Both the position numbers and the translations under genes were made by a program. Positions 1 through 64,000 of a DNA stretch of 64,000 nt are shown here, piece after piece; position 1 is the stretch's first letter, and each line of letters starts with the position of its first letter. The notes below the pieces were generated by a model. It was given only the letters and a program-made list of their open reading frames with translations. It searched no databases and was not told where the DNA came from. The stretch is from Iodidimonas sp. SYSU 1G8 (GTDB taxonomy: Bacteria; Pseudomonadota; Alphaproteobacteria; SMXS01): assembly GCF_039655775.1 (NCBI RefSeq), contig NZ_JBBYXJ010000001.1, positions 310,001 to 374,000 of the forward strand. The letters are read 5' to 3'.

Positions 1-778
1 CCGCGATGGTGAAGGGGAAGCGCCGATGCGGGTTGAACAGCCGGTCGAGGTCGAGTTTGCCCTGAATGGCGAGCGTGCCGAGAACCATGCCGGCCATGAA
101 CACAATCTGCCAGGCCATCAAATTGAAGTGCCCCCGCATGGCCAGTCCGTCCTGGGCGGCGCCGAGTCCAGCATTCATGGTGTTGGCGAGCGGCAGATGC
201 AATCCGATCTGTACCGCGAACCAGAGCAGGCCGGACAACGCGGCGACCCAGTGCCACTTGCCCTTGACGCAGAGCCATAGCAGCGGCGGGGCCGCCGTCA
301 GGTAGACGATATATTGGGGCAGGATGTCCATGTAGGTGGGCTGGTAGAGCAGCGTCAGCGCCGCCGCCAGATAGGCATATCCGCCGCCCACGAGGCCCTC
401 CAGCCATGGCTGCCAGGCGCTGGCGGCATTGGGAATGATGCGCATCAGGATAAGCACGGCGGCCAGGCACCCGGCGGCATAGGCGAACAGTTCAAGGGCA
501 CGGCGCCACATGATCGGCCCGGCCGTCGCCAGACCTTTCTCTGCCATGCGCCGCGTGTAAACCATGCCGATGAGCAGGCCCGACAGGAAGACGAAACCGG
601 GTGCATCCTGTACGAAGCTCAGTTCAGCATGGTTGATCTTGACCAGCATGTAGCTGCCCTGAAACGACAGATGATTGAGCAGCATGAAAACGAGAAAATA
701 CCCGCGCATGCCATCAAGGATGACAAATCGCTCTGGACTGCCTTTGCCGACTGTTCGCGCGCCGGGTGAAGATGTCAT
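1..778 (-). CDS. OpgC-type membrane acyltransferase (C-terminus cut by window edge)
   Basis: About 259 codons are visible before the gene runs off the left edge. I translated it from the complement: it starts at an ATG ending at 778, with AAGGAAAA just upstream, and soon shows ILDGMRGYFLVFMLLNH, the D-G-x-R-G entry to the first membrane helix seen in OpgC proteins. FLSGLLIGMVYTRR and further hydrophobic segments follow, about seven in all. Known OpgC proteins add succinyl groups to periplasmic glucans at the inner membrane. It is divergent from the aldo/keto reductase gene. No opgG or opgH lies beside it in the visible sequence. A related acyltransferase-3 protein is the alternative; the substrate is inferred only. 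Confidence 0.75.
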   Translation of the reverse strand, partial: MTSSPGARTVGKGSPERFVILDGMRGYFLVFMLLNHLSFQGSYMLVKINHAELSFVQDAPGFVFLSGLLIGMVYTRRMAEKGLATAGPIMWRRALELFAYAAGCLAAVLILMRIIPNAASAWQPWLEGLVGGGYAYLAAALTLLYQPTYMDILPQYIVYLTAAPPLLWLCVKGKWHWVAALSGLLWFAVQIGLHLPLANTMNAGLGAAQDGLAMRGHFNLMAWQIVFMAGMVLGTLAIQGKLDLDRLFNPHRRFPFTIA

Positions 779-944
779 GCCGGTTTTCCTTGTCGTGTCT
801 GGCCGGGTCACGTTTGCATGTAGTTGTAGAAATTGACGGATTGGGTCCACCATGGGGCCGAAAGATGACTTTTGCCGCCACATGACGTGACCTCGGGGCC
901 TGCCGTTCTATGTTTCGGTAAGCCAGTCGTGCCGGAGGATTGCC

Positions 945-1868
945 ATGAACAGCTCATTCTCGCCTGACCGCCGCGCTGTTCTCGGCCTGCTCGCGGCATC
1001 GGGCGCCCTGGCCGCCATGCCGGCCCTCGCACAGCCCGCGCCCCCGTTGAAGCGCCCCATCCCATCGACAGGAGAGACGCTGCCCGTCATCGGGCTGGGA
1101 AGCTGGCAGACGTTCAACGTCGGAGACGACCGGGCGCTACGCGACGGCTGCGCCGATGTGATGAAGGCGTTTTTCGATCTCGGCGGCACCATGATCGATT
1201 CCTCGCCCATGTACGGCTCGTCCCAGCCGGTCATTGGCTATGGGCTGCAGAAGCTCGGCAAGACGCGCGCGGTGTTTTCCGCCGACAAGGTCTGGATTTC
1301 GTCCGGCGACGAGGGGCCGAGTCAGATCGAACAATCGCGGCAGTACTGGCGGGTGCCGTACTTCCACCTGATGCAGGTCCACAATCTGCGCTCGTGGGAA
1401 GCGCAGCTCGAGACATTGCAGGCCATGAAGCAGGCGAAGCGTCTTCGCTATGTGGGCATCACCACGTCACATGGACGACGGCATGATGAGTTCGAACGGA
1501 TCATGCGCGATCATGAACTGGACTTCATCCAGGTCACCTACAACATCCTCGACCGCGAGGTGGAGCAGCGCATCCTGCCGCTGGCCCGGGAAAAAGGCAT
1601 CGCGGTGATCGCCAACAGGCCGTTCCGGCAAGGCGACCTGATCGCGGCCGTGCAGCGCCACGAGCTGCCGGACTGGGCGGCCGAGATCGACTGCGCGAAC
1701 TGGGCACAGTTCCTGCTGAAGTTCGTGATCTCCCATCCCGCGATGACCTGCGCCATTCCGGCGACCAGCCGGGTCGATCATCTTCGCGAGAACATGGGCG
1801 CGGCGCGCGGTCGGCTGCCGGATGAGGCCATGCGCAGGCGGATGGCTGCGCATGTCGGTCAGCTCTGA
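945..1868 (+). CDS. Aldo/keto reductase with Tat-like signal peptide
   Basis: A 307-residue aldo/keto reductase, an NADPH-dependent carbonyl reductase fold. The N-terminus carries SPDRRAVLGLLAASG followed by a hydrophobic stretch and an ALAQ cleavage site, a twin-arginine export signal, so the enzyme should be folded in the cytoplasm and act in the periplasm. The catalytic tetrad is readable: Asp and Tyr in IDSSPMYG, Lys in FSADKVW, His in MQVHN. The ATG follows GGAGGATTGCC. It overlaps the next gene at TGATG, so the two are probably co-translated. Periplasmic members of this family are known but their substrates mostly are not; I cannot name one here. Confidence 0.85.
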   Translation: MNSSFSPDRRAVLGLLAASGALAAMPALAQPAPPLKRPIPSTGETLPVIGLGSWQTFNVGDDRALRDGCADVMKAFFDLGGTMIDSSPMYGSSQPVIGYGLQKLGKTRAVFSADKVWISSGDEGPSQIEQSRQYWRVPYFHLMQVHNLRSWEAQLETLQAMKQAKRLRYVGITTSHGRRHDEFERIMRDHELDFIQVTYNILDREVEQRILPLAREKGIAVIANRPFRQGDLIAAVQRHELPDWAAEIDCANWAQFLLKFVISHPAMTCAIPATSRVDHLRENMGAARGRLPDEAMRRRMAAHVGQL

Positions 1869-2536
1869 TGGATCACTGGCTCAGTTACAGCCTGGAAGAC
1901 TTCCTGCTGTTTTCGCCCAGCACCTACTACCGTCTGTTCGAAAGCCTGAACGTGTCGGCCTGGCCGCTGCATCTGGTCACGCTGGCGTTTGGCGTGCTCC
2001 TTGTCGCGATGCTCCGGCGACAGGTGTGGTGGCGCGGTTACGCGATAGCCACCGGCCTCGCCGCCTGCTGGCTGTGGGTCGCATGGGCGTATCATCTGGA
2101 ACGGTATGCCGGGATAAACTGGGCCGCGCCGTGGCTGGCGGGCGCGTTCGCCGCGCAGGCGCTGCTGCTCATCTGGCTCGGCGTCATCCATAACCGGTTT
2201 TCCCCTGGCGCCGTCGAAGGCAGCGCGCGTTACGCGGCCCCTGCCTTTCTGCTGTTCGCGCTCGTGCTTCAGCCCCTGGCCGGACTCCTCGCCGGGCGCT
2301 CGTGGGCGGGCGCGGAAATATTCGGCATCGCGCCCGACCCGACGGTCACGGCGACGCTGGGGCTGGTGCTGCTGGCGTCCGGCGCCGCGCGCTGGATCTT
2401 GTTGGTTATTCCCGTGCTGTGGTGCGTGGTCAGCGGCGCGACCCTTCAGGCCATGGGATCGCCGGAGGCCTGGATGATGCCTTTGCTGGGGCTCGCCGCC
2501 ATCGTCGCGGCCGTCGCGGATCCGCGCCGCCGCTAG
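1868..2536 (+). CDS. DUF6064 family membrane protein
   Basis: A 222-residue integral membrane protein with six or seven hydrophobic segments. WPLHLVTLAFGVLL, the WLWVAWAYHL segment, INWAAPWLAGAFAAQ and LLIWLGV follow the pattern of the DUF6064 family as I remember it. No catalytic motif is visible and no function is known for the family. It overlaps the stop codon of the upstream reductase, so the two form a translationally coupled pair, but nothing shows that they act together. Confidence 0.75.
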   Translation: MDHWLSYSLEDFLLFSPSTYYRLFESLNVSAWPLHLVTLAFGVLLVAMLRRQVWWRGYAIATGLAACWLWVAWAYHLERYAGINWAAPWLAGAFAAQALLLIWLGVIHNRFSPGAVEGSARYAAPAFLLFALVLQPLAGLLAGRSWAGAEIFGIAPDPTVTATLGLVLLASGAARWILLVIPVLWCVVSGATLQAMGSPEAWMMPLLGLAAIVAAVADPRRR

Positions 2537-2622
2537 TCCGGGCGGCGGGAAGTGTCGTATATCTGCCGTCCATGAGTCGTCGCCGGCCCGCCGGCGCGCA
2601 TCAGCATTCAGGGGAGAAAGTC

Positions 2623-3051
2623 ATGTCGCGGCTGGAGAAGATTTTTGGCGGTTTGCCGGACAAGCCGGGCGCCGAGCACATGCGGACGCTGTTCGACCGC
2701 TACCGGGCGCTGATGACGAAAGGCGACCTCGATGGGATCGTGGCCCTGTTCGCGCCCGACGCGCGCTGGGAGGAGCCGGTCGGGACCGCGCCGGCCATCG
2801 GCCATGACGCCATCCGCGCCCGCTACAAGGCGGCGCTCGACGGCTCGGGCGGCTCGATCCCGGTCGAGGCGGAGGGCGCGGTACGGATCGCCGGCAACCG
2901 GGCGCTCGCCACGTCCATCGCCCGCGTCGCGCCCGACGGTCATCCGCTGATGGTCGAGAGCGCCAACGTCATCACCTGCGACGAGGACGGACTGATCACC
3001 GAAATGCTGGTCTATGTCGGCCCCACAAATTTCAAGCCGATCAAGGAGTAA
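2623..3051 (+). CDS. NTF2-like / SnoaL-fold protein, steroid isomerase-like
   Basis: A 142-residue cone-fold protein of the nuclear transport factor 2 superfamily. FDRYRALMTKGDLDGIVALF, then DARWEEPVGT and GHDAIRARY give the usual helix-strand opening of limonene epoxide hydrolase, ketosteroid isomerase and SnoaL relatives. The chosen ATG at 2623 follows GGGGAGAAAGTC; the frame is open further upstream but overlaps the previous gene and has no better start. The next gene follows after 4 bases and encodes a PPOX-fold flavoprotein, so the pair may serve one catabolic step. The substrate cannot be read from the sequence. Confidence 0.8.
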   Translation: MSRLEKIFGGLPDKPGAEHMRTLFDRYRALMTKGDLDGIVALFAPDARWEEPVGTAPAIGHDAIRARYKAALDGSGGSIPVEAEGAVRIAGNRALATSIARVAPDGHPLMVESANVITCDEDGLITEMLVYVGPTNFKPIKE

Positions 3052-3055
3052 GGCC

Positions 3056-3529
3056 ATGGTATCGCGCCGCGACCAGATCACCATGACGCCGGAAGAGCTG
3101 AAGGCGTTCATCCTCCGCGAACATACGCTCATCATCGTTTCCAACGGACCGCATGGCTTTCCCCATCCCATGCCCATGTTTTTCTATCTAGACGAGCAGG
3201 GGCGGTTTCTGGTGTCCACCTACGGCGCGAGCCAGAAGGTGGTGAACCTGAAGCGGGACCCGAAGGCGGCGCTGCTGATCGAGGCGGGCCATGATTATGC
3301 CGAGTTGCAGTCCATGATGGCCGAGGCGACCGCCGAGATCATCGAGGACAATGATTTCGTGGTGGAGACCATGATGAACATCCGCCGCCAGCGCGACCCG
3401 TCGAAGACCGATTTTCCGCCGGAAGAGATGGAAAGCATCCGCTATTCCGCCCGCAAGCGCGTGATCATCCGCTTCACGCCGGTCAAGACCATCAGCTGGG
3501 ACCACTCAAAGCTGGGCGGGACGTATTGA
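3056..3529 (+). CDS. Pyridoxamine 5'-phosphate oxidase-fold (PPOX) flavin or F420 protein
   Basis: A 157-residue split beta-barrel protein. MTPEELKAFILREHTLIIVS and GFPHPMPMFFYLDEQGRFLVS match the opening strands of PPOX-class enzymes that bind FMN or the deazaflavin F420 and reduce enoyl or quinone-like substrates; KVVNLKRDPKAALLIEAG is the usual following helix. The ATG at 3056 has AAGGAGTAAGG directly upstream, overlapping the stop of the NTF2-like gene. The cofactor is not decided by the motifs, and no F420 biosynthesis gene is in the window. Confidence 0.8.
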   Translation: MVSRRDQITMTPEELKAFILREHTLIIVSNGPHGFPHPMPMFFYLDEQGRFLVSTYGASQKVVNLKRDPKAALLIEAGHDYAELQSMMAEATAEIIEDNDFVVETMMNIRRQRDPSKTDFPPEEMESIRYSARKRVIIRFTPVKTISWDHSKLGGTY

Positions 3530-3583
3530 GGTTGGCCGACGCCTGATCGGGGCCGCCGCCGGTTCTGGCGTCCGGTGGACCTC

Positions 3584-4258
3584 TCAGATCAGTTGCCCGA
3601 TGCCGAACAGCAGCACCGAGATCGCGGCGCTGATCCTGATCGCTCTTTCCATTTTCACGACGAGGGGATCGGCTCGAGGGCCGGTTCTGATCTCGATCCC
3701 GGGCAACAGGGCCGTGACCGCCACCGCGAACGAGCCGGCGATGATCGCCAGAGAGGTGACGACAAGATCGGGTGTGACGTTCCAGGTGGCGATCCTGTAG
3801 AGGAGCCTGACGCCGAACAGCAGGATGGCGCCGAGCGCGAGGCCCAACAGCCCGGCGCCGATCAGTCCGTCCATCGGGAAATGCCAGGGACGGTGCTTGC
3901 TCAGAAAATCATAAATGGTGCCGGCTGCTGATTCCGCCCAGTAGGGGCTGTCGGCCTCGACGAAGACACCGGGTCCGCTATTGTAAAGATTGACGAGGAT
4001 CCGCCGCTGTCCCTCGGGCCTCTTCGTGCTGTCCCGCGCGGTGATGCTGACCATGTGCAGGCTGGGGGACAATCCCGGATTCGCCAGGAACTCGGCGGGA
4101 TCGTTGGCTCGGATTGTTGAAAGGCCACTGCTGTCCTTGATCCGGATTTTCACCGGGTCCGGCGAGAATTCGTCAGCGATCAGGGCGACCAGTTGCTCGA
4201 ACTCGGCGCGTCCCATCCGGACAGGCGGCAGGTTCTTGCTGATGGTGACACTGTTCAC
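3584..4258 (-). CDS. Unrecognised membrane protein, three C-terminal helices
   Basis: I do not recognise this 224-residue protein. The first 125 residues are soluble, mixed alpha/beta in composition. Three hydrophobic helices then follow, roughly 130-155, 165-187 and 205-222, with basic residues between them. No catalytic motif is evident. It lies 114 bp downstream of the GNAT-fold gene on the same strand, so it could be the last gene of the sphingolipid-side operon or an unrelated neighbour. GC content and codon use look like the surroundings. Confidence 0.6.
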   Translation of the reverse strand: MNSVTISKNLPPVRMGRAEFEQLVALIADEFSPDPVKIRIKDSSGLSTIRANDPAEFLANPGLSPSLHMVSITARDSTKRPEGQRRILVNLYNSGPGVFVEADSPYWAESAAGTIYDFLSKHRPWHFPMDGLIGAGLLGLALGAILLFGVRLLYRIATWNVTPDLVVTSLAIIAGSFAVAVTALLPGIEIRTGPRADPLVVKMERAIRISAAISVLLFGIGQLI

Positions 4259-4372
4259 GACGTGCAGGCCTCGTGCCGGGCGCGAGTGCCCCCATGGCCG
4301 CGCCGTCGTGCAAAGCTTGCCTGAAAGCCGGGGAGATGACGAGAGGCCTCGGGTACCGGCGCTGGGCGGTGC

Positions 4373-5524
4373 TTACAGCGGCTTCTCGTACATCCGGTAG
4401 GTTTTGTAGTGCCGGCACAGGATCATTTCGAGAATGCGCTGCATGGGCACGTTGCTCTCGAGAATCCACGAGAGTTCCGCTCGGCGGTAGCCGACCTCGC
4501 GTGTCGTGGCCTGGCGAATGGTCTCGATCAGCAACAGCGCCATCGACGCGCCGGCCAGCGTGCCCTGGAACTGCTTGCGCACGCCCATGAGCGGCACACG
4601 GCACTGGGTCGGCGACTTGACCAGCAGGCGCCAGGCCAGCTTGGCCCAGCCGAAGGGCAGCATGTTGCCGTTGAGGTCGCGGGCCGCCTGGTTGATGTCG
4701 GGCACGGTCAGCATGAAGGCGGTCGGGACGCCTTCCCACTCGGCGATCATGCAGCCCTGTTCCTTGATGAAAGGCTTCAGGTCGCGGCCCATCTTGTCGA
4801 TCTCGGCGTCGGTCATGGGGATGTAGCCCCAATTGTCGCGCCAGGCGTCGTTGAAGATGTCGATGATGATCTTCAGCTCGTCGGCGAAGTTCTTCTTGCT
4901 GACCCGGCGCAGCTTAAGCTTGTCCTGCTTGCGCGCCTTGTCGAGCAGGCGCTGCACGTTGCCGGGGAATTCGTGGGTTATGTTGAGATCGTACGCCCAG
5001 AGATCCTGGACCTTGGCATAGCCCATGGCCTCGACATGCTGGCCGTAATAGGGGCGGGCATGGCCCATGAGCAGGCGCGGCGGCTCGTCGAAGCCCTCGA
5101 CCAGCAGGCCGGATTCCTCGTTGATCGAGGGGCTGAACGGACCCAGCACGCGCGTCATGCCGCGGGCGCGCAGCCAGTCTTCGGCGGCATGGAACAGGGC
5201 GTCGAACACCAGCGGGTCGTCGACGGCCTCGAGGAAACCGAAATGGCCGGTGCCCGGTCCCTGGTGCTCCTGCGCCAGCCGGTCGACCTGCGCACTGATC
5301 CGCCCGACGGGCTTGCCGTCGATGCGGGCCAGGAAATAGGCCGCCTCGGCATGCTGGAAGAAGGGGTTCTTGCGCCGGTCGAGCATTTCGCGGCGCTCGA
5401 AGCGCAGCGGCGGCGTCCAGTAGGGATCGTCCCGGTACACCGTCCACGGAACACTGATGAAGGCCTCGAGATCGGCCTTCGTTACCACCTCGGCGACGTC
5501 GACGCCGCCTTCACCGAACCCCAT
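4373..5524 (-). CDS. bcerS: GNAT-fold acyltransferase, candidate bacterial ceramide synthase (bCerS)
   Basis: A 383-residue protein with a GNAT-like N-acyltransferase build: PWTVYRDDPYWTPPLR near the N-terminus, AAYFLARIDGKPVGRISAQ as the central strands, GHFGFLEAVDDP, then LGPFSPSINEESGLLVEGFD and a second acetyltransferase-like half. In Caulobacter crescentus a GNAT-family protein (bCerS) acylates 3-ketosphinganine and is encoded at one end of the sphingolipid locus; this gene has the same length class and the same place relative to spt and cerR. It starts 5 bases after the hydroxylase gene. The assignment is by fold and context; family members are often annotated only as N-acetyltransferase. 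Confidence 0.7.
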   Translation of the reverse strand: MGFGEGGVDVAEVVTKADLEAFISVPWTVYRDDPYWTPPLRFERREMLDRRKNPFFQHAEAAYFLARIDGKPVGRISAQVDRLAQEHQGPGTGHFGFLEAVDDPLVFDALFHAAEDWLRARGMTRVLGPFSPSINEESGLLVEGFDEPPRLLMGHARPYYGQHVEAMGYAKVQDLWAYDLNITHEFPGNVQRLLDKARKQDKLKLRRVSKKNFADELKIIIDIFNDAWRDNWGYIPMTDAEIDKMGRDLKPFIKEQGCMIAEWEGVPTAFMLTVPDINQAARDLNGNMLPFGWAKLAWRLLVKSPTQCRVPLMGVRKQFQGTLAGASMALLLIETIRQATTREVGYRRAELSWILESNVPMQRILEMILCRHYKTYRMYEKPL

Positions 5525-5529
5525 GGGCT

Positions 5530-6333
5530 TCAGGCCGCTTCGCGCTGGCGGCGGTCGCGGGGCGTTCCCGTATCGACACCGCCGGAGAGCTTGGCGACCC
5601 AGGGATACCGAGAGGCCATGCCTTCGTCATATCCCAGGTTGAACACGGTCGCGCTTTTCGGCGGACGGTTGGCGTTGGTGTACAGGGTGCCGAACAGGCG
5701 GTCCCACATGAAGTTGGTGATGCCGAAATTGCCCTGCTCGTTGTGGAAATGGTGCGCCATGTGCTGCTGTTTCATGCGCGCCAGGATCGGGTTCTTCGGC
5801 TTGTAGGACAGATGCTCGATGCAGTGGCAGAACTCGTAGAAGCAGGTGATCACCGCGCCGGTCGCCAGGCCGAACGCCGCGCCCGGCCAGCCGGCGAGGA
5901 CGTAGCCGACGGGCATGGTGGCTGCGGCGACGGTGGGCAGGGTGGTGTAGAGCGCGCCGAACAGGATGTGCAGGTCGTGCGGATCCTGGTGGTGATCGTA
6001 ATGGATGCGCTTCCATACCGGCGCGGTCAGCGGCGATTTCGCCAGCCAGTTGCCGTGCAGGATGAAGCGGTGGATGCCGTACCAGGCCAGCGGATAGATC
6101 AGGGCCGAGGCCAGACCTGTCAGCAGGAGCGGGCCGATGGGCGCGCCGCTGCTCAGGGCATAGGCGTAGCCGGCGATGGCGACGACGATGTAGGCTTGGA
6201 TTGCATAATACTGGAAGTACGCGACGGTGAGTTCCTTCAGCGTCATCTTGTCGAGATGGTGACGCCGCCGTTTCCAGAAGCCGATCTTGATCACGATGTC
6301 TTGCGTCCTGTTCAGCCTGCCTGCATGCCGCAC
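5530..6333 (-). CDS. Fatty acid hydroxylase superfamily protein, FA2H/Scs7-like
   Basis: A 267-residue membrane di-iron hydroxylase. The histidine boxes are intact: HRFILH (88-93), HYDHH (111-115), HCIEH (170-174) and HMAHHFH (191-197), followed by GNFGITNFMWDRLFGT. The last box and its tail resemble the FA2H/Scs7 group, which 2-hydroxylates the acyl chain of ceramides, more than the sterol C4 methyl oxidases. Two or three hydrophobic helix pairs anchor it. The GTG start at 6333 is uncertain; ATG at 6246 (MTLKELTVAYF) also fits. It sits between the flippase and bCerS candidate genes, so sphingolipid hydroxylation is the likely job. Confidence 0.8.
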   Translation of the reverse strand: MRHAGRLNRTQDIVIKIGFWKRRRHHLDKMTLKELTVAYFQYYAIQAYIVVAIAGYAYALSSGAPIGPLLLTGLASALIYPLAWYGIHRFILHGNWLAKSPLTAPVWKRIHYDHHQDPHDLHILFGALYTTLPTVAAATMPVGYVLAGWPGAAFGLATGAVITCFYEFCHCIEHLSYKPKNPILARMKQQHMAHHFHNEQGNFGITNFMWDRLFGTLYTNANRPPKSATVFNLGYDEGMASRYPWVAKLSGGVDTGTPRDRRQREAA

Positions 6334-6397
6334 TATAGCACGGTCGCCGGGAAAATAGTCCTCCTCGCGGGATTATCCAACGGGAAACGCCTGCATA

Positions 6398-7969
6398 TCA
6401 GCGTTCCACCAGGAACGGCATGCGCTTGGCTAGCTTCTTGGGCACGATCAACTGGGCGTCCTCGCGGGTGAATCCGACACGCACCAGTACGACGAGGGCG
6501 ACGAGCAGGATCACGATACCCAGGATGAAATAGCCCGTGCGCCACATGCCGTTGGTCGCCGTGTAAATGGTCGCCATGATGGCGGACAGGACCAGGGCTG
6601 TTCCGATGGGGCGCAGCAGGCGGCGGTCGTAGGGCTTCAGGCCGTAGATGTAGCGGACCTCCAGGAAGCCGAGGATCGCCGAGACGTTGATGCCGCCGGC
6701 CGCGGCGATGGCGGCCGCGACCATGCTACCGCGCAGGCCGCCGCCGAACAGCTCGGGCCGGGGGATCAGGAAATAGGCGAGCAGGGCGGTGACGATGACG
6801 CCGGCCGCGGCGTTGAGAAACGGAATGCGGTATTTGCCGATCATGGCGAGGATCGAGGTCGACGGGCCCCAGGTCACTTCGAGGCTGCGGCCGATGACGA
6901 GAATGAGCAGCGCGCCGGCGCCGGCGACGAATTCGGATCCGCTCTGGCGCAGCAGCTCGTGGCGATAGCAGATCACCAGCGTCGCCATGGGAATGAAGGC
7001 GGCCACGGAAACGCGCGTGGCGAAGGCCAGCATCTCGCGCAGCTTGGCCCGTTCCTCGAGCCCGCTATTGGCGGCCGCCAGCGGCGCCAGCACGTATTCG
7101 AAGCTCTCCCGGAACACGTTGAGCACGCTGACCAGCTTGCGCGCGGCCGCATAGACGCCGGCGGCCTCGGCGCCGCGCGCACCGGGCAGCATCACGTTGA
7201 GGAAGATGACCGGCAGCCAGGAATGCCATTTCTTGGCGAAGTTGGGCAGCATCATGCTGGAAGAGTAGAACACCATCTCCTTGCCCAGGCTGGCGCCGAG
7301 GCCGGTCCGCGCGATGAGGTGCTGAAGGCCGTAATGCTTGTGCACCAGCCGGAAGGCGAAGACGGCGGTGACGGCAAGGCCGATCAGGTGCGAGACGAAC
7401 AGGCCGAGCGAGACGAAGCCGATCACCCAGAACAGCACGCCGAACACGAGCCGGAACCCCTGTTCGTAGAAGATCCGCACCTTCACCTCCGGGCCGAAGA
7501 TGCTGCGCGCCCGGATCGCGCCCGTCGCCACCTCGATCATCGACCACAGCGGTACCGCCAACGCATAGAGCTGGATGATGAGCACCAGATGCCGGGAGTC
7601 GGCCTCGTTCGCGTTAATGATGCCCGCCAGCGCCGGCGCGAACGCCGCCATGGTGATGCCGACGAGGCAGGAGATGACCAGTGAGGTGTTGACCGCGTAT
7701 TTCAGGACCCGGCCGGCGCTGACGGCGTCGGCGGTGCCCGGAATGAAGCGCTGCAGCGCCATGGTCATGCCGAAATCGGAAATGATGGCGAGCCCCTGAA
7801 CGAGGCCCCAGAGCGTCATGAACAGACCGAAGGTCTGGGAACCGTACATCTGGGTGAACAGGAAGAAGCTGACGAGCTCGATCAGCGCGCCGCTGCGGCC
7901 CAGCAGCGCCAGGCCGGCGCCGCGTGCCATCACTGCCTTTGTCGATGGGCCGGGCGGCGCCGTGGACAT
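6398..7969 (-). CDS. Oligosaccharide flippase family protein (MATE/Wzx-like)
   Basis: A 523-residue polytopic protein with 12 to 14 hydrophobic segments. FFLFTQMYGSQTFGLFMTLW and the following FGMTMALQRFIPG are typical of the polysaccharide-biosynthesis flippases of the MOP superfamily, which move lipid-linked sugars across the inner membrane. It starts 7 bases after the lptG paralogue and lies upstream of the hydroxylase. No oligosaccharide polymerase or glycosyltransferase is next to it, so a role in moving a sphingolipid or its precursor is a reasonable but unproven inference from place. Confidence 0.8.
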   Translation of the reverse strand: MSTAPPGPSTKAVMARGAGLALLGRSGALIELVSFFLFTQMYGSQTFGLFMTLWGLVQGLAIISDFGMTMALQRFIPGTADAVSAGRVLKYAVNTSLVISCLVGITMAAFAPALAGIINANEADSRHLVLIIQLYALAVPLWSMIEVATGAIRARSIFGPEVKVRIFYEQGFRLVFGVLFWVIGFVSLGLFVSHLIGLAVTAVFAFRLVHKHYGLQHLIARTGLGASLGKEMVFYSSSMMLPNFAKKWHSWLPVIFLNVMLPGARGAEAAGVYAAARKLVSVLNVFRESFEYVLAPLAAANSGLEERAKLREMLAFATRVSVAAFIPMATLVICYRHELLRQSGSEFVAGAGALLILVIGRSLEVTWGPSTSILAMIGKYRIPFLNAAAGVIVTALLAYFLIPRPELFGGGLRGSMVAAAIAAAGGINVSAILGFLEVRYIYGLKPYDRRLLRPIGTALVLSAIMATIYTATNGMWRTGYFILGIVILLVALVVLVRVGFTREDAQLIVPKKLAKRMPFLVER

Positions 7970-7976
7970 CGATCCG

Positions 7977-9080
7977 CTAAGCCTCGGTGTAGAACAGGAC
8001 CGAACTTCCCAGGAAGAAGAACAGCGCCAGCGGACTCCAGGCCGCGAGCACCGGCGGGATGGTGCCGAACTGGCCGATGGCGAGCAGCAGGTTGTCGACG
8101 ACGAAATAGCTGAAGCCGAAGGCGAGACCGCCGATGACGCGCAGGAACATGGTGCCTGACCGCTGCAGGCCGAACGCCGCCATGGCGCCCAGCAGCGGCA
8201 TCAGGATCGTACCCAGCGGGCCCGCGACCTTGTGATGCAGCCACGCGGTCAGCTTGTTGGCGTTCATCCCTTCCGCCTTGAGCTGGCCGACGGCACTGGC
8301 GAGCCGGCCGATCGGCACGCTTTCCGGGTCGATGGACAGGGCGCGGAAACGGGACGGCGGGACCTTGGTGTTCCACGCGGCGCGCGGAACGGTCTCGACC
8401 TTGGTCTGATCGACCCAGAAGCGGGTGACGTCGAACATGGTCCATTGCCCGTTGGAATAGGCGGCGAAATTGGCCGAGGTGATTTCAACGATCTTGCCGG
8501 CGTCGTCCAGCTTGTACAGCGTCACCTTGTCGAGGATGGTGCCGTCGCGTGTCACCGCCTGCACCCTGATCCGGGTATTGCCCTCGATCGCCCAGGCGTC
8601 GGCCTTGGCTGGTGGCAGATCGACGGCGCCGACCGCGAAACCGCTCGCCTGCCAGCGCTCGAACTCCTCGTTGGACTGGGTGACGATGGTCTCGTTCATG
8701 GTGAAATGGAAGATCGCGACGACGGCGCAGACGCCCATCATGGGGAAGATGATGCGGAACGAGGACAATCCCGCCGACTGCATGACCGCGACCTCGCTGC
8801 TCTGGGCCAGGGTCGTGCAGGTCAACAGGGTCGCGAGCAGGGCCGAGAAGCCGACCACGGTCGACACCATCTGGGGAAAGCGCAACACGGTGAAGCGCCA
8901 GATGGATTCCATGCCCGCGCCCGCTGGCGCCAGCACGTCGCCGCTCTGCGACAGAACATCGAGAGCCTGCATGATCAGGGCGATACCGAACAGCAGCAGC
9001 AGGAACCGGACGAGAAATGCCTTGGCGATGTATTCCAGCAGTACCGGAACAGACAGGCGGCTCTGTTGCAATCGGGTCAT
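7977..9080 (-). CDS. LptG-family permease, sphingolipid-locus paralogue
   Basis: A 367-residue LptF/LptG-family permease: three N-terminal membrane helices, a periplasmic beta-jellyroll (about residues 130-250, with the sequence around TRIRVQAVTRDGTIL) and three C-terminal helices. Canonical LptG works with LptF and LptB to pull lipopolysaccharide from the inner membrane. Its ATG overlaps the lptF stop as ATGA, so the two are coupled. The pair lies inside the sphingolipid locus and not beside lptD, surA or pdxA, where alphaproteobacterial LPS-export permeases often lie, so I expect a specialised paralogue. Confidence 0.85.
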   Translation of the reverse strand: MTRLQQSRLSVPVLLEYIAKAFLVRFLLLLFGIALIMQALDVLSQSGDVLAPAGAGMESIWRFTVLRFPQMVSTVVGFSALLATLLTCTTLAQSSEVAVMQSAGLSSFRIIFPMMGVCAVVAIFHFTMNETIVTQSNEEFERWQASGFAVGAVDLPPAKADAWAIEGNTRIRVQAVTRDGTILDKVTLYKLDDAGKIVEITSANFAAYSNGQWTMFDVTRFWVDQTKVETVPRAAWNTKVPPSRFRALSIDPESVPIGRLASAVGQLKAEGMNANKLTAWLHHKVAGPLGTILMPLLGAMAAFGLQRSGTMFLRVIGGLAFGFSYFVVDNLLLAIGQFGTIPPVLAAWSPLALFFFLGSSVLFYTEA

Positions 9081-10342
9081 GCGCCACGGGCCTCCGCGTC
9101 ATCTTCCGAACGCCGGAAGAAGCTGATTTTCTGGATGTTCTCGATGAGGAACTCCCACCCGTTCTCGATCCATGCCAGCGGCCTGGCGCCAACCCTGTGA
9201 GCGGTGGTGTGGAAGAAGAAGAACGACAGTGCGGTAAAGCCGATGAAGGGAAGGAAAAGGTTCAGCAATGTGGAGCCATCGCCCAGTCCGGCGGCCGCGG
9301 TGCCAAACTCCAGGGTCTTGTGCAGGGTCAGCAACAGGATCACGCCGACGACGAGGCCGAGTTGCTTCTGCTGGCGTTTGGGGCCGACGCCGAGGCCAAC
9401 CGCCATGAAAGGCAGCACCAGAATGGTCAGCGAACGCAACAGTCGGTCATAAAAGGCCGAGAGATAGGTCTGCGCCTCTCGCGGCTTCTGCGAGGTATGG
9501 GATTCCGACCAGAGCTCCGGCAGGGTCATTTCCCGTTCCTTGTCGCCGCGTTGACGGAACTCGGTGATCTTGGGCATCTCGAACGGATAATCGTGCTGCT
9601 TGAACGTGAACACGCGCGGCGCGGGCTTGTTGGGCTCCACGTCCACGATGGTGCCATCGCGAAGACGCATCAGGACGGTCGATCCATCCGGCGTGGCGAG
9701 AAACGATCCCTCGCGGGCCGTGATGGTGGTGACCCGCCCATCCGAACGCTCCTTCTGCGCGAAGATTCCTTCGAGTTTCTGGCCGCCATCATAGGCCCGC
9801 TCGATCCGCAGGGTGAACCCGTCGCCCAGATCGCTGTACTCACCCGGCCGGATCGACGTCCCGAACGCGCCGGACGTCAGGTCGAACAGCAGGCTCTGAT
9901 AGGAGTAGAAACTGCGCGGCTGGATGTAGCCCAGTAGGGCCACGTTTACGGCCATCAGCGCCAAGGCGAGGCACAGCGGCGCGCGCATCAGGCGGAAGAG
10001 ACCCATGCCGCCAGCCTGCATGCCCTCGAGCTCATTGGAGTTGGATAGCTTACGGAACGCCAGAAGGACGCCGAGGAGGAAGCCGAGGGGCAGGGCCAGT
10101 CCGATATATTGTGGGATCAGGTTGCCCAGCATGCGGAACACGACGCCGACCGGGCCGCCCTGATTGGCCACCATGTCGAACAGGCGCAGCATCTTCTCGA
10201 GCAGCAGCAGCATGGCGGAGACGCCGATGGTCATCAGCAGCGGGGTCATGACCTGACGCAGGATGTAAACATCGACTTTCTTGAACACGGCCGGGAACCC
10301 TTTCAGCGGATCCAGATAGATATACCAGCGATGCAGGGCCAT
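9077..10342 (-). CDS. LptF-family permease, sphingolipid-locus paralogue
   Basis: About 421 residues with the LptF signature VDVYILRQVMTPLLMTIGV near the N-terminus, then LFDMVANQGGPVG, a periplasmic jellyroll and three C-terminal helices ending at the lptG overlap. It is the partner permease of the next gene. The start is uncertain: I chose ATG at 10342, a GTG at 10288 with AAAGGG upstream gives a more usual short N-terminus, and TTG at 10405 is also open. The gene is divergent from the DUF2141 gene across a shared control region, which suggests joint regulation with the head-group genes. Confidence 0.85.
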   Translation of the reverse strand: MALHRWYIYLDPLKGFPAVFKKVDVYILRQVMTPLLMTIGVSAMLLLLEKMLRLFDMVANQGGPVGVVFRMLGNLIPQYIGLALPLGFLLGVLLAFRKLSNSNELEGMQAGGMGLFRLMRAPLCLALALMAVNVALLGYIQPRSFYSYQSLLFDLTSGAFGTSIRPGEYSDLGDGFTLRIERAYDGGQKLEGIFAQKERSDGRVTTITAREGSFLATPDGSTVLMRLRDGTIVDVEPNKPAPRVFTFKQHDYPFEMPKITEFRQRGDKEREMTLPELWSESHTSQKPREAQTYLSAFYDRLLRSLTILVLPFMAVGLGVGPKRQQKQLGLVVGVILLLTLHKTLEFGTAAAGLGDGSTLLNLFLPFIGFTALSFFFFHTTAHRVGARPLAWIENGWEFLIENIQKISFFRRSEDDAEARGA

Positions 10343-10498
10343 GCGATCACGCGGCAGCGGTTCAAGTAAAGAGACGCAGGGCGTGATTGCAATCGAATTC
10401 TGCAAACCAACATTTGGGAGAGAGCTCCAGGAGCACTACATCAACGCGTCGCCCGCGAAGTTGGTTGCGACGCGAGCCGAAAGGCAACGAGGAGAACA
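10343..10498. promoter_or_regulatory. Shared divergent control region of the sphingolipid locus
   Basis: This 156-bp gap must carry the promoters of the leftward lptF operon and the rightward DUF2141 operon. It contains the perfect 10-bp palindrome GATTGCAATC at 10385-10394 and an 8-bp perfect inverted repeat (CGCGTCGC at 10445-10452, GCGACGCG at 10467-10474). I see no convincing sigma-70 hexamer pair. Which element is an operator and which an mRNA hairpin is unknown. Confidence 0.4.
10445..10474. repeat. Inverted repeat in the DUF2141 gene leader
   Basis: Two 8-base arms, CGCGTCGC and GCGACGCG, are separated by 14 bases and end 24 bases before the ATG at 10499. It could fold in the leader RNA or serve as a protein-binding site. 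Short inverted repeats occur by chance in GC-rich DNA, so this is a candidate only. Confidence 0.35.
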
Positions 10499-11086
10499 AT
10501 GTTGACGATATCCAACGCGCGGCGCGGTGGCCTGATGGTCGCCCTGGGCCTTGTCGCTGTCCTGGCGGGCAGTCCTGCGGTCCATGCCGAGGCCGAGTTT
10601 GAAAAGGCTCCCATCCCGGAGCACCTCAAGGGCATGCACCTGTCGGGCCGCGCGCTCGAGCTGGTCGCGGGCCGCATCGATCCGTCTCGTCCGCTGGGAT
10701 ACTGCGATCCGGCCAACCAGCAGCCGGAGATCCGGGTGATCGTCCCCAACCTGCGCAACGGCAAGGGTAATCTCAGGCTCAGCCTCCATAGCGATGATCC
10801 TTCCGAGTGGGTCGGCAAGAAGAAGGGCGGCAAGCTGATACGGTTCGACGTGCCCGCCGTCGCCGGTCGCATGGAAGTGTGCATGCCGCTGCCCTACGGC
10901 AATGGAACCTATGCCGTCGGCATCTATCACGACGAAAACGCCGACGGAAAATACGGCTTTACCAGTGAAGGTTACGGGTTCTCCAACAACGCCAAGGCCG
11001 GGCTCTTCGGTCCCGCCTCCCACAAGGATGCCGCGTTCAAGACCCACGCCACTAGAACGGACGTGAAGATTGACCTCCGCTACTGA
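10499..11086 (+). CDS. DUF2141 domain protein, exported (CpgA-like position)
   Basis: A 195-residue protein with a signal peptide (hydrophobic 12-30, cleavage after VHAEA) and a DUF2141 beta-sandwich: LRLSLHSDD, then VCMPLPYGNGTYAVGIYHDE with NADGKYGF and EGYGFSNNAK. The acidic NADGK loop resembles a metal-binding turn. It should act in the periplasm or outer membrane. ATG follows GAGGAGAACA. It heads the plus-strand set with the lipid kinase and Tam41-like genes; from memory, a gene of this kind holds the same place among the Caulobacter cpg (ceramide phosphoglycerate) genes. Its activity is unknown. Confidence 0.8.
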   Translation: MLTISNARRGGLMVALGLVAVLAGSPAVHAEAEFEKAPIPEHLKGMHLSGRALELVAGRIDPSRPLGYCDPANQQPEIRVIVPNLRNGKGNLRLSLHSDDPSEWVGKKKGGKLIRFDVPAVAGRMEVCMPLPYGNGTYAVGIYHDENADGKYGFTSEGYGFSNNAKAGLFGPASHKDAAFKTHATRTDVKIDLRY

Positions 11087-11193
11087 CCCCCTTGAGGGCC
11101 TCGTAACAGGATAGTGAGTGTCTTGCCGTTTGACCGGCGGCGGTTTGATGCATAAGTTCTGCGGCTTTCCAGCGCCTCAGGGGAAGGGTCCCG

Positions 11194-12168
11194 GTGACTC
11201 TCGACGAAATCGGTGTCATCAGCAATCCGGGCAGCACCCGGATGAACAAGGAACTCAAGGTCTTTCGCCGCGCGGTGGAGTCCTATCCCGGACTGTCGTA
11301 TCGGGAACTGGCATCGATCGACGACATGCCTTCGATCCTGGCCGATTTCGCCGCCAAGGGTGTGCGGATGGTCATTCTCAGTGGCGGTGACGGCACGCTC
11401 CAGGCGGGCATGACCGCGCTGATCACTCATGATCCTTTCCCCGATCCCCCATTGATGGCGATCCTGCCGGGCGGACGCACCAACATGGTCGCCGAGGCGC
11501 TCGGGATGTTCGGCTCGCCCGACGATTGCCTGCGGGATGTGGTGGATGGCGCGCTGAAAGGGCCGCGCGGCCTGAAGACCGTGGACCTGCCGTTCATCCG
11601 GATGGAACTGACCCCGGGCGCGCCGCCGGTTTACGGTGCGTTCTTCGGCGCGGCCACCATCGTCCGGGGGATCGAGTTCTGCCGCCGTGTGGTGTACCCG
11701 CTGGGCCTGCCCAATTTCCTGTCGCATACCGTGGCGATCATCTGGCTGATCCTGCTGGCGATCCTGCCGTTCAAGAGCCGCAATTCGCCCATGCGGCGCG
11801 ACCCCATGTTCGTCAATTTCGGTGACTCCACCCCGGAATCCAAGGCGTACATGATCGTGCTGGTCACGACCCTGAACCGGCTGATCCTGGGCCTGTCGGC
11901 CGCCTCGAACGTGGGCGAGGGATCGCTGCGCTACACGAGCATCGAATACAATCTGTGGGCCGTGTTGCGCGCGGCGCGCACCTTCCTGTTCGGCCGGCCC
12001 TCGACCAAGCTGGTGCGCGGCCTCGTGCGCCGCCGCATGTACAGCGTGGAAATTCGGACCGGCAGCCCGGTCACGCTGGATGGCGAATTTTTCCATCCCG
12101 ATCCGGCATTGCCGGTTCGCCTCGAGGCGACCGAAGCGTTCCGCTTCGTCCGGCTGGACGACGAATGA
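11194..12168 (+). CDS. cpgB: Diacylglycerol/sphingoid kinase family protein, candidate ceramide kinase
   Basis: A 324-residue lipid kinase. ILSGGDGTL (62-69) is the ATP-binding glycine motif, and LPGGRTNMVAEALG (91-104) the following conserved loop; an N-terminal INPxS-like turn appears as ISNPGSTR. Unlike YegS or DgkB it has a hydrophobic run at about 179-193 (HTVAIIWLILLAILPF) that may dip into the membrane. The start is GTG after AGGGGAAGGG. It overlaps the next gene by 4 bases. A Caulobacter enzyme of this family, CpgB, phosphorylates ceramide and is encoded beside spt. Lipid kinase is firm; ceramide as substrate is inferred from place. Confidence 0.8.
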   Translation: MTLDEIGVISNPGSTRMNKELKVFRRAVESYPGLSYRELASIDDMPSILADFAAKGVRMVILSGGDGTLQAGMTALITHDPFPDPPLMAILPGGRTNMVAEALGMFGSPDDCLRDVVDGALKGPRGLKTVDLPFIRMELTPGAPPVYGAFFGAATIVRGIEFCRRVVYPLGLPNFLSHTVAIIWLILLAILPFKSRNSPMRRDPMFVNFGDSTPESKAYMIVLVTTLNRLILGLSAASNVGEGSLRYTSIEYNLWAVLRAARTFLFGRPSTKLVRGLVRRRMYSVEIRTGSPVTLDGEFFHPDPALPVRLEATEAFRFVRLDDE

Positions 12169-13118
12169 CGTCCGAGCACGCGGAAGTCCGGACCGTGATG
12201 GGCCGTATCCGCGACGAGTTGGGGCAGCCGCTGTTTCCCGCCGCCGATGCCGCCGCCCGGGATTTGCGCGACCGGCATGCGGGCACCGCCGCGATTCTGT
12301 TCTATGGCTCCTGTCTGCGGGCGGGCACGGACGAGGACAAGATCCTCGATTTCTACATCCTGGCGGATGATCTGGCCGCCGCGAATGGCAGCGGCGTCCT
12401 CGGCTATTTCAACCGGGTGCTGCCGCCAAACGTGTTCTATCGCGAAACCCCGTTCGAGGGCCGTGTCGTCCGCAGCAAATACGCGCTGATGTCCGTGGAC
12501 GGATTCCGGGCCGCCATGCAGGCGGATCATCTGAATCCCACCTTCTGGGCCCGGTTCGCGCAGCCCTGCGCCATCGCGTGGACACGGGACACGGCGGTCG
12601 AGGACGTGATCGTCCGGTCGGTGTCGCAGGCCGTGGTCACGGCCGTGCGCAGCGCCGTGCCGGTGCATCCTTCGCCATTCACGGCGGATGAATTGTGGTC
12701 CCACCTGTTTCAGATGACCTATGGCGCCGAGCTGCGTTCGGAGAACGCCGCGACCAAGGGCGGCGAAATCTTTCGCGAGTACGCGGAGCGCTATCGGGCC
12801 CTGACCGGTCCGGCGTTGCGGGCCGGGGGCTTCGAGGCGCAGGATGATGGCGGCGTGTTCCGTGTCGAGGTGCCGTCGTCCCATATCCGCGCGGAAGCAC
12901 GGCGCTGGCGCTGGCGGCGCGTGCAGGGCAAGACGCTCAGCGTCCTACGCCTGCTCAAGGGCGCTTTCACCTTCTCCGGCGGGCTCGATTATCTGGCATG
13001 GAAGATCCGGCGCCATTCGGGCGTCGAGATCGACATCGCGCCGTGGCAGCGGCGGCATCCCGTGATCGGCGGTCTCGTCCTGATGCTGCGCACCCGCAAG
13101 AGCGGGGCGTACCGGTAG
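12165..13118 (+). CDS. Tam41-like nucleotidyltransferase candidate
   Basis: A 317-residue protein usually left as hypothetical. I read a nucleotidyltransferase core: ILFYGSCLRAGTDEDKILDF has the GS turn (48-49) and an acidic pair leading into DFYILADD. This is followed by LPPNVFY, RSKYALMSVDGF, an MTYGAELRSE block, and a C-terminal LRLLKGAFTFSGGLDYLAWK block. The same order (YGS-V-F, DFIFGV, KYGV-S, MGDPRMK, a K-G-L-L-T-A-G tail) is what I remember of mitochondrial Tam41, which makes CDP-diacylglycerol from phosphatidate and CTP. It overlaps the lipid kinase as ATGA, so it could activate the kinase product, such as ceramide phosphate. Homology is judged by eye. Confidence 0.6.
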   Translation: MTSEHAEVRTVMGRIRDELGQPLFPAADAAARDLRDRHAGTAAILFYGSCLRAGTDEDKILDFYILADDLAAANGSGVLGYFNRVLPPNVFYRETPFEGRVVRSKYALMSVDGFRAAMQADHLNPTFWARFAQPCAIAWTRDTAVEDVIVRSVSQAVVTAVRSAVPVHPSPFTADELWSHLFQMTYGAELRSENAATKGGEIFREYAERYRALTGPALRAGGFEAQDDGGVFRVEVPSSHIRAEARRWRWRRVQGKTLSVLRLLKGAFTFSGGLDYLAWKIRRHSGVEIDIAPWQRRHPVIGGLVLMLRTRKSGAYR

Positions 13119-13122
13119 CGGA

Positions 13123-14331
13123 TCAGGCCGCCGGCTTGCTCAGCACGCTGTTGGAACGGGCAAGCCGCTCGAACGTATCGACCACCTTGGCGATTTGCTC
13201 TGGCGTATGCGCGGCGCTCAGGCTGCAGCGAAGCAGGTTGAGGCCTTGCGGCGTTGCCGGCGGCATCGCCAGGTTGACGTAGACGCCGTTGATCAGCAGC
13301 TGTTCCCAAAGACGCACCGCCATGTCGCGGTCGTCGATCTTCACCGCGACCACCGGGCTGACATCGGCGCCCAGATTGAAGCCGGCGCGGCTCAGGCCGT
13401 CATGCAGCTGCGTGGCATTACGCCACAGCTTCTCGCGGTGCTGCGGCTCGGACTTCAGGATTTCGACCGCCTGAAGCGCCGAGGCGACGACCGACGGCGG
13501 CAACGAGGCCGTGAACATGTAGGGGCGGGCGGCAAGGCGGAGAATTTCGAACTTGGGATGGTTCGACACGCAGTAGCCGCCGATGGTGCCGACGCTCTTG
13601 CTGAAGGTGCCGACGACGAATTCCACGTCGTCCATCACGCCGGCTTCCTGCACGACGCCGCATCCGGTGTCGCCGAACACGCCGATGGAATGGGCCTCGT
13701 CGACCATCAGCGAGGCGCCGTACTTGTTCTTGACCGCGACCAGTTCCTTCATGGGCGCCTTGTCGCCCAGCATGGAATACAGGCCTTCGACGATGATCAG
13801 CACGTTGCCGCCATCCGTCCCGAGGCGGCGCAGGCGCTTGTCCAGATCGTCGGGGTCGTTGTGCTTGAAACGCACGATCGTCGCGCCCGACATGGTGCAG
13901 GCGTCGTAAATGCTGGCGTGGCTGTCGGCGTCCAGCAGGATCACGTCATCCTTGCCGGCGATGGTGCCGATGGTGGCCATGTTGGCCAGGAAGCCGGTGC
14001 TGAAGACCATGCAATGGTCCGTGCCATAAAGGCCGGCGATCGCGGCCTCCAGCGCCTTGTGGCCCGTGTAGGTGCCATTGAGCACGCGTGAGCCCGTCGT
14101 GCCGGTACCGGCGGCGTCCAGCGCCGCGTGCGCGGCCGCGATGCAGCGCGGATCGAAGGTCAGGCCGAGATAGTTGTTGGTGCCGGCCAGGATGGTGCGC
14201 CGGCCCTCGATCATCGCCTCGGTGGGCGAGAGAATCTCCTCCATCACCACGTCGACGGGGCTTGCGTGTTCGATCACGATGCTCTGGCGCATCCGGATCA
14301 TCGGCTCGAATTTGTCGAACAGATCAGCCAT
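13123..14331 (-). CDS. spt: Serine palmitoyltransferase
   Basis: A 402-residue PLP enzyme of the alpha-oxoamine synthase family. It condenses serine with a fatty acyl thioester to 3-ketosphinganine, the first step of sphingolipid synthesis. TNNYLGL, the stacking His in DADSHASIYD (138), MVDEAHSIGVFG (Asp 211, His 214) and the Schiff-base Lys 245 in GTFSKSVGTIGGY are all present. The soluble length fits the Sphingomonas/Caulobacter type. Other family members (KbL, BioF, HemA) are less likely because its own acyl carrier protein gene, acyl-ACP synthetase gene and cerR lie directly upstream. It faces the Tam41-like gene tail to tail with a 4-base gap. Confidence 0.93.
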   Translation of the reverse strand: MADLFDKFEPMIRMRQSIVIEHASPVDVVMEEILSPTEAMIEGRRTILAGTNNYLGLTFDPRCIAAAHAALDAAGTGTTGSRVLNGTYTGHKALEAAIAGLYGTDHCMVFSTGFLANMATIGTIAGKDDVILLDADSHASIYDACTMSGATIVRFKHNDPDDLDKRLRRLGTDGGNVLIIVEGLYSMLGDKAPMKELVAVKNKYGASLMVDEAHSIGVFGDTGCGVVQEAGVMDDVEFVVGTFSKSVGTIGGYCVSNHPKFEILRLAARPYMFTASLPPSVVASALQAVEILKSEPQHREKLWRNATQLHDGLSRAGFNLGADVSPVVAVKIDDRDMAVRLWEQLLINGVYVNLAMPPATPQGLNLLRCSLSAAHTPEQIAKVVDTFERLARSNSVLSKPAA

Positions 14332-14347
14332 GGGCGGTTTCCGATCC

Positions 14348-14587
14348 TTACTTCTTTTCGATCAGCGTATCGACGGCATCCACGACCTGTCCGACCGTTT
14401 CCAGATCGGGCAGCATGTTCAGCGGGATGATGATGTCGAAATGGTCTTCCATCTCGGCAACGAAATCCATCACGGTCAGCGAGTCCCATTCCAGGTCGGT
14501 GGCGAACGTCGTCTCCGGAGTCACCGCGACGCCTTTCTTGTTATACGGCGCGATCAGGGTGCGGATGTCGTCCAGCGCGTTGCTCAT
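14348..14587 (-). CDS. acpR: Acyl carrier protein dedicated to sphingolipid synthesis
   Basis: A 79-residue acyl carrier protein. Ser 36 in EWDSLTVMDF is the phosphopantetheine site, in a DSL motif, and four helices are predictable. ATG at 14587 is chosen because the fold starts there; a longer open frame upstream has no homology. In rhodobacteria a specialised ACP (AcpR) delivers the acyl chain to serine palmitoyltransferase, and this gene lies 16 bases upstream of spt and downstream of cerR. Relative to FabF-type ACP it is less acidic around the serine, which fits a dedicated partner. Confidence 0.9.
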   Translation of the reverse strand: MSNALDDIRTLIAPYNKKGVAVTPETTFATDLEWDSLTVMDFVAEMEDHFDIIIPLNMLPDLETVGQVVDAVDTLIEKK

Positions 14588-14667
14588 GAATGGTCGGCCT
14601 TGCGTTCTTGTCTCCGAAGCGCGGGTTATAGCATTGGTGCGGAATGAAGCCCAACCCACGATTGCCG

Positions 14668-15600
14668 TCAGGGCAGGTCTCCGCTGGCTTCATACCAGCG
14701 CCGTGTGTCGGGCAGGCCGCGCTCGGCGTCGATCAAGGCGCGCCAGCCGCAGGCCTCCAATGTCCGGTCGCGGCACACCCAGTCGGGAAAGGACAACTCA
14801 CGTGCCTTGCCGGGGGTCAGCATGGGGACGCCCCCGGTCAGCATGCTGGCGATCCTGACCATGCCGCCGACGCTGCCCAGGGCGATGGGCGGCAGAAACA
14901 GCGGCCTGTGCCATCCGGGGCGTCCGGCGATCAGCGCCAGCACGTCCACCAAGGCATATCCGCCGTCCTTGCCGTCATGCACGTCGGCGGTCTTGCCGGA
15001 AAGGCCTGGCAGGCGGAGGGCGGCCTCGAGAGCGCCGGCCAGATCGAGAACGTGGATGAGGGAGCTGCGATGCCGTGGACTGCCGGGCAGGAGCGGCCGC
15101 CGCGTCGCCGCCGCCTTGAAGAACACCAGTGTCTCGCGATCGCCCGGCCCATAGACGGCCGGCGGACGCAGGATGGTCCAGTCCAGCCCCTCTGTCCGTG
15201 TCAGCAGATCCTCGGCGGCGGCCTTGCTGGCGGCATAGGCCGACAGATGCCGCTCGCGCGCCGCCAGGGACGACAGGTAAACAAACTTGACCGGCCGACC
15301 GGCCAGGGCGGCGATCAGGCGGCGGGTGCCGTCCACATTCACGTCAAAGAAATCGGCGTCGCGCCGGGCCTTGATGAGGCCGGCCACGTGAATGACCGCG
15401 TCCGTGTCATCGACAAGGGCGGCAAGCGCGCGGTCCTGGGTAAGATCGCCCTCGACCCAGCGCACGCCGTCTCGTGCCGGCATGGCGCGGCGGGTGAGGG
15501 CGCTGACGCTGTATCCCTGGCCAACCAGGTGATCGAGGGTATGGCCGCCGACAAAGCCGGTCGCGCCGGTGAGCGCGACCCGTTTGCCGCGGGGGTCCAA
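14668..15600 (-). CDS. cerR: Extended SDR, candidate ceramide-pathway reductase CerR
   Basis: A 310-residue NAD(P)-dependent epimerase/dehydratase-type protein. The Rossmann motif TGATGFVGG is at 11-19, the active-site pair is in SAYAASKAAAE, and LRPPAVYGPGDRE is the usual extended-SDR loop. In Caulobacter, CerR of this fold reduces the 3-keto group to give dihydroceramide. I set the start at TTG 15600, only 5 bases after the acyl-ACP synthetase stop, because the Rossmann fold begins at once and no ATG or GTG is near. It lies between the synthetase and ACP genes in one operon. Confidence 0.83.
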   Translation of the reverse strand: MDPRGKRVALTGATGFVGGHTLDHLVGQGYSVSALTRRAMPARDGVRWVEGDLTQDRALAALVDDTDAVIHVAGLIKARRDADFFDVNVDGTRRLIAALAGRPVKFVYLSSLAARERHLSAYAASKAAAEDLLTRTEGLDWTILRPPAVYGPGDRETLVFFKAAATRRPLLPGSPRHRSSLIHVLDLAGALEAALRLPGLSGKTADVHDGKDGGYALVDVLALIAGRPGWHRPLFLPPIALGSVGGMVRIASMLTGGVPMLTPGKARELSFPDWVCRDRTLEACGWRALIDAERGLPDTRRWYEASGDLP

Positions 15601-15605
15601 GGTGC

Positions 15606-17387
15606 TTATTGGCCCGCTGCCGCTTTCAGGGGCAGCGCGTCTTCCCAAGGATAGGGATCGCTGCCGTCCAGCGGCTCGAGCAGGCCGGACATGTAGTTGG
15701 CCCGGGCCTTCACGCGGCTGAGCTTGCCGGACGACGTCCGGGGCAGGCTGCGCGGCTTCACCAGCACGACGCGGCACGCGATGCCCACTTCCTTCTGGAT
15801 GCGTCGCTTGATCTCGGCCACCAGGCGCCCGCGTTCGTCGGCCTCGCCGACGCGGGGCTGGACCAGGATCAGGGCGACTTCCTCGTTATCGCGTCCCGGC
15901 ACTGAGATGGCGGCGCTGTCGCCCGAGCGCAGGCCTTCGATCTGCTCCACGGTCCATTCGATGTCCTGCGGCCAGTGATTGCGGCCATTCAGGATAATCA
16001 GGTCCTTGGCGCGGCCGATGATGTAGAGCGACTCGCCAATCATGTAACCCATGTCGCCGGTGTCGAGCCATCCGGCTTCGTCCAGTACGTTACGCGTGCC
16101 TTCCGGGTCCATGAAATAGCCGGACATGACCGACGGCCCGCGGACATAGATCTTGCCCACATGGCGTTCGCCGACGGTTTCACCTTCCTCGTTGCGGATC
16201 TGCAGGTCGTATTCCGGCAGCGGCACGCCACAGTTGACGACTTCGCGGGTCTTGACCGTGCGGTTGGTCGGCGGCGCGGCGCGGTGTTCGAGCGACAACA
16301 GGCCCTCGTCGACCTCGTCGATGACGATCCCCTGACCGACGGGCATGAAGCTGACCGCCAGCGTGCATTCGGCCAGGCCGTAGCTGGGCAGGAAGGCCTT
16401 TTCGTTGAAGCCAGCCGGGGCGAAGGTCTCGGCGAATTCGCGCATGGAATCGGCGCGGATCATCTCGGCGCCCAGGCCGGCGATGCGCCACGCGCTGAGA
16501 TCGAGACCGGCCACCGCTTCCGGCTTCACGCGGCGCGCGCACAACTCGTAGCCGAAGGTGGGGCTGTAGGTGACGGTGGACCGGTTCCGGCTCATCAGCT
16601 CCAGCCACAGCATGGGCCGGCGGGCGAAGAACTCGGTCGGCAGATAATCCGCCGACACCTGGATGGTCACCAGGGTCAGCATGGCGCCGACGAGGCCCAT
16701 GTCGTGGTAGAAGGGCAGCCAGGACATCATCCGGTCGCCCTCGCGCACCCCGACGCCATGGACGCCATTGCCGCGGCAATTGGACATCACCGAGGTCTGG
16801 GTCACGGCGACGCCGTGAGGAAACCGGGTGCTGCCGGAAGAATATTGCAGATAGCAGATATCACCCGGACCCTGCGGCGTCAGGGCGGGATTGCCCTCGG
16901 GCATGGTGTTCAGGTCTTCGCTCGAGACCACCAGCGCGAGGTTGAGGCCTTCGGCGGCCTGAAACAGCAGGTCGGCCATCGCCGCCGGGGCGATGGCGGC
17001 GGTGGCGTGGCAGCTGATCATCTGCTTGTTGAGCTGTTCCACATAGCCATCCTTGCCGCCGAACGAGGTCGGCAGCGGCAGGGGAACCGGCAGCAGGCCA
17101 GCATACTGGCAGCCGAAGAACGCGGCGATGAAATCGGAGGTGGTATCTGCAATGAGCGCGACCCTGGATCCGCGCTCGATCCCCGCCGTGATCAGGCGCC
17201 GGGCAATACCAAGCGACCGGTCGCGCAAGTCGGCGAAGGTCAGGACATCGACCAGGGTGCCGCGTGCGGAATAGAAATTGAAACCGCGTATGCCGCGCGC
17301 AGCATAGTCCAGCGCGTCGAGCAACGTTGCAAAGTCGGCCTTGCGACGTGGCAGGCCGGGATCATCCGTCGGTGTTGGTGTCAGCAT
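15606..17387 (-). CDS. aasR: Fatty acyl-AMP ligase type acyl-ACP synthetase
   Basis: A 593-residue adenylate-forming enzyme. YLQYSSGSTRFPHGV is the ATP-binding P-loop region, SYGLAECTLAVSF the A5 motif, WLDTGDMGYM the A7/A8 region, and LPRTSSGKLSRVKARA carries the catalytic Lys near the C-terminus. Length and the RFPHGV variant fit the fatty acyl-AMP ligase group, which loads carrier proteins rather than CoA. As first gene of the operon with cerR, acpR and spt it most likely charges AcpR with a fatty acid. The symbol follows the rhodobacterial acyl-AcpR synthetase; substrate choice is inferred. Confidence 0.83.
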   Translation of the reverse strand: MLTPTPTDDPGLPRRKADFATLLDALDYAARGIRGFNFYSARGTLVDVLTFADLRDRSLGIARRLITAGIERGSRVALIADTTSDFIAAFFGCQYAGLLPVPLPLPTSFGGKDGYVEQLNKQMISCHATAAIAPAAMADLLFQAAEGLNLALVVSSEDLNTMPEGNPALTPQGPGDICYLQYSSGSTRFPHGVAVTQTSVMSNCRGNGVHGVGVREGDRMMSWLPFYHDMGLVGAMLTLVTIQVSADYLPTEFFARRPMLWLELMSRNRSTVTYSPTFGYELCARRVKPEAVAGLDLSAWRIAGLGAEMIRADSMREFAETFAPAGFNEKAFLPSYGLAECTLAVSFMPVGQGIVIDEVDEGLLSLEHRAAPPTNRTVKTREVVNCGVPLPEYDLQIRNEEGETVGERHVGKIYVRGPSVMSGYFMDPEGTRNVLDEAGWLDTGDMGYMIGESLYIIGRAKDLIILNGRNHWPQDIEWTVEQIEGLRSGDSAAISVPGRDNEEVALILVQPRVGEADERGRLVAEIKRRIQKEVGIACRVVLVKPRSLPRTSSGKLSRVKARANYMSGLLEPLDGSDPYPWEDALPLKAAAGQ

Positions 17388-17591
17388 ATTGGCTGTATTC
17401 GGTCTTCCTCAGTCCGCCACTGTCTTTCGCCCCGGGGAGTGATCCTTCCCGAAAGCTCTAGCCTTCCCACCGTTTCGCCCAAGTCCACAGACGCCGAAAA
17501 GACTAGCTCATTTTTAGGCGTCGGGGCTTCAAAAATTTGACATAGTCGAAGCATAGCGACGGATTGGGCGCCGGTACTTAAGGGGAATCCG

Positions 17592-18182
17592 CTGGAAAGG
17601 CAAGAGTCTAAGAAGCGCGCGGCGCGCGAGAAGGGGCCTCGCGAGCGTCCCGCGCCGCGTCCGGCCAGCGAAGCGTGGCTCGACAGGGCGGCGGTGCACT
17701 ACCTGTCGCGCTTCGCGTCCAGCATCGCCAATTTCAAGGCGGTGATGTGGCGCAAGATCGAACGGCGCGGCCTGCCCGAGAGCATCAGCGAGGCCGAGGC
17801 GCGCCGCTGGGTGGACCGGCTGGCGGAGCGCTTCACGGCTCTGGGCTTGCTGGACGATGCGGCGTTCGCGCAGGGACGGGCGCGTTCGCTGCTGCGGCGC
17901 GGGCGCCCGTCACGCCGTATCCAGGCCACGCTCGTCGCGGCGGGCCTGCCGCCGGAAGCGGCGGCGGACGCGGTCGAGGGGCTGGCCGAGCAGACGAATG
18001 ATGTGGATCTGGACGCCGCGCTTGCGTTCGCCCGCCGCAAGCGGGTCGGACCCTATGCGCGTTCGCCGGCGGCGCCGGAGCGGCGGCAGAAGGATCTGGC
18101 GGCGTTCGCCCGGGCGGGCTTTTCCTTCCAGATGGCGCGGCGCATTCTCGACATGGCGCCGGACGAAGAGGAGATCCGATGA
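17592..18182 (+). CDS. recX: Regulatory protein RecX
   Basis: RecX binds RecA filaments and limits their activity. LDRAAVHYLSRFASSIANFK, then VMWRKIERRG, GLLDDAAFAQGRARSLLRRG and the final ARAGFSFQMARRILD follow the three-helix repeats of the family. The first conserved helix lies upstream of the only nearby GTG (17694), and the frame stays open from 17541 with no ATG, GTG or TTG. I therefore extend to CTG 17592, which has AAGGGG upstream; 17694 is the conventional alternative and would remove the first helix. recA is 16 kb away, so they are not an operon here. Confidence 0.75.
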   Translation: MERQESKKRAAREKGPRERPAPRPASEAWLDRAAVHYLSRFASSIANFKAVMWRKIERRGLPESISEAEARRWVDRLAERFTALGLLDDAAFAQGRARSLLRRGRPSRRIQATLVAAGLPPEAAADAVEGLAEQTNDVDLDAALAFARRKRVGPYARSPAAPERRQKDLAAFARAGFSFQMARRILDMAPDEEEIR

Positions 18183-18718
18183 ATTCCACCCTGGTCATGC
18201 ATGCATCGTCACGGGCGCGCGTTCTCGGCGCCCTGCTGATCGTGGCCATTGGGCTCTGGTCCGGCGCCGCGTCGGGACAGGACGGACCCGCGGGCGTGCC
18301 GCAGTCGCTGCCCCTGTCATCGCTGATGGTGGAGACGGCGGCGAAGGGCGATGTCGCGCTCAGCGTGCAGGTCGCGGACACCGACGCCGCCCGCCAGACC
18401 GGGCTGATGTTCCGGACCGAGATGCCGGAGCGGGAAGGCATGCTGTTCATTTTCCCCGAGCTGGCCCGAGTCTCGTTCTGGATGAAGAACACCTATATCC
18501 CGCTCGACCTGCTGTTCATCGGCGATGACGGGACCATTCTGCAGATCACGCGGGAGACGGAACCGTTCTCGCTGGCGCCGATCCCTTCCGAGCGCCCGGC
18601 CCGCGCCGTACTCGAGATCAATGGCGGCGCCAGCGCGCGGCTCGGCATCGCCGTCGGCGACCGGCTGAGGCATGATCTTTTCAGCAGGCCGGCCCCGCCG
18701 TCAGCGCCTCGCCCTTGA
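18179..18718 (+). CDS. DUF192 domain protein, exported
   Basis: A 179-residue protein with a signal peptide (hydrophobic run about 13-27, cleavage after GAASG) and a DUF192 domain: ARQTGLMFRTEMPEREGMLF, VSFWMKNTYIPLDLLFIG, and EINGGASARLGIAVGDRL. The function of the family is unknown. Its ATG overlaps the recX stop as ATGA, so the two are co-translated, though their roles do not obviously connect. The next feature is a tRNA gene 41 bases downstream. Confidence 0.88.
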   Translation: MNSTLVMHASSRARVLGALLIVAIGLWSGAASGQDGPAGVPQSLPLSSLMVETAAKGDVALSVQVADTDAARQTGLMFRTEMPEREGMLFIFPELARVSFWMKNTYIPLDLLFIGDDGTILQITRETEPFSLAPIPSERPARAVLEINGGASARLGIAVGDRLRHDLFSRPAPPSAPRP

Positions 18719-18759
18719 GGTGGATGCGCAGGTCGTGTATCTCCACGCCTTGACGTTTT

Positions 18760-18836
18760 CGGGGCGTAGCTCAGTCTGGTAGAGTGCCTGCTTTGGGAGC
18801 AGGATGTCGTCGGTTCGAATCCGGCCGCCCCGACCA
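18760..18836 (+). tRNA. tRNA-Pro (anticodon TGG)
   Basis: A 77-base cloverleaf. The acceptor arms CGGGGCG and CGCCCCG pair fully, followed by A and an encoded CCA. The anticodon stem CCTGC/GCAGG encloses the loop TTTGGGA with TGG at the centre, and GGTTCGAATCC forms the T arm. Confidence 0.96.
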
Positions 18837-18859
18837 TCGAAAACACGCAGGACGAGCAC

Positions 18860-19174
18860 ATGCAGTCACGCATCCAGGCGCGCATCTACAAGCCGGCCAA
18901 GAACGCCATGCAGTCCGGCTGGGCGAACACCCGCAAGTGGCTTCTGGTCTATGAGGCCCAGCGCGCCAAGCGCATCGATGACCTGATGGGCTACACCAGT
19001 TCCGACGACACGCGCCGCCAGGTGAAACTGAGCTTCGATACCCTGGAAGAGGCCGTGGCCTATGCCGAAAAGCACGGGCTGGGGTATGAAGTCCAGGAGC
19101 CGCATGCCCGCAAGCTGCGCATCAAGGCCTATTCCGACAATTTCAAGTTCGCCAGGACGACCCGCTCGGCCTGA
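18860..19174 (+). CDS. NDUFS4-like complex I accessory subunit
   Basis: A 104-residue protein of the ETC complex I subunit family (mitochondrial NDUFS4, 18-kDa subunit). RIYKPAKNAMQSGWANTRKW, the following LVYEA, MGYTSSDDT, FDTLEEAVAYAEKHGLGYEV and the basic C-terminal KAYSDNFKFAR are characteristic. It stabilises the NADH-binding arm of complex I. The family is typical of alphaproteobacteria and mitochondria, which supports the taxonomic call. It lies between two tRNA genes and away from any nuo operon, as is usual. Confidence 0.93.
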   Translation: MQSRIQARIYKPAKNAMQSGWANTRKWLLVYEAQRAKRIDDLMGYTSSDDTRRQVKLSFDTLEEAVAYAEKHGLGYEVQEPHARKLRIKAYSDNFKFARTTRSA

Positions 19175-19182
19175 CCGGCAAT

Positions 19183-19259
19183 GGCCCCGTAGCTCAACTG
19201 GATAGAGCACCTGCCTTCTAAGCAGGATGTTGCGTGTTCGAGTCACGCCGGGGTCGCCA
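19183..19259 (+). tRNA. tRNA-Arg (anticodon TCT)
   Basis: A 77-base cloverleaf. GGCCCCG pairs with CGGGGTC (one G-T), then G and an encoded CCA. The anticodon stem CCTGC/GCAGG holds the loop CTTCTAA with TCT, decoding AGA. Confidence 0.95.
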
Positions 19260-19278
19260 CAATCGCAAGGGGAGCGCG

Positions 19279-19812
19279 ATGAGTACGGGCAGCCAACTCG
19301 CCTATGTATCGATCACCGGTCCCGACAGGGTCGGCCTGATCTCGGCCGTCACCGCGCGCCTCTATGAGCTGGGCGCCGATCTGGCGGATACCAATTTCGC
19401 CGTTCTCGGCACCGGGTTCGAATTCAACGCGGTCTGCGAGGTGGCGCTCGGCACGTCGCTGGACGAGATCGCGGGCGAGCTGCGGACGCTCGAGCAGCTC
19501 GGCGAGGCCGAGGTCGCCGTCGTGCCGTTCGCCCATGCCGCCGCGCCGGCCGAGAACGCGCGCATCACCCATGTCATTGATGTGGTCGGCGGCGACCGTC
19601 CCGGCCTGATCGCGCGCCTGACCGAGGCGTTCCAGGACTACGACGGCAACATCGTGCGGATGAACTCGACCCGTCTGCCGGGCAGCGGTGGTCGTACCGA
19701 CTATGTGACCCGCTTCGAGGTGAATATTCCGGCGCGCGTCGACGCGTGTCTGGCCGCCATCGACAATACGGCGCAGCAGCTTTCCTGCGTCTGCCGCTGG
19801 CAGACCGTCTGA
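19279..19812 (+). CDS. Tandem ACT-domain protein, GcvR-like
   Basis: A 177-residue protein made of two ACT domains: LAYVSITGPDRVGLISAVTA at the N-terminus, and THVIDVVGGDRPGLIARLTE from about residue 90. Such proteins bind amino acids; GcvR of this build controls the glycine cleavage regulon through GcvA. No gcv gene is nearby, so the regulatory partner is unknown. ATG at 19279 with AAGGGGAGC upstream is chosen; the frame extends into the tRNA. Confidence 0.82.
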   Translation: MSTGSQLAYVSITGPDRVGLISAVTARLYELGADLADTNFAVLGTGFEFNAVCEVALGTSLDEIAGELRTLEQLGEAEVAVVPFAHAAAPAENARITHVIDVVGGDRPGLIARLTEAFQDYDGNIVRMNSTRLPGSGGRTDYVTRFEVNIPARVDACLAAIDNTAQQLSCVCRWQTV

Positions 19813-19838
19813 CCCGTTTTCCCAGCTCCTGATCGCGA

Positions 19839-19867
19839 GCGGAACCGCCGGGTTCAGGCGGCTCCGC
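19839..19867 (+). terminator. Stem-loop after the ACT-domain gene
   Basis: GCGGAACCGCC and GGCGGCTCCGC form an 11-base stem with one mismatch and a 7-base loop. No T-run follows, so it may be a transcript-end hairpin rather than a full intrinsic terminator. Confidence 0.4.
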
Positions 19868-19872
19868 ATGCT

Positions 19873-19901
19873 ATTGCAAATCGTTCTCATTTATCTTGAC
19901 A
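19873..19901. promoter_or_regulatory. Candidate Fur box and -35 element before the TonB receptor
   Basis: TTGCAAATCGTTCTCATTTA resembles the alternating A/T-rich 7-1-7 Fur box of alphaproteobacteria, and TTGACA at 19896-19901 could be the -35 hexamer. Iron repression would suit the siderophore receptor that starts at 20026. The match was made by eye and the -10 region is weak. Confidence 0.5.
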
Positions 19902-20025
19902 GCCGCTTTGGCTGCTTGCATGGTGCGATCCGCAAATAGGAGTCATTCGCAGTCGCATCTATGGCCTCGAATGGCTTCCCGGCCGGATGGTAACAACCAC
20001 CACGCACGCCAAGAAAGGCAACAAA

Positions 20026-22236
20026 ATGAGGAAGTGTCTCAACCAGGGGCGGGGTCTTGTATCCCATTACGCGATCGCCGCGGCGGCGTTCGGGTTCACG
20101 GTCGCCGCGATGCCGGCGCTGGCGCAGGACGCCGCGCAGACGTCCGGAGCCCAGGTGCTCGGTCCGGTCCGGGTCGGCGGCGAGGCGGAGGCAACACAGA
20201 ATACCAACCGCGCGACCACGGGGATCTCGCGCATTCCCGAAGAAGTTCAGGATATTCCCCAAGGCGTGAAGGTCATTCCGCAGGAACTGATCCGGCAGCA
20301 GGCGGCGACGACACTGGAGGAAGTGCTGCGCAACGCGCCGGGGATCACCATGATGATCGGCGAGAATGGCCAGGTCAGCGGCGACAATCTGCGCATTCGC
20401 GGTTTCGACGCACGCAGCGACGTGTTCACGGATGGCCTGCGCGACTTCGGTAACTACACGCGCGACGCGTTCAACTATGAACAGGTTTCCGTGCTTCAGG
20501 GGCCGTCCTCGTCCGCATACGGGCGGGGCACCGTCGGCGGCGCGATCGAGGCGACGACCAAGGTTCCGAACCTCATCGAGTCCTATGGCGCCACGGTCGC
20601 CGGCGGGACCGGCCCGCACTGGCGAGGCACGGCCGACGTGAATATGCCCATCGGCGAAACCGTTGGCGTGCGGCTTAACGGCATGTACACCAATTCCGAG
20701 GTGGCGGGCCGCGACCTCGTGGAATCGGAGCGCTGGGCGATCGCGCCCTCGGTCGGTGTCGGGCTCGGTACCGACACGACCTTCACGGTTTCCTATATCC
20801 ACCAGGAAGATGACCGCGTGCCCGATTACGGCGTGCCGATCGTCAACGGGACGCCGGTCACGGACCAGGGCGTCAACCGCCGGAATTTCTACGGTACGAC
20901 GCTGGACCGGGACGACACCGTGATCGATGTGGTGACCGCTCGCTTCAAGCATCAGGTCGGCGACTGGCTGACCCTCACCAATGATACGCGCTACGGCCGA
21001 TACACCCGTGACTTCGCCGCGACGGCGGCAAATTGTCCGGCGGCGACCTGCGTGCCGGCGTTCCTCGACAATGATCCGCTGACGGTGCCGTTGTCGGGCC
21101 GCGGCGGTCCGGCGTTCGAGCTGACGACGAAAGGCTTCCAGAATCTCTCCACGGCGGTGGCGGATTTCGAGACCGGCGCCCTCAAGCACCGGCTGCTTGG
21201 CGGCATCGATTATCAGCACGAGACCACCGAGCGCCTCAACAAGGTGTATACGCCGGCGCGTCCGGCGACCTCGCTGCTCGATCCGGATCACACGCCGACC
21301 TATTCGATCGCGTACCCGACGCTCGCCAACGCCACGGCGACGACCAATGCCCTGCGCGATACGACGGCCGAAACCGTGGGCTTTTTCCTGAACGAGCGCA
21401 TGTGGTTCACGCCGCAGTTCTCGATCCAGGCCGGAATGCGCTGGGAAAACTACAAGATTCGCTCGACGTCGGTCGACGTGTCGGGCACCGCGGTCACGGT
21501 CAACCGCAGCGACAATCTGTTCAGTCCGACCGCCAGCGCGATCTGGGAGCCGAGCGAGGATATCACGGTGTATTTCACCTGGGCCCAGTCCGAGCGGCCG
21601 ATTTCCACCGTGGTCGCCGCCGCGCCGACGCCGATTTCGGTGACCAACAGCATCTTCCCGCCCGAGAAGTCGGAGAGCTTCGAAGTGGGCGCGAAGTTCA
21701 GCTTCCTGCAGGATGCTCTTGGTGTCGGCATCAGTGCCTTCAGCATCAAGAAGGATAACGCGCTGACCACCGACTCCACCGGGACGGAAGTGATCTCCGG
21801 CGACGCGCAGAAGGTTCAGGGCTTCGAGCTGAGCCTGTCGGGCCAGGTGACGCAGGACTGGTCGGTCTATGGCGGCTACACCTATCTGGACGCCAAGACG
21901 ACGGACTCGACGACCCCGGCTGCGATCGGCTCGCGTCTCCAGAACACGCCCAAGCACGCGGCGTCGCTGTGGACGACCTACAAGCCATTGCCCGACCTGA
22001 CCCTCGGCGGTGGCCTGACCTATCGGAGTCGGGTGTTCGCCAACACCACCGAGACGGCTTCGGCCAGGCCCTTTGTCAGCGTGGATGCGCTCGTGAGCTA
22101 TGATTTCGGCAAGTTTACGGTCTCGCTCAATGCGAACAACCTGTTCAATCGCGTCAATTACTCCGCGATCTGGGGCAGCCGTGTCATGCCTGCCCCCAAG
22201 CGCACATTCCTGGTGACGGCGGCCGTCAACTTCTGA
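20026..22236 (+). CDS. TonB-dependent siderophore receptor, Fiu/PiuA-like
   Basis: A 736-residue outer-membrane receptor. Signal peptide to about residue 34 (AMPALAQDA). The plug domain follows: RIPEEVQDIPQGVKVIPQEL, TLEEVLRNAPGITM, NLRIRGFDARSDVFTDGLRD and VLQGPSSSAYGRG; then a 22-strand barrel ending RTFLVTAAVNF with the terminal Phe. The length and plug fit the catecholate siderophore group. ATG 20026 follows AAAGGC; an upstream ATG at 19987 would put 13 extra residues before the signal. A YbiX/PiuC-like gene follows, as in fiu-ybiX of E. coli and piuA-piuC of Pseudomonas. Confidence 0.9.
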   Translation: MRKCLNQGRGLVSHYAIAAAAFGFTVAAMPALAQDAAQTSGAQVLGPVRVGGEAEATQNTNRATTGISRIPEEVQDIPQGVKVIPQELIRQQAATTLEEVLRNAPGITMMIGENGQVSGDNLRIRGFDARSDVFTDGLRDFGNYTRDAFNYEQVSVLQGPSSSAYGRGTVGGAIEATTKVPNLIESYGATVAGGTGPHWRGTADVNMPIGETVGVRLNGMYTNSEVAGRDLVESERWAIAPSVGVGLGTDTTFTVSYIHQEDDRVPDYGVPIVNGTPVTDQGVNRRNFYGTTLDRDDTVIDVVTARFKHQVGDWLTLTNDTRYGRYTRDFAATAANCPAATCVPAFLDNDPLTVPLSGRGGPAFELTTKGFQNLSTAVADFETGALKHRLLGGIDYQHETTERLNKVYTPARPATSLLDPDHTPTYSIAYPTLANATATTNALRDTTAETVGFFLNERMWFTPQFSIQAGMRWENYKIRSTSVDVSGTAVTVNRSDNLFSPTASAIWEPSEDITVYFTWAQSERPISTVVAAAPTPISVTNSIFPPEKSESFEVGAKFSFLQDALGVGISAFSIKKDNALTTDSTGTEVISGDAQKVQGFELSLSGQVTQDWSVYGGYTYLDAKTTDSTTPAAIGSRLQNTPKHAASLWTTYKPLPDLTLGGGLTYRSRVFANTTETASARPFVSVDALVSYDFGKFTVSLNANNLFNRVNYSAIWGSRVMPAPKRTFLVTAAVNF

Positions 22237-22279
22237 CGTTGTCCGGCGTCATTCTTGAAGGTTAAGTGAGGGGGGAAAG

Positions 22280-22317
22280 GGGACGGGCCGAAGGCTCGTC
22301 CCTTCCTGCTGGAAGGG
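22280..22317 (+). promoter_or_regulatory. Two overlapping hairpins before the YbiX-like gene
   Basis: GGGACGGGCC and GGCTCGTCCC (22280-22302) form a 10-base stem with a GAA loop. CCTTCC and GGAAGG (22301-22316) form a second hairpin that shares two bases with the first. The second would bury GGAAGG, the ribosome site 7 bases before the ATG at 22324, so the two folds could compete and set translation. Confidence 0.45.
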
Positions 22318-22323
22318 ATTGCC

Positions 22324-23007
22324 ATGCTGCTGAGAATTCCCGGGGTCCTCACGGCCGAAGAGGTCGCCCATGTGGTGTCCGTGCTTTCGGCGACGGAATG
22401 GGTCGACGGCCGTATCACCGCCGGGCAGCAGGCGGCGCGCGCCAAGCATAACCTTCAGGTCCCTGAAGCCGCGCCGGAAGCACGGCAGCTGGCGGATCTC
22501 GTGCTGAGGGCCATGGGGCGGAATGCGCTGTTCAATTCCGCGGCGCTGCCGCTGCGACTGGTACCGCCGTTATTCAACCGATACGACGCGGGCATGCGGT
22601 TCGACGATCACGTGGACAGCGCGCTACGTTTCGTGGCCAACGCCTCCATGCGCATCCGCACCGATGTATCGACCACGCTGTTTCTGACGGACCCAGAGAC
22701 CTATGACGGTGGCGAACTGGTCATCCAGGACACGTTCGGCACCCAGGAAATCAAGCTGGCGGCTGGCGACGCGGTGATCTATCCGTCAACCAGCCTCCAC
22801 CGGGTGAAGGAAATCACCCGGGGAAGCCGCTGGGCCTCGTTCTTCTGGACGCAGAGCCTGATCCGTTCCGATGATCAGCGACGGCTGCTGTTCGAGCTGG
22901 ACAGCAACATCCAGCAGTTGTCCAGCGAGATTGGTCAGTCTCATCCCACCGTGGTTTCGCTGACCGCCAATTACCACAACCTGCTCAGGATGTGGGCGGA
23001 GATCTGA
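22324..23007 (+). CDS. Fe(II)/2-oxoglutarate PKHD-type hydroxylase, YbiX/PiuC family
   Basis: A 227-residue dioxygenase. The iron ligands are His and Asp in RFDDHVDSA (about 97-102) and His in STSLHRVKEIT (about 159), followed by the 2-oxoglutarate Arg in TRGSRW. MLLRIPGVLTAEEV is the usual opening of the family. PiuC/YbiX genes sit with catecholate siderophore receptors and affect iron acquisition; their substrate is not settled. It is 87 bases downstream of the receptor gene and should share its iron control. Confidence 0.92.
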   Translation: MLLRIPGVLTAEEVAHVVSVLSATEWVDGRITAGQQAARAKHNLQVPEAAPEARQLADLVLRAMGRNALFNSAALPLRLVPPLFNRYDAGMRFDDHVDSALRFVANASMRIRTDVSTTLFLTDPETYDGGELVIQDTFGTQEIKLAAGDAVIYPSTSLHRVKEITRGSRWASFFWTQSLIRSDDQRRLLFELDSNIQQLSSEIGQSHPTVVSLTANYHNLLRMWAEI

Positions 23008-23009
23008 GA

Positions 23010-23627
23010 CTAGTTAGAGGCTGCTGCCGACTGCGCCTTCATCACGTCGATCTTGGACGTCATCGCATCCAGCAGGCCCTGCATACCCTTCTGCTGCACG
23101 ATCCCGCCAAACTCTTCGCGGGTGGTGATCAGCATGCTGATACCCTCGATCTTCACGTCGATGATCTTGAGGCCATTATCCATGGGGCGGACCAGCCATT
23201 CCATGGCGATGGGCTCGCCGCGACCCAGGATCTGAGAATCGACGATGGTGTCTTCCTTGGGTCCCTTGCGCTGACCCGTGACCTTCAACGTCTCCTGCTC
23301 GAAACGGGCGAGCCGCGAGGTGATGGTCCGCAGCATGTAGTCGTCGAAGATTTCCTCATACGCCTTGCGTTCGGCTTCGGTCGCCGTGCGCCAGTTGCGG
23401 CCCAGCGCCTGACGTCCCAGGAAGCCCACATCGAAGCCTTCGCTCATCATCTGGCGGAAACGCTGGTCCCGGTCGGCGCCCCTGGTCTGCGACTGGAGGA
23501 GCGATACCGTGTCGTCTGCCAGCTTTTGGACCATGGTTCCGGCCGCGGCCGACTGTGCGGCGGCGGGCAGGGAGGGCAGGGCGAAAGCAGCCACCAGAAT
23601 CAGCAGCAGGCCTCTGAGTGTCTTCAT
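23010..23627 (-). CDS. MlaC-family phospholipid-binding protein
   Basis: A 205-residue periplasmic lipid carrier of the MlaC/Ttg2D family. The signal peptide is hydrophobic residues 6-20 with cleavage after PAAAQ; the mature part has FRQMMSEGFDVGFLGRQALG, then the YEEIFDDYMLRTIT block and LVRPMDNGLKIIDVKIEGIS. ATG at 23627 is chosen as the first residue of the signal. MlaC carries lipids between the outer membrane and the MlaFEDB complex. No mlaD, mlaE or mlaF gene is beside it, so it stands alone here. Confidence 0.87.
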   Translation of the reverse strand: MKTLRGLLLILVAAFALPSLPAAAQSAAAGTMVQKLADDTVSLLQSQTRGADRDQRFRQMMSEGFDVGFLGRQALGRNWRTATEAERKAYEEIFDDYMLRTITSRLARFEQETLKVTGQRKGPKEDTIVDSQILGRGEPIAMEWLVRPMDNGLKIIDVKIEGISMLITTREEFGGIVQQKGMQGLLDAMTSKIDVMKAQSAAASN

Positions 23628-23845
23628 CTTCTTGGTTCTCCGCAGTGTCGGGCTCGTGGGGTCACTGATAACAGTTAGAGCCGGCGCAGGCACTGTCCAT
23701 CGAGAAGTGGCCAACGCCATTCCGCGCGACAAGTTCCGCCCGGTCGCCTCCGGCAAAGGCCCGCGAGCATGTCGCTTTCAGAACGAATATCCGGTACATC
23801 TGTTGGTTCGCACGCGTGTCATGGGAACGGAGCCGTCACCGGCCA

Positions 23846-25153
23846 ATGCTCTACTTCGAACTTCTCTTCGTTGTTGCCCTCACCATCATCAACGGCGTGC
23901 TGTCCATGTCCGAATTGGCCGTGGTGTCCTCGCGGCCCGCGCGTCTCAAGGAACTGGCCAAGCGAGGGAACAAGGGCGCCCGCGCGGCCTTGAAGCTGAT
24001 CGAGGAGCCCAGCCGGTTCCTTTCCAGCGTCCAGATCGGCATCACGCTCGTCGGCATTCTCGCGGGCGCGGTCAGCGGCGCCACGCTCGCCGACCGGCTG
24101 GGCGACGAATTCGACCGGTTTGTCTTTCTCCAGCCCCACGGCGATACCGTGGCGATGATCCTGGTCGTGGCGTCGATCACCTATCTGACTCTGGTCGCGG
24201 GCGAGTTGGTCCCCAAGCGCGTCGCCATGGCCAATCCGGAACGGATCGCTGTCATCGTCGCAAGGCCCATGCAGTTCGTGGCCAAGGTCGCGGCGCCGGC
24301 GGTCTGGCTGCTCAAGGAATCCACCGACTTCGTCCTGCGCATTCTGGGGCAATCCCAGATCCGCCAATCGGCGATCACCGAGGACGAGGTCAAGTCCATG
24401 ATCGACGAGGGCACGCGCGAAGGCATTTTCGCGCCGCAGGAAAAGCAGATGATCGAGGGCGTCCTTCGCTTGGCCGACCGTTCGGTAATGGCGATCCTGA
24501 CTCCGCGCATCGACGTCGCGTGGATCGACATCAAGGCGGACGCGGCCGCGATCCTGCACGCCGTCGAAACCAACTCCCATTCCCGGCTGCTGGTGTGTGA
24601 CGGCACGGTCGATAATCCGGTCGGGTTTCTGCATACCAAGGATCTGTTGCCGCTGGCGCTGAGGGGCGCCGAGCTCGACCTGGCCCAGTTCGTCACCCCG
24701 CCCCTGATGGTGCCGGACCGGACTCCCGTGTTGCTGCTGCTTGAGCGCTTCCAGCGCGAAGGCGTGCACATGGGCGTGGTGATCGACGAATATTCCAGCC
24801 TGGAAGGCATCGTCACGGTGACGGACGTGCTGGAAGCCATCGCGGGCGAGCTTCCCGAGCGCGGCGACACATCCTCGCCCATGCTCGTCGCGCGCGAGGA
24901 TGGGTCATGGCTGGTCGACGGCGCCATGCCTGTCGACGAGTTCGAGGATCGGACCGGCATCCGGCGCCTGCGCGGCAAGGGCGGCTTTCACACCATGGCC
25001 GGGTTCATGCTCAACCAGCTTGGACACCTGCCCAAATCAGGCGAGTACGTGATCTACGAAAAGCACCGCTTCGAGGTGATCGACATGGATGGTCTGCGCA
25101 TCGACAAGCTGATGGTCGAGCCTCAGACGGTCGAGGAACCGAGCATCGACTGA
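23846..25153 (+). CDS. CNNM/CorC-type hemolysin family protein with CBS pair
   Basis: A 435-residue protein: N-terminal DUF21 membrane domain (about 1-150; LYFELLFVVALTIINGVLSM, SELAVVSSRPARLKELA), two CBS domains (about 215-345; MAILTPRIDVAWID, VVIDEYSSLEGIVTVTDVLE) and a C-terminal CorC_HlyC domain (GFHTMAGFMLNQLGHLP). Relatives take part in Mg2+ or Co2+ transport and are not true haemolysins. ATG 23846 is chosen because the first helix begins there. Confidence 0.92.
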   Translation: MLYFELLFVVALTIINGVLSMSELAVVSSRPARLKELAKRGNKGARAALKLIEEPSRFLSSVQIGITLVGILAGAVSGATLADRLGDEFDRFVFLQPHGDTVAMILVVASITYLTLVAGELVPKRVAMANPERIAVIVARPMQFVAKVAAPAVWLLKESTDFVLRILGQSQIRQSAITEDEVKSMIDEGTREGIFAPQEKQMIEGVLRLADRSVMAILTPRIDVAWIDIKADAAAILHAVETNSHSRLLVCDGTVDNPVGFLHTKDLLPLALRGAELDLAQFVTPPLMVPDRTPVLLLLERFQREGVHMGVVIDEYSSLEGIVTVTDVLEAIAGELPERGDTSSPMLVAREDGSWLVDGAMPVDEFEDRTGIRRLRGKGGFHTMAGFMLNQLGHLPKSGEYVIYEKHRFEVIDMDGLRIDKLMVEPQTVEEPSID

Positions 25154-25159
25154 GCCGCC

Positions 25160-28102
25160 TCAGTTCAGCCGGTTGATCGCCTTGGCCAGCAGGACGTAGA
25201 GCTTGCCCATGTCCGATGAGAGGAGTGAGGCCGCGAGCGCGTCGGTGCGTTCATTCTCCATGGCCTGGCGCAGCAAGCCCTCGAAATGCCCGAGATACCG
25301 CGTGACGTAGTCACGAAACTCCGGATGACCGCGGTAGCGCTGGGCGATCTTCTCCGACCAGTCCGACCCGCCAAGCTTCACGATGTGCCGCGCGAATGCC
25401 TGGGTGTCGCCGCCTCGATACTGCTGCCATACCTTCTGAGGAATTTCGGCTTCCAGAACCCGGTCCAGATCGATGGCGATCGAGCCCAGGGACTCGATCA
25501 CATTGTTGGCCGTGCGGGCAAAGGCGCTGCCCGTGGCCTGCCGCTCGAGAGCCTCGAGCGCCGCGAGGCGATGCGCCAGGCCTTCCGCCATGGCGACGAG
25601 ACGGTCGGTGCGGGCCTTGAAGGCCTCGTCGCTGCGTTCCGAGATCGCGTCGGCCGCGCTGGCCGCCGCCGCCAACTCGCGCGCGCCGGCGACCAGAAGT
25701 TCGGCACGCTGCTGGAAGCTTTCCGTTTCGGCGGCATAGGCGGCCAGACGGGCACTGTTGGCCTCAAGGCTTTGTCCCGCATCCGCGACAGCCGACGTCA
25801 CCGTGTCGACAGTGTTCTGGATGCCCGCCGCGCGCGTGGCAAGGTCCTCGGCCGAGCGGTCCATGCGCTGCACGGCGTCTTCGGCGGTGGCGTTGAGTTT
25901 CTGGCCGACTGTTTCCAGGATTTCCCCGACACTCATGACCCGCTCGAAGGCACGATTGCTGGCGCGCCGGGCTTCGGCGTCATGCTCGTGGAGCGCCTCG
26001 CGCAGCTTGTCGATCCGCTGGACCGCGCTGTCGCTCGCCTCGGTCAGCGAGAGGGTGTCCCGCGCAACCGTCGCCGAGGCCGTCGTGAGGCTGTGTATGC
26101 CTTCGCTGGAGGCCGTGCGCAGATCCTGGATCTGGCGCAGCACATCCATGCCGGCGTCGCGCAGACGGTCCCGGGCGGTTTCCGAGGAATGCGACAACCC
26201 GCTGGCCGCCTGTTCCAGCAACGCCTCGATCTGCCGGGCGTCCTGCGCCGCTCGGTCCATGGTCTGCGTCAGCGACTGCGCGCGGCCCGCCACCGTCTCG
26301 TCGAGGGTTCGGGAGCGTTCGATCATGTCGTCGGCAAGCGCCCGCAGCATGGCGGCGGCCTTGTCCACATTGCCGCCCAGAGCGGCGATATCGGTTTCGG
26401 TCTGGTTGATCGCCGACGAAAGGCGGTGGGATTCGGTGGCGAACAGGGTGCTGAGCGCCTCGGTGCGCAAGGCCGCGTTTTGCGCCGTGTTTTCAAGCCG
26501 GTGCGCCTGTCCCGCCAGCTGGGATCCAGCCACGTCGAGCGTCTTGGCGGTCTGGGTGCCGGCCGAGTCCACCTCTCCGGCGGCCTGGCGCAGCGCGGCG
26601 CGCAGCGCCTCGGTGCGCGCGAGCGCGGTTTCCGCGGCGCGCATGGCGGTGTCGGTGTCCGTGCCGAGATTCTTCCGCATGGCGGCCGATGCCGCGCTGA
26701 TGCCCTCGGCGGCGGCGGCGGCGGTGCGCTCCAGTTCGGCGGCGCGCGCGCGGAACGCGATGGTCGACTGCCGCGCCTGTTCGGCGGCCGCGGCGGCGGC
26801 GTTCTGCCATGCCGCCGTCACCGTCTCGGCGTTCTGGCGCAGCCGCAGGCCGGCCTCGTCCATGCGCTCGGCGGTTTCGCCCGATTTGTTCTCCAGCGCG
26901 TCGGTCAGGATCGAGAAGCGCTTGCCCGCCTCGTCCACCCGGCTGACGGCGTCGCCGATCCCGTTGTTCAGACCGTCGAGGGCTTCGTGGGACAGCTCCT
27001 TCATGAACTGGGCCTGCAACGCGAAGTGATCCGCCGTCTGGTTGATCCACTGCCGGGTTTCCTCGGCGATGCCGTTCAACCGCTTGCCGTGGGCGGCGAC
27101 GGTCTGTTCCATCTTCTCGGCGCGCTCGCGGCTGCGTTCGCCGGAGTCCTCGATCGCCTTGACCTCGCGCCGTGCCAGCTCCGTGATGTCGCGCATCTTC
27201 GCCGCGAGCGTGTCGCCGGCCGCCACCATGGCCTGCGCTTGCGCCGCGTAGCCGTTGTTGATGTCCTCGATCTGGCGGGCCGCCGAGGCCGTCGCTTGGT
27301 CCAAGCGAGCGACGATGGCGATGTAGGTTTCGCTGATGCTTTCCGTGCGCTTGGCCGCGCGTTCGGCTGCCGTCAGCAGATCTTCCGACCGGTTGGCGAG
27401 CGCGGCCTGCGCCGACCGCGTGTTTTCCAGCGACTGGGCCGAGACGCGGGAGAGATTGTCGGCGGCCATGGCCACGGTCGCCTCGATGGCGCTGGCCCGC
27501 TGCCTCAGCGTTTCCATGGCCTGATCCAGGACGGTCGCTTGCTGGCCGAGCAGGGCGCCGGCGTCGCCACCGCCTTTCTCGACGGCCTCCGAGGCCTCCA
27601 GCAGCGCGTCGGTCTGTCGGCGCAGCACGCGTTCCATGGCCTCTGCCCGCTCGCGGGCGATGTCGGTGGCGTGGGCCAGATCGGCGGCCTGGGCCTTCAG
27701 GTTCCGCACCACCCAGGCGACGCGCTCCTGCGCCTCATCGGAGGGATAGGTCATGGCCAGCAGGCTGTCATTGATCATCCGGCTGGTATGGCGGAGCGCG
27801 CGGGCCTGCAGCAGGTTGATGCTGATCAGCCAGATCGCGAGCAGCGGCAGCACCGTCGCCATGGTGTAGAGCACGGCCTGTTCCGCCGAAACCGAGGTCA
27901 GCAGCGCGGCGTCATGCATGAAGAACATGTAGAGGCCGCACAGGCTGGCCCAGAGCAGCGACAGCGCGCTGGCGACAATCAGCAGGTTGCGCGCGGATTC
28001 TTCCCGGGGCGGCTCGCGGTCGACGGGCGCGCGGCCCGCGATGGTGGTCAACTCGCCCTGGATGGTCCGGACGTTCGCCACGTCGATCTCGACCTGCGCC
28101 AT
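25160..28102 (-). CDS. Large membrane-anchored coiled-coil protein, TipN-like build
   Basis: A 980-residue protein with two hydrophobic helices at about 42-65 and 80-100, then some 850 residues rich in Ala, Glu, Arg and Gln with heptad spacing (for example ARERAEAMERVLRRQTDAL), broken by few prolines. It ends in a more globular part (about 880-980; YLGHFEGLLRQAM). The build recalls Caulobacter TipN, a polar marker with two N-terminal helices and a long coiled coil, but I do not claim orthology. ATG 28102 has GGGAGAG upstream; a GTG one codon earlier is possible. An 8-base gap separates it from the CorC-like gene, tail to tail. Confidence 0.8.
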   Translation of the reverse strand: MAQVEIDVANVRTIQGELTTIAGRAPVDREPPREESARNLLIVASALSLLWASLCGLYMFFMHDAALLTSVSAEQAVLYTMATVLPLLAIWLISINLLQARALRHTSRMINDSLLAMTYPSDEAQERVAWVVRNLKAQAADLAHATDIARERAEAMERVLRRQTDALLEASEAVEKGGGDAGALLGQQATVLDQAMETLRQRASAIEATVAMAADNLSRVSAQSLENTRSAQAALANRSEDLLTAAERAAKRTESISETYIAIVARLDQATASAARQIEDINNGYAAQAQAMVAAGDTLAAKMRDITELARREVKAIEDSGERSRERAEKMEQTVAAHGKRLNGIAEETRQWINQTADHFALQAQFMKELSHEALDGLNNGIGDAVSRVDEAGKRFSILTDALENKSGETAERMDEAGLRLRQNAETVTAAWQNAAAAAAEQARQSTIAFRARAAELERTAAAAAEGISAASAAMRKNLGTDTDTAMRAAETALARTEALRAALRQAAGEVDSAGTQTAKTLDVAGSQLAGQAHRLENTAQNAALRTEALSTLFATESHRLSSAINQTETDIAALGGNVDKAAAMLRALADDMIERSRTLDETVAGRAQSLTQTMDRAAQDARQIEALLEQAASGLSHSSETARDRLRDAGMDVLRQIQDLRTASSEGIHSLTTASATVARDTLSLTEASDSAVQRIDKLREALHEHDAEARRASNRAFERVMSVGEILETVGQKLNATAEDAVQRMDRSAEDLATRAAGIQNTVDTVTSAVADAGQSLEANSARLAAYAAETESFQQRAELLVAGARELAAAASAADAISERSDEAFKARTDRLVAMAEGLAHRLAALEALERQATGSAFARTANNVIESLGSIAIDLDRVLEAEIPQKVWQQYRGGDTQAFARHIVKLGGSDWSEKIAQRYRGHPEFRDYVTRYLGHFEGLLRQAMENERTDALAASLLSSDMGKLYVLLAKAINRLN

Positions 28103-28269
28103 CACGGCTCTCCCGGTTCTGGAATGTGGATCAACTCTCGCTTAAGCCGGGGCGGGAATCAACCGGAGAACACCAATGAAATCCGTGAGTCAGCGGATTT
28201 TCCCGCGATACGTTGTGAGCTCGATGCGGCTGGGGTATCCTAATCCGTCTGCCTGTCGGGGAGAGATGC

Positions 28270-28956
28270 ATGACCAGCCTGATCGCCGCCTGCGCGTTGT
28301 TTCTGCTCATTCACTCGCTAATCTCCGGCACCGGCCTGCGCACACGGCTCATCCGCGCCGTCGGTGAGGGCGGCTACAGGGCCGGGTTCAGCATTGTCTC
28401 CCTCGCGGCCGTGGTCTGGATGGCGATGAGTTACAACGTCATCTCGGAAACCGGCTCCAACATATTGTGGATATTGCCTAATATCGTCCACGCCCTGATG
28501 CCGGTCATGCTGCTGGCGCTGCTGTTCGCGGTCATCGGCGTCACGACGAAGAACCCCACGTCGGTCCAGCAGGAAGGCCTGCTGAGGCAGGGCGATCCCG
28601 TAACGGGGATCGTGCGCGTCACCCGCCATCCCTTTCTCGTGGGCGTGGCCCTGTGGGCTGGCGCACACCTGCTCGCCAATGGCGACGTGGCGTCGGTGAT
28701 CTTCTTCGGCACCTTCCTGCTCGTGGCCCTGATCGGCATGCCGAACATCGATCGCAAGCGGGCGCAGTCCGATCCGGATGGCTGGGCGGTCTTTGCCGCC
28801 CGGACGTCACGAACGCCGTTTCTCGCCATCATCCAGGGCCGCAACAGCTTCCGCCTCGGGGAGATTGGCTGGTGGCGGATGGCGCTCGCGGCAGCCGTCT
28901 ATGCGGCGGTGCTCGTCGCCCATGGCTGGCTGTTCGGCGTGCCGCTGCTGGGGTAG
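28270..28956 (+). CDS. NnrU family membrane protein
   Basis: A 228-residue polytopic protein with FLLIHSLISGTGLR, VGEGGYRAGFSIVSLAAVVW, TRHPFLVGVALWAGAHLLANGD in two pieces and a final helix near the C-terminus; these are the marks of the NnrU family, whose isoprenylcysteine-methyltransferase-like fold was first tied to nitric oxide reductase operons. No denitrification gene is here and the HPFLVGVALW signature is also found in 15-cis-zeta-carotene isomerase relatives. The activity is unknown. Confidence 0.88.
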   Translation: MTSLIAACALFLLIHSLISGTGLRTRLIRAVGEGGYRAGFSIVSLAAVVWMAMSYNVISETGSNILWILPNIVHALMPVMLLALLFAVIGVTTKNPTSVQQEGLLRQGDPVTGIVRVTRHPFLVGVALWAGAHLLANGDVASVIFFGTFLLVALIGMPNIDRKRAQSDPDGWAVFAARTSRTPFLAIIQGRNSFRLGEIGWWRMALAAAVYAAVLVAHGWLFGVPLLG

Positions 28957-28961
28957 GCCCG

Positions 28962-30431
28962 TCAGGCCGCCCAGGTGCGGTAGGTTCGGCTTTCGGGATG
29001 ATACACGAGCACCCGGTGGTTGTTGGTGTCCACCAGGAAGATGCGGCCGTCCTCGGCCACCGTGACGCCCGCCGGTTCGGCGGCGGGAATGCAGACGGGG
29101 TCGGTGCAGTTGTAATCGCCGTCGTCCAGGTCGCCGGCCACGCCCGAGGCAAGGTCCAGCACGCGCAGGGCACCATTGTAGCTGTCGGCGACGATCAGGC
29201 TGCCATCCTCCAGCAGGTCGACGCCGAGCGCATGCTGCAGGCGCGCCTCGGCGAAGGGACCGTTCTCGTGGCCGAACTCGAACAGGCCGGTGCCGACCAG
29301 GGTGGAGACCATACGCGGCTCGCGCAGTCCCAGGGCGCGGATCGAGGAGGTTTCGCTGTCGGCGAAATAGAGGGTGCTGTGATCGGGGCTGAGGGCGAGG
29401 CCGCTCGGCTGGGCGAGGGCGGCGTCGAGCGCCGGTCCGTCGACCAGATTTTCATGCCCGCTGCCGGCGATGGCGAACACGGTTTCGGCGAAAAGATCAA
29501 TGACGCCAATCTGATGCGTCCCGGCATTGGCAAAATAGATTGCCTCGCCGGCTACGGCCAGGTCCCATGGAGACGCGAGTGCCACGGTGTTGATAGCCTG
29601 CACGTCGGTCAGGATCGGGCCGCGTTTGCCCGTACCCGCGAAGGTCGTGACGACGCCGGATTGCAGATCGATCCGCCGAATGGCGTGATTGCCGGTATCG
29701 GCCACATAGATGGCCCCCTCGGCGCATGCCAGTCCCTGCGGCCGGTTGAAGCTCGCATCCTCGGCCGTGCCGTCGTCGAAACCCTGCTCGCCGGAGCCGA
29801 GGCGGCGCACCACGGCGCCGTCCTCGTCGAGGAGGGCAATCTGGTGATGCCCCGCGTCCGCGAGCGCCCACAGCGCCGTGCCGGGGATGCGCCGCAGCTT
29901 GCCCGGGAACGCGAAGGTGCCGGTGGCGGCCGTGTAGGGGACCAGCGGCAGCGGCGAAGGGACAAGCTGTTCGCCGTCGGCGGCCGCCTGCAGCAGGTCG
30001 GCGACGAAGCGCAGCAGCTTCTCGGGCGACGGCTCGCCCGATGTCTGGCCGATCACGGTGCCGTCCGGCGCGATGAAGGTCAGGGTCGGCCATGCCCGAA
30101 TGGCATATTGCTGCCAGAGTTCGTGTTCGGTGTCCTGGATGACCGGATGGGTGATGCCGTACCGGGCGATGGCGTGGCGCAGCGCGTCGGTGTCCTTCTC
30201 GGCGTCGAATTTGGGCGAGTGGACACCGATGACGACGATTTCCTCGGGAAAGGCTTCCTCAAGGATCGCCAGCGTCGGCAGCAGGTGAATGCAGTTGATG
30301 CAGCAGAAGGTCCAGAAATCCAGCAGGACGATCTTGCCCTGCAGATCCTTCAGCGACAGCGGCCGTTGGACATTGAACCATTGCAGGCCGGGCCGGTCGA
30401 TCTCCGGCGCCCGCACTGAACCCTTCACCAT
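28962..30431 (-). CDS. NHLRC2-like protein: thioredoxin-like domain plus NHL propeller
   Basis: A 489-residue protein. The N-terminal 160 residues are thioredoxin-like with FWTFCCINCIHLLPTL carrying the CCINC active site. The rest is an NHL beta-propeller: GSGEQGFDDGTAEDASFNRP, then YVADTGNHAIRRIDL, LYFADSETSSIRAL and IFLVDTNNHRVLVYH are blades. This layout is that of animal NHLRC2, which is conserved across bacteria and has no settled biochemical role. No signal peptide, so it is cytoplasmic. It lies 33 bases after the vWA gene on the same strand and may be co-transcribed. Confidence 0.88.
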   Translation of the reverse strand: MVKGSVRAPEIDRPGLQWFNVQRPLSLKDLQGKIVLLDFWTFCCINCIHLLPTLAILEEAFPEEIVVIGVHSPKFDAEKDTDALRHAIARYGITHPVIQDTEHELWQQYAIRAWPTLTFIAPDGTVIGQTSGEPSPEKLLRFVADLLQAAADGEQLVPSPLPLVPYTAATGTFAFPGKLRRIPGTALWALADAGHHQIALLDEDGAVVRRLGSGEQGFDDGTAEDASFNRPQGLACAEGAIYVADTGNHAIRRIDLQSGVVTTFAGTGKRGPILTDVQAINTVALASPWDLAVAGEAIYFANAGTHQIGVIDLFAETVFAIAGSGHENLVDGPALDAALAQPSGLALSPDHSTLYFADSETSSIRALGLREPRMVSTLVGTGLFEFGHENGPFAEARLQHALGVDLLEDGSLIVADSYNGALRVLDLASGVAGDLDDGDYNCTDPVCIPAAEPAGVTVAEDGRIFLVDTNNHRVLVYHPESRTYRTWAA

Positions 30432-30464
30432 GTGGTCGCTCCTTGCCGGACGGGAAACCCAACC

Positions 30465-31640
30465 CTAGCGGCTGAGTTCCTTCATGGCCCGCTCCAGGCC
30501 GTCTAGGGTCATGGGGAACATGCGGTGCCCCATGATCTGCTTCATCAGCCGGATCGACGGCGAGGTTTCCCAATAGCCTTCCGGCACTGGGTTGAGCCAG
30601 ACGGCCTTCGGATACACGTTCAGCACGCGGTGCATCCAGACCTCGCCGGCCTCCTCGTTCCAGTGCTCCACCGAGCCGCCCGGATGGACGATCTCGTAAG
30701 GGCTCATGGTCGCGTCGCCGACGAAGATCACCTTGTAGTCGTGCGGGTAGGTGTGCAGCACCTGGAAGGTGTTGAGCTTGTCGGCGCGGCGCCGGACATT
30801 GTCCTGCCAGACTTCCTCGTAGACGCAGTTGTGGAAGTAGAAATACTCCATGTTCTTGAACTCGGTCCGCGCGGCCGAGAACAGCTCCTGGCAGATCCGG
30901 ATATGCGGGTCCATGGAGCCGCCGACGTCGAAGAACAGCAGCACCTTCACGTTGTTGTGACGCTCGGGCACCATCTTGATGTCGAGGAAGCCGGCGTTCT
31001 TGGCGGTGGCGCGGACGGTGTCCGGCAGATCCAGTTCCTCGGCGTTGCCCTCGCGCGCCCAGCGGCGCAGGCGGCGCAGCGCCACCTTGATGTTGCGGGT
31101 GCCGAGTTCGACGGAATCATCGAGGTTCTTGAACTCGCGCTTGTCCCAGACCTTGACCGCCTTCTGGTTGCGGCTTTCCTTCTGGCCGATGCGCACGCCC
31201 GCCGGATTGTAGCCATAGGCGCCATAGGGCGAGGTGCCGGACGTGCCGATCCACTTGTTGCCGCCCTCGTGCCGCGCCTTCTGCTCTTCCATACGCTTCT
31301 TGAGGGTTTCCATGAGCTCGTCCCAGTCCATGGCCTCGAGCGCGGCCTTCTCCTCGTCGGTGAAGAACTTCTCGACCAGCTGCTTGAGCCAGTCCTCGGG
31401 GATATCGATCTTCTCGGCGTCGCCGGTGAACTCGATGCCCTCGAAGCACTTGCCGAAAACCCGGTCGAACTTGTCCAGGTTCTTCTCGTCCTTCACCAGG
31501 CACGAGCGGGACAGGTAATAGAAGTCCTCGACCTTGTAGTCGGCGACGCCCTTGTCCAGCGCTTCCAGCAGCGTGAGATATTCCCGCAACGTCACGGGAA
31601 TCTTCGCTTCCTTCAGCTCGTAGAAGAAGTTCGTGAACAT
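30465..31640 (-). CDS. vWA domain protein, CoxE-like
   Basis: A 391-residue protein with a C-terminal von Willebrand A domain. The metal-site motif appears as LLFFDVGGSMDPHIR, one position being Val-Gly in place of the usual xSxS, with FVGDATMSPYE and a downstream Asp completing it. The N-terminal part (FFYELKEAKIPVTLREYLTL) matches CoxE-type partners of MoxR ATPases. It follows the MoxR gene by 49 bases, so ATPase and vWA protein probably act as a pair on an unknown client. No CO-dehydrogenase structural genes are present. Confidence 0.88.
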   Translation of the reverse strand: MFTNFFYELKEAKIPVTLREYLTLLEALDKGVADYKVEDFYYLSRSCLVKDEKNLDKFDRVFGKCFEGIEFTGDAEKIDIPEDWLKQLVEKFFTDEEKAALEAMDWDELMETLKKRMEEQKARHEGGNKWIGTSGTSPYGAYGYNPAGVRIGQKESRNQKAVKVWDKREFKNLDDSVELGTRNIKVALRRLRRWAREGNAEELDLPDTVRATAKNAGFLDIKMVPERHNNVKVLLFFDVGGSMDPHIRICQELFSAARTEFKNMEYFYFHNCVYEEVWQDNVRRRADKLNTFQVLHTYPHDYKVIFVGDATMSPYEIVHPGGSVEHWNEEAGEVWMHRVLNVYPKAVWLNPVPEGYWETSPSIRLMKQIMGHRMFPMTLDGLERAMKELSR

Positions 31641-31689
31641 CTTTTCTTCCCTCGAAAACCCTCTCCCGCCGGGAGAGGGAATTGCCGGT

Positions 31690-32532
31690 TCAGCCCTGCC
31701 GGCGGCTCAGGAACGCCAGACGCTCGAACAGGTGGACGTCCTGCTCGTTCTTCAGCAGCGCGCCGTGCAGCGGCGGGATCAGCTTGTTCGGGTCCCGCTC
31801 GCGCAGGGTCTCGGCGGTCATGTCCTCGGACATCAGCAGCTTGAGCCAGTCGAGCAGCTCGGACGTCGACGGCTTCTTCTTCAGGCCGGGCACGTCGCGG
31901 ATTTCGTAGAAGATCTTCAGCGCCTCGCTGACCAGCTTCTTCTGGATGTCCGGGAAGTGGACGTCGATGATGTCCTTCATCGTGTCCGGGTCGGGGAACT
32001 GGATGTAGTGGAAGAAGCAGCGACGCAGGAAGGCGTCCGGCAGTTCCTTCTCGTTGTTCGATGTGATGATCACGATCGGCCGGTTGATGGCGACGACGCG
32101 CTCCTGCGTCTCGTAGACGAAGAACTCCATGCGGTCGAGCTCGAGCAGCAGATCGTTCGGGAACTCGATATCGGCCTTGTCGATCTCGTCGATCAGCAGG
32201 ACGGGCGAGGTGTCGCCGGTGAAGGCTTCCCACAGCTTGCCCTTGATGATGTAGTTCGAGATGTCGTGCACCTTGGCGTCGCCCAGCTGGCTGTCGCGCA
32301 GGCGGGACACGGCGTCATATTCGTAGAGGCCCTGCTGCGCCTTGGTGGTCGACTTGACGTGCCACTGGATCAGCGGCTTGCCGAGCGCCTTGGCGACCTC
32401 GATGGCCAGCACGGTCTTGCCGGTGCCGGGCTCGCCCTTGATGAGCAGGGGGCGCTGCAGCGTGATCGCCGCGTTCACCGCCACCTTGAGATCCTGGGTG
32501 GCGATGTAGCTATCGGTACCTTTGAATTTCAT
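31690..32532 (-). CDS. MoxR-family AAA+ ATPase
   Basis: A 280-residue AAA+ ATPase. Walker A is LIKGEPGTGKTVLA, Walker B LLIDEIDKAD, sensor 1 IITSNNEKELPDAFLRRCFF. MoxR ATPases with vWA partners help assemble or insert metal centres into enzyme complexes. ATG at 32532 (MKFKGTDSYIAT) is chosen over an upstream open stretch with no homology. It is the first gene of the pair and probably of a three-gene set with the NHLRC2-like gene. Confidence 0.92.
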   Translation of the reverse strand: MKFKGTDSYIATQDLKVAVNAAITLQRPLLIKGEPGTGKTVLAIEVAKALGKPLIQWHVKSTTKAQQGLYEYDAVSRLRDSQLGDAKVHDISNYIIKGKLWEAFTGDTSPVLLIDEIDKADIEFPNDLLLELDRMEFFVYETQERVVAINRPIVIITSNNEKELPDAFLRRCFFHYIQFPDPDTMKDIIDVHFPDIQKKLVSEALKIFYEIRDVPGLKKKPSTSELLDWLKLLMSEDMTAETLRERDPNKLIPPLHGALLKNEQDVHLFERLAFLSRRQG

Positions 32533-32664
32533 GGACTCGTTTCCAGCCTGACTGTTGTTGCCTCGCAAATTAGGCGCGCGTGCAGGGACGATCAAGGGTT
32601 AAGGGCCAGACCATGCCCGCACGCAGGTGTGTAACTCCGCAAGACCCCGGTGTAGTTTCGCACC

Positions 32665-33765
32665 GTGCGCCTGTTATTCGTCCTTTGTGTGGCGGCCATC
32701 GTCTATGGCTCGCTCTATCCGTTCGCGTTCGTGCCCCATTGGCCGAGCGGCGGCGCCGTGCGCCAATTCCTCGCCACCTGGAATGATCTGCCGTCGCGCG
32801 GCGACATTCTCGGCAACATCCTGCTGTTCGTGCCCTATGGCCTGCTGGGGCGCTTCACGGTGCCGGCGCGCCGGATCGTCTGGACCGGCGCGCTGTTGGC
32901 GGCGGCGCTCCAGATCGCCCAGTTCTGGATCGAGGACAGGGTGCCGCAGATCCAGGATGTGGTCTGGAACATGGCCGGCCTGGCGGCGGGTCTCGGCCTG
33001 GCAAGCCTCACCGTCGTCCAGCGCGGCATGCGGTCCGGCGCCCTGACGTGGTGGCAATCGCCGCCGGCGCTGCTCATCGGCTTCTGGCTGGCGTCGATCG
33101 CGGCGCCGTTCGTGCCCACCATCGACCTGGCGCAGGTGATCGCCAGCCTGAAGCCGCTGCTGAAGGCGCCGGTTCTGGATGCGCCGAAAGTTTTTCAGGC
33201 GCTGGCCGTGTGGCTGGCCATCGGGTGCCTCGTGCAGGAGTTCGTGGCGGACCGGTCGCGGCAGCGGCTCGCCTATCTGGCGGTGCTCGGGCTGGCGTTC
33301 CTGCTCAGGCTGGTGATCGTGGGCAACAGCGTGGCGCTGAACGAGGTGATCGGCATGGCCATCGCCGTGATGTTGTGGTTCTGGCGCGGCGAGCGCACGG
33401 CCGCGCGTCGCGGCATGGCGGGCGTCCTGTTGCTGGCGTCCATCTTCTGGGCCGGACTTCACCCCTTCGTGTTCCGGGAGACTCCCGGATATTTCCTCTG
33501 GCTGCCGTTCGAGGGGCTGCTGATCGGATCGATGCTGCTCAATCTGAAGGCAGTGCTTGCCAAGATATTCCTCTACGGCACGTCGATCTGGCTCCTGAAG
33601 GGGAAGGGGAATCGCTATCCGGTGGCGATCGCCGCGACGATGGCGGTGACCCTGGCCGTGGAGGTCGGGCAGGCGTGGAGCGGCCGAGGCGTGGCCGAAG
33701 TGACCGACCCGTTGATGGCGCTGGCGCTCGGTATCGTGCTGGCAAAATGGAAAAAGGTGCGCTGA
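32665..33765 (+). CDS. VanZ family membrane protein
   Basis: A 366-residue protein with about nine hydrophobic helices. GDILGNILLFVPYGLLGRF and the later IQDVVWNMAGLAAG are the VanZ signature (N-N-L-L-x-F-x-P-x-G, then D-V-x-x-N). A second, weaker copy of the pattern lies near the C-terminus (EVGQAWSGRGVAEVTDPLMA), so the protein looks like a duplicated VanZ unit. The start is a GTG after CGCACC. VanZ relatives influence the cell envelope; no glycopeptide-resistance gene is near. Confidence 0.85.
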   Translation: MRLLFVLCVAAIVYGSLYPFAFVPHWPSGGAVRQFLATWNDLPSRGDILGNILLFVPYGLLGRFTVPARRIVWTGALLAAALQIAQFWIEDRVPQIQDVVWNMAGLAAGLGLASLTVVQRGMRSGALTWWQSPPALLIGFWLASIAAPFVPTIDLAQVIASLKPLLKAPVLDAPKVFQALAVWLAIGCLVQEFVADRSRQRLAYLAVLGLAFLLRLVIVGNSVALNEVIGMAIAVMLWFWRGERTAARRGMAGVLLLASIFWAGLHPFVFRETPGYFLWLPFEGLLIGSMLLNLKAVLAKIFLYGTSIWLLKGKGNRYPVAIAATMAVTLAVEVGQAWSGRGVAEVTDPLMALALGIVLAKWKKVR

Positions 33766-33832
33766 AATACATGACGCCGTTCGTCAAGGTGTGAATTTTG
33801 CATGTCTCCCTTTACGGGCTGTGGAAAAGCGG

Positions 33833-33860
33833 TTGCGTGAAAGCGGTGTCCTGATTATAT
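33833..33860 (+). promoter_or_regulatory. Candidate sigma-70 promoter of dksA
   Basis: TTGCGT at 33833-33838 and TTATAT at 33855-33860 are 16 bases apart and lie 49 bases before the GTG of dksA. The match is moderate and unsupported by anything else. Confidence 0.35.
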
Positions 33861-33908
33861 CTCGGGCCGCTTTCTAGGCACCCTCAACAGCATGGCGGGT
33901 TAGACCAC

Positions 33909-34376
33909 GTGGATAAGATTGTGGATCGGAACAACTCTCAGGTCGCTGTTCACAAGGCCAACGGCATAAAGCTACCGGAAGGCTACGAGCCCTCCACCGA
34001 CGAAGAATTCATGAACCCCACCCAGCTGGCCTACTTCAAGAAGAAGTTGCTGGACTGGAAGGCCGAGATCCTCCGGGAATCGCGCGAAACCCTGGACCAG
34101 CTCCAGGAAGGCGGCATTCAGGAACCGGATCTCGCGGACCGCGCCTCCACCGAAACCGACTGGTCGCTGGAGCTGCGCACACGGGATCGTCAGCGCAAGC
34201 TCATCTCCAAGATCGACGCGGCGCTGCGGCGGATCGAAACCGGCGAGTACGGTTACTGCGAAGTCACGGGCGAGCCCATCGGCCTGAAACGGCTCGAGGC
34301 GCGTCCGGTCGCGACCATGACGCTCGAGGCGCAGGAAGCGCACGAGCGCAAGGAACGCGTTCACCGAGACGACTGA
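33909..34376 (+). CDS. dksA: RNA polymerase-binding transcription factor DksA
   Basis: A 155-residue DksA, which binds the secondary channel of RNA polymerase and works with ppGpp. The coiled coil carries DLADRASTETDWSLELRTRD with the tip Asp-x-x-Asp-x-Ala pattern intact. The zinc finger is degenerate: only the first Cys remains (YGYCEVTGEPIGL, about residue 117), and the later positions read EARPVATMTLEAQE, as in other alphaproteobacteria. The start is GTG at 33909. A strong terminator follows. Confidence 0.95.
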   Translation: MDKIVDRNNSQVAVHKANGIKLPEGYEPSTDEEFMNPTQLAYFKKKLLDWKAEILRESRETLDQLQEGGIQEPDLADRASTETDWSLELRTRDRQRKLISKIDAALRRIETGEYGYCEVTGEPIGLKRLEARPVATMTLEAQEAHERKERVHRDD

Positions 34377-34401
34377 CGCCCTGGGGAGAGCCAAAGTCAG
34401 A

Positions 34402-34433
34402 AAGGCCGGTCTCTGGACCGGCCTTTTCTTTTA
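34402..34433 (+). terminator. Rho-independent terminator after dksA
   Basis: AAGGCCGGTC and GACCGGCCTT form a perfect 10-base stem with a TCTG loop, followed by TTCTTTT. A textbook intrinsic terminator 26 bases after the stop. Confidence 0.95.
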
Positions 34434-34560
34434 GCGCGGACCAGAGAGGGATTCGCCGTAACAAAGAATCGGTCCGGCTCCGCGCAAGTGGGTTCCAGAC
34501 GCGGGACGTTTCGAGAACATTCCTTGATTAGGCATTAAATATCAATGCTTTACATGACCA

Positions 34561-34589
34561 TTGCCAAAAGAGAACAAAACGCGTACATA
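34561..34589 (+). promoter_or_regulatory. recA promoter with SOS (LexA) box in its spacer
   Basis: TTGCCA (34561-34566) and TACATA (34584-34589) are exactly 17 bases apart. GAAC-N7-GTAC (34572-34586) fits the alphaproteobacterial LexA box GAAC-N7-GAAC with one change and lies in the spacer, so bound LexA would block polymerase. The recA ATG is 51 bases downstream of the -10. Confidence 0.6.
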
Positions 34590-34639
34590 TAGCGCGTTGA
34601 ATCGGTCTTGGGCGTGTGAAATAACAGAGGAACAAAGCC

Positions 34640-35719
<1,080 letters not shown>

Positions 35720-35915
35720 CGGAAATTCGATCCATATTGCTGGTGACCGGCACGGCCCGTCCGTGACCGGTCATCCGCGTGTTTCGCAGGCGCGGCCGGC
35801 GCATGGCCGCCGCCATGCGGGTGCGCTGGACTTGGTTCCGGGCAGACGCTAAAAGCGGACCGCTCGGTTTGTGCCGGAGCGATAGGATGATACTGGGCAA
35901 GGGGATGGAGCGGCC

Positions 35916-38573
35916 GTGAAGAGCGCCAACGAAATCAGGCGGGCCTTTCTCGATTTTTTCGGGCGGAATGGCCACACCGTCGTGCCGTCGGCGCCGCTCG
36001 TGCCGCATAACGACCCCACGCTCATGTTCACCAATGCCGGCATGGTGCCGTTCAAGAACGTCTTCACGGGCAACGAGACGCGCGACTACGTGCGCGCCGC
36101 CTCCAGCCAGAAGTGCGTGCGCGCCGGCGGCAAGCACAACGATCTGGACAATGTGGGCTACACCGCCCGCCACCACACCTTCTTCGAGATGCTCGGCAAC
36201 TTCTCGTTCGGCGACTATTTCAAGCCGGACGCCATCGAGTTTGGCTGGTCGCTGCTGACCAGGGATTTCGGCATCGACCCGAACCGTCTCACGGTCACCG
36301 TCTATCATGAAGACGAAGAGGCCGCGGGACTGTGGAAGAAGATCGCCGGCCTCTCCGATGACCGGATCATCCGCATCGCGACCTCGGACAATTTCTGGTC
36401 CATGGGCGATACCGGCCCGTGCGGTCCGTGCTCGGAGATCTTCTACGATCATGGCGATCACATTCCCGGCGGACCGCCCGGTTCGGCCAACGAGGATGGC
36501 GATCGCTTCGTCGAGATCTGGAACCTGGTGTTCATGCAGTTCGAGCAGGTGACGCCGGACAAGCGCATCAGCCTGCCCAAACCCAGCATCGACACCGGCA
36601 TGGGCCTGGAGCGCGTCACGGCGGTGCTGCAGGGCGTGCACGACAATTACGACACCGATCTGCTGCGGGTGCTGATCGAGGCCTCGGCCGACGCGACCAA
36701 CACCGATCCGGACGGTGCGCAAAAGGTCTCGCATCGGGTCATCGCCGATCATTTGCGCGCCTGTTCGTTCCTGATCGCCGACGGCGTGCTGCCGTCCAAT
36801 GAGGGGCGCGGCTACGTGCTGCGCCGGATCATGCGCCGCGCCATGCGCCACGCCCACATGCTGGGCGCGCAGGAGCCGCTGATGTACCGGCTGGTGCCGG
36901 CCCTGACCAACGAGATGGGCCAGGCCTATCCCGAACTGAACCGCGCCGCGGCCCTGGTCACCGAGACGTTCCGCCTCGAGGAAACCCGTTTCCGCGTGAC
37001 GCTGGAACGCGGCCTGCGACTTCTCGATGAAGAACTGGAGAGGCTGCCGTCCGGCTCGAAGTTGCCGGGCGAGGTCGCGTTCAAGCTCTACGACACGTAT
37101 GGCTTCCCTCTTGATCTGACCGAGGACGCGCTTCGCGCCCAGGGCCGCGCCGTCGAACAGGAAGGCTTCGTCGCGGCCATGGCCCGCCAGAAGGCGGAGG
37201 CGCGCAAGGCCTGGGCCGGCTCCGGCGAGACCGCCACCGAATCCCTGTGGTTCGAAATCCGCGAGGAGCACGGCGCCACCGAGTTCCTCGGCTATGACGC
37301 CACCGACGCGGAAGGCAAGATCGTCGCCATCGTCCGTGACGGCAAGCCTGTCGATGTGGCCGAAGCGGGCGACGAGATTTCCGTCGTCGCCAACCAGACC
37401 CCGTTCTACGGCGAGTCCGGCGGTCAGATGGGCGACACGGGTACGCTCGTGGCCGATACCGGCGAGATCGAGATCACGGATACACGCAAGGTGCTCGGCG
37501 CGCTGCACGTGCATGTGGGCAAGGTGAAAGCCGGCCCGGTCGCGGTCGGCGACGTGGTGCAGATGCATGTGGACGCGGATCGCCGCGACCGCCTGCGCGC
37601 CAATCACTCGGCCACTCATCTCGCGCATGAAGCCTTGCGGCAGGTTGTCGGCCCGCATGTGACCCAGAAGGGCTCGCTCGTCGCGCCGGAGCGCCTGCGT
37701 TTCGACATCTCGCACCAGGCACCGCTCACCCCGGAGCAGATCGCCGCGGTGGAGGAACGGGTGAACCGGCAGATCCGCCGCAACGTCGAAGTGTCGACGC
37801 GGCTGATGACGCCCGATGATGCCGTGCAGGCCGGCGCGCTGGCGCTGTTCGGCGAAAAGTATGGCGATGAGGTTCGGGTGGTCGGCATGGGGCTGGGCGA
37901 GGATCCGTCACGTTCCAATTTCTCGGTCGAGTTGTGCGGCGGCACCCATGTCCGCCGCACCGGCGATATCGGCCTGTTCAAGATCGTGGGACAGGGCGCC
38001 GTATCGGCGGGCGTGCGCCGCGTCGAGGCCATGACCGGCGAGGGCGCGGTAGACTATGTGACCCAGCAGGAAAAGCTCCTGTCCCAGGCGGCGTCGGCCG
38101 TGAAGGCGTCTCCTTCCGAGCTTCCCGAGCGTATCGCGGCGCTCCTCAACGACCGGCGCAGGCTGGAGCGTGAACTGGCCGATGCCAAGAAGGCGCTCGC
38201 GCTCGGCGGCGGCACCGGCCGCAGCGCCAATGACGACGTACGCGAGATCGGCTCGGTAAAGATGATCGCCCGCAAGCTGGACGGCGTCTCGGCCAAGGAT
38301 CTTCGCGGCATGATCGATGAAGCCAAGAAGTCATTGGGCTCGGGCATCGCCGCCTTCGTCGCCGTGGCCGATGGCAAGGTGTCCGTCGCGGTCGGCGTCA
38401 CCGCCGATCTGACCGACAAGCTCAGCGCCGTCGATCTCGTGCGCGCGGGCGCGGAAGCGCTGGGTGGCAAGGGCGGCGGCGGCCGCCCCGACATGGCCCA
38501 GGCCGGCGGTCCCGACGTGGAAAAGGCGCAGGACGCGCTCGACGCCATCGAAGCGGCGGTCGCGGCGGCATAA
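35916..38573 (+). CDS. alaS: Alanyl-tRNA synthetase
   Basis: An 885-residue class II synthetase. Motif 1 region [20 protein letters not shown], aminoacylation core [19 protein letters not shown], editing-domain zinc ligands in [12 protein letters not shown] (HxxxH) and CGGTHV, and the C-terminal DHHA1-like C-Ala domain rich in GGGG. The start is GTG 35916. The length is that of a complete enzyme. It is downstream of recA with 196 bases between, and has its own terminator. Confidence 0.98.
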
Positions 38574-38586
38574 TCCGGAAATCATG

Positions 38587-38626
38587 AAAGCCGTCATCCT
38601 CTAGGTGGGGATGGCGGCTTTTTCTT
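38587..38626 (+). terminator. Rho-independent terminator after alaS
   Basis: AAAGCCGTCATCC and GGATGGCGGCTTT form a 13-base stem with one G-T pair, with TTCTTG following. Confidence 0.92.
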
Positions 38627-38645
38627 GTCCGCTGACGATGCGCGG

Positions 38646-38682
38646 ACAGAAAAAGGGCGGCGCAGTCGCCCGCGCCGCCCTT
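38646..38682 (-). terminator. Rho-independent terminator after icd
   Basis: On the minus strand AAGGGCGGCGC and GCGCCGCCCTT form a perfect 11-base stem with an 8-base loop, followed by TTTCTG. It ends the icd transcript and separates it from alaS, which ends in its own hairpin only 20 bases away. Confidence 0.92.
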
Positions 38683-38703
38683 CCGATCTAATGCATGACG
38701 TGC

Positions 38704-39918
38704 TTAGGCGAGCGCCTTCTGCAGGTTCTCGTCCAGCTTGGCCAGGAAGTCCTGGGTGGTCATCCAGGGCTGGTCGGGGCTGACCAGGATCGCCAGATCC
38801 TTGGTCATGAAGCCGGATTCGATGGCATCGACGCAGACCTTTTCCAGGGTCTCGGCGAAACGCACCACGTCCGGCGTCTCGTCCAGCTTGCCGCGATGGG
38901 CAAGGCCGCGCGTCCAGGCGAAGATCGAGGCGACCGGGTTGGTCGAGGTGGCTTCACCGCGCTGGTGCTGGCGGTAATGGCGGGTGACGGTGCCGTGCGC
39001 GGCTTCCGCCTCGCAGGTCTTGCCATCGGGGGTCAGCAGCACCGAGCTCATCATGCCCAGCGAGCCGAAGCCCTGCGCGACGGTGTCGGACTGCACGTCG
39101 CCATCGTAGTTCTTGCAGGCCCAGACGAACGCGCCGTCCCACTTCAGGGCCGAGGCGACCATGTCGTCGATCAGGCGGTGTTCGTAGATGACACCGGCTT
39201 CCTTGAACTTCGCCGCGAATTCGTTGTCGAACACTTCCTGGAACAGGTCCTTGAACCGGCCGTCATAGGCTTTCAGGATGGTGTTCTTGGTGGACAGGTA
39301 GACCGGCCACTTGCGGTCGAGGCCATAGTTCAGGCAGGCACGGGCGAAATCGCGAATGGAATCGTCCAGGTTGTACATGCCCATCGCCACGCCGGCGCTC
39401 GGGAACTGGAACACTTCATATTCGATCGGCTCACCGCCGCCTTCGGGCTCGAACTTCATGGTCAGCTTGCCGGCGCCGGGCACCTTGAAGTCGGTCGCGC
39501 GGTACTGGTCGCCGAAGGCATGACGGCCGATGACGATCGGCTTGGTCCAGCCCGGCACCAGACGCGGAATGTTGGTGCAGACGATCGGCTCGCGGAACAC
39601 GGTGCCGCCCAGAATGTTGCGGATCGTGCCGTTGGGCGACTTCCACATCTTCTTCAGCTTGAATTCCTCGACACGCGCTTCGTCCGGGGTGATGGTCGCG
39701 CACTTCACGCCGACGCCGTACTGCTTGATGGCGTTGGCGGCGTCGATCGTCACCTGATCGTCGGTGGCATCGCGGTGTTCCATGCCCAGATCGTAGTATT
39801 TCAGGTCGATGTCCAGGTACGGAAGGATCAGGCGATCCTTGATGAAGCTCCAGATGATCCGGGTCATTTCATCGCCGTCCAGCTCAACGACCGGATTCTT
39901 GACTTTGATTTTCGCCAT
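38704..39918 (-). CDS. icd: NADP-dependent isocitrate dehydrogenase, eukaryote-like type
   Basis: A 404-residue enzyme of the TCA cycle converting isocitrate to 2-oxoglutarate and CO2. [20 protein letters not shown] at the N-terminus, [19 protein letters not shown], the [20 protein letters not shown] stretch and the [20 protein letters not shown] stretch are those of the mitochondrial-type NADP-IDH, not the E. coli Icd type. Metal-binding Asp residues are in the [10 protein letters not shown] block. It is the second gene of a pair with the LOG-family gene (130 bases between). Confidence 0.96.
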
Positions 39919-40048
39919 TGTTGTTTCTTCCTTCTAATCACGCGTGAACGGGACGGAAAAGTCGCGGCACCATAGCATCGGGTCCGGCGTCGGAAAAGCA
40001 TTGGACCGGGAAATTTCAGGATGGCTGTAATGCACCCGGCGCGCCCTG

Positions 40049-40633
40049 TCAGGTCCAGTCCGTGAAAGGATGAATCGTCGGGGGGCGGGCATTCCCCAGC
40101 GCGGCCAGCACGTGCTGGACGTCATCGACGATTTCATAGAGATCGAGATCGCTCTCGGCGCAGAAGCCGGCATCGGCGCGGTCCCGCATCAGCGCCGCGA
40201 AATGGCCCCAGGCACCGCCGACGTTCAGCAGGAGCACGGGCTTGTCATGGATTCCCAACTGCCGCCAGGACAGGATCTCCACCGTTTCCTCCAGCGTGCC
40301 GATCCCTCCGGGCAGGGCGATGAAGGCATCCGACAGGTCGAACATCATGCGCTTGCGGTCGTGCATGCTGTCGACGACATGCAGTTCGGTCAGGCCCTGT
40401 TTGATCAGTTCCCTGGTGGCGAGATGGCGCGGCATGACGCCGGTGACCTGCCCGCCGGCATCGAGCGCCGCCTGGGCGACCACATCCATCAGGCCGATGC
40501 CGCCGGCGCCATAGACCAGGCGGATGCCGTTCTCGCCCAGAAGGCGGCCCAGCGCCGCCGCCGCCCTGGCCATGGCGGGATCACGGCCGCGCCGCGATCC
40601 GCAGAACACGCAGATTGATGCAGGCAGGACCAT
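40049..40633 (-). CDS. LOG-family phosphoribohydrolase (TIGR00730)
   Basis: A 194-residue Rossmann-fold protein. ICVFCGSRRGRDP opens the fold, ENGIRLVYGAGGIGLMD follows and the catalytic LPGGIGTLEETVEILSW motif carries Arg-independent PGGxGTxxE. Relatives release free cytokinin-like bases or act on AMP and other nucleoside monophosphates. The link with the isocitrate dehydrogenase gene is only positional. Confidence 0.93.
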   Translation of the reverse strand: MVLPASICVFCGSRRGRDPAMARAAAALGRLLGENGIRLVYGAGGIGLMDVVAQAALDAGGQVTGVMPRHLATRELIKQGLTELHVVDSMHDRKRMMFDLSDAFIALPGGIGTLEETVEILSWRQLGIHDKPVLLLNVGGAWGHFAALMRDRADAGFCAESDLDLYEIVDDVQHVLAALGNARPPTIHPFTDWT

Positions 40634-40824
40634 CAGCCCTCGCTCCCCATTGTCACAGGACGGCCTTGGCCGCGTGCTTCAGTCTTACAGGAGGATTTCG
40701 TTGCAGTGCAACACCGCCTGACCTTATGGTTCGCGCGCGTGGACACACGTGCTTTTTGCCCTAGGTGACAAGAGGCACGGTGCAGGGTGTCCGGCGCGGT
40801 GCAGGTCATTGGAAAGAAATCAGC

Positions 40825-41769
40825 GTGCGCATTCCCATCGTGCCCATCGTTGTCGCCGCCGCCATCATCGCGGGTGGGATCGTCGCGTTCCGTGGTTCGA
40901 GCGACGACGCGCCGCAGATCGCGGTCGGCGAGTCGTCCGGCATGGAATCGAGCGTGACGACTCCGGCGCCAGTCATCGATTTTGACGTGATTCGGATCAG
41001 CCGCGAAGGCTCGGGGGTTATCGCCGGCGATAGCGAGCCCGGCGCCTTCATCGACGTCCTGGTTGATGGGGTGTCGATTGGCAAGGCACGGGCTAGCGAA
41101 ACCGGTGCCTGGGAACTTGTGTTCGCCGCGCCGCTGCAACCGGGCGCCCGCGCATTGAGCCTGACCGCGACCCTGCCCGGCGGACTGGAAGCGCAGTCGC
41201 GCAATATCATCGTGGTGGCGGTACCGCCAGCAAAGACCGACGGCCCGACCGATGACGATGGCGCCATTGCCGTCCTGACGCCGCGCGATGGCAGCGCCGC
41301 CAGCCGTGTGCTCCAACGCCCCGGGGCACTGCGGCCAAAGGTCGAGGTCGGCCTCGACATCATCGATCGCCTGCCGTCCGGTGTCGTGGTCGTTTCCGGC
41401 CACTCGGCGCCGTCGGCGCAGGTTCGCCTGTCGCTCGACGGGACGGCCGTCGGGACGGCGTCGGCCGACGACAAGGGCCGCTGGAGCCTGGCACTCGAGA
41501 AGGCGCCTGGAATAGGCGGACATATTCTGCGCATGGACCAGATCGGCGTCGAGGACAGCGTGGCGCTCAGGGTCGAGCAGGTGTTCGACCTCACCGCGAC
41601 GCTCAGGATGTCGCCTAGCGACGGCAAGGTCGCCGTCGTCCGCGACATGGATGTCTGGCACGTGGTGCGGGCGCTGCCGTCCGGCGGCACGCTCTATACC
41701 CAGATTTTCCAGCTCGACAAGGGGCAGGAGCGGCACCCGGTCACCAATGCACCGGTCGTGCTGCGCTGA
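40825..41769 (+). CDS. Membrane-anchored Ig-like repeat protein, degenerate LysM-type tail
   Basis: A 314-residue protein with one N-terminal helix (PIVPIVVAAAIIAGGIVAFR, no cleavage site) and two Ig-like repeats of about 75 residues: GVIAGDSEPGAFIDVLVDGV with GAWELVFAAPLQPG, and VVVSGHSAPSAQVRLSLDGT with GRWSLALEKAPGIGGH. Related alphaproteobacterial proteins end in a LysM domain for peptidoglycan; here the tail (VVRDMDVWHVVRALPSGGTL) only partly resembles LysM. GTG 40825 follows GGAAAG. It lies upstream of a glycosyltransferase gene and probably has its domain outside the membrane. Confidence 0.75.
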   Translation: MRIPIVPIVVAAAIIAGGIVAFRGSSDDAPQIAVGESSGMESSVTTPAPVIDFDVIRISREGSGVIAGDSEPGAFIDVLVDGVSIGKARASETGAWELVFAAPLQPGARALSLTATLPGGLEAQSRNIIVVAVPPAKTDGPTDDDGAIAVLTPRDGSAASRVLQRPGALRPKVEVGLDIIDRLPSGVVVVSGHSAPSAQVRLSLDGTAVGTASADDKGRWSLALEKAPGIGGHILRMDQIGVEDSVALRVEQVFDLTATLRMSPSDGKVAVVRDMDVWHVVRALPSGGTLYTQIFQLDKGQERHPVTNAPVVLR

Positions 41770-41859
41770 CCTTGACGGTGCGTTGTCCGTTGTTGCCGCC
41801 GGAGAATTGACCGACAATAGGTTGGCGTTCAGCATCCACCGCCCGCAAGGGGCTCGTTC

Positions 41860-43092
41860 GTGACCGACCGGCCGGCCAAGTGCCTTCTCATCGCCCGAAA
41901 CTTTCCGCCGGTCATTGGGGGATCGGCCATGGTCTATGACCAGCTGGCCAGTCACGCCGGTGGCCGGATCGTCGTGCTCACCGGCCGTCACGACATCGAG
42001 ACGGGCCTCGAATTACCGGGCTGGCGCGGGCTGGACGAGAGCCGCGCCTACCCGATCGCCCGGGTGGACTGGCTGCGGCCGCGCGAGAGCCGCCGGCGTC
42101 CTGGCTTGCTGTCGGCCGGCGCGGCGCTTCTGGCCGACTACTGGACGCGTCTGAAGGTCACCGCCGCCATCCTCCGTCTGTGCCTCACCCATGACATCAG
42201 GGTCGTTTGCATCGGCGAGTTGATCTCTCTGGGATGGATCGCTTCGGCCCTGCGCCTCGTGCCGGGCATGCGCAGTATCTGCTTTATCCATGGCGAGGAA
42301 ATCACCACCGAGTTCGGCTACCGGCGCTTCGCCCGTAACCGTGCCCGCTCGCTGCGTCATGCCGATGCGGTGGTGGCGGTGAGTTCCTATACCCGCGAGC
42401 AGCTGGTGGCGCTGATGGGCACCGATCCGGCGAAGATCGAGGTGATCAACAATGGCGTGGACTTGGACCGCTTCCGCCCAGTGGCGGAACGGGCGGACCT
42501 CGTGGCGCGATACGGCCTCGCCGGTCGTAGAACCATACTCACCATCAGCCGCCTGATGGAAAAGAAGGGTATCGACAGTACGCTTTACGCGCTCGCCGGA
42601 TTGGTCGAGGCCCGGCCCGACCTGTGTTACCTGATCGTCGGGGATGGCGAATTTCGCGCCGCGCTGGAGGCATTGGTGTGTGAACTCCATCTCGAGGGCC
42701 ATGTCGTCTTCACCGGGTCCGTGAAGGTGGAAGAACTCGCCGATCATTATGCGCTCGGGGACTTTTTCGTGATGCCGAACCGCCGCATGCCCGATGGTGA
42801 CACGGAAGGCTTCGGCCTGGTGTTTCTCGAGGCCAATGCCTGTCGCAAGGCGGTGATCGGAGGGCGCGACGGCGGCGTGGTCGATGCCGTTGTCGATGGT
42901 GAAACCGGTCTGCTGGTCAATGGTCACAGTATCGAGTCCATCCGCGCCGCGATGGCCGCGCTCCTCGACGATCCCGAGCGGCGCGACCGCATGGCGGAAG
43001 CGGGCTATCGCCGTGCGCTCGGGTCAGGCTGGCCATCGCGCGCGGACCAGTTCATGGCGCTCGTCGACCGGTTGGGAGGACGCGCCCGATGA
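41860..43092 (+). CDS. Glycosyltransferase family 4 protein
   Basis: A 410-residue GT-B glycosyltransferase. The acceptor-side domain starts NFPPVIGGSAMVYDQLASHA; the donor domain has VINNGVDLDRF, the LTISRLMEKKGID core, YLIVGDGEFRAALEALV, VVFTGSVKVEELADHYALGD and the E-x7-E nucleotide-sugar motif in DTEGFGLVFLEANACRKAV. It probably adds a hexose to a lipid-linked or surface acceptor; the sugar is not readable. The start is GTG 41860. It overlaps the sulfotransferase gene by 4 bases as ATGA, so product of one may be substrate of the other. Confidence 0.92.
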   Translation: MTDRPAKCLLIARNFPPVIGGSAMVYDQLASHAGGRIVVLTGRHDIETGLELPGWRGLDESRAYPIARVDWLRPRESRRRPGLLSAGAALLADYWTRLKVTAAILRLCLTHDIRVVCIGELISLGWIASALRLVPGMRSICFIHGEEITTEFGYRRFARNRARSLRHADAVVAVSSYTREQLVALMGTDPAKIEVINNGVDLDRFRPVAERADLVARYGLAGRRTILTISRLMEKKGIDSTLYALAGLVEARPDLCYLIVGDGEFRAALEALVCELHLEGHVVFTGSVKVEELADHYALGDFFVMPNRRMPDGDTEGFGLVFLEANACRKAVIGGRDGGVVDAVVDGETGLLVNGHSIESIRAAMAALLDDPERRDRMAEAGYRRALGSGWPSRADQFMALVDRLGGRAR

Positions 43093-44126
43093 TTCGACGA
43101 TTGCTCGAGCGCATGCTGGCATCCTATCGCTTTCGCGACGAAATCGAGGCGATGATCCGGGCCCGGGCCGCGCACGCCCGCTTTTCCGATCCGCGCGATG
43201 TGCCGCTGACGCCATTGCCGGCGCGCTATGAGCGCATGTCGCGCGCACCACGCTGCGATGGCGCGGGCGCCATCTTCATCACGGCCCGGTTCCGGACCGG
43301 ATCGACGTTTCTTTGGCAGCTCTTCAACCAGCTGGACGGATTCGCGGCGTTTTACGAACCCCTCAACGAGCGGCACGGGCCTGGGCGGCGATGGGATCAT
43401 GTCGATCAGACACATCGCGGCGTGACCGACTACCGGCTCAATTTCGACAGGGTCGGCGATCTGGGGCATCTGCACCGAGAAGCGTGGGCGTTCGACAAGC
43501 TGTACATGGACGAGGGCGATTGGGATCCGGATCTTCACGACTATATCGCCGCGCTCGCCTCGGTATCGGGCGTCGTGCCCGTGCTGCAATTCAATCGGGT
43601 CGATTTCCGGCTGCGCTGGCTCCGCGCCTATTTTCCAGCCGCGCGGATCGTGCATCTCTACCGCTCGCCGCGGGAACAATGGATGTCGTGTCTGGGCCGG
43701 GAGCCGGTAACCCGTGACATGAGCCCGGCGGCTTTCGAAGTGCACGACCGGTTTTATCTACTGGCATGGGCGAGAGACCTGGCGCGCGTGTATCCGTTCC
43801 TGCATCCGTCCGCACACCGGCATCCGTACGCCATCCACTACATGATCTGGCGCCTGTCGCACGCGCATGGCGCCCGGTTTGGCGATATCTCCATCGCCTA
43901 TGAAGACCTCGTCGCCGATGTGGGCGGCGTCATGGCGGATGTTCTTGCCCGCTGCGGCTATCCGCAATCGCCGGCGGCTCTCGGCAGGCTCGCGGCGTTG
44001 AGCGATCCGCCCGCCATCGGGAAATGGCCGTCATTCGCGCCCGCCAGCTGGTTCGAGGAGATCGAGGCCGACTGCGACCGGATTCTCGAAGCGGCATTCT
44101 CCGCCTCCTTCACGGACCGGGCCTGA
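43089..44126 (+). CDS. Sulfotransferase-family protein
   Basis: A 345-residue cytoplasmic protein of the PAPS-dependent sulfotransferase type. The 5'-phosphosulfate loop is FITARFRTGSTFLWQLFNQL, and the 3'-phosphate strand/helix is RIVHLYRSPREQW. Between these are Stf0-like segments such as GFAAFYEPLNERH. It likely sulfates the sugar added by the overlapping glycosyltransferase, or another surface glycan; a role on a glycolipid is possible. No PAPS-synthesis gene is present. Confidence 0.85.
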   Translation: MIRRLLERMLASYRFRDEIEAMIRARAAHARFSDPRDVPLTPLPARYERMSRAPRCDGAGAIFITARFRTGSTFLWQLFNQLDGFAAFYEPLNERHGPGRRWDHVDQTHRGVTDYRLNFDRVGDLGHLHREAWAFDKLYMDEGDWDPDLHDYIAALASVSGVVPVLQFNRVDFRLRWLRAYFPAARIVHLYRSPREQWMSCLGREPVTRDMSPAAFEVHDRFYLLAWARDLARVYPFLHPSAHRHPYAIHYMIWRLSHAHGARFGDISIAYEDLVADVGGVMADVLARCGYPQSPAALGRLAALSDPPAIGKWPSFAPASWFEEIEADCDRILEAAFSASFTDRA

Positions 44127-44132
44127 CGAAGA

Positions 44133-44160
44133 AACGGCCCCGGACATCTCCGGGGCCGTT
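44133..44160. terminator. Bidirectional terminator hairpin
   Basis: AACGGCCCCGG and CCGGGGCCGTT form a perfect 11-base stem with a 6-base loop between the convergent sulfotransferase and SH3 genes. The minus side continues TTCTTCG, so it serves the SH3 gene best. Confidence 0.7.
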
Positions 44161-44190
44161 GTACTCTGTCGATCAAGGCCGCGGCGTCGC

Positions 44191-45129
44191 TCAGCGGCCG
44201 GGACGGTTATCCTCGTCCTGATCCGGCGTCGGGCGCTCCCTCGGTTTACGCTCCTCGCGCTCGCGCGGCGCCTCCCGCTGCTGCGGCGCCGCGGTCGGGC
44301 GTTCCGCCTGCGGGCGTTGCTGGACGTCCGGACGCGCGGCACGGCGCTCCTCAATGCTGGGGCGATCATTCCGCCTTTCGCTGGCGGCCGGCGTCGGGGT
44401 GCGGTCCGGCGTCGGTTCCTTGCGCTCGATGCCGCGCTGATGCAAGCCTGGCTGAGGCTGCGCCTGCGGCTTCGGGGCCGTCACCGGTGCGGTGCGCTGC
44501 TGAACCTCGCGCGCCCGCTCCTGGGCATTGCGGCGGGCTTCCTCGGCACGTTCGCGGGCGCGATCATTATCGTTGTCCCGGACGCGGTCGTTATCGCGGC
44601 GATCATTGTCGCCGCGGTCATTGTCACGCCGATCACGATCATTCCAATCACGACCGTCACGGCGATCACGATCGTTCCAGTCCCGGCGGTCGGGACGGGG
44701 ACCCCAATTGGGCCTGTAGTGGTCGTGATAGTGCCGTTCCCAACGGTTGCGCTCCGAATAGAACGGGCGGCCGCGATAGTAGTTGTCCCAGTAGTTGCCG
44801 AAGCTGAAGGAGAGGACGCCAATCCCCAGATAGGGGGCGGCGGTCACGATGCCCTGGCGGCGACCGCGGTAGTCGACGACCAGATCCTCGCCGGCGACCC
44901 AGCCGCGATCGGACCGGTACCCCACATCGCACCAGCTCCAGTCTCTCAGGCAGCCGTAGATGTCGACGTTTCGACCGTCACGGATGACGCGCACTGTAGG
45001 ATAGTCGTAATCCGGTCCGGCGCGCAGCTCGGTCCGTTCGACGGTGAAGCCATTGGCGGCATTCGCCGCACCCGGCAAGAAAGCCGCGCCCGCGACGAGC
45101 ACGGCGGCGGCGACGCATTTGCGAAACAT
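44191..45129 (-). CDS. SH3 domain protein with Arg/Asp-rich tail
   Basis: A 312-residue exported protein. Signal peptide (AAAVLVAGAAFLPGAANAA), then a bacterial SH3-like domain: VERTELRAGPDYDYPTVRVI and NVDIYGCLRDWSWCDVGYRS with two Cys. YWDNYYRGRPFYSERNRWER is followed by about 55 residues of RD/ND repeats (RRDWNDRDRRDGRDWNDRDR) and a Pro/Gln/Arg-rich end. The ATG is at 45129 with GGAGAGAACA before it. It is a paralogue of the next gene upstream, which shares the SH3 part. Such domains bind peptidoglycan or proteins in the envelope; function not known. Confidence 0.85.
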   Translation of the reverse strand: MFRKCVAAAVLVAGAAFLPGAANAANGFTVERTELRAGPDYDYPTVRVIRDGRNVDIYGCLRDWSWCDVGYRSDRGWVAGEDLVVDYRGRRQGIVTAAPYLGIGVLSFSFGNYWDNYYRGRPFYSERNRWERHYHDHYRPNWGPRPDRRDWNDRDRRDGRDWNDRDRRDNDRGDNDRRDNDRVRDNDNDRARERAEEARRNAQERAREVQQRTAPVTAPKPQAQPQPGLHQRGIERKEPTPDRTPTPAASERRNDRPSIEERRAARPDVQQRPQAERPTAAPQQREAPREREERKPRERPTPDQDEDNRPGR

Positions 45130-45204
45130 TGTTCTCTCCAAAAGACGTGCTTGATGACTTGCGGCGTGGGCCGCTGTCTTTTCTCGGTCCGCGCAGGGCG
45201 CTAA

Positions 45205-45232
45205 CGCCCGGACCCCTTCAGGGTTCCGGGCG
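45205..45232 (-). terminator. Stem-loop between the two SH3 genes
   Basis: CGCCCGGACCC and GGGTTCCGGGCG pair as an 11-base stem with one bulge and a 5-base loop, 32 bases after the stop of the upstream paralogue. No T-run follows on the minus strand, so it may only lower read-through. Confidence 0.4.
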
Positions 45233-45263
45233 CGAAACAATGACTGGTCAGGGTTACGGACCA

Positions 45264-45752
45264 TCACCGATGAGGGCGGTGGTCGGGCCGGTCGCGGTCC
45301 CTGCGATGGATGTCGCCGCGATGATCGGGACCTCGGCGGTGGTCGCTCCAGTGGCGTTCCCAACGGCCGCGATCACGATAGAAGCCGCGGTCGCGATAGT
45401 GGTTGTCCCAGTAGGAGCGGAAGCTGAACGAAATCACCGGCAAGTTCATGCGCGGCGCGACCTGGATCACATTCACACGCCGTCCGCGGTAGTCGGCCGC
45501 CACGAGATCGCCGCGAATCCAGCCGCGGTCGCGGCGCGCGGTGACCTCGCACCAGCTCCAGTCCCTCAGGCATCCGTTGATCCGCAAAGGCGCTCCGCGT
45601 TTGATGCTGCCGACCGTGGGATAGGCCAGGTCGGGTCCAGCCTTCACCTGAACCCGCGCGGTCGTGTAGCCGGGGAGGGCGTGCGCGGATGCGGAAGTGA
45701 ACAGTGAGGCACCGACCAAGAGAGCGGCGGTGGCCAGAGTAGACTTAATCAT
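45264..45752 (-). CDS. SH3 domain protein, short paralogue
   Basis: A 162-residue exported protein. Signal peptide MIKSTLATAALLVGASLFTS with cleavage after ASA, then the SH3-like part YTTARVQVKAGPDLAYPTVG, INGCLRDWSWCEVTARRD and SFSFRSYWDNHYRDRGFYRD. It ends in a short His/Arg/Asp-rich tail without the long repeat region of the downstream paralogue. The paired CLRDWSWC motif suggests a recent tandem duplication. The ATG follows a GGAGG-like site (GAAGGAGGCAGTC). Confidence 0.85.
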   Translation of the reverse strand: MIKSTLATAALLVGASLFTSASAHALPGYTTARVQVKAGPDLAYPTVGSIKRGAPLRINGCLRDWSWCEVTARRDRGWIRGDLVAADYRGRRVNVIQVAPRMNLPVISFSFRSYWDNHYRDRGFYRDRGRWERHWSDHRRGPDHRGDIHRRDRDRPDHRPHR

Positions 45753-46024
45753 GACTGCCTCCTTCGTGATGATGTCCCTTCCACGTGAAGTGGAGGCATT
45801 ACCCTTCGGAAGGCAGTTAAAATAATTATTTTATCTTTATTACCGAACGCCGCCCAATCCATATATTAACAATCGATTAACGAATATAATTTTTCCGTTA
45901 ATCTATTGTTCATTGTCTGGCAGACGGGCCGCGCTGCGAGACCTTGGGCCGAGGTGGCAAGGTCGCTTTCTTCCCATGCGCTCAGCCTCGCGTAATGCGG
46001 TGGTGGCTGTGCTATACAGCCGCG

Positions 46025-47872
46025 ATGAGTTCCGCCCCTCAGCATCGTGCGCCGCACGGCCGGCATCACTGGAAGACCGTCAAGACCCTGCTGCCCTATC
46101 TGTGGCCGCGCGGCGAGACGACCATGAAGGCCCGCGTCGTCGCCGCGCTGGTATTGCTGGCGGCCGCGAAGGCGATCACCGTGTCCATTCCGCTGGTTTA
46201 CAAGGCGGTGGTCGCGGCGCTGACCGGGCAGGACGCCGTCCCCGGCGGCGACGCATTCGCGGTGCCCGTTCTGCTGATCGTGGGGTATGGCATCGCGCGT
46301 CTTTTATCGCCGGCCTTCGGCGAACTGCGCGACATGATTTTCGCCAATGTGGGCCAGCAGGCGCTGCGCCGGGTCGCCCTGCGCGTCTTCCGGCATCTTC
46401 ACGGATTGTCGCTCCGGTTCCACCTCGACCGGCGCACGGGCGGGCTGAGCCGCGTCATCGAACGCGGCACGCAGGGCGTGGATTTCGTCCTGCGCTTCAT
46501 GATCTTCAACATCATCCCAACCATTCTGGAAATCTTCTTCGTCGCCGGCATGATGTGGGGCGTGCTCGACTGGCGCTATGCCGCCGCGACGGTCGCGTCC
46601 ATCGCCGCCTATGTGATCTTCACCTTCGCCATCACCGAGTGGCGCCTGCGGCTGCGGCGGGAGATGAACCTGCAAGACACCGAGGCCAACACCAAGGCCA
46701 TCGACAGCCTGCTGAACTATGAGACGGTAAAGTACTTCAATAACGAGGAGCACGAGGCACAGCGCTTCGACAAGGCGATGCGCCGCTACGAGCGCGCGGC
46801 GGTGCTGAACCAGAGCAGCCTGTCCGGCCTGAATATCGGCCAGAACGCCATCATCGCCGCCGGATTGATGGCGGTCATGATCATGTCGGCCTTCGACATG
46901 GCCGCCGGTCGCCATGGCATCGACGATTTCGTGTTCGTCAACATGCTGCTGGCCCAGCTCTTCATGCCGCTCGGGTTCCTCGGCTTCGTCTACCGCGAAA
47001 TGCGCCAGTCGCTGATCGACATGGAGGCCATGTTCGACCTGATGGAACAGCCGCGCGAAGTGGAGGACAAGCCCGGCGCGGATGTTCTGGTGGTCGGCGA
47101 CGGCGAGATCGTCTTCGACCGCGTGTCGTTCGGCTACAAGCCCGACAGGCAGATCCTGTTCGACGTCAGCTTCACCGTGCCGGCGGGCGCCAAGCTCGCC
47201 ATCGTCGGCCACAGCGGCGCGGGAAAGTCGACTATTTCGCGCCTGCTCTACCGCTTCTATGACGTGACCGGCGGCGCGATCCGCATTGATGGCCAGAATA
47301 TCGCCGAGGTGACCCAGGACAGCCTGCGCGCGGCCATCGGCATCGTTCCCCAGGACACGGTGCTGTTCAACGATACGATCGGGTACAATATCGGCTATGG
47401 CCGGCCATCGGCGCCCTTCGAGCAGGTCGAGGAGGCGGCGCGGCTGGCGGCGATCCATGATTTCATCACGTCGCTGCCGCAAGGGTACGACACCAATGTG
47501 GGCGAGCGCGGGCTCAAGGTCTCGGGCGGCGAGAAGCAGCGGATCGCGATCGCCCGCACCATCATGAAGGATCCGCCGATCCTGGTTCTGGACGAGGCGA
47601 CGTCGGCGCTCGACACCAATACCGAGAAGGACATACAGGAAGCGCTGAAAAGCGTGTCGCGCAACCGCACGACCCTGGTGATCGCGCATCGCCTGTCCAC
47701 CGTGGTGGACGCGGACGAGATCGTGGTGCTTGAACACGGACGGATCGTCGAGCGCGGGACACATACGGCGCTTCTGGCGTTACCGGAAGGATCGTACGCC
47801 ACCATGTGGCAGCGACAGCAGGAAGCCGTCGCCGCGGCGGAAAAGCTGGAAACGCTGGCGGCGGACTACTAA
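46025..47872 (+). CDS. Atm1-type ABC exporter
   Basis: A 615-residue ABC half-transporter: N-terminal transmembrane domain (six helices, about 40-340) and an ATPase domain with Walker [10 protein letters not shown] (about 395), signature [12 protein letters not shown] (about 500) and Walker [13 protein letters not shown] (about 520). [18 protein letters not shown] and [13 protein letters not shown] are typical of the Atm1/HMT1 group, which exports glutathione-linked sulfur or metal compounds. ATG 46025 is used; upstream starts lack homology. It precedes psd but with 53 bases between. Confidence 0.9.
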
Positions 47873-47925
47873 TTGGCCAACAATGGCCGTCACAAGCCCT
47901 GGCGAAAACGAGGCAACGGGAAAAT

Positions 47926-48627
47926 ATGAGCGTTCTGGATAGCGTAAAGTCGGTCTTCGTGCCCATTCACCGTGAAGGGCATATGTTCATCGGCATATTT
48001 GCCGTCGTAACCCTGGTTCTGACCCTGATCTGGGCGCCCTTGGGTTTCGTCGGTCTGGTGCTGACCGTCTGGTGCGTCTATTTCTTCCGCGATCCTGACC
48101 GGACGACGCCGGTGCGGGAAGGTCTGACCATCAGTCCGGCCGATGGCAAGGTGGTGTCCGTGGCCTTCGCGCCGCCGCCGCCCGAGCTGGAGATGGGCAC
48201 CGAACCGCGCCTGCGGATCGGCATCTTCATGAATGTCTTCGACGTGCATGTGAACCGGTCGCCCTGCGACGGGACCATCACCAAGAAGGTCTATTCCCCG
48301 GGCCTGTTCATCAACGCGACGCTGGACAAGGCGAGCGAGGACAACGAGCGCATGGCGCTGCGGATGACGACGGCCAGCGGCAAGGATATCGCGTTCGTGC
48401 AGATCGCCGGTCTGGTCGCCCGCCGGATCGTCACGCCGGTTGCGCCCGGCGACCTGCTGCGCGCGGGTGAGCGCTTCGGGATCATCCGTTTCGGCAGCCG
48501 GGTCGATGTCTATCTGGACGAGGGCATGAAGCCGCTGGTGTCCGTCGGCCAGACGGCCATCGCGGGCGAAACGGTGCTCGCCGACGAGGGCGCGGTCGAG
48601 CCGCCGCACCGGGGCGAGGTGCGCTAG
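47926..48627 (+). CDS. psd: Phosphatidylserine decarboxylase
   Basis: A 233-residue short-type decarboxylase that makes phosphatidylethanolamine. It is self-cleaved at Gly190-Ser191 in [13 protein letters not shown], where Ser becomes the pyruvoyl cofactor. [12 protein letters not shown] and [15 protein letters not shown] carry the conserved Asp and His. Two N-terminal helices anchor it. ATG 47926 is chosen at the start of the membrane helices; a longer upstream frame is not needed. pssA follows 2 bases after the stop. Confidence 0.95.
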
Positions 48628-48629
48628 AG

Positions 48630-49409
48630 ATGAAAGCCCCGCTGCAACGCCGCATGCCGCCACTGATCCCGGTCCGGGCGCTCGCGCCCACGCTGTTGAC
48701 CGTGCTGGCGCTGTGTTCGGGCGTCACGTCCATGCGGTATGCCTTTCAGGAGCGCTGGGAGGCGGCGGTCATCGCCATTCTGCTGGCGAGCCTGTTCGAC
48801 ATGCTCGACGGGCGTGTAGCGCGGATGATCAAGGGGACGACCAAGTTCGGCGCCGAACTGGATTCGCTGTCGGACGTCATCTGCTTCGGTGTCGCGCCGG
48901 GCGTGATCCTGTGGCTGTGGGCGCTGCATGACGTGCGCGGCTTCGGCTGGGCCGTGGTCCTGCTCTATGCGGTGTGCTGCGCGCTGCGTCTGGCGCGGTT
49001 CAACATCATGGACCAGAACGCGGCGGAAGACGGCACCGTCCAGCGCCATTTCATGGGCATGCCGGCGCCGGCGGCGGCGGGCCTTGCTCTCGTGCCCTTG
49101 GCCCTGACGTTTCATACCGAGTCTGATTTTTTCCGCGAGCCTGTGGTGTGCACCATCTATCTGGCGCTGCTTGCCCTGATGATGATCAGCCGGGTGCCGA
49201 CCTTCTCGGCCAAGCACATCAAGGTCAACCGGCACGCGGTCATGCCGATCCTGCTGGCGGCGGCGGCGCTGGCCGCGCTTTTGACCTCGTTCTTCTGGGC
49301 CACCTACGTCATTCTGGCGCTCATCTACGCCCTGTCCCTGCCGGTCGTCGTCCTGCAGTCCCGGCGCGAGCAGCGCCAGCCGCTCGCCGCTCCGCCAGCG
49401 GACGAATAG
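48630..49409 (+). CDS. pssA: CDP-diacylglycerol-serine O-phosphatidyltransferase
   Basis: A 259-residue type II phosphatidylserine synthase with about eight helices. The CDP-alcohol motif is MLDGRVARMIKGTTKFGAEL followed by DSLSD (DG-x2-AR-x8-G-x3-D-x3-D). It makes phosphatidylserine, which the preceding Psd then decarboxylates. The genes are 2 bases apart and form the usual psd-pssA pair. This pathway uses serine, as serine palmitoyltransferase does in this genome. Confidence 0.96.
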   Translation: MKAPLQRRMPPLIPVRALAPTLLTVLALCSGVTSMRYAFQERWEAAVIAILLASLFDMLDGRVARMIKGTTKFGAELDSLSDVICFGVAPGVILWLWALHDVRGFGWAVVLLYAVCCALRLARFNIMDQNAAEDGTVQRHFMGMPAPAAAGLALVPLALTFHTESDFFREPVVCTIYLALLALMMISRVPTFSAKHIKVNRHAVMPILLAAAALAALLTSFFWATYVILALIYALSLPVVVLQSRREQRQPLAAPPADE

Positions 49410-49425
49410 GTCCGCCGGCGGCCTC

Positions 49426-50547
49426 GTGCGGAACCGCCTTCACCGGCTCTGGGAGTGGCTGACCCTGCCAGCGCCCGCCCGTCGCCAGCAACGGGCGGAT
49501 CGGGGCCGGCTCCGGCCCGATGATCCCGGCGCGGCGCCGACGCTGGCCGCCACCCTCGATTGGCTCGACCGGGCGCAGGACAGCGCTCTCCCAAACGACG
49601 GCGGCCTGTGCCGTTCGTTCAGCCTGCTGGATGGCTGGACCCCGCCCTGCGCGCTGGCCACAGCCGATGCCATTGCCGTTTGGCTCGAGACCACGCCATC
49701 CCCTGCTGAACTCGCGCCCCGGGCGAGGCGAGCCCTGGACTGGCTGCTCGCCCAGCAACAGGACGATGGCGGATTTGCCGCCACGGATGGCGCGTCGGCG
49801 GCGTTCGTGACCGGTCAGGCAATCCTCGCGCTCGCGGCGGCCCGGCCATATCTGGCAGGATCGGAGGCGCTGCGCCTCGCTGCCGGACATCTTCTGGCAT
49901 CGCAGCAGCAGGACGGCTCCTGGCCGGCGGCGACTGTGCGCGATACCCAGACAGCCTGGGCGCTGATGCGGGCCGACACCATCGCACCGGGGCAGGGCTT
50001 CGCCGAGGCGGCGAACCGTGCGCTGGCCTGGGCGATGACGCAGCAGCGCCGCAACGGTTGGATGGCCAGTTGCTGCACGGACGATCCGGTCCGTCCGCTC
50101 ACCGTCACCATCGCCGACGCCGTTCGCGGCTTCCTGGAGTGCTACCGGGCCGGGCGGACACTGCGTCATCTCGATGCCGCCGTGATGGCGGGCTGGGCTC
50201 TGGTCGCCGTCCAGCGACGCGAGGACGGTTCGCTGCCGGGCCGCCTGAGTGAGAAGTGGGAGCCGGCGGTGACCTGGAGTGGGCTGGCCGGCGATGCGCA
50301 GGCGGCAATCTGCTGGGAGGCGCTCCACGAATTTACCGGTGACCGCGCCTTTCGGGATGCCGCGCGCGCCGCGATGGGCTTCGTTCGCCGCACAATCGCC
50401 CTGACCGGCGATCCCGACCGGGTCGGCGGCGTGCGCGGTTCCTATCCCGTTGATGGCGGCTTTCGCCGCTTCCAGTACGTCAGCCGCGCGGCGGCGCTGG
50501 CCGCCACGGCCAATGCGCGCGAACTGGCGGGCGGCGGAACGTCCTAG
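49426..50547 (+). CDS. Squalene cyclase/prenyltransferase-like toroid protein
   Basis: A 373-residue soluble protein with repeats of the alpha/alpha-toroid type: LLAQQQDDGGFAATDGASAA, HLLASQQQDGSWPAA, WAMTQQRRNGWMASC and VAVQRREDGSLPG are QW-like turns between helix pairs. No DXDD or other terpene-cyclase acid motif is evident, so a binding or glycan-acting role is possible. It starts at GTG 49426, 16 bases after pssA, so it probably shares that operon. The substrate is unknown. Confidence 0.7.
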   Translation: MRNRLHRLWEWLTLPAPARRQQRADRGRLRPDDPGAAPTLAATLDWLDRAQDSALPNDGGLCRSFSLLDGWTPPCALATADAIAVWLETTPSPAELAPRARRALDWLLAQQQDDGGFAATDGASAAFVTGQAILALAAARPYLAGSEALRLAAGHLLASQQQDGSWPAATVRDTQTAWALMRADTIAPGQGFAEAANRALAWAMTQQRRNGWMASCCTDDPVRPLTVTIADAVRGFLECYRAGRTLRHLDAAVMAGWALVAVQRREDGSLPGRLSEKWEPAVTWSGLAGDAQAAICWEALHEFTGDRAFRDAARAAMGFVRRTIALTGDPDRVGGVRGSYPVDGGFRRFQYVSRAAALAATANARELAGGGTS

Positions 50548-50548
50548 T

Positions 50549-51370
50549 TCAGCCGAACAGATCCCAGTACATGCGTGCCGATGTGAGGGCGAGGAAGCCG
50601 GCGAATGCCCAGCGCAGCGGCTGCGGCTTCAGCCAGTGGGCCAGCGCGACGCCCCAGGGAACCGCGAGCAGGGTGGCTGGCACGATGATCGCGAAACCGA
50701 TCAGGCTGACGAAGCCGGCCGACAGCACGGGCAGGAGCGGGTTGCCCCAGCCGGCGATGATGAACCCGATGGTCGCCGGCACGGAGATGATCAAGCCGAA
50801 CCCGGCGGCGGTGGCCACCGCCCGGTGGATTGGCACGCCGAAAGCCTGCAGGGTAGGGACGGCGAGAGTGCCACCGCCGATTCCCATCATGGAGGAGAAC
50901 GCCCCGATCCCGACGGGCGGGAGCGCGCCGCCGACGCCTCGGGGAACGCCATCGCGCACTTTCCAGTCGTGCCGGAGGAATGTCATCTGGACGGCCACCA
51001 GCAGCGCGACCGTGGCGAAGACCACGGTCAGCGCCTCGCCCCGGACATAGACGGCGACGGCGGTGCCCATGAGGACGCCGATGAACAGGGGCACGCTCCA
51101 TTGCTTCAGGAGAGGAACGTCCACCGCGCCGCGCCGGTGGTGGCCAAGTACCGAACGAATGGAAGTGGGAATAATGGTGGCGAGGGACGTGCCCACCGCG
51201 AGATGCATCCTGACCGACGGATCGATCTCCAGATAGGAGAAGATATGATACAGCGTCGGCACGATGACGATGCCGCCGCCCACGCCGAGCAGGCCCGAAA
51301 GGATGCCGCCGAAAAGGCCGACACCGGCCAGCAGGGCGATGAGAACCAGGATCTCAGGCTGAACGGCCAT
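50549..51370 (-). CDS. Sulfite exporter TauE/SafE family protein
   Basis: A 273-residue permease with eight helices. The repeated GLFGGILSGLLGVGGGIVIV and AFSSMMGIGGGTLAVPTLQA segments, each with the GxGGG turn, are the TauE/SafE signature. The family moves sulfonates or sulfite across the inner membrane. It ends one base after the stop of the toroid gene on the opposite strand. It is close to the sulfotransferase region (7 kb) but no link is shown. Confidence 0.9.
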   Translation of the reverse strand: MAVQPEILVLIALLAGVGLFGGILSGLLGVGGGIVIVPTLYHIFSYLEIDPSVRMHLAVGTSLATIIPTSIRSVLGHHRRGAVDVPLLKQWSVPLFIGVLMGTAVAVYVRGEALTVVFATVALLVAVQMTFLRHDWKVRDGVPRGVGGALPPVGIGAFSSMMGIGGGTLAVPTLQAFGVPIHRAVATAAGFGLIISVPATIGFIIAGWGNPLLPVLSAGFVSLIGFAIIVPATLLAVPWGVALAHWLKPQPLRWAFAGFLALTSARMYWDLFG

Positions 51371-51456
51371 GGCGGGCTCCGAACGGTTTGACGAGGCCGG
51401 CCCTTATATCGCGGCGTGCCTGCTCCGCCGATCGCTGTTTCCGGGGGGTGGCCTTG

Positions 51457-52245
51457 TCAGGTGCCGGTGAAGCGAGGCGGCCGCTTCTCGAGGAACGAGG
51501 CGACGCCCTCGGCGTGATCGTCGGAGCCGAAGCACTCCTTCAGGGCCGCCGTGTGCGCCTTCATGTGCTCGGCGGCTGAACGTTCCAGGCCTTCATACGC
51601 CAGCGTCTTGATCCGGCTGAGCGCGAAGGGAGAGCCCTTGAGATATTGCTCGGCCTCCGCTCTCGCCGCGGCCAGCAAATTCTCCGGCTCGACGACGGAT
51701 GCGACATACCCGATAGCCAGGGCTTCCTCGGCGGAGAGGAAGGCACCGGAATACAGCAATTGCAGGGACTTCTGCGGGCCGATCAGGCGGGGCAGCAGCC
51801 AGGTGCCCGCCCCCGTGTCCGGGACCAGCCCGCGATGCACGAAATTCCACGCGAAGCGGGCGCGGGGCGTGGCGATGCGTACGTCGCACTGGCTGGTGAA
51901 CTCGGCCCCCATGCCCACCGCCGGACCGTCAATGGCGGCGATGACCGGCTTCGGGCACTTTAACAAGGGCCACCAGCGCCCGCTGTCCTCGGCCGATCCG
52001 CGCAGGCCGCGCTCCTTGCCGGGAATGGAGTTCAGATCCGACAGGTCCGTCCCGGCGCAAAACGCACCCTGGTCGCCGCCGGTGACGATGAGGACCCGGA
52101 CGGCGGGGTCGGCGCCCAGTCGCGCCACCGTTTCGATGAAGGCGCCCAGCATGGCGAACGACATGGCGTTGCGACGCTCGGGCCGGTCGATCCGCAGCAC
52201 CGCGATCCCGTCGGGATCGATGTTGGACTTGATGAATTCGCTCAT
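51457..52245 (-). CDS. Enoyl-CoA hydratase/isomerase
   Basis: A 262-residue crotonase-fold enzyme. The oxyanion hole residues are in GAFCAGTDLSDL and AIDGPAVGMGAEFTSQCDVR. The position of the first catalytic Glu is taken by other residues, so hydratase, isomerase or thioesterase activity cannot be told apart. The next gene upstream on this strand encodes a SnoaL-like protein 46 bases away, and both may serve degradation of the same compound. Confidence 0.88.
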   Translation of the reverse strand: MSEFIKSNIDPDGIAVLRIDRPERRNAMSFAMLGAFIETVARLGADPAVRVLIVTGGDQGAFCAGTDLSDLNSIPGKERGLRGSAEDSGRWWPLLKCPKPVIAAIDGPAVGMGAEFTSQCDVRIATPRARFAWNFVHRGLVPDTGAGTWLLPRLIGPQKSLQLLYSGAFLSAEEALAIGYVASVVEPENLLAAARAEAEQYLKGSPFALSRIKTLAYEGLERSAAEHMKAHTAALKECFGSDDHAEGVASFLEKRPPRFTGT

Positions 52246-52291
52246 GGGTTACGTCCCCGCTTCACCTCGAAGGTTCGTCCCCGAACAGGGG

Positions 52292-52831
52292 TTACTGATC
52301 CTTGGGCTTGCGCATCTTGTCGCGGTGATACAGCGGATCGGCCGGCTTGCGGGCGCCCGGCAGCATCTTGCTGGCGCTCAAATAGTCGCCGGTGGCCGGC
52401 TCCTTGCGGACCCAGTCGACCAGTTCGCTGCGATAGGCGATCTTCCACACACCGAAGCGGTTTTCGTAACGGTCCACATAACGGCCGCTGATGAACAGAT
52501 CGTATTCCTGGCCATCTTCCTCGATGCGGTGATGCGCCTGGTAATAGACCTCGCCGAACGCTTCCAGATCCTCGACGTCGATCTGGACCTGGCCGATCAT
52601 GTGATGGTTGGCCTTGTGCGGCCGCAGCGCGTTCTGGGCGAATTCCACGAAGCCATCCGGGCCACCCTCATAGATGCCGTAGGACAGCCAGGCGTCGGCG
52701 TGGAACACCGAACGATGCAGCACCGGGTCGAGCCGATCCTGGGCGCGCATGTAGTTCTGGACCAGCTGCATGATCTCGTCGCGGGCGATGATTTCGTGCA
52801 GGCGCTTTTCTTCCGACCACTTCAAATTCAT
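52292..52831 (-). CDS. SnoaL-like / ring-dioxygenase beta-fold protein
   Basis: A 179-residue cone-fold protein: RLHEIIARDEIMQLVQNYMR, then RLDPVLHRSVFHADAWLSYG and HHMIGQVQIDVEDLEAFGEV are the usual helices and strands. The family holds dehydratases, isomerases and the beta subunits of aromatic-ring dioxygenases. ATG 52831 with AGAGAATCGTC upstream starts the fold; upstream open sequence is not coding. No alpha dioxygenase subunit is near. Confidence 0.83.
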   Translation of the reverse strand: MNLKWSEEKRLHEIIARDEIMQLVQNYMRAQDRLDPVLHRSVFHADAWLSYGIYEGGPDGFVEFAQNALRPHKANHHMIGQVQIDVEDLEAFGEVYYQAHHRIEEDGQEYDLFISGRYVDRYENRFGVWKIAYRSELVDWVRKEPATGDYLSASKMLPGARKPADPLYHRDKMRKPKDQ

Positions 52832-52986
52832 GACGATTCTCTCCCTCGTGTCTGCCCGGCCCGTACAATGGCGGCTAGTTCCCTGGCGGTCAAACGTCCG
52901 TTGATGCCGGCAACCATTGACCGGGGCTGCCGCGCGGCCTAACCATGCGCTTTCAGGCGGATACACCATCTGGCGGAGGATTTCCG

Positions 52987-53400
52987 ATGGCGGCAGGACA
53001 GGTCGAGGCGGCGCGCGGCGGACTATTCGCTCTGTGGGGCGAGGCGCGCGCGCTGGGAGGCGTGCTGCTGTGCGCCGCGAGCTTCGGGCTGGGGTACTGG
53101 ATTCGCTACGACTTCGTCGAGCCCGAGGCCATGGGTGCGGCGTGCGAACGGGGCAATCCCTGGTGGTGCCCGCTCCGAACCGGCTTCATCATGTTCACGG
53201 AACTGAACGGCTTCGGCTGGCTGGCGCTGCTGCTGGCACTGGGCGGCGTGCTGGCGCTGATCCGCCGCAGCCCCGGGGTGGCCCGGCTCCTTGCGGTGGT
53301 CGCGCTGATCGCCGCTGGCTTCGGGATGATCCTCTACAACAACACCATGGCTGTCCCGGCCGCTGTGATCGCGCTGCTCTGCCTGATCCGCGCCCGCTGA
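52987..53400 (+). CDS. Small unrecognised membrane protein
   Basis: A 137-residue protein I do not recognise. Four hydrophobic helices at about 25-40, 70-90, 97-115 and 118-133. CERGNPWWCPLR between helices 1 and 2 holds two Cys that could pair outside the cytoplasm. ATG 52987 has GGAGG 7 bases upstream and is preferred to the ATG at 52945. Confidence 0.7.
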   Translation: MAAGQVEAARGGLFALWGEARALGGVLLCAASFGLGYWIRYDFVEPEAMGAACERGNPWWCPLRTGFIMFTELNGFGWLALLLALGGVLALIRRSPGVARLLAVVALIAAGFGMILYNNTMAVPAAVIALLCLIRAR

Positions 53401-53409
53401 CACAGCGTT

Positions 53410-55011
53410 CTAACCCCCTGAGTAGATGAGGCGGAGCACCTGGATTCGTTGCGTCATCGGCAGGGCCAGCGCTTCCGAATACATCGCCTGCATCACCGGA
53501 CAGACCTGGTCGCGCGGCGCCGTCTCGATCGATCCCAGCATCGTCACGGCGTCTTCTCCATATTTGTCCCGGATGTTCTCCAGGAGCAACGTGACCGCGG
53601 GTTGGGCCTCCTCTTCGCTCGGAAGGGTCAAGGCCGTCGCCGGCAGCGTGTCGAACACGAGGTCGAACGCCCTTGCTTCCCGCGCGATCAACTCCTCGTC
53701 GACATAGTCGTTCAGGTCGATGAGACGCGTGCCGTCAGGGAAGAGGAAGTGGCCGCACGCCTCGGGATCCTGGGCCTGAACCGCCTCGATCTGCCTTAGC
53801 GTGACTTTGGTGATCTCCAGCAGCGCGGCCTCGGAGGTATGCGGCAGGTATTTGCGCAACAGCATCCCGAAGGTCATCCGAAGATTGATCAGCGCTTGCT
53901 CTTCGGGAATGCCTTGCGCGAGGGACTCGGCATAATGATCAGCGAGGATGTGAAACGCCTTCGGATCGACCTTTTCGATGTTCCTGGCGAGCAGGACCGT
54001 CCTCAACTGTTCGCGAATGGCCTCGGAGGAGGCCCCGCCCGTGCCAGAGACAGCGAATTGTCCGCTGGACGCCCCCGTGACATATCCGGCGGCGATGGCT
54101 TCTTCCGTGGTCGGGTACCACATGCTGGAGTGGGCCGTGGCATAGCCTTCCTCCATGAAGGCGCGATCGACGCCGTGCGCGACCGCGTCATCGATCACGG
54201 ACTGCATGGTGAACCGCATATCCTGCTGATCGACGCCGGGGAATTTCCCCTGATGAAATCCCAACCGTTGCCCCGTGGACGGCACATAGCGTTCACGTCC
54301 GCCGAGAAACGCGATGGTACAGGCCGAGAGGCATCGGGAAGTGGTGATCGTGACCAGTTTCTTGCTGCGGATGAAGTCGCGCATCCTTACCGCCTCGGCG
54401 ATCCTGCCGCCGTTGCTGTTGAGATGGATGACCTTGACCGGGTTTCCGTCCATGGCCTGCCGTAACTGCTCTGTCGCGCCGAATTTGATGCTGCCGGCGA
54501 ATTCCAGTTCCGTGCCGTTATTGAGTAGGCGGATGTGGAAATTCCCGAGTTTGGTGTCGCCGGTGAGAATCCGGAAGGATTCCGCGAGCTGGGGAAGCAT
54601 GTTGGTCACGACGACGTTGCCGACCTGCACGAGTCCCACCAGCACCATCAACCGGGCAACGATCGCCCAGAATTTCTGGCCGCCGCGTGAAACGTGGTGC
54701 CCTGCCGATCGCCAGACGCCGACGATCTGCCACGTGGCTACCGCGAGGATAAATGACCAGAAGAAAGAAAGGGCGATGAACGACCAGACAGGCTGGTAAT
54801 CATCGAAAAGCGCGCTGAAGACCAGCGCGACGGCGATCATCAGGATATTGCCGAGAAAATTGTTGACCCAGTACGAAACCCCGAGCGAAAGCTGGCCACG
54901 CCAGTGGCGGATGATCCAGGAGCCGCCAAGCGGACCCTCGGGTGTCTCGGGAGAAGAGCTGACGGGTCTGAAATCTCGCGGACCTGCCGCGGTATTATCC
55001 GAAATATTCAC
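53410..55011 (-). CDS. Membrane-anchored ClpP/crotonase-fold serine protease-like protein
   Basis: A 533-residue protein. Three helices (about 48-68, 75-97 and 115-137) are followed by a ClpP-like fold: VIHLNSNGGRIAEAVRMRDF (GG 201-202), then TTSRCLSACTIAFLGGRERY with Ser 229 as probable nucleophile and GQRLGFHQGKF with His 253. The C-terminal 250 residues (from about 285) are helical and unrecognised. SppA and NfeD proteases are relatives. The active site faces the periplasm or the membrane if the helix count is right. The start follows GGGGGAAATTTA. Confidence 0.75.
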   Translation of the reverse strand: MNISDNTAAGPRDFRPVSSSPETPEGPLGGSWIIRHWRGQLSLGVSYWVNNFLGNILMIAVALVFSALFDDYQPVWSFIALSFFWSFILAVATWQIVGVWRSAGHHVSRGGQKFWAIVARLMVLVGLVQVGNVVVTNMLPQLAESFRILTGDTKLGNFHIRLLNNGTELEFAGSIKFGATEQLRQAMDGNPVKVIHLNSNGGRIAEAVRMRDFIRSKKLVTITTSRCLSACTIAFLGGRERYVPSTGQRLGFHQGKFPGVDQQDMRFTMQSVIDDAVAHGVDRAFMEEGYATAHSSMWYPTTEEAIAAGYVTGASSGQFAVSGTGGASSEAIREQLRTVLLARNIEKVDPKAFHILADHYAESLAQGIPEEQALINLRMTFGMLLRKYLPHTSEAALLEITKVTLRQIEAVQAQDPEACGHFLFPDGTRLIDLNDYVDEELIAREARAFDLVFDTLPATALTLPSEEEAQPAVTLLLENIRDKYGEDAVTMLGSIETAPRDQVCPVMQAMYSEALALPMTQRIQVLRLIYSGG

Positions 55012-55094
55012 TAAATTTCCCCCAGCAAGTATCGGTGGAATCTACCCGATACCTGCCGGAGAGCAAGGCGGCTTTGGTCACTCGCCGGGAAAAC

Positions 55095-56750
55095 TCATCC
55101 GATGGCGCCTCGCGTTCTGCCTCGGAACGCCAGGTCGATGCGCTTTGCTTCCCGGATGGCGAACCCCAACCACGGCACCGACAGCATCACGCAGGTCGCG
55201 GCCCATACGACCGCTTCCAGATTGATGAACTGATCGATGGCGAAAGGCCCGGCGATCAGCAGCAGGGCGGCCACCCAGGCTTCCTCCGGTTGAGGCTGGT
55301 CGCTCCGTTCACGGGTTGACGGCTGAAGGTGGAGCAGCAGGAAGGCCGCCGCGGGCAGCCAGAACGCCAGCTGCAGGAAGTCGCGGTGCCGGCCGTCAAG
55401 CGCCATGGAAAGGGCGAGAACGACCGCAGGGAGCATGACCGCCCAGTGATAGGCGCCGATGAGCTGTGCGCCGTCGAACTTCCGGTTCCTGAACGCCGAG
55501 ACGACGCCGTCGAAACCCGCGGGCTTGGGCACGTTGCGGCCACCCGCGACGGCGTAGATCAGCAGCGCGCCGCCAATGACCGCGAGCACCATCAGCCAGG
55601 AAATCCACACCCAGCCCCACCAGTTGTTGAGCACGATGAGCCCGAGCTGTGCCCCCAGCGCCCAGAGCGTCGCGCCGACGGCGGGGGCGACGAGGCCGAG
55701 GCCGATCCAGCGCGGCGCGGTGATCGGCTTGCGCCACAGCAGCGCCCAGGCAAAGGCCAGCAGCGAGACCGCTGCGGTGAATCCCGCCGCCAGTTTCCAG
55801 TTCGGCCACTCGCTGACCGGGCCGGTCAGCGGGAACTTCAGCACGCGGTCCTTGTCGAGGATGCCCCAATAGCCACCGACCGTGCCCTCCGGCATGCGCT
55901 TCCAGGGCTGGTCGATGGCCTCGATCAGATTGTAGGGGACGCCGATCGATTCCGCCTGCGCGGCGAACTCGCGCACGAAGCGGGCCTGATGCACGAGGGT
56001 GGGCGATCCGCCCGAGCGGGTCCGCCCCGCGGACGGCCAGCCGATCTCGCCGATCTGGACCGTCTTGCCGGGGAACAGCGTCTGGGTCTGTTCGATGATG
56101 CGGCGCGAATGGGCCTGCACCTCGTCGATGGACACGGGATGCGGATCATCCCAGTAGGGAAGAACGTGGACGGTCACCAGATCGACCGTCTCGCCCACCA
56201 CCGGGTTGCGGCGCCAGAATTCGTAGATATCGGCGTAGGTCACGGGGAAGTCCGTCCGTGCCTTGACCGAGGCGATGATGCGCGCCAGCCGTTCGCCCGT
56301 CATCTCCCGGCGCAGCAGCACTTCGTTGCCCACGATGATGGCGCGCACGGCCTGAGGATACTGATGCGCCAGCTCCAGCGCGCGATTGATCTCCAGTTCG
56401 TTGCGCTCGTCGTCGGCGCCGATCCAGATGCCGACCATTACCTTGATGCCCGCGTCTGCGGCGGCCTTCATGGTCTTGCCCTGGTCGCCGAGCATGGAAT
56501 AGGTGCGGATGCAGTCGGTGTACTGGGACAGGATCTTCAGATCGTTCTCGATCATGCCGTCGGGCACCGAAAACAGGCCGTCCTTGGCGTTGAGCGGAGA
56601 CGAAGCGTCGGTCGCCGGCGTGTAGGAGAGGCACTGCAGGTGGCCGCGCGGCACATCCACGATGTCGATGGGGCGGCCCAAATGCGCCCAGAGCGCGTAG
56701 GAGACAACCCCGGCGATGATCAGCGCGACGATGGAAGCGATACGGGACAT
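55095..56750 (-). CDS. GH17-type membrane glycoside hydrolase/transglycosylase
   Basis: A 551-residue protein. An N-terminal membrane helix is followed by a GH17 barrel (about 35-290) with acid/base Glu in IIVGNEVLLRREM and nucleophile Glu in VQIGEIGWPSAGR; the C-terminal half has eight or more helices. Bacterial GH17 proteins beside glucan synthases branch or remodel beta-1,3-glucan. ATG 56750 is used; a start 20 bases upstream is also open. The gene lies 64 bases downstream of the NdvB-like synthase gene, and its GH17 part resembles that synthase's N-terminal domain. Confidence 0.83.
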   Translation of the reverse strand: MSRIASIVALIIAGVVSYALWAHLGRPIDIVDVPRGHLQCLSYTPATDASSPLNAKDGLFSVPDGMIENDLKILSQYTDCIRTYSMLGDQGKTMKAAADAGIKVMVGIWIGADDERNELEINRALELAHQYPQAVRAIIVGNEVLLRREMTGERLARIIASVKARTDFPVTYADIYEFWRRNPVVGETVDLVTVHVLPYWDDPHPVSIDEVQAHSRRIIEQTQTLFPGKTVQIGEIGWPSAGRTRSGGSPTLVHQARFVREFAAQAESIGVPYNLIEAIDQPWKRMPEGTVGGYWGILDKDRVLKFPLTGPVSEWPNWKLAAGFTAAVSLLAFAWALLWRKPITAPRWIGLGLVAPAVGATLWALGAQLGLIVLNNWWGWVWISWLMVLAVIGGALLIYAVAGGRNVPKPAGFDGVVSAFRNRKFDGAQLIGAYHWAVMLPAVVLALSMALDGRHRDFLQLAFWLPAAAFLLLHLQPSTRERSDQPQPEEAWVAALLLIAGPFAIDQFINLEAVVWAATCVMLSVPWLGFAIREAKRIDLAFRGRTRGAIG

Positions 56751-56814
56751 GAGGAGCCTCTGGCGGGACATCAATGGGCTGGATGTATCCCAAGCCCCGA
56801 GATTTAGAAAGGCG

Positions 56815-59415
56815 TTACGCCGCCTTCGCCTGCGAGACGGTGGGCGCGGCGCTGTTCCCGGCCGTCGTGTCCGGACTCTGCCGGAACCAGCCACGGGCCC
56901 GCTCCAGCCCGAAGAGCAGCGGCGCGGCGAGGAACGGCAGGCTCTGCACCGCCAGGGTCGCGGCGAAGACATAACGTTCCGGTGTCTGGAACTCGTTGGT
57001 CGCGATCAGGGCGGCGGAACCGATCAGCAGCAATACGCCCACCGCGCTCTCGACCCGGACCGGGCTCTTGGAGCCGCCCTTGTTGCCGCCGCCCTTGGCG
57101 GTAACCTTGAAGGGCAGCGCATCGCTGACGAGGCCCCGTCCGACCGCGTGGGCCACCGTGAATTGCAGGCTCATGGCGGCGAGGGCCGCACCGAAGATGC
57201 GGTGGGCCGGAATCTTCACCCGGGTGATGTAGAGCAGGACGCAGTGTAGCAGGTTCACGCCGAACGCGACCAGGATCGGCAGCGTGAACGGCAGCATGGG
57301 AATCATCATGTCGGCCAGGATGATCATCGGCACCCAGAACAGATTCAGGAACGCCGTCAGTACGCCGAACGCGTCGGAGATCCAGTAGCTCCAACCCGCG
57401 ATGAACTGGCTCTTCTGCCGATAGTTCAGGCCCGGCGCGGAAGGCTTCATGTGCGGCCAATGCTTGCGGATGATCTGCATGGCGCCATAGGCCCAGCGGT
57501 GCCGCTGGGTCTTGAACGCCTCGAACGTATCCGGCAACAGACCCCACCCGTAGCGGCGATTGGTATAGGTGCCCTCGTAGCCGGCCTCCAGCAGGCGCAG
57601 GCCGAGTTCGGTGTCCTCGGTGATCGTCGCCGTGCTCCAGCCGCCGACCTCGTCGAAATGGGACCGCCGGATCAGCAGCATGGTGCCGTGGGCGATCAGG
57701 GCGTTGCGCTCGTTGCGCTGGACCATGCCGATATCGAAGAAGCCGGCATACTCGCTGTTGATGGCGGTCTTGAACGCCGATTCCGGGCCATCGCGGTGAT
57801 CCTGCGGCGCCTGGACGAAGGCAATCTTCGGGTCGGCGAATGCCGGCACCAGATCCTTCAGCCAGTTCTTGTCCACCACGTAATCGGCGTCGATGAGGGC
57901 CAGGACCTCGGCATCGGGAGAAACCTGTTCCATGGCCAGGGTCAAGGCGCCGGCCTTGAAGCCCTTGACGTTCTGCAGATTGAGGAACTTGAAGCGCGGC
58001 CCCAGCGTACGGCAATGGGCCTGAACCGGTCCCCAATGCGCCTCATCCGGCGTGTTGTTGATGATGACCATGACTTCGAAGTCAGGATAGTCGAGCCGTG
58101 CCAGGCTGCTCAGCGTCTCGTTGAGCATGTCCGGATTCTCGCGGTAGGCGGGAACCTGGATGGAGACCTTGGGATACTGGAAATCGGGCGTCGCCGGCAC
58201 CGGTTGCGGCAGCAGGCGGATCGGCCGCCGGCCCACGGTGACTTCCGCCACCTCGTCGATCTTCAGCAGGGTCATGGCCGTCAGCGGCCACATCAGCAGG
58301 AAGCCGATGCCCCAGGCGATCGCCGAGCCCGTGTTCAGATAGTTCTCGAACGGGTAGGCGAGGGCTAGCGCGACGCCCGCTGCCAGCGCCTGCGCCGACA
58401 GCGCGACTGCCAGCGCGTGGCCGAATGCCGTGCGGCGGCGACCCAGCGCGATGGCGCTCAGCAGCGCGCCGAGCACCATGGCGACGGCGGCGGTGCGGCC
58501 ATGGCTGGCATCGTTGACTTCGCCCTGCAGCAGGAACTTGGCCTTGCCCGAGGCATCGAACAATCCCCAATACGGCCCGACACTGCCCTCGTTGGTCTTC
58601 CAGGGCTGGTCGTACGCCTCCATCAGATTGTATTCGGCGTCGCGTTCGTCGGCCATGTTCAGGAAGCCGCGGATCAACTCGGCCTGGCGCAGCATGTTGG
58701 GCACCGATCCGTAGACGTTCGAGCCCTGGCTCGGCCAGCCGAATTCGGCGATGACGACCCGCTTGCCGGGGAACGTCGCCTTCAGGCGCTCATAGTTCGC
58801 CATGGTGTGCTCGAGAGCGCCATCGGCAGGAACGCCTTCCCAATAGGGAAGGATATGGGCGGAGATGAAATCGACCTCGTTGACCAGCGTCGGATTCGCG
58901 ATCCACTCGTCATAGGTTTCGCCGGTGGTGACCGGAACACGGCTGCGCCGGCGCACTTCTCGGATGTAGCCGGTCAGTTCCTCGAGGGTCAGTTCGCTGC
59001 GCAGCAGCGTTTCATTGCCCACGACGATGGAGCGGATATTCGGCAGCGTGTTGGCCATGTGCAGCGCGGATTCGATCTCGCGCTTGTTGTTCTGCTCGTC
59101 CCGTCCCAGCCAGATGCCGAGACTGACGGCGATGCCGCGCTCGTTGGCCAGCCGGGGCACCTCCGCCGCCAGACCCGTCGAGGCATAAAGCCGAACCTGC
59201 GACGAGACGGTCTTGACCCGGTCGAGCATGTCGCCGACGCGCTGCAGCGCCGCGGGCGTGATGGGGGCGGTGGCCGCTTTCGGCCCGCCCACGTCCAACG
59301 AGACGGATTGCACCCGGGTGGTGACCTCGGGCGGGATGCTCATGTCATAGGAAATGAACCAGGCATAGGCCTGGACCAGGGCGCCGATGATGATCGCCAG
59401 AACGATATTGCGCAT
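56815..59415 (-). CDS. NdvB-like glucan synthase: GH17-like domain fused to GT2
   Basis: An 866-residue protein. N-terminal helix, GH17-like barrel (about 35-285) with Glu in SIVVGNETLLRSEL and VVIAEFGWPSQGS, helices, then a GT2 domain from about 425: VSIQVPAYRENPDM, ALIDADYVVDKNW, HGTMLLIRRSHFDEVGG, TITEDTELGLRLLEAGY and QRHRW (D, D-x-D, TED, Q-x-x-RW). More membrane helices follow. The layout is that of Pseudomonas and Bradyrhizobium beta-glucan synthases which make cyclic beta-1,3 (and 1,6) glucans. Intrinsic acyl modification by OpgC-like enzymes is known in this pathway. Confidence 0.87.
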   Translation of the reverse strand: MRNIVLAIIIGALVQAYAWFISYDMSIPPEVTTRVQSVSLDVGGPKAATAPITPAALQRVGDMLDRVKTVSSQVRLYASTGLAAEVPRLANERGIAVSLGIWLGRDEQNNKREIESALHMANTLPNIRSIVVGNETLLRSELTLEELTGYIREVRRRSRVPVTTGETYDEWIANPTLVNEVDFISAHILPYWEGVPADGALEHTMANYERLKATFPGKRVVIAEFGWPSQGSNVYGSVPNMLRQAELIRGFLNMADERDAEYNLMEAYDQPWKTNEGSVGPYWGLFDASGKAKFLLQGEVNDASHGRTAAVAMVLGALLSAIALGRRRTAFGHALAVALSAQALAAGVALALAYPFENYLNTGSAIAWGIGFLLMWPLTAMTLLKIDEVAEVTVGRRPIRLLPQPVPATPDFQYPKVSIQVPAYRENPDMLNETLSSLARLDYPDFEVMVIINNTPDEAHWGPVQAHCRTLGPRFKFLNLQNVKGFKAGALTLAMEQVSPDAEVLALIDADYVVDKNWLKDLVPAFADPKIAFVQAPQDHRDGPESAFKTAINSEYAGFFDIGMVQRNERNALIAHGTMLLIRRSHFDEVGGWSTATITEDTELGLRLLEAGYEGTYTNRRYGWGLLPDTFEAFKTQRHRWAYGAMQIIRKHWPHMKPSAPGLNYRQKSQFIAGWSYWISDAFGVLTAFLNLFWVPMIILADMMIPMLPFTLPILVAFGVNLLHCVLLYITRVKIPAHRIFGAALAAMSLQFTVAHAVGRGLVSDALPFKVTAKGGGNKGGSKSPVRVESAVGVLLLIGSAALIATNEFQTPERYVFAATLAVQSLPFLAAPLLFGLERARGWFRQSPDTTAGNSAAPTVSQAKAA

Positions 59416-59532
59416 CAGTGAGAGAACTCGTGGCGCTGCAAGGCGGTCCTCAACGGTTGCGATACACCGGAATGCTGATCCCGGCCGATGATTTCAGCAA
59501 GGGAAGAAGGCGAGGCCGTGACCGAGGCCTGC

Positions 59533-59955
59533 TTATTTCGCCTGCTTGCGTTCCGGTTTGGCGGCCGCGTTCGCGTTCGCCTCCACTTCGCTTTCGCGGT
59601 TCGGCGTCAGTGTTTCCCAGCAGTTCTTCACCAGAATATCGTTCTTCGGGCGTGCCGCGCCGACGGGGGCATCGACCGCGCAGGCGAAAGCCTGCGGGAT
59701 GCGGTCGCCGGGGCATTTGAACTTCTCGTAGAACCCCAGATGATCATTCGCCGCGATCGTGTCCTCGCGCAGCAGGGCATGCAGCACGCGGGTTCCGGTC
59801 CAGTAGCACTGGCCCTGCAGGAAGGGCGGCTTGGGCTCTTCCTTCACCTTGGCGGACTTGGTCTGGGCCAGGGCAGGGCTCACGGGCACCACCGTGGTCG
59901 CGAGCGAGGCGATAAGGCACAGGGCGGCTGTAGTGAAGGCGAAACGATGAGTCAT
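59533..59955 (-). CDS. Small exported protein of unknown function
   Basis: A 140-residue protein I do not recognise. Signal peptide (hydrophobic 8-25, cleavage after SPALAQ), then a mature part with four Cys (GQCYWTGT, KCPGD, ACAVD, NCWET) that may pair in the periplasm, and an Ala/Lys-rich tail. It is upstream of the glucan synthase gene on the same strand (117 bases) and may belong to that unit. Confidence 0.7.
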   Translation of the reverse strand: MTHRFAFTTAALCLIASLATTVVPVSPALAQTKSAKVKEEPKPPFLQGQCYWTGTRVLHALLREDTIAANDHLGFYEKFKCPGDRIPQAFACAVDAPVGAARPKNDILVKNCWETLTPNRESEVEANANAAAKPERKQAK

Positions 59956-60171
59956 CTAGTCACTGCGCTTGGGAATGTCGGGCGGGTTTAACGGCTAACG
60001 GACAAGGGCGGCTTTTCCACATGGGGCGGTGGGCCGTTCGGCCATTGATGCGCCTGAAGATAAGCTCTCCACCATGGAATGCAACGCTTCTGTTGGCTTA
60101 GGGCGTGCCTTGCAACCATTGTCGTAAAGGCGATACGATCGCGCCAACGTGAATTTCCGGGGAGATCGATC

Positions 60172-60726
60172 ATGAGCAACGTTTTTGGCGCGGTGGTGCA
60201 GCAGGGCTATGTGGTGCCCGATATCGACGCGGCGATGAAGCACTGGACAGCCCGGGGAATCGGGCCGTTTTTCATGGAGCACCTGAAGAATTTCGACGGC
60301 GTCGTCGACGGCAAGCCGGTCAAGCTCGAGCTGAAGGCCGCCTTCGCCTATTCGGGCGACCAGCAGATCGAGGTCATCCAGCCGATGGGTGATACGCCCT
60401 GCATCTACGAGGAGTATCTGCGCACGCATCCGGAAGGTGGTTTGCAGCATCTCGCGGTCTGGTGCGAGGGCACCATCGCCGAAAAGCTGGAGGAGCTGAA
60501 GCGGAAGGGGATGGACTTCATCGTCCGCCAGAATTACGGCGATGCCCATGCCTATATCGATTCCGTCGATCAGCCGGGCGTCATGATCCAGCTGATGGCG
60601 AAGGGCGAAATGATCGAGAAGATGTTCGCGATCATCAAGGACGGCTCGGAAAGCTGGGACGGCAAGACCGATCCCGTGCGCCGCATCGACTGGTCGACCG
60701 GTACGCCCGTCGTCAAGGCCGCGTAA
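60172..60726 (+). CDS. VOC-fold (glyoxalase/dioxygenase) protein
   Basis: A 184-residue vicinal-oxygen-chelate protein. FGAVVQQGYVVPDIDAAMKH starts the fold, with EGGLQHLAVWCEGT carrying a metal-binding His and PGVMIQLMAKGEM near the final strand. The family covers glyoxalases, epimerases and extradiol enzymes; the metal ligands here cannot all be placed. ATG 60172 is chosen at the fold start. A terminator follows. Confidence 0.87.
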   Translation: MSNVFGAVVQQGYVVPDIDAAMKHWTARGIGPFFMEHLKNFDGVVDGKPVKLELKAAFAYSGDQQIEVIQPMGDTPCIYEEYLRTHPEGGLQHLAVWCEGTIAEKLEELKRKGMDFIVRQNYGDAHAYIDSVDQPGVMIQLMAKGEMIEKMFAIIKDGSESWDGKTDPVRRIDWSTGTPVVKAA

Positions 60727-60749
60727 GCGTTCCGCCCAGCAGGAATCAG

Positions 60750-60785
60750 AACGGCGCGCCCCGAGGGACGCGCCGTTTCTTTTTG
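60750..60785 (+). terminator. Rho-independent terminator after the VOC gene
   Basis: AACGGCGCGCC and GGGACGCGCCGTT pair as a stem of about 9 perfect base pairs plus looser closing pairs and GAG loop, followed by TCTTTTTG. Confidence 0.85.
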
Positions 60786-60801
60786 TCCGATCGCCTGCGG
60801 C

Positions 60802-61842
60802 CTAGAGCATGGTCTCGGCGACGACCTTGAGCGCCTCGGGCGAGGTGCGGCCGATCAGCATGGAGCCGATGTGCTTCTTCTTGGCGGCTTCCTTCCACGG
60901 AGCAAGCAGTTCCTTGATGCGCTCCTTCGGGCCGCACAGGGCGACGGCGTCGACCATGGCGTCGGGAATGGCGGCGGCCGCCTCGGCCTTCTTGCCGGAC
61001 AGGAACAGGTCCTGGATCTTGACGGCCTCGTCCACGAAACCCAGACGCTTGGCATAGTCGTTGTAGAAGTTCTTCGAGCGCGCGCCCATGCCGCCGACGT
61101 AGAGCGCCATGCCCGGGCGCACCTTGTTGCGGCACTCGTCGATGTCGTCGCCCAGCACCACGTTGACGAACGGCGCCACGTCGAACTTGTCGAGCGACTT
61201 GCCGTTGCCCGCCTTGGCGAAGCCCTTGTTGATGTCTTCCTCGAACACGTCGAAGCGCTCGGGATTCATCCAGATCGGGAAGAAGCCGTCGGCGACCTCG
61301 GCCGAGGCGCGGATACCGGCGGGCGTGATCGCGGCGGTGTAGATCGGCAGGTTCGGGTCGCCGTGCAGGATCGACTTCAGCGGCTTGCCGAGGCCGGTCG
61401 CGCCCGGGCCGTCATAGGGAATGCGATATTCCTCGCCCTTGTATTCCAGCGGCCCTTCGCGCTTCAGGATCTGCCGGACGATCTCGACATATTCCTTCAC
61501 CTTCACCATGGGCTTGCCATAGGGAACGCCGTGCCAGCCTTCGGCGACCTGCGGGCCGGACGGGCCGAGGCCAAGGATGAAGCGGCCGCCCGAAAGCTCC
61601 TGCAGGCTCATCGCCGTCATGGCGGTGCAGGCCGGGGTCCGGGCGGGAATCTGCATGATCGAGGTGCCGACCTTGATCTTGGACGTCTGGGCCAGAACCC
61701 AGGCCGCCGGAGTCACCGCGTCCGAGCCATAGGCCTCGGCGGTCCAGGCGGAATCGTATCCCAGGCTCTCGGCCAGCTTGACCGTTTCGATACCCAAATC
61801 CATCCGGCCACCGGAATAGCCCAGCAAAATCCCCAGCTTCAT
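60802..61842 (-). CDS. LLM-class flavin- or F420-dependent oxidoreductase
   Basis: A 346-residue TIM-barrel oxidoreductase of the luciferase-like monooxygenase superfamily. MKLGILLGYSGGRMDLGIET, GYDSAWTAEAYGSDAVTPAA, QIPARTPACTAMTAMSLQEL and GGRFILGLGPSGPQVAEGWH are diagnostic. Close relatives use F420 in actinobacteria; proteobacterial members may use FMN. The cofactor is not decided. It is divergent from the alanine racemase gene. Confidence 0.92.
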   Translation of the reverse strand: MKLGILLGYSGGRMDLGIETVKLAESLGYDSAWTAEAYGSDAVTPAAWVLAQTSKIKVGTSIMQIPARTPACTAMTAMSLQELSGGRFILGLGPSGPQVAEGWHGVPYGKPMVKVKEYVEIVRQILKREGPLEYKGEEYRIPYDGPGATGLGKPLKSILHGDPNLPIYTAAITPAGIRASAEVADGFFPIWMNPERFDVFEEDINKGFAKAGNGKSLDKFDVAPFVNVVLGDDIDECRNKVRPGMALYVGGMGARSKNFYNDYAKRLGFVDEAVKIQDLFLSGKKAEAAAAIPDAMVDAVALCGPKERIKELLAPWKEAAKKKHIGSMLIGRTSPEALKVVAETML

Positions 61843-62018
61843 CTGACATCCCTTTCGGTTGTATGGCTTGGGCGGATGTTACCGCCCAGTTCGCCGCCAC
61901 ATTAGGTGATTCCCATACCCTCGCAACTCAATTGTCGCAAGCCAAGAAGGGAAAACCGCTTGCGCCATTCGGGCGCCTATGGTGCAAACGACCGAGCCGC
62001 ACGAAACTTCGACCCAGG

Positions 62019-63140
62019 GTGGTTGCGATCCTTTCAGAATCCCTTCCGGGCAGTGCGCCCGGTATCATCGAAATCGACCTTGCGGCACTCGCCGACAATT
62101 ACCGCGCCATGCGTGCCCGGGCGCACGGCGCGGAAGTCGCTGCCGCCGTCAAGGCGGATGCGTATGGCCTCGGCGCCGACCGGGTGGGGCCGGCGCTGTG
62201 GGGCGCGGGCTGCCGGAGTTACTTCGTGGCGTCGCTGGGCGAGGGCGCGGCCCTGCGCCAGATTTTGCCCGATGCGGCGATCCTGGTACTCAATGGACTG
62301 ATGCCGGGTAACGAGGCGGCCTATGAGGAGTTCGGCCTGCGTCCGGTCCTGAACGATATCGATCAGGTTCGCCGGTGGGAGGCGTTCTGCCGGAAGCGGG
62401 ACGCCAGGTTTCCCGCGGCTCTTCATGTGGATACGGGCTTCAATCGTCTCGGCCTGCCGGTTGCCGAGGCCGAGGCTGTCGCCGGCGGCGGACCGCTGGG
62501 GTTCGATGTGGCCTGCGTCATGAGCCATCTGGCCTGCGCGCGCCAGCCCGAGCATCCCAAGAACAGCGAGCAACTGGCGCAGTTCCGGCGCGTCACGCGG
62601 CTGTTTCCCAGATTCCGCGCCAGCCTCGCCAATTCAGCCGGCGTGCTGCTCGGCGCCTCCTACTGTTTCGATCTGGCCCGTGTCGGGATCGCGCTCTATG
62701 GCGGCAATCCGCTGGCCGATGCCGCCGGCGCGCTCAAGCCGGTTGTCCGGTTGAGCGCCCGCGTGCTGCAGGAGCGGACCGTCGCCGCCGGTGAAACCGT
62801 CGGCTACGACGCGAGCTTCGTGGCCGACCGCCAGACCCGGCTCGCGGTGATCGGCGCGGGCTATGCCGATGGCTGGCCGACATCCGCCAGCGGCCGAGGG
62901 GCATGCATGCTGGGCGATGCGAGGGTGCCGTTCGTCGGGCGCGTATCCATGGACCTCATCGCCCTCGACGTCACCGATGCTCCCGCGGGAAGCGCGACGG
63001 CCGGCTCGCTCGTCGACCTGGTCGGTCCGCGCTGGTCGCTCGACGACGCGGCCGAGGCCGCGGGACTGATTTCCTACGAATTGCTCACGGGGTTGAGCCG
63101 GCGCTTCGAGCGCCGCTACGTGATGGCCGACGCCGGCTGA
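62019..63140 (+). CDS. alr: Alanine racemase
   Basis: A 373-residue PLP enzyme that makes D-alanine for peptidoglycan. The PLP Lys is in AAVKADAYGLGAD (near residue 35), and the Tyr of the other face is in LAVIGAGYADGWPTS. HVDTGFNRLGL, VMSHLACA and RVGIALYGGNP are conserved. The N-terminal start is uncertain: I chose GTG 62019, which leaves 13 residues before IIEIDLAALADNYRA; ATG 61863 would add 52 residues with no resemblance to the family. Confidence 0.93.
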   Translation: MVAILSESLPGSAPGIIEIDLAALADNYRAMRARAHGAEVAAAVKADAYGLGADRVGPALWGAGCRSYFVASLGEGAALRQILPDAAILVLNGLMPGNEAAYEEFGLRPVLNDIDQVRRWEAFCRKRDARFPAALHVDTGFNRLGLPVAEAEAVAGGGPLGFDVACVMSHLACARQPEHPKNSEQLAQFRRVTRLFPRFRASLANSAGVLLGASYCFDLARVGIALYGGNPLADAAGALKPVVRLSARVLQERTVAAGETVGYDASFVADRQTRLAVIGAGYADGWPTSASGRGACMLGDARVPFVGRVSMDLIALDVTDAPAGSATAGSLVDLVGPRWSLDDAAEAAGLISYELLTGLSRRFERRYVMADAG

Positions 63141-63141
63141 G

Positions 63142-64000
63142 CTAGAAGCTGTACAGCAGCGTGGCCTTGGTTTCCGTCGAGGTCCTGTCCGCGTCCAACG
63201 GCACGTCCGTATCATGCTTCACGTTGAAGGACAGCTTGCCTGAGATCGTCGGGGTGATCTTGGTCTTGAGCGACACGGTGTTCTCGAGCGTGGTGCGCAG
63301 GTCGGAAACGAACGCCGTGCCGGTGTTGTTGATCGCGAACGTGTCCGAAACCGTCCAGTTGAAGATCGTGTTCAGGCGGCCGCCGACCTCGTCCTGATCG
63401 AGCATGGTTTCGGTCAGCGTGCTCTGGCGCAGCGCGGCGCTGCCTTCCAGATCCAGCGAGACGCGTTCGCCCTGCAGGACGCGATAACCGACGCCGAGGG
63501 ATTCCAGATACCGGTCGTTGAACGAGCTGAAACGGTCGCGCTCATATTGCAGCAGACCGAAGCTGTAGAGCCGTTCGCTGAACTTGTAGTCCAGCTGATA
63601 CGACGCCGTGGCCCGTTCCTTGGTGGTCACGCCATCGGTCTTGATCAGGCCAAAGGTGCCACCGACCTTGTGCCGCCAGTCCTCGCGGTCATTCTGCATG
63701 TTGATCGCGGTGGCGACCGATTTCGATGACACGTTGCCCGTGTTCAGTGCCGCGCCCAGTTCCACGCCGCCGTTCCAGCCATCAAGAGGCAGAAATCCCT
63801 TGGGCTTCGGCGGGGCGGCTTTCACGGCCGCCTTGCTGGCGGGCGCGACGGACTTCTCATCCGCCGAAACCTGCGGCTCCTGCGGCGGCGGATCGACGAT
63901 CACCACGGGTACGCCTGACGTGATGGTGACGCCCGTCAACGCGGCGAGCGCGCTCGAGCGTGCCGGCGCGAGCGCGGTGGCCTGGGACAGGATTTGCGCC
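63142..64000 (-). CDS. DUF481 family outer-membrane protein (N-terminus cut by window edge)
   Basis: The right edge cuts the N-terminus; 286 residues are visible. After a Pro/Lys-rich linker the DUF481 domain starts (WNGGVELGAALNTGNVSSKS) and continues as beta-strands: WRHKVGGTFGLIKTDG, YKFSERLYSFGLLQYERDRF, TLLYSF at the C-terminus with terminal Phe. The family is a salt-induced outer membrane beta-barrel of unknown role. A TTG at 63939 could be an internal start but the frame continues to the edge. Confidence 0.85.
   Translation of the reverse strand, partial: AQILSQATALAPARSSALAALTGVTITSGVPVVIVDPPPQEPQVSADEKSVAPASKAAVKAAPPKPKGFLPLDGWNGGVELGAALNTGNVSSKSVATAINMQNDREDWRHKVGGTFGLIKTDGVTTKERATASYQLDYKFSERLYSFGLLQYERDRFSSFNDRYLESLGVGYRVLQGERVSLDLEGSAALRQSTLTETMLDQDEVGGRLNTIFNWTVSDTFAINNTGTAFVSDLRTTLENTVSLKTKITPTISGKLSFNVKHDTDVPLDADRTSTETKATLLYSF

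Follow-up and report, generated by a model that had tools for sequence, protein, structure and literature searches.

Twelve genes occupy positions 4373-17387 (~13 kb) of the window, by which we mean the whole 64,000-nucleotide stretch of Iodidimonas sp. SYSU 1G8 DNA analysed here, and form a cluster for ceramide synthesis, phospho-head-group formation, hydroxylation and transport. The sequence-only reading had listed the same genes at about these coordinates and with tight spacing, and this description was accurate: the lptF/lptG and kinase/Tam41-like junctions are 4-base overlaps, most of the others measure 4 to 16 bases, and 64 bases separate the hydroxylase and flippase genes. The genes are as follows.

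4373..5524, minus strand: cerS (bCerS candidate), acyltransferase of tandem GNAT fold (AF2 model pLDDT 71; tandem GNAT PDB matches, E 6e-12)
5530..6333, minus strand: FA2H/Scs7-like fatty acid hydroxylase (PF04116, E 2e-21; best PDB relative yeast Scs7, E 4e-14)
6398..7969, minus strand: MOP-superfamily flippase candidate, Polysacc_synt (PF01943, E 1e-10)
7977..9080, minus strand: lptG2, permease (LptF_LptG, PF03739; TIGR04408 286 bits, cut-off 240)
9077..10405, minus strand: lptF2, permease (LptF_LptG, PF03739, E 3e-64; TIGR04407 223 bits, below the cut-off of 230); start uncertain, TTG at 10405 or ATG at 10342
10499..11086, plus strand: DUF2141 protein with a signal-like N-terminus (PF09912, E 1e-17)
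11194..12168, plus strand: lipid kinase in the position of the ceramide kinase gene cpgB (DAGK_cat, E 4e-13; GGDG motif)
12165..13118, plus strand: Tam41-fold cytidylyltransferase in the cpgC position (AF2 pLDDT 79; Foldseek match to Tam41, 6ig4, E 3e-7)
13123..14331, minus strand: spt, serine palmitoyltransferase (NF047599 627 bits; PDB SPT 499 bits)
14348..14587, minus strand: acpR, acyl carrier protein (PF00550, E 2e-9; DSL motif); the ORF opens at 14659, and the start is probably the ATG at 14587
14668..15597, minus strand: cerR, ceramide reductase candidate (PF01370, E 2e-28); the ORF opens at 15777, and its start has been estimated at about 15597
15606..17387, minus strand: aasR, fatty acyl-AMP/ACP ligase (NF006624, 821 bits)

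The Caulobacter-type ceramide synthesis set is present together: Spt, a dedicated ACP, an acyl-ACP synthetase, CerR and a GNAT-type CerS. The refuting outcome named in the sequence-only reading, a grouping of spt with BioF or Kbl, did not occur, and both identities are ruled out by scores: against NCBIfam profiles the protein reaches 627 bits for NF047599 (cut-off 500) versus 333 for BioF and 320 for Kbl, and in the PDB it scores highest with serine palmitoyltransferases (2x8u, 499 bits, versus 233 for Kbl). The cerR product is a short-chain dehydrogenase/epimerase, and the placement of its gene between the acp and acyl-AMP ligase genes is conserved. A Pfam search gave no match for the bCerS candidate, and its AF2 model matches tandem GNAT structures; cerS adjoins spt/lptFG in many genomes. 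The hydroxylase gene in turn adjoins cerS in many clusters, and its product combines an FA_hydroxylase domain with Scs7 as closest solved relative, as expected of a fatty acid 2-hydroxylase (Scs7/FA2H); the neighbouring genes point to ceramide as its substrate. By direct search, a flippase gene lies within sphingolipid clusters only in the order of the source genome, and a DUF2141 gene is also present in the sphingolipid cluster of genome G116.

The sequence-only reading had described the locus as complete, which stands for the ceramide part but not for the whole. Searches with profiles from other clusters, in which we take CpgA to be the CDP-alcohol phosphotransferase, found neither CpgA-type nor CpgD-type (NTP transferase) genes in the window or in the clusters of the order, and the only LptC is encoded elsewhere. 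CpgA- and CpgD-type genes occur in many other alphaproteobacterial clusters. Across the window and the clusters of the order the head-group set is thus reduced, the locus is not classed as a CPG2 maker, and the head group cannot be named because these two genes are missing from the window. The lipid kinase, which matches YegS only weakly, and the Tam41-fold protein are candidate CpgB and CpgC counterparts, with orthology assigned by position only and with putative substrates. No relative of the Tam41-like protein was found by sequence in Pfam or the PDB; a fold search matched Tam41, and the protein has a conserved GS...D...D motif. The overlap of its gene with that of the lipid kinase, inside a ceramide cluster, makes ceramide-1-phosphate the likelier substrate. 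The mechanism of the CpgC step has been called unidentified (PMC13228409), and the Tam41 fold of the protein encoded at this position points to a reaction that could be tested.

The lptF and lptG genes had been read as paralogues, but they are the sole copies in a 3.92 Mb genome rated 100% complete, which rules out, for this genome, that they are an additional pair next to a canonical one. An LptC-LptA-LptB cluster and LptD are encoded elsewhere in the genome, so that the exporter parts LptF, LptG, LptB, LptC, LptA and LptD are all present. At the usual lptFG site (pepA-lptF-lptG-lptD-surA) the source genome and six relatives have no lptFG, with only 94 to 231 bp between pepA and lptD in these seven genomes of the order. 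The sequence-only reading had missed that the genome lacks a lipid A pathway and any other LptFG. LpxC was searched for and is absent from the source genome, with LpxC-bearing Caulobacter as positive control, and none of LpxA, LpxB, LpxD, LpxK and WaaA was found in the seven genomes of the order, whereas the positive controls, Acetobacter sacchari and Tateyamaria, yielded all five. As no lipid A cargo pathway accompanies it in the same genome, the LptFG of this locus is not classed as an LPS exporter, and it probably works like Lpt.

The same arrangement recurs in other genomes. Among 38 genomes, a pepA/lptD-linked lptFG was found in 18 of 18 with LpxC versus 0 of 20 without it (Fisher 3e-11, a value that ignores the relatedness of the genomes), and in 19 of the 20 spt-positive genomes without LpxC lptFG occurs only in sphingolipid clusters, beside cerS, spt, kinase or hydroxylase. 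The sphingolipid-linked LptFG pairs form one clade, all on one side of a branch with bootstrap 100. On the lptFG tree there are at least 4 switches in LPS state, although a gene tree gives only a rough idea of how many losses occurred. The pattern in Nitrosomonas MAG_42 is the same as that of the source genome: its sole lptFG, cerS and an NTP transferase gene lie in one row, and no lipid A genes were found. Two genomes count against the sphingolipid-transport reading set out below: G075 has spt and cerS with LptFG solely in the pepA/lptD-linked form, and in G066 spt and cerS are present while LpxC and any LptFG are absent, so that sphingolipid-making cells without LptFG do exist.

Residues in LptG were also compared as possible markers of cargo. 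Positions 40/41, which contact the LPS 4'-phosphate and core (PMC6744409), carry basic residues in the canonical copies of Alphaproteobacteria, whereas in the sphingolipid clade they are mostly Gly, Asp or something else that is not basic; among the basic residues compared, they are the only ones that differ between the clades. This difference is only suggestive, because a K40E/K41E double mutant grew normally (PMC5548808). E. coli LptG residues K34, K62, R133 and R136 proved unusable as cargo markers: canonical alphaproteobacterial copies also lack them, or their alignment is unsure.

Because the sole LptF and LptG sit in the ceramide cluster of a genome without LPS genes, our data suggest that a machine for LPS export now carries sphingolipids, and the simplest reading is that LPS has been lost and the Lpt bridge serves this other lipid. 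We consider it likely that the product of the locus is a phosphorylated and probably also hydroxylated ceramide, which is sent via this bridge to the outer membrane. In such a pathway, the acyl-AMP ligase would load a fatty acid onto the dedicated ACP, Spt would condense it with serine, the GNAT enzyme would attach the second acyl chain, and CerR and the FA2H-like enzyme would contribute reduction and hydroxylation steps. The kinase would then yield ceramide-1-phosphate, which the Tam41-fold enzyme may activate for addition of a head group, most likely as CDP-ceramide. Movement across the inner membrane, whether of the lipid itself or of an intermediate, would fall to the flippase; LptF2/LptG2 with LptB, encoded elsewhere, would extract the lipid from this membrane, and LptC-LptA-LptD would then convey it to the outer membrane. 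Substrates, head group and Lpt cargo are here inferred from the genes.

The locus could instead be an ordinary sphingolipid locus of the Caulobacter type in a cell that contains LPS, where LptF2G2 would be a dedicated second pair. This would fit the agreement of gene order and content with the published locus, but it is contradicted by a genome with neither a second LptFG nor lipid A enzymes, and we regard it as highly improbable. There is likewise very little chance that the lipid A enzymes have diverged beyond the reach of the searches and that LPS is still made and exported by the single LptFG; although the Lpt bridge is kept and LptG exceeds the cut-off of profile TIGR04408, six enzymes are absent together while positive controls worked, LptFG falls in the sphingolipid-linked clade, and the usual lptFG site is empty. 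Another glycolipid could also be the Lpt cargo. That LPS was lost and the bridge carries some other lipid (a glycolipid, or a glycosphingolipid from genes elsewhere), with the link to ceramide-phosphate genes reflecting co-regulation only, would be consistent with the incomplete head-group set and with a cargo read from genes rather than observed. In some members of the order another cerS-hydroxylase pair is accompanied by another lptFG, and Lpt cargoes may therefore differ. Against this, lptFG lies beside ceramide genes in 19 of the 20 LPS-free genomes and in Nitrosomonas too, and we judge the alternative unlikely.

A wider proposal, towards which we lean with some reserve, is that several proteobacterial lineages lost LPS independently and re-dedicated the whole Lpt bridge to sphingolipids through an old second LptF2G2 encoded with ceramide genes, which makes LPS loss survivable. 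This pattern offers a reason for repeated LPS loss. According to a 2024 study, neither flippases nor lipid transporters had been identified that take bacterial sphingolipids out of the inner membrane and into the outer one (PMC11087976); LptC2/F2/G2 have been proposed, as a proposal only, as sphingolipid carriers in Caulobacter (PMC11324152), and the pattern in the source genome supports this. Lipid A-free genomes in which a ceramide cluster encodes the sole LptFG provide natural single-transporter strains without a confounding LPS route, and for them the automatic label 'LPS export permease' misleads.

Nitrosomonas europaea, in which almost all lipid A genes are missing (PMC3087551), resembles the source in this loss but is a betaproteobacterium; that report noted the loss alongside a chemolithoautotrophic lifestyle and did not mention sphingolipids. 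The mitochondrial CDP-DAG synthase Tam41 shares its fold and nucleotidyltransferase motif with the locus protein at 14% identity, and unlike Tam41 the latter is encoded within a ceramide cluster, by a gene that overlaps one for a lipid kinase. The canonical LptB2FG-LptC-LptA-LptD exporter shares its permease family and the partners LptB, LptC, LptA and LptD, whereas the source LptFG belongs to a different clade in a genome without LPS genes. The cluster is collinear with the phosphosphingolipid locus of Caulobacter crescentus, CC_1168-CC_1152 (PMC11324152), which has nearly the same order of aasR, cerR, acpR, spt, cpgC-position gene, cpgB-type kinase, lptF2, lptG2 and cerS and also lists a potential flippase. 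The reading of a Caulobacter-type cluster with ceramide synthesis, a head-group kinase and cytidylyltransferase, a hydroxylase and transport genes is upheld by family, fold and gene order, on which the likeness rests. In contrast to Caulobacter, the window lacks the expected cpgA- and cpgD-kind genes and lptC2, the FA2H-like hydroxylase gene lies beside cerS whereas the gene reported for hydroxylation in Caulobacter, CC_0202, is sited elsewhere, and the genome has no lipid A pathway or other LptFG whereas Caulobacter has LpxC. The cluster type is thus already known, and what is new is its genome-wide context, outside the coordinates of the cluster itself.

In the host genome (3.92 Mb in two contigs, completeness rating 100%), LptF_LptG matches occur at the sphingolipid locus only, LptD is present as a single copy, as is LptC, which is clustered with LptA and LptB, and a search for LpxC found none. 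A query joining E. coli LpxB, LpxK, WaaA, LpxA and LpxD recovered all five in the controls Acetobacter sacchari and Tateyamaria. When run against seven genomes of the order it recovered none of them, giving only weak short matches within a hexapeptide-repeat-like stretch. The usual alphaproteobacterial arrangement, seen in LpxC-positive genomes, is pepA-lptF-lptG-lptD-surA; in the host and in six related genomes pepA and lptD point towards each other across a gap of 94 to 231 bases that holds no lptFG.

The sequence-only reading had proposed a 12-gene sphingolipid set on 13 kb, and all 12 genes are found, with its 4-base overlaps seen at lptF/lptG and kinase/Tam41-like. They form three blocks within 4373-17387:

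Block 1, minus strand: lptF, lptG, flippase, FA2H-like hydroxylase, cerS
Block 2, plus strand: DUF2141, kinase, Tam41-like gene
Block 3, minus strand: acyl-AMP ligase, cerR, acp, spt

The enzyme families, like the Lpt parts and the missing lipid A pathway, are established by sequence or fold. Scores favour Spt over BioF and Kbl, the comparison on which that reading had staked the gene's identity. The assignment of cerS is based on its tandem GNAT fold, the predicted model of the Tam41-like gene (pLDDT 79) matches Tam41 (6ig4, E 3e-7), the nearest solved relative of the hydroxylase is yeast Scs7, and a direct search finds the flippase (6398-7969) in clusters of the host order only. Just past the 3' end of cerS, in the same orientation, is an ORF of 224 aa (3584-4258) without a Pfam match, possibly a membrane protein.

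We found spt in all 10 genomes of the order examined and in 23 of 153 sampled alphaproteobacterial genomes (E 1e-100). LpxC was tested in 38 genomes. It was absent from 20 spt-positive genomes (8 of the order, 11 from other families and the betaproteobacterial Nitrosomonas MAG_42), 19 of which carry lptFG, each time adjoining cerS, spt, kinase or hydroxylase, and none of which has lptFG linked to pepA/lptD. The pepA/lptD-linked pair is present in each of the 18 LpxC-positive genomes, of which 11 have spt and 7 do not; 10 of those 11 hold a second pair, located in a sphingolipid cluster. The association of pepA/lptD-linked lptFG with LpxC gives Fisher values of 3e-11 by genome and 5e-8 with one genome per family, ignoring deeper relatedness. 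The sole exception among the 20 is G066, one complete contig with spt, acp, cerR, acyl-AMP ligase and cerS (L125, G066:C1:1500000-1519900) and neither LpxC nor LptF/LptG in the whole genome; such a sphingolipid cell must export by a different route. The LpxC-positive G075 (L127, L090) has spt, cerS and hydroxylase, and kinase, Tam41-like gene and second lptFG were not found there; its product is perhaps ceramide alone or a glycosphingolipid. An spt-negative genome has an extra, weak LptFG-like pair (76-82 bits) beside a CDP-alcohol phosphotransferase-like ORF (L107, G030:C2:494000-508000).

In a tree of 45 LptF+LptG pairs, one branch (bootstrap 100) parts the sphingolipid-linked pairs from every canonical pair, and within the sphingolipid-linked clade LPS-free and LPS-bearing genomes are mixed, with at least 4 changes on the tree. 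Three order members have a second lptFG with a second hydroxylase and cerS (L110 7862-15079 in G001, L112 in G003, L115 in G002); these second pairs form a separate long-branched clade inside the sphingolipid-linked LptFG. Nitrosomonas MAG_42, which lacks the lipid A genes, carries its sole lptFG directly next to an NTP transferase and cerS (order cerS, NTP transferase, lptF, lptG; L141 9858-13955). Such an arrangement may be relevant to Nitrosomonas europaea, which is reported to be without nearly all lipid A genes (PMC3087551).

The Caulobacter crescentus locus, CC_1168-CC_1152, runs aasR, cerR, acpR, spt, cpgC, cpgB, cpgA, CC_1158, CC_1157, lptF2, lptG2, cerS, CC_1153, cpgD, and also holds lptC2 and a potential flippase, CC_1166 (PMC11324152; names CpgA-D from PMC12275187). 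The resemblance to this locus put forward in the sequence-only reading holds, with gaps, for the order from spt to cerS, and fails for the CpgD-kind NTP transferase and CDP-alcohol phosphotransferase, neither of which, nor a calcineurin-like phosphoesterase, occurs in the window or in clusters of the host order. Among the other alphaproteobacterial clusters fetched, in which a hydroxylase adjoining cerS is frequent, 17 loci have the NTP transferase adjoining cerS, 12 have CDP-alcohol phosphotransferases close to kinase or hydroxylase, and 18 have the phosphoesterase close to lptF or cerS. Several clusters (L138 at 4975-6189 and 9790-10914, L123, L085, L098) have two CDP-alcohol phosphotransferases, one by the kinase and the other by either hydroxylase or lptG, an arrangement that would be consistent with separate enzymes for CDP-ceramide and CDP-glycerate.

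Its Tam41 fold suggests CDP-ceramide, made from ceramide-1-phosphate, as the product of the gene at the cpgC position, a route that would need a phosphotransferase, none being found in the window. Because NTP transferase, CDP-alcohol phosphotransferase and phosphoesterase are all absent there, the lipid may carry a single phosphoglycerate or a different head group. The Caulobacter enzymes are divided between compartments, with Spt and bCerS in the cytoplasm and CerR in the periplasm (PMC11087976); the kinase depends on ATP. We infer the substrates of hydroxylase, kinase and Tam41-like enzyme and the flippase direction, and the Lpt cargo would be a sphingolipid.

In the open-access literature, with subscription journals mostly outside this scope, we found one proposal of Lpt transport of sphingolipids (PMC11324152) and no description of the LPS-free, single-LptFG pattern. 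The cluster itself belongs to a known type; what is new is a Caulobacter-type cluster as the sole LptFG source of an LPS-free cell, a setting that makes the question of sphingolipid transport directly testable.
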